Positions 1 to 10,614 of a stretch of DNA of 10,614 nt are shown one piece after another. Each line of letters opens with the position of its first letter. Within the stretch, counting starts at the first letter, position 1. The notes below the pieces were generated by a model. It ran no database searches. It was not told the DNA's origin and worked only from the letters and a program-made list of their open reading frames with translations. A program made the translations under genes and the position numbers. Source of the stretch: an uncultured Chloroflexaceae bacterium (GTDB lineage: Bacteria; Chloroflexota; Chloroflexia; Chloroflexales; Chloroflexaceae); assembly GCA_937141995.1 (NCBI GenBank), contig CAKZQX010000248.1, positions 1-10,614 on the forward strand. Reading direction: 5' to 3'.

Positions 1-5
1 CAGCA

Positions 6-1163
6 ATGGCCTACCCTGCCTCGATGCTCTGGTTGGTGCCGGCTGCTATCGGGATGGTCGGATCTGCGTTTACCATTCCTGAGATCCGGCAAGAGGTCTA
101 TAAGGCATTGCCGGAAGCACGGGAGCAGGTACGCGGGCTATTGCAGGCTCCCAGGCAAACCGTAACCCGGCATGCGCCGGCGCAGTCGGACGCGGGCCAG
201 CGGCAGCAAGCACAGCGCGATCCGCTATTCGCTACCCTGGAAGAGCAACCCCACCGTCTAATTATTGGGCATACCGGGGGCGGGAAGACAACCCTTATGC
301 ACCGCCTTGCGGTTGATTGGGCCGCAGGTGGGCGACGGGTAATTGTGCTCGATCCCGACGCTGCACCGGGGCAATGGCCGGGCTGTAGGGCGTTTGGGCA
401 TGGCGATGATTATGCGGGCATCGGGCAGGCGTTAACGCTGGTAAGCCGGGAAATTGCGAAGCGCCGGGCAGCCAGGGCCGAGGGGCATCGGCGGTTTGCG
501 CCGGTGCATATCGTGATAGACGAGAGTCAGGATGTGATCGCAGAAGTCCCCGACGCGTTGACCGTTATAGAGACACTGGCGCGCCGAGGGCGGAAGATTG
601 GCATGCACCTGACGGTTGGGGTACAGGATAAGCAGGTACGCACCCTGGGGTTGGAAGGTAAAAGCGATCTGCTGCGTAACTTTCAGGTGGTAGACATGAT
701 GAAACAGGGTGATCAGCGGGTAGCCGTTGTGCATGGGTCGGAGGGGAAGACCACCATGCCGGTACCGCAGTTGCGCGATCCTGATGATTTTATTACCCGG
801 CGCACACCTGCACCTGCACCCGATGATCTGCTACGCGATCTTCTGGACCAAAGCGTTACCAGCGCATCACAACGCCATGGTAACGCTTCAGGTGTTACCG
901 TTACTGTTCCTGATCATCGTGGTAACGGTAACGGTAACGGTAACGGTGCCGAGGGCGTTACCAGCGCATCAGAACGCCAGGTAACGGTCAATGTAACAGC
1001 GCGGGCTGCCGGCTGCGCCAGGCACGACCAGGCGCAGCCGGCAGCGGCGGGGGCGGGGGTTGGACATGCAGGCGCGCCGGCTGCGTCATCAGGAGCAGGC
1101 CGCAACGAGGGAGATGGAGCAGGCATACCGGGCAGCCGGGGCAGCCGGGGAAAGTTTCCGTAA
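6..1163 (+). CDS. FtsK/HerA-like P-loop ATPase with N-terminal membrane segment
   Basis: The 385-residue product is a P-loop NTPase probably acting on DNA at the membrane. Residues about 6-24 are hydrophobic and could span the membrane. A Walker A motif GHTGGGKTT lies at residues 88-96 (K94) and a Walker B HIVIDES at 168-174 (D172, E173), followed by ARRGRKIGMHLTVGVQD, the usual pattern of the FtsK/HerA/VirD4 superfamily. The domain ends near residue 265. Beyond that the tail is low complexity (GNGNGNGN at 307-314), and after about residue 335 it reads like non-selected Ala/Gly sequence, while a neighbouring frame there encodes a helix-turn-helix-like segment (see 1060-1245). The start is uncertain because only five bases precede it and the frame is open upstream. 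Its role (translocation, partition or virion/conjugation motor) cannot be told from sequence. Family assignment is firm, C-terminus doubtful. Confidence 0.85.
   Translation: MAYPASMLWLVPAAIGMVGSAFTIPEIRQEVYKALPEAREQVRGLLQAPRQTVTRHAPAQSDAGQRQQAQRDPLFATLEEQPHRLIIGHTGGGKTTLMHRLAVDWAAGGRRVIVLDPDAAPGQWPGCRAFGHGDDYAGIGQALTLVSREIAKRRAARAEGHRRFAPVHIVIDESQDVIAEVPDALTVIETLARRGRKIGMHLTVGVQDKQVRTLGLEGKSDLLRNFQVVDMMKQGDQRVAVVHGSEGKTTMPVPQLRDPDDFITRRTPAPAPDDLLRDLLDQSVTSASQRHGNASGVTVTVPDHRGNGNGNGNGAEGVTSASERQVTVNVTARAAGCARHDQAQPAAAGAGVGHAGAPAASSGAGRNEGDGAGIPGSRGSRGKFP
851..986. repeat. GTTACC/GGTAAC direct and inverted repeat array
   Basis: GTTACC occurs at 855-860, 894-899 and 957-962, and GGTAAC at 879-884, four tandem copies over 921-944, and 980-985. 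A 33-base unit (853-885) recurs at 955-986 with one substitution and one deleted base. The first unit forms a perfect 10-bp inverted repeat AAGCGTTACC (851-860) / GGTAACGCTT (879-888). All of it lies in the low-complexity tail of the ATPase gene, so protein constraint is weak and a DNA-level role such as a protein-binding array or origin/partition site is possible. Only the repeats themselves are certain. Confidence 0.85.
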
Positions 1164-1245
1164 GGCATATGAGCGTATCGGGGGCAGCCGTAACAAGATG
1201 CTGGCAGCCTGGCAGGAAGGAAAGAAAGGAATGAACGGGATATGA
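1060..1245 (+). CDS. Helix-turn-helix-like 61-residue frame; possible frameshifted C-terminus of the ATPase
   Basis: This frame encodes an Ala/Arg/Glu-rich helical peptide with SFRKAYERIGGSRNKMLAAW at residues 32-51, resembling the helix-turn-helix found at the C-terminus of some plasmid and phage ATPases. The frame is open from 997, begins with TTG at 1060 (or ATG at 1066), and overlaps the ATPase frame out of register until 1163. Its stop overlaps the exonuclease start in ATGA (1242-1245), which suggests translational coupling and a genuine coding frame. A +1 shift in the G-rich run at 1048-1059 would join it to the ATPase as a DNA-binding tail. It may be a separate small gene, a natural frameshift product, a disrupted gene, or a sequence error. 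The HTH reading is by eye only. Confidence 0.55.
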   Translation: MDMQARRLRHQEQAATREMEQAYRAAGAAGESFRKAYERIGGSRNKMLAAWQEGKKGMNGI

Positions 1246-1895
1246 TCATCGTGGATATCGAAACAACAAAATTCTTTGACCATCCCGACGTAGCACGGCT
1301 GCCGCGCAAGAAACAGCTAGACGCGCTGCCGTTCGGCCTGGCGGTCACATATGACAGCGAAAACGATGAGCACATACTTTGGAATGGTGAGGTCGTGGCT
1401 CATTCACTCTGGGAGTATCTGCTCAAATCCAATCAGGTGGTTGGTGGATGGAACATAATCAGGTTCGATATACCGATAATACAGCGGGCTGCTGCGATGT
1501 TTCCGGGTTTCGATCCGGGGCTGACTTCACCGGCAGTGCTCGATCTCTTTGACCGCATCATCATCCATACCGGGCGCTGGTATCCGCTCGGCTTCATTGC
1601 CGAGGTCAATGGACTAGGGAGCAAGCTTGCTGACGGCAAACAGGCGTCGCAGTGGCTCAACAGCGGCGATCCGGCGCTCATCCAGCGCTGCGCGGAGTAC
1701 TGCAAAAACGATGTGGATCTGACGTGGCGTCTCTACGAGTTGGCGCGCACGACGGGAATATACCTGCCGGCGCGGCCAGGTCGGAAACATCCAGAAACAG
1801 AGAATTTTCGCATTTGGATAGATGGGGAGCGCTGGCGACTTCTGGACGAGGACAGCGGCAATGATTTCAGGGAGGCGTGGGATGTAAACAGTTAG
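1242..1895 (+). CDS. DEDDy-type 3'-5' exonuclease (RNase H-like fold)
   Basis: The 217-residue protein has all three exonuclease motifs of the DnaQ-like DEDDy class: Exo I VDIET (D5, E7), Exo II NIIRFD at 71-76 (D76), and Exo III YCKND at 153-157 (Y153, D157). These four acidic residues bind two metal ions in this family, and the tyrosine marks the DEDDy rather than DEDDh branch. The whole protein is essentially this one domain, with about 45 charged residues after it, so it is a stand-alone nuclease and not the proofreading part of a polymerase. It resembles RNase_H_2/YprB-type proteins. AAAGGA at 1225-1230 can act as a ribosome site, and ATGA overlap couples it to the upstream frame. Sharing an operon with a translocase suggests a role in processing element DNA or RNA, but the substrate is not shown. 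Confidence 0.85.
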   Translation: MIIVDIETTKFFDHPDVARLPRKKQLDALPFGLAVTYDSENDEHILWNGEVVAHSLWEYLLKSNQVVGGWNIIRFDIPIIQRAAAMFPGFDPGLTSPAVLDLFDRIIIHTGRWYPLGFIAEVNGLGSKLADGKQASQWLNSGDPALIQRCAEYCKNDVDLTWRLYELARTTGIYLPARPGRKHPETENFRIWIDGERWRLLDEDSGNDFREAWDVNS

Positions 1896-1902
1896 GCTTT
1901 TC

Positions 1903-1937
1903 CAAGTGCAACATAGTACCCGATCTTGTTGCACTTG
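1903..1937. other. 11-bp hairpin just after the exonuclease gene
   Basis: CAAGTGCAACA (1903-1913) pairs perfectly with TGTTGCACTTG (1927-1937) around a 13-base loop. It starts eight bases after the stop codon and only eight bases before the terminator stem, so the transcript would end with two tandem hairpins. It could protect the mRNA 3' end or bind a regulator. It has no following T run and is not itself a typical terminator. Confidence 0.6.
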
Positions 1938-1944
1938 CATCAAA

Positions 1945-1984
1945 AAAGCGCCGATCTGAGCAGTCAGATCGGCGCTTTCGTTTT
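1945..1984 (+). terminator. Strong bidirectional intrinsic terminator
   Basis: AAAGCGCCGATCTGA (1945-1959) and TCAGATCGGCGCTTT (1964-1978) form a perfect 15-bp stem with a GCAG tetraloop, followed by CGTTTT on the plus strand. On the minus strand the stem runs directly into six T residues (complement of 1942-1947), so it should also stop transcription from the right. It closes the ATPase/exonuclease operon and faces the acyltransferase remnant. Confidence 0.9.
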
Positions 1985-2040
1985 ACACCGCGACTCGTGT
2001 GATGCGGAAAACTCGCTCATGCACGCTGTAAAAAGTTACA

Positions 2041-2071
2041 GTCAACTGTTCTGCGTCTGAGAACAGTTGAC
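2041..2071. other. Perfect 12-bp inverted repeat
   Basis: GTCAACTGTTCT (2041-2052) and AGAACAGTTGAC (2060-2071) are exact reverse complements separated by seven bases. On the minus strand the stem is followed at nine bases by a TTTTT run, so it may be a second, weaker terminator for the acyltransferase remnant. The symmetry also fits an operator. It lies in the tail of the remnant's reading frame. Confidence 0.65.
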
Positions 2072-2202
2072 ACTCTTCTGCCGATCTGTATCGCCGGTGC
2101 TTCGATCAGGTAGTAGGTTCCGGCTGCGAGTGCGATCGGATGCATCAGATACAGACTATAGCTGATTAGCCCGAACCAGACGATTCCGCGCGGCCATGTC
2201 CA
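2068..2202 (-). pseudogene. Remnant of an acyltransferase-3 (OafA/YrhL type) membrane protein
   Basis: Read on the minus strand, this stretch gives WFGLISYSLYLMHPIAL followed soon by TYYLIEAPAIQIGRRVS. SYSLYLMHP and YxxIExPxxxxGRR are both signatures of the C-terminal part of acyltransferase-3 family proteins, integral membrane enzymes of about 350 residues or more that O-acylate surface sugars. In intact members dozens of residues of transmembrane helix separate the two motifs; here almost none do. The frame has no other part of the domain and lies in a surrounding open frame of 72 codons (2017-2235). I infer an internally deleted, 5'-truncated host gene fragment. It suggests that this spot is an old insertion or recombination boundary between the left and right gene blocks. 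It points toward the bidirectional terminator at 1945-1984. Confidence 0.6.
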
Positions 2203-2210
2203 TTTAAACT

Positions 2211-2255
2211 GCAGGTGAAACCCCCGTGTTACCAAAAGTAAAAACTTTCACCTGC
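2211..2255. promoter_or_regulatory. 10-bp inverted repeat upstream of the translocase gene
   Basis: GCAGGTGAAA (2211-2220) is the exact reverse complement of TTTCACCTGC (2246-2255), with a 25-base spacer. The right arm is the core of the 28-bp direct repeat at 2234-2261. The pair lies about 60-105 bases before the FtsK-like start codon, where an operator or a recombinase-binding pair would be expected. Only the symmetry is directly observed; no convincing -35/-10 pair was recognised. Confidence 0.5.
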
Positions 2256-2261
2256 TGCGAA
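2234..2261 (+). repeat. 28-bp direct repeat, copy A
   Basis: This copy starts AAAAGTA and ends CACCTGCTGCGAA. It matches 4166-4193 at 27 of 28 positions (A at 2240 versus T at 4172). It lies 56 bases before the translocase start codon. With copy B it brackets the gene exactly, with a period of 1932 bp. Confidence 0.85.
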
Positions 2262-2317
2262 ACCGTAGTAAGTGTGCCTCAATACAGCTAACGAACGAAC
2301 ACATAGGAGAGATTGCT

Positions 2318-4174
2318 ATGGTTGGGTTACTACGCTGGTATACAAAAACACTGTTTAAACTCGCACTCAAACCGCTACGGGGCGGGTTGAAACTCGCGGA
2401 TGGGGTAGCCCGGCGCAACGCGGGGGAGCGGGCCAAGCGGCGGCGGCAGGCGAATCGCATTGCATCGCTGATGCTGAGTGAGTTTTCGCGGCTCGGGTTC
2501 TCACGGCGTTCCGAGGGGACGCGGAAGAAGAAACGCAAGAAGAAGCACATCAGATGGGAGTATCCGCTTTTGATGACCCATGATGAGGTCTGGTGTCCTC
2601 TCGATCTAAAGCGCCTGCCCTACGGGGTGACAACGAACATGCTTCGGGATGAGGATGTTCTCCAAAGTTTAGAAGATCGCTGTCACGTCTCGATCCGGGT
2701 GGATTACTTAGCCAACGGGAAGACATGCTTCGTAGCGCGCTTGGGGGGCAGCAAGTTCCCGGAGAAGTTCAGTATTAATGCATTCAAAATGCCGGTCGAT
2801 GCGCCCTCTTTGGCTTTTGCGCTGGGCATGAATGGGGATGGTGAGCATAGCACCGGCGATCTGACCGATCTGAAGCACCTGCTGGTTGTGGGCGCGACCG
2901 GCGGGGGCAAAACGACATTCCTGCACTGTTTGCTGTACTGGCTGATTACGCGCAACTCCTCACAGGATCTCGAGCTCTGGCTCATTGACATGAAGAACGG
3001 GGCGGAGTTGGGCCGCTATGAGGCGTTGAAGGCGTCACGGCTGAATCCACACGGGATGGTGCGGCATATTGCGTTTGAGGCGAAAGCGGCGATTGATGTG
3101 CTGAACCTGGCGCTGCAAGCCATCCAGCAGCGGAATGAGGAAATGCGCAAGCATAGCGCCAGTAACATTGACGACCTGGCGCACCTCACCGGCATCCGCT
3201 TCCCGCGCATTGTGGTGGTCATAGATGAGATCGTGATGCTGATGCTGGATAAGAACAAGATCGGGAAGTACAGCACCGGAAGTTGGGCCGAAAACCTGAT
3301 GACTCGCATTGCCAGCCTGGGGCGGAGCGCCGGGGTGCATCTTGTCATCTCAACGCAGGTCATTCAGAAAGATGTGCTCACCGGCATGATCCTGGCAAAC
3401 TTTGAGAACCGCATCTGCTTCAGCGTTGCCGACTGGCGCAAATCGCAACTGGCGATTGAGAGCAGCGATGCAGACGGGTTGCCGGTTGGCCGGGCGATCT
3501 TGCGGCGTGAAGGGCAGACCAGCGAGTATCAAACATGCTTAATCACACCACAGCAAACCAGACTCGAACTGGCACGCATCAAACGTGAAGGGCCAGACGG
3601 CGGACTGGGCCAGCACGATGAGACAGCACGTTTTGTGCGGGATGCGAAGCTGCTGCTCTCCGTCGCGTGTGAGCGGATGCAGGGGGACTTTGGCCGTACC
3701 AAACTGCTGCGTGAAGACGGCGTCAAGGGCGTGATCAGTGAGCAGCGCTTCAACGAAATCGCGCAGCGCCTGGAGCGGGATGGGGTGCTCGATCCGGGGC
3801 GGAGTAACCGCAGTCGGCGCGTGGCGCGGGGCTATTTCGGCAGGCCGCACTTGCTGGATGTGCTGTATGTGGTACACAGCAGCCACACAGCAGACCCCCA
3901 CACAGCACCCACACAGCAGGGTACGGATGACGACTGCTGTGCGCCTGCTGTGTGGGCCGATTCAGGCGATGGGGACGCGGAAAACAACACATCAGAAAAC
4001 GACGATCCTGCTGTGTGTGGTGTGGAAGACAACACCACCCGTAGCGCGCATGACGAGGAGGCAGACGAGCCCGAATTGCCACGCTGGAAGATCCTGGACT
4101 TTCCGGTTGAACTGCCGGATGCTCCCCCGGCTGAGGCAGAGCAGCCAAAGCCAAAACGCAAGCGGAAAAGTTAA
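2318..4174 (+). CDS. FtsK/SpoIIIE-type DNA translocase
   Basis: The 618-residue product is a hexameric-motor type DNA-pumping ATPase. Walker A GATGGGKTT is at residues 192-200 (K198), LELWLIDMKNGAELGRYE at 218-235 is the FtsK-family segment after the P-loop, Walker B IVVVIDEI is at 298-305 (D303, E304), and HLVISTQ at 341-347 carries the sensor Gln. Residues about 438-505 look like a winged helix, comparable in place to FtsK gamma, which reads DNA motifs. There is no membrane anchor: residues 1-80 are basic (KKKRKKK near 70-76), and residues 515-618 are an acidic, disordered tail ending KPKRKRKS. It lacks the four transmembrane helices of chromosomal FtsK, fitting a plasmid or phage form such as Streptomyces TraB-like or packaging translocases. 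AGGAGA at 2305-2310 is seven bases before ATG, fixing the start. The gene is bracketed by a 28-bp direct repeat. Confidence 0.92.
   Translation: MVGLLRWYTKTLFKLALKPLRGGLKLADGVARRNAGERAKRRRQANRIASLMLSEFSRLGFSRRSEGTRKKKRKKKHIRWEYPLLMTHDEVWCPLDLKRLPYGVTTNMLRDEDVLQSLEDRCHVSIRVDYLANGKTCFVARLGGSKFPEKFSINAFKMPVDAPSLAFALGMNGDGEHSTGDLTDLKHLLVVGATGGGKTTFLHCLLYWLITRNSSQDLELWLIDMKNGAELGRYEALKASRLNPHGMVRHIAFEAKAAIDVLNLALQAIQQRNEEMRKHSASNIDDLAHLTGIRFPRIVVVIDEIVMLMLDKNKIGKYSTGSWAENLMTRIASLGRSAGVHLVISTQVIQKDVLTGMILANFENRICFSVADWRKSQLAIESSDADGLPVGRAILRREGQTSEYQTCLITPQQTRLELARIKREGPDGGLGQHDETARFVRDAKLLLSVACERMQGDFGRTKLLREDGVKGVISEQRFNEIAQRLERDGVLDPGRSNRSRRVARGYFGRPHLLDVLYVVHSSHTADPHTAPTQQGTDDDCCAPAVWADSGDGDAENNTSENDDPAVCGVEDNTTRSAHDEEADEPELPRWKILDFPVELPDAPPAEAEQPKPKRKRKS
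3874..4020. repeat. CACACAGCAG direct and inverted repeat cluster in the translocase 3' end
   Basis: ACACAGCAG or CACACAGCA occurs at 3874-3882, 3885-3893, 3899-3907 and 3911-3919, and in inverse orientation as CTGCTGTGTG at 3946-3954 and 4009-4018. The arms CCCACACAGCAGG (3908-3920) and CCTGCTGTGTGGG (3944-3956) are perfectly complementary over 13 bp. The array lies in the part encoding the disordered tail, just after the winged-helix region. This may be a recognition array for the translocase, or simply the outcome of repeated His-Thr-Ala codons. Confidence 0.75.
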
Positions 4175-4193
4175 AACTTTCACCTGCTGCGAA
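4166..4193 (+). repeat. 28-bp direct repeat, copy B
   Basis: This copy overlaps the last two codons and stop of the translocase gene and ends 28 bases before the start of the 47-residue membrane protein gene. One base differs from copy A at 2234-2261. As both copies lie shortly upstream of a start codon in the same direction, a shared regulator site is the plain alternative to a recombination scar. Confidence 0.85.
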
Positions 4194-4221
4194 GTTGGAT
4201 ATCGTGTGCTATCGTTTGAGC

Positions 4222-4365
4222 ATGGATACCACTGAATACACCCTCCTCCCGGACGGCACCTATGCTGTCGTGATCAGGTCATTAACCTGGGGGGAAGCAG
4301 TGATTATCCTCATCCTGGTTGCACTGCTGTTTCTGAAGGTCTACGAAATATGGCGGCAGCGTTAA
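4222..4365 (+). CDS. Small single-span membrane protein (47 residues)
   Basis: ATG at 4222 opens a 47-residue frame ending TAA at 4363-4365. Residues 1-20 are polar with a short acidic start (MDTTEY), residues about 23-40 form one hydrophobic helix (EAVIILILVALLFLKV), and the end is basic (YEIWRQR), predicting an N-out, C-in orientation. I do not recognise a family. It follows the 28-bp repeat copy B and overlaps the next gene by 16 bases, as is common in tightly coupled phage or plasmid genes. No strong ribosome site precedes it. Being one of several tiny membrane proteins in a row supports it as real. Confidence 0.7.
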   Translation: MDTTEYTLLPDGTYAVVIRSLTWGEAVIILILVALLFLKVYEIWRQR

Positions 4366-4877
4366 CAGCGCACACAACGAGTACAGCGCACCTGGCTATC
4401 GGCACAAAACTGCCGGTAGCCAGGGACGGCATCACGGTCAGACCGTGGGAGCGCCGGGACCGGAGCACCATTGCACACTGGCCGGCACCGGAGATCCTGG
4501 CAGCCTGGGCCGCAACCAAGACGGCCTACGGCAACCGGCAAAGTTACGCCATAGACCTCCGTGGCAATCTGATAGGCCGCATCAGCCTGCGGGATATTCT
4601 GCCCGGCATTGAGGCGCGGTTGGGGGTCTACTTACATCCTGACTACGTGTCGCAGGGCTATGGCACTACGGCACTGGCAATATTCCTAGATGTCTTCTTC
4701 AGCGAGTTTTTGTGGATGCGCCTGGATGTCGCAGCAGCGAACCGGCGCGCAATTCGGTGTTATGAGAAACTGAACTTCCGCGTGGTTCACTGCGAGTGGC
4801 GGGAAACCACCAGCGGCGGCACAACGGTCTTTCAGGAGATGAAGCTCAACCGGGAGGCATGGCATGCATCCCGCTGA
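4350..4877 (+). CDS. GNAT-family N-acetyltransferase (RimJ/RimL-like)
   Basis: The 175-residue protein carries the acetyl-CoA-binding core of the GNAT fold: motif A LGVYLHPDYVSQGYGTTALA at 91-110, with the pyrophosphate-binding SQGYGT loop at 101-106, and motif B LDVAAANRRAIRCYEKLNF at 125-143 with the N131...Y138 pair. The arrangement is that of the RimJ/RimL branch, which acetylates protein N-termini or small amines. The first position of the Q/R-x-x-G-x-G loop is Val, a tolerated variation in this branch. The start overlaps the upstream gene by 16 bases; GAAGG at 4335-4339 may be the ribosome site. About 25 residues before the domain are low complexity. The substrate is unknown; its place among membrane-protein genes hints at modification of an element product or a cargo gene. 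Confidence 0.88.
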   Translation: MAAALTAHTTSTAHLAIGTKLPVARDGITVRPWERRDRSTIAHWPAPEILAAWAATKTAYGNRQSYAIDLRGNLIGRISLRDILPGIEARLGVYLHPDYVSQGYGTTALAIFLDVFFSEFLWMRLDVAAANRRAIRCYEKLNFRVVHCEWRETTSGGTTVFQEMKLNREAWHASR

Positions 4878-4971
4878 ATTAGGGTTGGTCGCACTGGTCT
4901 TTGTTCTGGCGCTCGATATGCTGGGGGATCTGTTTCAGGGTCTGGTGACAGGCCGGGCGAGGCACAAATGA
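4864..4971 (+). CDS. Small single-span membrane protein (35 residues)
   Basis: ATG at 4864 lies inside the 3' end of the acetyltransferase gene (14-base overlap) and the frame ends TGA at 4969-4971. The peptide is hydrophobic from residue 5 to about 26 (ELGLVALVFVLALDMLGDLF) and ends basic (TGRARHK). CGGGAGG at 4851-4857 upstream is a good ribosome site (six bases spacing). The stop overlaps the next start in ATGA. Length and build resemble the 32-33-residue minor end-cap proteins pVII and pIX of filamentous phages, but such short hydrophobic peptides carry little family information. Confidence 0.65.
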   Translation: MHPAELGLVALVFVLALDMLGDLFQGLVTGRARHK

Positions 4972-5129
4972 CGCAGTTACCGGCATTCCTGGCCGCAGTC
5001 CTGGGGACGGCACTCACGGTTGAGTTTCTGCTCCTGACGGGCTTCCTGATTATCGTTATTCTCCGGCGCAACCTGTATACCGCGCTGGAGCATGTGACCA
5101 CTAACGACCAACACGACCAACAACGCTAG
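4968..5129 (+). CDS. Small single-span membrane protein (53 residues)
   Basis: The frame starts in the ATGA overlap with the previous gene and ends TAG at 5127-5129. Residues about 5-32 are hydrophobic (strongest TVEFLLLTGFLIIVIL), followed by basic RRNLY and a polar, Asp/Gln-rich tail (NDQHDQQR). This predicts an N-out, C-in membrane protein. No family is recognised. The stop codon lies within the 5' acceptor strand of the tRNA-like structure that starts at 5125. Confidence 0.68.
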   Translation: MTQLPAFLAAVLGTALTVEFLLLTGFLIIVILRRNLYTALEHVTTNDQHDQQR

Positions 5130-5198
5130 GGAGGTGTTATGGCCGCACGCCGGGATAGTCCCCCGGTAGTCCAGGTTCAATTCCTGGCCTTAGCCCCA
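5125..5198 (+). tRNA. Atypical tRNA or tRNA-like element, anticodon AGT (Thr) by position
   Basis: All four arms fold. Acceptor GCTAGGG (5125-5131) pairs with CCTTAGC (5188-5194), one G-T; D arm GTGT/GCAC (5134-5137/5145-5148), one G-T, has GG in its loop; anticodon arm CCGGG/CCCGG (5150-5154/5162-5166) is perfect; T arm CCAGG/CCTGG (5171-5175/5183-5187) has loop TTCAATT. The B box GGTTCAATTCC fits the consensus fully and CCA is encoded (5196-5198). Loop ATAGTCC places T33 before AGT, which would read ACU (Thr); G1-C72 and C2-G71 agree with Thr. Oddities: A8 and T14 are swapped relative to the universal U8/A14, position 21 is C not A, and position 37 is C not a purine. The gene overlaps the preceding stop codon. 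It may be a working phage-type tRNA, a decaying one, or a tRNA-like mRNA structure. Confidence 0.6.
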
Positions 5199-5270
5199 TT
5201 GTCCTTTTATTGTTGTTCTCTCTCGTTTCAACTCAAAGGAGGCAATCGACTGTACTTCCAGTCGGATTAA
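5139..5270 (+). CDS. Possible 43-residue peptide overlapping the tRNA-like element
   Basis: ATG at 5139 is preceded by GGGAGGTG (5129-5136), a strong but close ribosome site. The peptide has a basic start (MAARRDS) and a hydrophobic stretch at about 10-30, resembling a signal peptide, and ends at TAA 5268-5270 inside the next frame. Most of it is read through the tRNA-like sequence, so it may be accidental. If real, a -1 shift would join it to the coat-like frame at 5210-5446 and supply the leader that frame lacks. Confidence 0.22.
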   Translation: MAARRDSPPVVQVQFLALAPLSFYCCSLSFQLKGGNRLYFQSD

Positions 5271-5446
5271 CGAACGCAATCGAAGCGGTGAAAGATTTGG
5301 TTAGCGAACTACTCACCATGCTTTCAGGAATTATCTTCCCTGACACCATCACGGCATTGTCCGTTATCGCCGCGTTTGGCTTCATCTTCCCGTTCATCTT
5401 GCTCGTCCTCGGCCTGATCAAGCGTCTGGCATCGGCAGCCAGTTAG
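5210..5446 (+). CDS. Coat-protein-like small membrane protein, start unclear
   Basis: The frame is open from 5159 to TAG 5444-5446; counted from TTG at 5210 it has 78 codons. Residues about 22-41 form an acidic amphipathic helix (NAIEAVKDLVSELLTMLSG), residues 48-70 a hydrophobic span, and the end is short and basic (KRLASAAS). This acidic helix, membrane helix and basic tail order is that of the mature major coat protein of filamentous phages such as M13, about 50 residues. The similarity is in build, not in recognised sequence. No ATG exists; TTG 5210 has no ribosome site, while the strong AAAGGAGG at 5235-5242 has no in-frame start at normal spacing. A stem-loop terminator follows at 5473, as after gene VIII in M13. 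It could also be an unrelated holin-like or conjugation membrane protein. Confidence 0.6.
   Translation: MLFSLVSTQRRQSTVLPVGLTNAIEAVKDLVSELLTMLSGIIFPDTITALSVIAAFGFIFPFILLVLGLIKRLASAAS
5235..5264 (+). promoter_or_regulatory. Strong ribosome site followed by a hairpin, but no in-frame start codon
   Basis: AAAGGAGG (5235-5242) is a near-perfect Shine-Dalgarno sequence. Seven bases later comes CTG (5250), whose frame stops at 5268-5270. The coat-like frame offers only ACT and GTA at this distance. CGACTG (5247-5252) and CAGTCG (5259-5264) form a 6-bp hairpin over the place where initiation is expected. Confidence 0.5.
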
Positions 5447-5472
5447 CCAGCCACGCGGATCAGCATCAGCAG

Positions 5473-5504
5473 GCGGCCGGGGGCAACCCTGGCCGCTTTG
5501 TAGT
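5473..5504 (+). terminator. Intrinsic terminator with GCAA tetraloop
   Basis: GCGGCCGGGG (5473-5482) pairs with CCCTGGCCGC (5487-5496) including one G-T pair, closed by a GCAA (GNRA) loop, and is followed by TTTGTAGTTTGTAGTTT. The T run is interrupted, so it may be leaky and let some transcription reach the downstream envelope genes, giving a step down in expression after the coat-like gene. Confidence 0.75.
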
Positions 5505-5524
5505 TTGTAGTTTCGGAGATTATC

Positions 5525-5824
5525 GTGCAAGACACCATGGCCGCGTTTACGGAATTATTGATAGGCATACTCTATACGCCCGCCGTGGCGTTTTTTTTGC
5601 TGCCGGTGCTGGCGATCCGGCTCGTTATCCGGTTTTTTAACTGGGCACACCGGCGCGCGCGCGGCGGGCCGGATTACGAGGCGTTGGCCGATGGGTATGA
5701 GGAAACCGGCATGGGGATCGGCAACCGCATGTACTACGGGCGGCGCTATGGGGAGGTGCGGCGATCCGGGATGAACGACCGTGCGTTGTACCGGGAGCGG
5801 GGAGGGAGGCGGCGGCGATGGTAA
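5525..5824 (+). CDS. Membrane protein with basic cytoplasmic tail (99 residues)
   Basis: GTG at 5525 follows GGAG (5515-5518) with six bases spacing, favouring it over ATG at 5537. Residues about 9-36 are hydrophobic (one long span or a tight hairpin around P19/P27), followed by RRARGG and a soluble region rich in Gly, Tyr and Arg that ends RERGGRRRRW. The strongly basic tail should lie in the cytoplasm and could touch nucleic acid or phospholipid. No family is recognised. It is the first gene after the terminator and overlaps the next start by seven bases (ATGGTAA), so it heads the envelope gene run. Confidence 0.75.
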   Translation: MQDTMAAFTELLIGILYTPAVAFFLLPVLAIRLVIRFFNWAHRRARGGPDYEALADGYEETGMGIGNRMYYGRRYGEVRRSGMNDRALYRERGGRRRRW

Positions 5825-6498
5825 AAATCGTTGGTATCGTGCTGCTGGCGCTGCTGCTGGCCGGACTGCTGCCGGGGCGGGCGTACGCGCAGTGTAGTGC
5901 GCAGTATTACCAGGGATCGACCGCGCTCCCGCTCACACTCACGGGAAATCGGGCGGGTGATGAGTACACTTTGGTGTCAATAGACATCCCCGACTCGCAG
6001 ATGGTTATTGATGTGCAACGTAGCGGCGGGGATTGGGTACGCAATTATGTAAGTGTAGGCCAGAGTTATATTGTCCCTGATGCAACGCTGCAAGTTATAT
6101 TATCGCTTGAGTCTCGCACGTTGAACGGGGGCGAGATTGAGATCTGTACCCCCACGCCCACCAGTACACCTACCCTGACCGCCACAGCGACACTCACGCC
6201 CACGGCCACGGCCACCCTGACCGCCACAGCGACACTCACCCCCACGGCCACCCTGACCGCCACAGCGACACTCACGCCCACGGCCACGGCCACGGCCACC
6301 AGCACGGCCATAGCCGCTGTTGTTTTTGACCTCTCCGACCTGGTGACCGTGGCCGGGGAGTTTGGCGCGCAAGAGGTGGCAGCGTGGGAACCGGGACAGC
6401 CGTATGCATCGCTATTCCTGGCACTGGCCGGGCTGATGCTCACGGTCTTCCTTGTCGTGTTTCTGCGCTCCCTGGTACCAACATGGCGCGACGATTAA
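5818..6498 (+). CDS. Secreted, membrane-anchored protein with Thr/Pro stalk (226 residues)
   Basis: The N-terminus is a clear signal peptide (MVKIV, hydrophobic 6-19, AYA before Q25). The mature part has a compact domain at about 25-110 with Cys at 26 and 110 that may pair, then a Thr/Pro/Ala stalk at 111-162 built from in-frame tandem repeats, a short domain, and a C-terminal membrane span at about 197-217 ending basic then acidic (RSLVPTWRDD). It should sit with its head outside the cell on a flexible stalk. The head domain is not recognised. The start overlaps the upstream gene by seven bases and the stop overlaps the next start by 16, so these genes are translationally coupled. Confidence 0.85.
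   Translation: MVKIVGIVLLALLLAGLLPGRAYAQCSAQYYQGSTALPLTLTGNRAGDEYTLVSIDIPDSQMVIDVQRSGGDWVRNYVSVGQSYIVPDATLQVILSLESRTLNGGEIEICTPTPTSTPTLTATATLTPTATATLTATATLTPTATLTATATLTPTATATATSTAIAAVVFDLSDLVTVAGEFGAQEVAAWEPGQPYASLFLALAGLMLTVFLVVFLRSLVPTWRDD
6172..6297 (+). repeat. Tandem repeat encoding the Thr/Pro stalk
   Basis: Three head-to-tail copies begin ACCCTGACCGCCACAGCGAC at 6172, 6214 and 6250, with lengths 42, 36 and 48 bases. The differences are whole ACGGCC hexamers, so the reading frame is kept. This layout is prone to slippage, so stalk length probably varies between strains. Confidence 0.9.
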
Positions 6499-7451
6499 CA
6501 CTTGCAGCATGTGCCGCTGCATTCGTGCTGCTCCTGCTGGCCGCCAGCGGCGCGGGCCGGGCCGCGTATGCGCAGGCCACGCCAATCCCAACCCCCTTTG
6601 CCCCACAACTCACACCTATCCCAACCCCCATGCCGCAACCAACCGCTGTCGCATGGGAAGCCATCCCCGACATCGTTGGCTATGTACGTTTTGATGTGCC
6701 GACGTGCGATGACTGCGGCGGGGTGCCACCGGCGCTAGAGGTAGGAACGCAGCCGGAACCGCCAGATGACGGCGGATGGTTCGGGCTGGGTGACTGGTTC
6801 AACATTGACTGGTTCGGGTGGATCGTCGAGTCGGTGTGGGATATCGTCGTCAAGCTCACCTGCTGGCTGCTGTTTATGTTGCGGTTGGTGGTCGATATTC
6901 TGGCGGTGATCTGTAATGTACTCTTGCAGTTTCTCAACGAACTCTGGCGGCTGCTGATCATCCTCTGGCTCTCGCTCTCCAGCGTGATTATCTGGCTGGC
7001 CGGGCTCATTCAGTACGTTCTAGATATTCTCTCCGCGCTGCTAATCTATGTGTTTTGGGTGCTGGAATTTGCGCGGATCATACTCATTTTTCTGCTGGAG
7101 CTTATTGTCGTGGTGGTCAACCTGGTCCTGCTTCTCATCGGCGTCGTGCTGCGGCTGCTGGCACTCATCGGCTGGTTGGGGGCGCTCCTGCTGGGCGTGC
7201 TCGATCTGCTGCTGACGGGACTGCTCCAGCCGGACGGGAGCAGCGGGGAGATTGCTTACAACACCCCACAGGCGCTGACTGAGGTCAGTGGACATCCGAT
7301 ATTGCTAGGACTGCGGGGCATTCAGGAGGGCATTCTCAATAGCCGGGCCGGGTGGATGATTGGACTGTTGCATGTGCTGGCCTGGATCGGCTTTTTTATC
7401 TGGATCGTCACGTTTCTTCCCGGCACGAAAACCAGCGGGGAGGCTGAATAA
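6483..7451 (+). CDS. Polytopic membrane protein with signal peptide and Pro-rich linker (322 residues)
   Basis: ATG at 6483 is chosen because it starts a good signal peptide (MARRLTLAACAAAFVLLLLA, cleavage near AYA/Q31); an upstream in-frame ATG (6384) would add 33 residues read through the previous gene. Residues 32-56 are a Pro/Thr linker, C75 and C78 form a CxxC pair in DVPTCDDCGG, and residues 97-120 are rich in Trp and Phe. Residues about 120-247 are almost continuously hydrophobic, enough for five or six spans, with another span near 291-312. The topology loosely recalls VirB6/TrbL channel proteins of type IV secretion or a greatly enlarged phage pVI, but no signature is seen. It overlaps the upstream gene by 16 bases and shares one base with ATG 7451. 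Confidence 0.8.
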   Translation: MARRLTLAACAAAFVLLLLAASGAGRAAYAQATPIPTPFAPQLTPIPTPMPQPTAVAWEAIPDIVGYVRFDVPTCDDCGGVPPALEVGTQPEPPDDGGWFGLGDWFNIDWFGWIVESVWDIVVKLTCWLLFMLRLVVDILAVICNVLLQFLNELWRLLIILWLSLSSVIIWLAGLIQYVLDILSALLIYVFWVLEFARIILIFLLELIVVVVNLVLLLIGVVLRLLALIGWLGALLLGVLDLLLTGLLQPDGSSGEIAYNTPQALTEVSGHPILLGLRGIQEGILNSRAGWMIGLLHVLAWIGFFIWIVTFLPGTKTSGEAE

Positions 7452-10450
7452 TGAAAAGGGGACAAGACCATGTTCAAAGATCCGTTCTGGCTCAGGATGG
7501 CGCTGCGAAGCGTAACCTATCTGACGATCTTCATGATCATCGTCTGGGTTGCGATGACGACCATGACCGGCTGCGAGGGGGGCGGCGGGTTCGGCGGCGG
7601 CAGCAGCGGCTTCGAGTAGTTGCAACGCTGCTAGTGCTGGCCGCGCTGCTGCTACCGACGCTGGCCGAGGTTGGCACTGCGCTGGCGCAGAGTTGCAGGG
7701 AAGTACTCGCACCGGCATATCCGAACGCGCAGATCGTCACCCTGGAGGCTGGTGAAGTTATTTATGCTCACTATGCCGAGGATACGTACTTGTGGCCGGT
7801 CTGGGAGCCGTTCCCGCCGCTGCCGGGCGGCATCCTGGTGCCGCAAGACGGGATGGAAATACAACAGACGGAAGTCTACTATTTGTTTCACGATCCCGGC
7901 ACGATTACCGAGCCAGTAGCGCAGTATGCCGATGATTGGAACTGCTCGACGTTGGACACATGCGCAGCGCAGATCGGACAAACGATAGACGCAGTAACCG
8001 CAGATCTCTTCGAGATGCTTAATTGCACGGCGGCTATTATTTTTGGCGAGCCGCGCTGCACAAACTACGACGGCGGCAGCAGTGGCTTCGGCCAGCCCGC
8101 TGGCATCCGCATCTGCAACCCCAACCCGCCGACGCCGACGCCGACGCCAACCGCACTCCCACCGCCACCCGGCTGTTATTTGTGGTCTATCCCCGCCAAC
8201 AGCGATTGGACGCACGTATTCACGGAGCGTTCAGTCGTGCATAGCTACCCAACGCCGTACACGATCCAGTACCTGAACCAATACGGCGGGTACGAGGATA
8301 CATGGTCCTGGCTAACGACCTGGGACCAGGCTATTAATCCAATCATCGTGGAGCCCAATAGATTAGAGATGTTCCACCGCTATTACGGGCCAGATCAGCC
8401 GGGGGCGGGCATTACAACGCCGGATAGCAAATTGCTTGTGTGCCCGGTTGCGGAGGGAACGCCGACGGCGACGCCGACAGTGACGCCGACGCCGGGTGTG
8501 GATCTTGGACCAGGTGATTCTCGAATTTTTGTATACGAAAATTGGGATGTTGTGGGGTTTCAATGCTATTCTTATGAAGGACGACATGTATTTATGTCCT
8601 ATTCACTCGATGGTCAGGAGTATACTGATGTTAATTGGTGCGACAAACGTCCATGGAAGCGTTTCAGATTGGATGGTGATCCCGTGTGGTTTAGGCTTGA
8701 AAATAGACATTCGACTGAAAGTAGATCATTTCCTATTGATGTCCAGACACATAATGATAAAATTATTGATATTTTGCTAGATCATCAGTCTGAATATTAT
8801 GTTCTTCCTATGCAACATGTTTATTTTAATATCCTCAATCCTTCCGTGTATTCTGCGCAGTGTTCCGGTAGTATTGAGGATGCGGGGGATGTGCGTCTCT
8901 ATGTGAACGGGGTGTTAGCTAGTGATAGCGGCATTTGTGACAAAAAATCGACCGCTTCTGGTCTTTCTGCTGAAGAATTGTCAGTTTATGGTAGCACTGG
9001 GCAATGGACTACTACTCGTAATCATGCGATTGTGACGCTGTGGCAATCAGCGCAAACGTCCACACCCGCCCCGGCCACCCGCACACCACCGCCCACCTTC
9101 ACGCCGCAGGCCAGCCGGACGCCGACCAACACGCCCACGGCAACCATTACGCCGACAATCACGCCAACGTGGAACCCGCTTACGCCCACGCCCACGCCTA
9201 CCGCAACCGGCACGGCCACGGCCACCGGCACGCCGTACGCCACGAGCACGCCCAGGCCGACGAGCCCACCCACGCCGACACCAGATCCGCGTTTCGACTG
9301 CGATATCTGTCTCAAGCTCACACAAATCATTGCGAAGCTGGAAATACAGATCAGCCTGCAACAGACCGCTGTAGCACTGCTCAAAACCCCAGTAGTCGTA
9401 AACGTACCAACCGACGATCCGCGCTACGAGCAGACCCAGGTAGCCCTGCTCGAAACCATCGCAGCGGGCGGGACGGCCAGCACCGCAACCAGCGCCAGCA
9501 CCGCAACCAATACCCCCACCGCCAGCCGGACGCCGACCGCAACGCCGGCGTTGCCGCGTGTACGCGCTGAAGTGAGTAAGCCCGGAGCAGTGCGAGAAGG
9601 TGCCGGCTTCGTTGCCGTCAACCTGGTGTTGAGCCAGCCACACGACAAATCGGTGAGCGTACACTGGGAAACGCAGGCCGGGAGCGCAGTCGGTGTGCTG
9701 GATTACGTGCCCTGGAGCGAGGATATTACCTTTGCGCCGGGAGAGACGGTCAAGACGGTGCAGATCATCATTCTGGATGACGACGAAGGGGAGAGCGATG
9801 AGTCGTTCTCAGTTGTTTTGAGTAGTCCTGACAATGCGCTCCTCGACGACTTCTCCAGCGCGATGATCCAGATCCAGGATGACGACCGCCCGGCGACGCC
9901 CACGGCGTCCAACACCCCAACCGGGACACTGACCGCAACCAGCACCCCGGCAGGTTTGCCCCCCAGTGACCTGGTATGCCGTCCAACCGCAACCCTCCAG
10001 CCGATGAACAAATCGCCAATGCCGGATCTGGCGCTGGTGCTGCCGACGATCCGCCCGCTCCCGACGCTGTTTGCAACGATAGAGATATCGGCGCATGTGA
10101 TGATTGACGTTGTGCAGACAGCGCAGAGCGCCATAGAGACGCCCATGCGGGCATTGGAAACCAGCACCGCAAACTACGACTGGGAGGGCGGCGAATTGCT
10201 CTCACAAACGGCGGTAGCAAACGTCGAGCCGGGCATGGAGTGGGTTGTGTTGCTCAACCCGAACGCCCCGGCCTGGACCGAGGAGGGCAGCGTCTTATGG
10301 GCGCTGGCTCCATTCCTGGGGCCGCTCATGCCGATTATCTCAATCAGCTTACTGGTTGTGATTGCGCAGTTCTTTCTGTGGGTGCTGAAGTGGCTCCTAC
10401 GGCTACTGGATATCATCTTTGGAGCAATTGAACTCATTCCGGGAGAATAG
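7451..10450 (+). CDS. Large multidomain surface protein: Thr/Pro linkers, Calx-beta-like domain, C-terminal anchor
   Basis: Counted from ATG 7451 the protein has 999 residues. A signal peptide core spans 48-80 (basic RRRQQRLR, hydrophobic helix, ALAQ before S81). Cys-containing domains lie at 82-225 and 241-335, a third AT-rich-encoded domain at 357-535, and a helical segment at 614-675. Residues 703-812 read as Calx-beta: VLDYVPWSEDITFAPGE, then IIILDDDEGESDESFSVVLS. Thr/Pro linkers lie at 226-240, 336-349, 537-612, 677-700 and 815-833. Residues about 944-985 form one or two membrane spans near the C-terminus. This is a long flexible surface molecule, suited to adhesion or receptor binding. 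The start is unclear: ATG 7451 has GGGGAGG upstream, but its first 47 residues look like shadow sequence over the nested gene at 7470-7619. A -1 shift from that gene is an alternative; GTG 7634 would leave a signal peptide without basic residues. Confidence 0.88.
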   Translation: MKRGQDHVQRSVLAQDGAAKRNLSDDLHDHRLGCDDDHDRLRGGRRVRRRQQRLRVVATLLVLAALLLPTLAEVGTALAQSCREVLAPAYPNAQIVTLEAGEVIYAHYAEDTYLWPVWEPFPPLPGGILVPQDGMEIQQTEVYYLFHDPGTITEPVAQYADDWNCSTLDTCAAQIGQTIDAVTADLFEMLNCTAAIIFGEPRCTNYDGGSSGFGQPAGIRICNPNPPTPTPTPTALPPPPGCYLWSIPANSDWTHVFTERSVVHSYPTPYTIQYLNQYGGYEDTWSWLTTWDQAINPIIVEPNRLEMFHRYYGPDQPGAGITTPDSKLLVCPVAEGTPTATPTVTPTPGVDLGPGDSRIFVYENWDVVGFQCYSYEGRHVFMSYSLDGQEYTDVNWCDKRPWKRFRLDGDPVWFRLENRHSTESRSFPIDVQTHNDKIIDILLDHQSEYYVLPMQHVYFNILNPSVYSAQCSGSIEDAGDVRLYVNGVLASDSGICDKKSTASGLSAEELSVYGSTGQWTTTRNHAIVTLWQSAQTSTPAPATRTPPPTFTPQASRTPTNTPTATITPTITPTWNPLTPTPTPTATGTATATGTPYATSTPRPTSPPTPTPDPRFDCDICLKLTQIIAKLEIQISLQQTAVALLKTPVVVNVPTDDPRYEQTQVALLETIAAGGTASTATSASTATNTPTASRTPTATPALPRVRAEVSKPGAVREGAGFVAVNLVLSQPHDKSVSVHWETQAGSAVGVLDYVPWSEDITFAPGETVKTVQIIILDDDEGESDESFSVVLSSPDNALLDDFSSAMIQIQDDDRPATPTASNTPTGTLTATSTPAGLPPSDLVCRPTATLQPMNKSPMPDLALVLPTIRPLPTLFATIEISAHVMIDVVQTAQSAIETPMRALETSTANYDWEGGELLSQTAVANVEPGMEWVVLLNPNAPAWTEEGSVLWALAPFLGPLMPIISISLLVVIAQFFLWVLKWLLRLLDIIFGAIELIPGE
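7470..7619 (+). CDS. Small putative lipoprotein nested in the start of the large surface gene (49 residues)
   Basis: ATG at 7470 follows AAAAGGGG (7454-7461) at eight bases. The product has a basic start (MFKDPFWLRMALR), a hydrophobic helix at about 15-31, then MTGC at 32-35, a plausible lipobox, and a Gly-rich end (EGGGGFGGGSSGFE). Cleavage before C35 would leave a 15-residue lipidated peptide; otherwise it is a one-span membrane protein. The frame differs from that of the overlapping large gene. Its codons for GGSSGF recur at 8071-8090 (19 of 20 bases identical), where the large protein also reads GGSSGF, supporting this frame as the one with meaning. No family is recognised. Confidence 0.65.
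   Translation: MFKDPFWLRMALRSVTYLTIFMIIVWVAMTTMTGCEGGGGFGGGSSGFE
7577..7583 (+). other. Candidate -1 frameshift heptamer G GGG GGC
   Basis: In the frame of the 49-residue gene the bases read GAG GGG GGC, so the heptamer fits X XXY YYZ. A -1 slip here leads to CGG CGG GTT and directly into the basic region and signal-like helix of the large surface protein. It offers a start for that protein that avoids its odd N-terminal extension. Function is inferred only from position and frame. Confidence 0.35.
8519..9055 (+). other. AT-rich module inside the large surface gene
   Basis: Base composition drops sharply between two Thr/Pro linkers; for example, 17 of 60 bases at 8761-8820 are G or C, while flanking linkers are mostly G and C. 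Codon choice also changes, with many A/T-ending codons such as GAT, TAT and ATT. It encodes residues 357-535, a domain with Cys at 372, 397, 471 and 496. The borders match linker borders, which fits acquisition of a whole domain by recombination. Confidence 0.8.
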
Positions 10451-10452
10451 TC

Positions 10453-10614
10453 ATGCAAAAGCTGTTTGGACATCCCCTTTTGGAACTACCACAGATACCG
10501 CGTGAACGGGTCGCGCTGCAAACCCTGATTAGCGCAACCCGCCGACAGATCAAGCGCAGCAGGTTAATGCGCTGGGCTGCGCTCAACTTTATCGGCTGGG
10601 GGCTAATCATCCTC
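10453..10614 (+). CDS. Membrane protein, 3' end cut by window
   Basis: ATG at 10453 follows GGGAG (10441-10445) at seven bases and begins two bases after the stop of the surface protein gene. The first 54 residues are a polar, basic segment (RRQIKRSRLMR at about 30-40) leading into a hydrophobic helix (AALNFIGWGLIIL) that continues past the end of the window. It is probably another component of the same envelope gene run, with its N-terminus in the cytoplasm. No family can be named from this fragment. Confidence 0.7.
   Translation, partial: MQKLFGHPLLELPQIPRERVALQTLISATRRQIKRSRLMRWAALNFIGWGLIIL

Follow-up and report, generated by a model that had tools for sequence, protein, structure and literature searches.

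A new family of integrating, probably virus-like elements in Chloroflexales, with a tRNA-Thr gene adjoining the coat-like gene in one of its clades

Gene content of the window

The window, meaning the whole stretch of 10,614 nucleotides that was analysed (G000:C248:1-10614), derives from a fragmented genome and encodes two ATPases, an exonuclease and a block of small membrane proteins that leads up to an anchored giant surface protein, hereafter the spike (Table 1). A sequence-only reading had described this block, which is indeed present and recurs in the same order elsewhere; its list of consecutive genes was right in substance but missed the GNAT acetyltransferase gene between the 47- and 35-aa genes and the tRNA-Thr gene between the 53-aa and coat genes. 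Transmembrane (TM) segments of the window proteins were called by a simple hydropathy scan. Ten window proteins were scanned against Pfam, and the 35- and 53-aa proteins were scanned against NCBIfam only.

Table 1. Features of the window, with their positions in nucleotides and the evidence or remarks belonging to each
Feature	Position	Strand	Evidence or remark
ATPase, N-terminus lost at contig end	1..1163	+	weak FtsK/HerA-type Pfam matches, no Zot match
RNase H-like / PolB-type 3'-5' exonuclease	1242..1895	+	PF13482, E 7.4e-07
Perfect inverted repeat, 15 bp, terminator-like	1945..1978		
FtsK/SpoIIIE-type DNA-translocase ATPase of the element clade	2318..4174	+	PF01580, E 8.4e-25; clade separated by score
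47-aa single-TM protein, conserved	4222..4365	+	alignment of 6 elements
GNAT acetyltransferase	4350..4877	+	PF13302, E 5e-12; present in L050 too
35-aa membrane protein (MHP...)	4864..4971	+	counterparts of 32-42 aa, matched by eye
53-aa membrane protein	4968..5129	+	counterparts of 38-66 aa, matched by eye
tRNA-Thr, anticodon AGU, CCA encoded	5125..5198	+	ARAGORN; Rfam RF00005, 38.9 bits
Shine-Dalgarno site AAAGGAGG of the coat gene	5235..5242	+	
Coat-like protein, 65 aa, predicted Thr start ACT (5249-5251)	5249..5446	+	
Hairpin, 12 bp, directly 3' of the coat gene, terminator-like	5471..5498	+	
99-aa membrane protein with basic tail	5525..5824	+	counterparts of 117 aa (L050) and 122 aa (L049, by position)
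226-aa stalked protein: signal peptide, T/P/A linker, C-terminal TM	5818..6498	+	
322-aa exported protein, one predicted 139-residue hydrophobic helix (residues 110-248)	6483..7451	+	
Possible 49-aa single-TM protein, Gly-rich tail, overlapping the spike ORF	7470..7619	+	
Spike (large surface protein)	7451..10450	+	start codon provisional
Small gene 3' of the spike, start only	10453..10614	+	79-aa counterpart in L022

The left-hand ATPase, whose relatives extend the N-terminus by about 26 residues, has 51-56% relatives in G032, G019 and G024 and probably lies outside the core module, because some elements are without it. Its TraC/VirB4 matches in NCBIfam fell far below the cut-off (28.6 of 567 bits). 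Its candidacy as the morphogenesis ATPase pI was rejected, since loci L024 and L025 carry it in other surroundings without the cassette and no Zot domain was matched; of these two neighbourhoods, a Prim-Pol domain was confirmed in that of L024 only. A circular window contig was likewise rejected, an exact terminal overlap of 10-399 bases being absent. At its right end the window contains the beginning of another, separate small gene, and because the gene following the spike in L022 is also separate and small, the left-hand ATPase is no continuation from that end.

The coat-like protein (hereafter the coat) has two hydrophobic helices and a basic C-terminus. Its AlphaFold2 model, of modest confidence (mean pLDDT 74.5), consists of a helix at residues 5-29, a turn and a second helix at residues 36-64, and a structural search with the model returned no match (best E 6 in BFVD and 8.5 in PDB). 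The helix, TM segment, basic tail and terminator-like hairpin had been recognised in the sequence-only reading, but two helices with a turn were modelled, and no ATG, GTG or TTG stands at the Shine-Dalgarno site.

The 322-aa exported protein, previously read as polytopic, was modelled instead as a single 139-residue helix, mostly with pLDDT >90. In 37 aligned rows this region measures 139-141 residues in 32, 136-137 in three and 79 in two, and the helix carries a polar stripe at 101 degrees per residue, stronger than in any of 5000 shuffles evaluated with the same grid. The 226-aa stalked protein has a weak match in L050 (E 0.004). The window spike displays a hydrophobic signal-like segment, T/P linkers, a Calx-beta domain and a C-terminal TM anchor, and it is the C-terminal region with the anchor that is conserved across elements; the N-terminus of the 999-aa spike ORF is uncertain because the 49-aa membrane ORF overlaps it in another frame.

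Relatives, shared cassette and integration

A search with an 8-row FtsK profile recovered the FtsK clade of the window in 8 of 158 genomes of the class, all from the window's order (Chloroflexales), and in 5 of 400 genomes of the phylum, which were the same ones as in the class search. Among the 158 class genomes, element copies scored 735-897 bits, with nine near-full-length copies in seven genomes (G000, G012 twice, G032 twice, G026, G004, G045 and G064). Fragments in G064, G012 and G023 scored 289-410 bits, and the next-best match, at 220 bits, was taken as the host FtsK. The hosts include Oscillochloris sp. ZM17-4 (G032:C154), 'Ca. Chloroploca' sp. Khr17 (G026:C33), Chloroflexia bacterium SDU3-3 (G045:C6) and an Oscillochloris MAG (G012:C275). 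We sorted the elements into clade A (the window, L050, and L022 with L049) and clade B (L023, L053, L054, L055 and L241); the coat region is covered in 6 of the 8 loci, L055 and L241 ending before it.

Wider searches added little to this set. A single-protein FtsK search of genome contigs gave no match; by FtsK alignment, only L141, which is the same contig as L050, aligned strongly among the best 80 of 566 loci in genome contigs, and the best 80 of 333 loci in viral contigs reached at most 37% identity. Viral contigs searched with the left-hand ATPase and the coat yielded no confirmed relative, and neither the 50,697 phage records nor the 72,556 plasmid records searched by tblastn with the coat contained one. 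The coat search gave one weak additional match in the 158 class genomes (G127, E 0.008) and five in the 400 phylum genomes (E 9e-4 to 7e-3). The titles and abstract openings consulted on Chloroflexi inoviruses, Chloroflexus viruses, Chloroploca phages, spindle viruses, pleolipoviruses, pI/Zot, non-AUG initiator tRNAs and DdrB describe no such elements.

The elements share a common order of genes, in which membrane proteins of 47, about 35 and about 50 aa are followed by a two-helix coat-like protein of 61-70 aa, a strong hairpin, more small proteins, usually the long-helix exported protein, and the anchored spike; the FtsK-type ATPase is shared as well. The sequence-only reading had suggested a search for the same gene order in other Chloroflexota, and this order recurs in both clades. 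The 47-aa protein is alignable across six elements, and the eye-matched counterparts of the 35- and 53-aa proteins stand in the same order in both clades, that of the 35-aa protein in L023 coinciding with a contig cut. Since other elements repeat this succession of counterparts, the small-protein block is more than chance. By simple hydropathy, the 47-, 35- and 53-aa proteins and their relatives resemble the short structural proteins of inoviruses, which measure 30-90 aa and span the membrane once; two hydrophobic helices are seen in the coat. Against a fixed cassette, the clade A element in G032:C106 lacks both the 226- and the 322-aa protein, and there the 122-aa gene is followed at once by a spike of only 438 aa.

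The coat occupies the same position in both clades. A clade B coat profile run against a 12-sequence set matched the coats of the window and L049 at E 0.0003-0.0006 and that of L050 at E 0.015, and comparison of the clade A and clade B profiles gave a probability of 45%. Since this sequence likeness is weak, the equivalence of the coats across clades rests mostly on position. L054 carries two tandem coat copies that are 92% identical. A strong hairpin lies 3' of the coat in all five elements examined (the window, L050, L049, L054 and L023), and in L054 it follows the second copy and is absent after the first; a simple terminator scan flagged the hairpin of the window and missed those of L050 and L049. 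The hairpin on its 3' side, joined in clade A by the tRNA on its 5' side, would set the coat gene apart for high output.

Evidence of integration came from L054, a contig of 17,193 bases that opens and closes with the same 77 bases, so that a unit of 17,116 bp, either an assembled circle or an insertion, lies between exact repeats. The 77-bp repeat contains the 3' half of a tRNA-Lys gene, a tyrosine integrase gene (113-1039) adjoins one repeat, and the host contig G004:C48 terminates in a whole tRNA-Lys gene with the same 77-mer; the repeats and this matching end define the 17,116-bp unit with tRNA-Lys as its site. L054 thereby has both the integrase and the att repeats at a tRNA gene that characterise an integrating element, and it additionally encodes DnaB, ParB-like and 3'-5' exonuclease proteins. 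The integrase and att sites, which the sequence-only reading had named as features to look for, are accordingly present in a relative. Other elements lie within large contigs of G032 (329,809 bp) and G045 (432,616 bp) with flanking genes that look ordinary by eye; a search for direct-repeat att sites in L053 and G032:C106 gave no clear pair. The gene block is part of a family of integrating elements. A non-mobile envelope or surface-appendage system of the host would suit the surface protein and the peptidoglycan hydrolase domain of clade B, but the patchy occurrence in both genome sets and the integrases and att repeats of the relatives make such a cellular system very improbable.

The tRNA-Thr gene and the start of the coat gene in clade A

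Three clade A elements have DNA at this position (the window, L050 and L049, in this order below), and in each of them the coat gene is immediately preceded by a tRNA-Thr gene on the same strand, the leaders measuring 50, 48 and 41 nt. The clade B elements L023, L053 and L054 have no such tRNA, and their coats begin with ATG. The Shine-Dalgarno duplexes of the three clade A coat genes are strong, at -11.1, -9.7 and -8.3 kcal/mol, and the codons after them are ACT at 6 nt, ACA at 6 nt and ACA at 7 nt. The anticodons of the adjoining tRNAs are AGU, UGU and UGU, an exact match of predicted start codon and anticodon in each of the three elements. ACT accounts for 15 of 258 Thr codons in the window genes counted, where it is the rarest of them, and ACA for 24 of 220 in L050 and 24 of 155 in L049; given Thr on both sides, three exact matches would arise from codon usage with a chance of about 0.001. 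A role of the tRNA in serving Thr-rich linkers was rejected for the window on account of this rarity of ACT.

In L049, the coat frame between the stop at codon -40 and the gene's last codon is free of ATG, GTG and TTG. The nearest upstream in-frame start-type codon of the window and of L050 is a TTG, at -12 and -11, respectively; internal ones occur at codons 14, 17, 24, 37 and 51 of the window and at codon 15 of L050, and none of these codons stands where the Shine-Dalgarno site points. Upstream starts would lose the frame, because the three leaders differ in length.

A search of 5.8 billion proteins returned 11 coat homologues with ragged N-termini, gene callers having begun within the tRNA or inside the gene. 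All six homologues that cover the start (P0001-P0005 and P0008, with P0001 being L050 itself) align from the Thr, a residue kept by the metagenomic homologues among them, and in the other five the start falls outside the covered part. Back-translation, a permissive and control-free procedure, allowed a Shine-Dalgarno site 6 nt before ACN in five of the six and 9 nt before it in P0005. For P0003 and P0008, all tRNA fits from the anticodon arm through CCA give the anticodons NGU and YGU, which are those of Thr, and the fits for P0001 and P0005 are compatible at most with a Thr anticodon.

The tRNA of the window scored 38.9 bits against 58.0-75.9 bits for the 27 others in the genome. In pairwise comparison with 14 host tRNAs, those of the window and L050 were closest to tRNA-Gln and that of L049 to tRNA-Asp. 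A host tRNA as their source was set aside on a weak test: searched against 61 genomes, the DNA of the L050 tRNA gave matches to no sequences other than the elements of G012 and G032, but the window's own tRNA was missed too. Recognition by ThrRS in E. coli depends on G1:C72 and C2:G71, and the element tRNAs have both pairs along with their Thr anticodons. Initiator tRNAs are distinguished by the type of the 11-24 pair, an unpaired 1-72 position and three G:C pairs in the anticodon stem. Against a true initiator role, the element tRNAs have an elongator-type 11-24 pair and a paired 1-72; the three G:C pairs are complete and G-first in the window only, L050 having a G.U in the middle and L049 a C:G. 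Elongator tRNAs are reported to initiate in E. coli when initiation fidelity is lowered, a supE tRNA-Gln then starting at UAG (PMC10486304).

These features led to a tentative proposal, to which we give somewhat less than an even chance. In clade A, the coat would start at a Thr codon (ACU or ACA) read by the tRNA-Thr that the element carries 41-50 nt upstream, the codon having changed in step with the anticodon. Nature would then have a pair of start codon and tRNA that stands apart from the AUG system, in a new lineage of bacterial membrane-particle viruses whose sister clade would package coat-tagged DdrB. Alternatively, the tRNA may only punctuate the transcript, its processing freeing the coat mRNA, with the coat starting elsewhere and the Thr match being due to chance. 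Such punctuation is the main alternative, given the same chance, and would agree with the tRNA abutting the stop codon of the upstream gene in all three elements (overlapping that of the 53-aa gene in the window), with the low score of the window tRNA, with the elongator-type 11-24 pair and paired 1-72, and with the in-frame ATG, GTG or TTG codons upstream and inside in the window and L050; it is opposed by the frame of L049, by leaders that do not preserve frame, by the match in three of three elements and by the use of the rarest Thr codon in the window.

A Thr start of the coat would mean that a mobile element evolved a start signal of its own, made up of a non-AUG codon and the cognate tRNA adjoining the gene, and initiation by non-initiator tRNAs in nature would become directly testable. 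The titles and abstract openings consulted on viruses, phages and non-AUG initiator tRNAs describe no virus-encoded Thr initiator. As the coat genes have already been mis-started by gene callers, similar cases may hide elsewhere.

Particle formation, conjugation and known systems

Two further traits of clade B bear on the function of the block. Its counterparts of the 322-aa protein bear an NlpC/P60 domain, and of 184 hits for the exported protein the best 120 include at least 59 NlpC/P60 relatives, which score 176-720 bits. In addition, the product of the gene after FtsK combines a membrane hairpin like that of the coat with a long charged stretch and a DdrB-ParB domain (PF18763); in L241 this fusion lies one gene further from FtsK. 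An N-terminal TM stretch occurs in 22 of 73 DdrB homologues, in 17 of the 73 a clade B coat HMM gives a match there (E <0.01), and two others have a phage-portal domain (PF04860). The coat-DdrB fusions measure 595-695 aa, and none was found in the clade A elements examined. P1 DdrB is reported to enter the phage head (PMC5512222), and by analogy we infer that the coat-tagged DdrB-ParB protein of clade B would be carried inside a particle.

We lean towards reading the block as the genes with which an integrating, probably non-lytic virus-like element of Chloroflexales would build its particles. The coat and the 35-, 47- and 53-aa proteins would assemble in the cell membrane, and the FtsK-type ATPase would pump double-stranded DNA into the particle as it forms, still bound to the membrane. 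The spike would bind the next cell; the NlpC/P60 protein would open the peptidoglycan, and its long helices would form a conduit. Should this hold, Chloroflexota host a lineage of chronic viruses without a known capsid or Zot hallmark, which surveys by marker genes would miss. The sequence-only reading had proposed a divergent virion or secretion module of Chloroflexota; the virion-like module is supported, as part of an integrating element with a tyrosine integrase, att repeats, DnaB and ParB in relatives and a hairpin behind the coat in every element examined, but kinship with filamentous phages is not.

The main rival, less likely though still substantial, is an integrative conjugative element that transfers double-stranded DNA by an FtsK/TraB-type pump, like Streptomyces plasmids and actinobacterial ICEs, with Spd-like small proteins, the spike as a mating adhesin and NlpC/P60 opening the wall. 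Consistent with conjugation are the NlpC/P60 domain, the integrase, ParB and DnaB of the relatives, and the FtsK-type ATPase with its weak TraB match (NF041214, E 1.7e-07, 30 bits against a cut-off of 800), over which T7SS EccC and FtsK matches, likewise below cut-off, were better. The high-output setting of the coat-like gene, with tandem copies and a hairpin, speaks against it, and no Spd family appeared in the Pfam and PHROGs matches of the 47-, 78- and 99-aa window proteins. An adjoining type IV secretion system, which the sequence-only reading had named as contrary evidence, was not found: no VirB4-type ATPase or relaxase was matched in Pfam among ten window proteins and 15 L054 proteins, and the nearest thing to one was a weak coupling-protein match of the L054 FtsK, below cut-off (E 0.031). 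The coat-DdrB fusion, whose domain is described as phage-type only, tilts the balance from conjugation to virus. The weak likeness of the coats across clades and the lack of two cassette genes in one clade A element make the virus reading slightly less probable and conjugation slightly more so.

That the element is a divergent filamentous phage (Inoviridae/Tubulavirales) is improbable. The elements share with them a row of several tiny membrane proteins (32-70 aa), a hairpin after the coat, a C-terminally anchored spike and host integration, but differ in their DnaB and ParB genes, the coat modelled as two helices, the long-helix NlpC/P60 protein and the coat-DdrB fusion, whose size hardly fits a thin filament and tilts the balance towards a vesicle-like particle. 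A criterion for Inoviridae is the morphogenesis ATPase pI, with Zot as its closest domain and one or two TM segments (PMC6813254). No Zot match was obtained at E 0.1 for either window ATPase or at E 0.05 for the 15 L054 proteins, and no rolling-circle Rep, which the sequence-only reading had named as a feature to look for, was matched among these 15; the smallest ORFs of L054 were left out of the scan, and the window is incomplete.

Other known systems resemble the elements in part. Pleolipoviridae, with genomes of about 7-17 kb, have an anchored spike and a cluster of membrane protein and NTPase genes, persist without lysis and in some cases integrate (PMC12642806). In the elements, genes of comparable types (anchored spike, membrane protein and NTPase) lie near each other, a likeness in type of gene, but their host is bacterial instead of halobacterial, and they add extra small proteins and NlpC/P60. 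PHROGs matches, whose rows carry no virus names, named no pleolipovirus family. Fuselloviridae and other spindle-shaped archaeal viruses have circular double-stranded DNA of about 15-17 kb, a tyrosine integrase, small coats with two hydrophobic helices and a large anchored end protein; the elements agree with them in size, integrase, a coat modelled with two helices and an anchored large protein, and differ in their bacterial host and in a coat model that gave no fold match. The TraB/FtsK-type conjugative elements of actinobacteria have in common with those described here an FtsK-type ATPase, an integrase and small membrane proteins, and what sets the present elements apart is the coat-like gene with its hairpin, the anchored spike and the coat-DdrB fusion. 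With DdrB of phage P1, finally, clade B shares the PF18763 domain, which it joins to a membrane hairpin resembling the coat and to a long stretch of charged residues.

Repeats and reading frames in the window

A 28-nt direct repeat (96%) lies immediately 5' of the FtsK gene and again immediately 5' of the 47-aa gene, and is possibly a common operator or promoter for the two; no copy was found by eye in the intergenic stretches examined from other elements. The minus-strand frame of 72 amino acids adjoining the FtsK gene was judged by eye to resemble the C-terminal end of an acyltransferase, and is perhaps a gene remnant. For the surface protein, the frame has an ATG but is overlapped, in a different frame, by a 49-aa membrane ORF, and the sole usual start near its signal-like segment is a GTG within that segment.

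Positions of the features discussed
Feature	Sequence	Position	Strand
Direct repeat, first copy	window	2234-2261	
Direct repeat, second copy	window	4166-4193	
72-aa frame	window	2017-2235	minus
Surface protein ATG	window	7451	
Stretch considered for the surface protein start	window	7451-7690	
49-aa membrane ORF	window	7470-7619	
L022/L049 element	G032:C106	243917-260439	
Contig ends at the L023 cut	G032:C154	14914-14949, 1-42	
tRNA-Lys 3'-half copies	G004:C18	7-48, 6799-6839	
Weak left-hand ATPase relative	G004:C18	5307-5738	

Palindrome and contig ends in related elements

The palindrome GATGTTTGCGCGCAAACATC occurs in 6 copies with 0-2 mismatches within the clade A element L022/L049, where it is a possible ParB or repressor site. 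No copy was detected outside this element in 39.5 kb scanned (≤3 mismatches), nor in 6 other element loci with 4 mismatches allowed.

The two ends of the 14,949-base contig carrying the clade B locus L023 probably join each other, since the cut falls inside the small-protein run; a search for an exact overlap between them found none. P0172 and P0173 each combine a phage portal domain (PF04860) and the DdrB-ParB domain within a single protein.

Left-hand ATPase relatives at other loci

At loci L024 and L025, the left-hand ATPase was found again beside a 3-4-TM protein, in other surroundings and without the coat cassette. Locus L292 contains two more copies of the tRNA-Lys 3' half, and the stretch between them, which includes a weak relative of this ATPase, may represent a further element occupying a site of this type.
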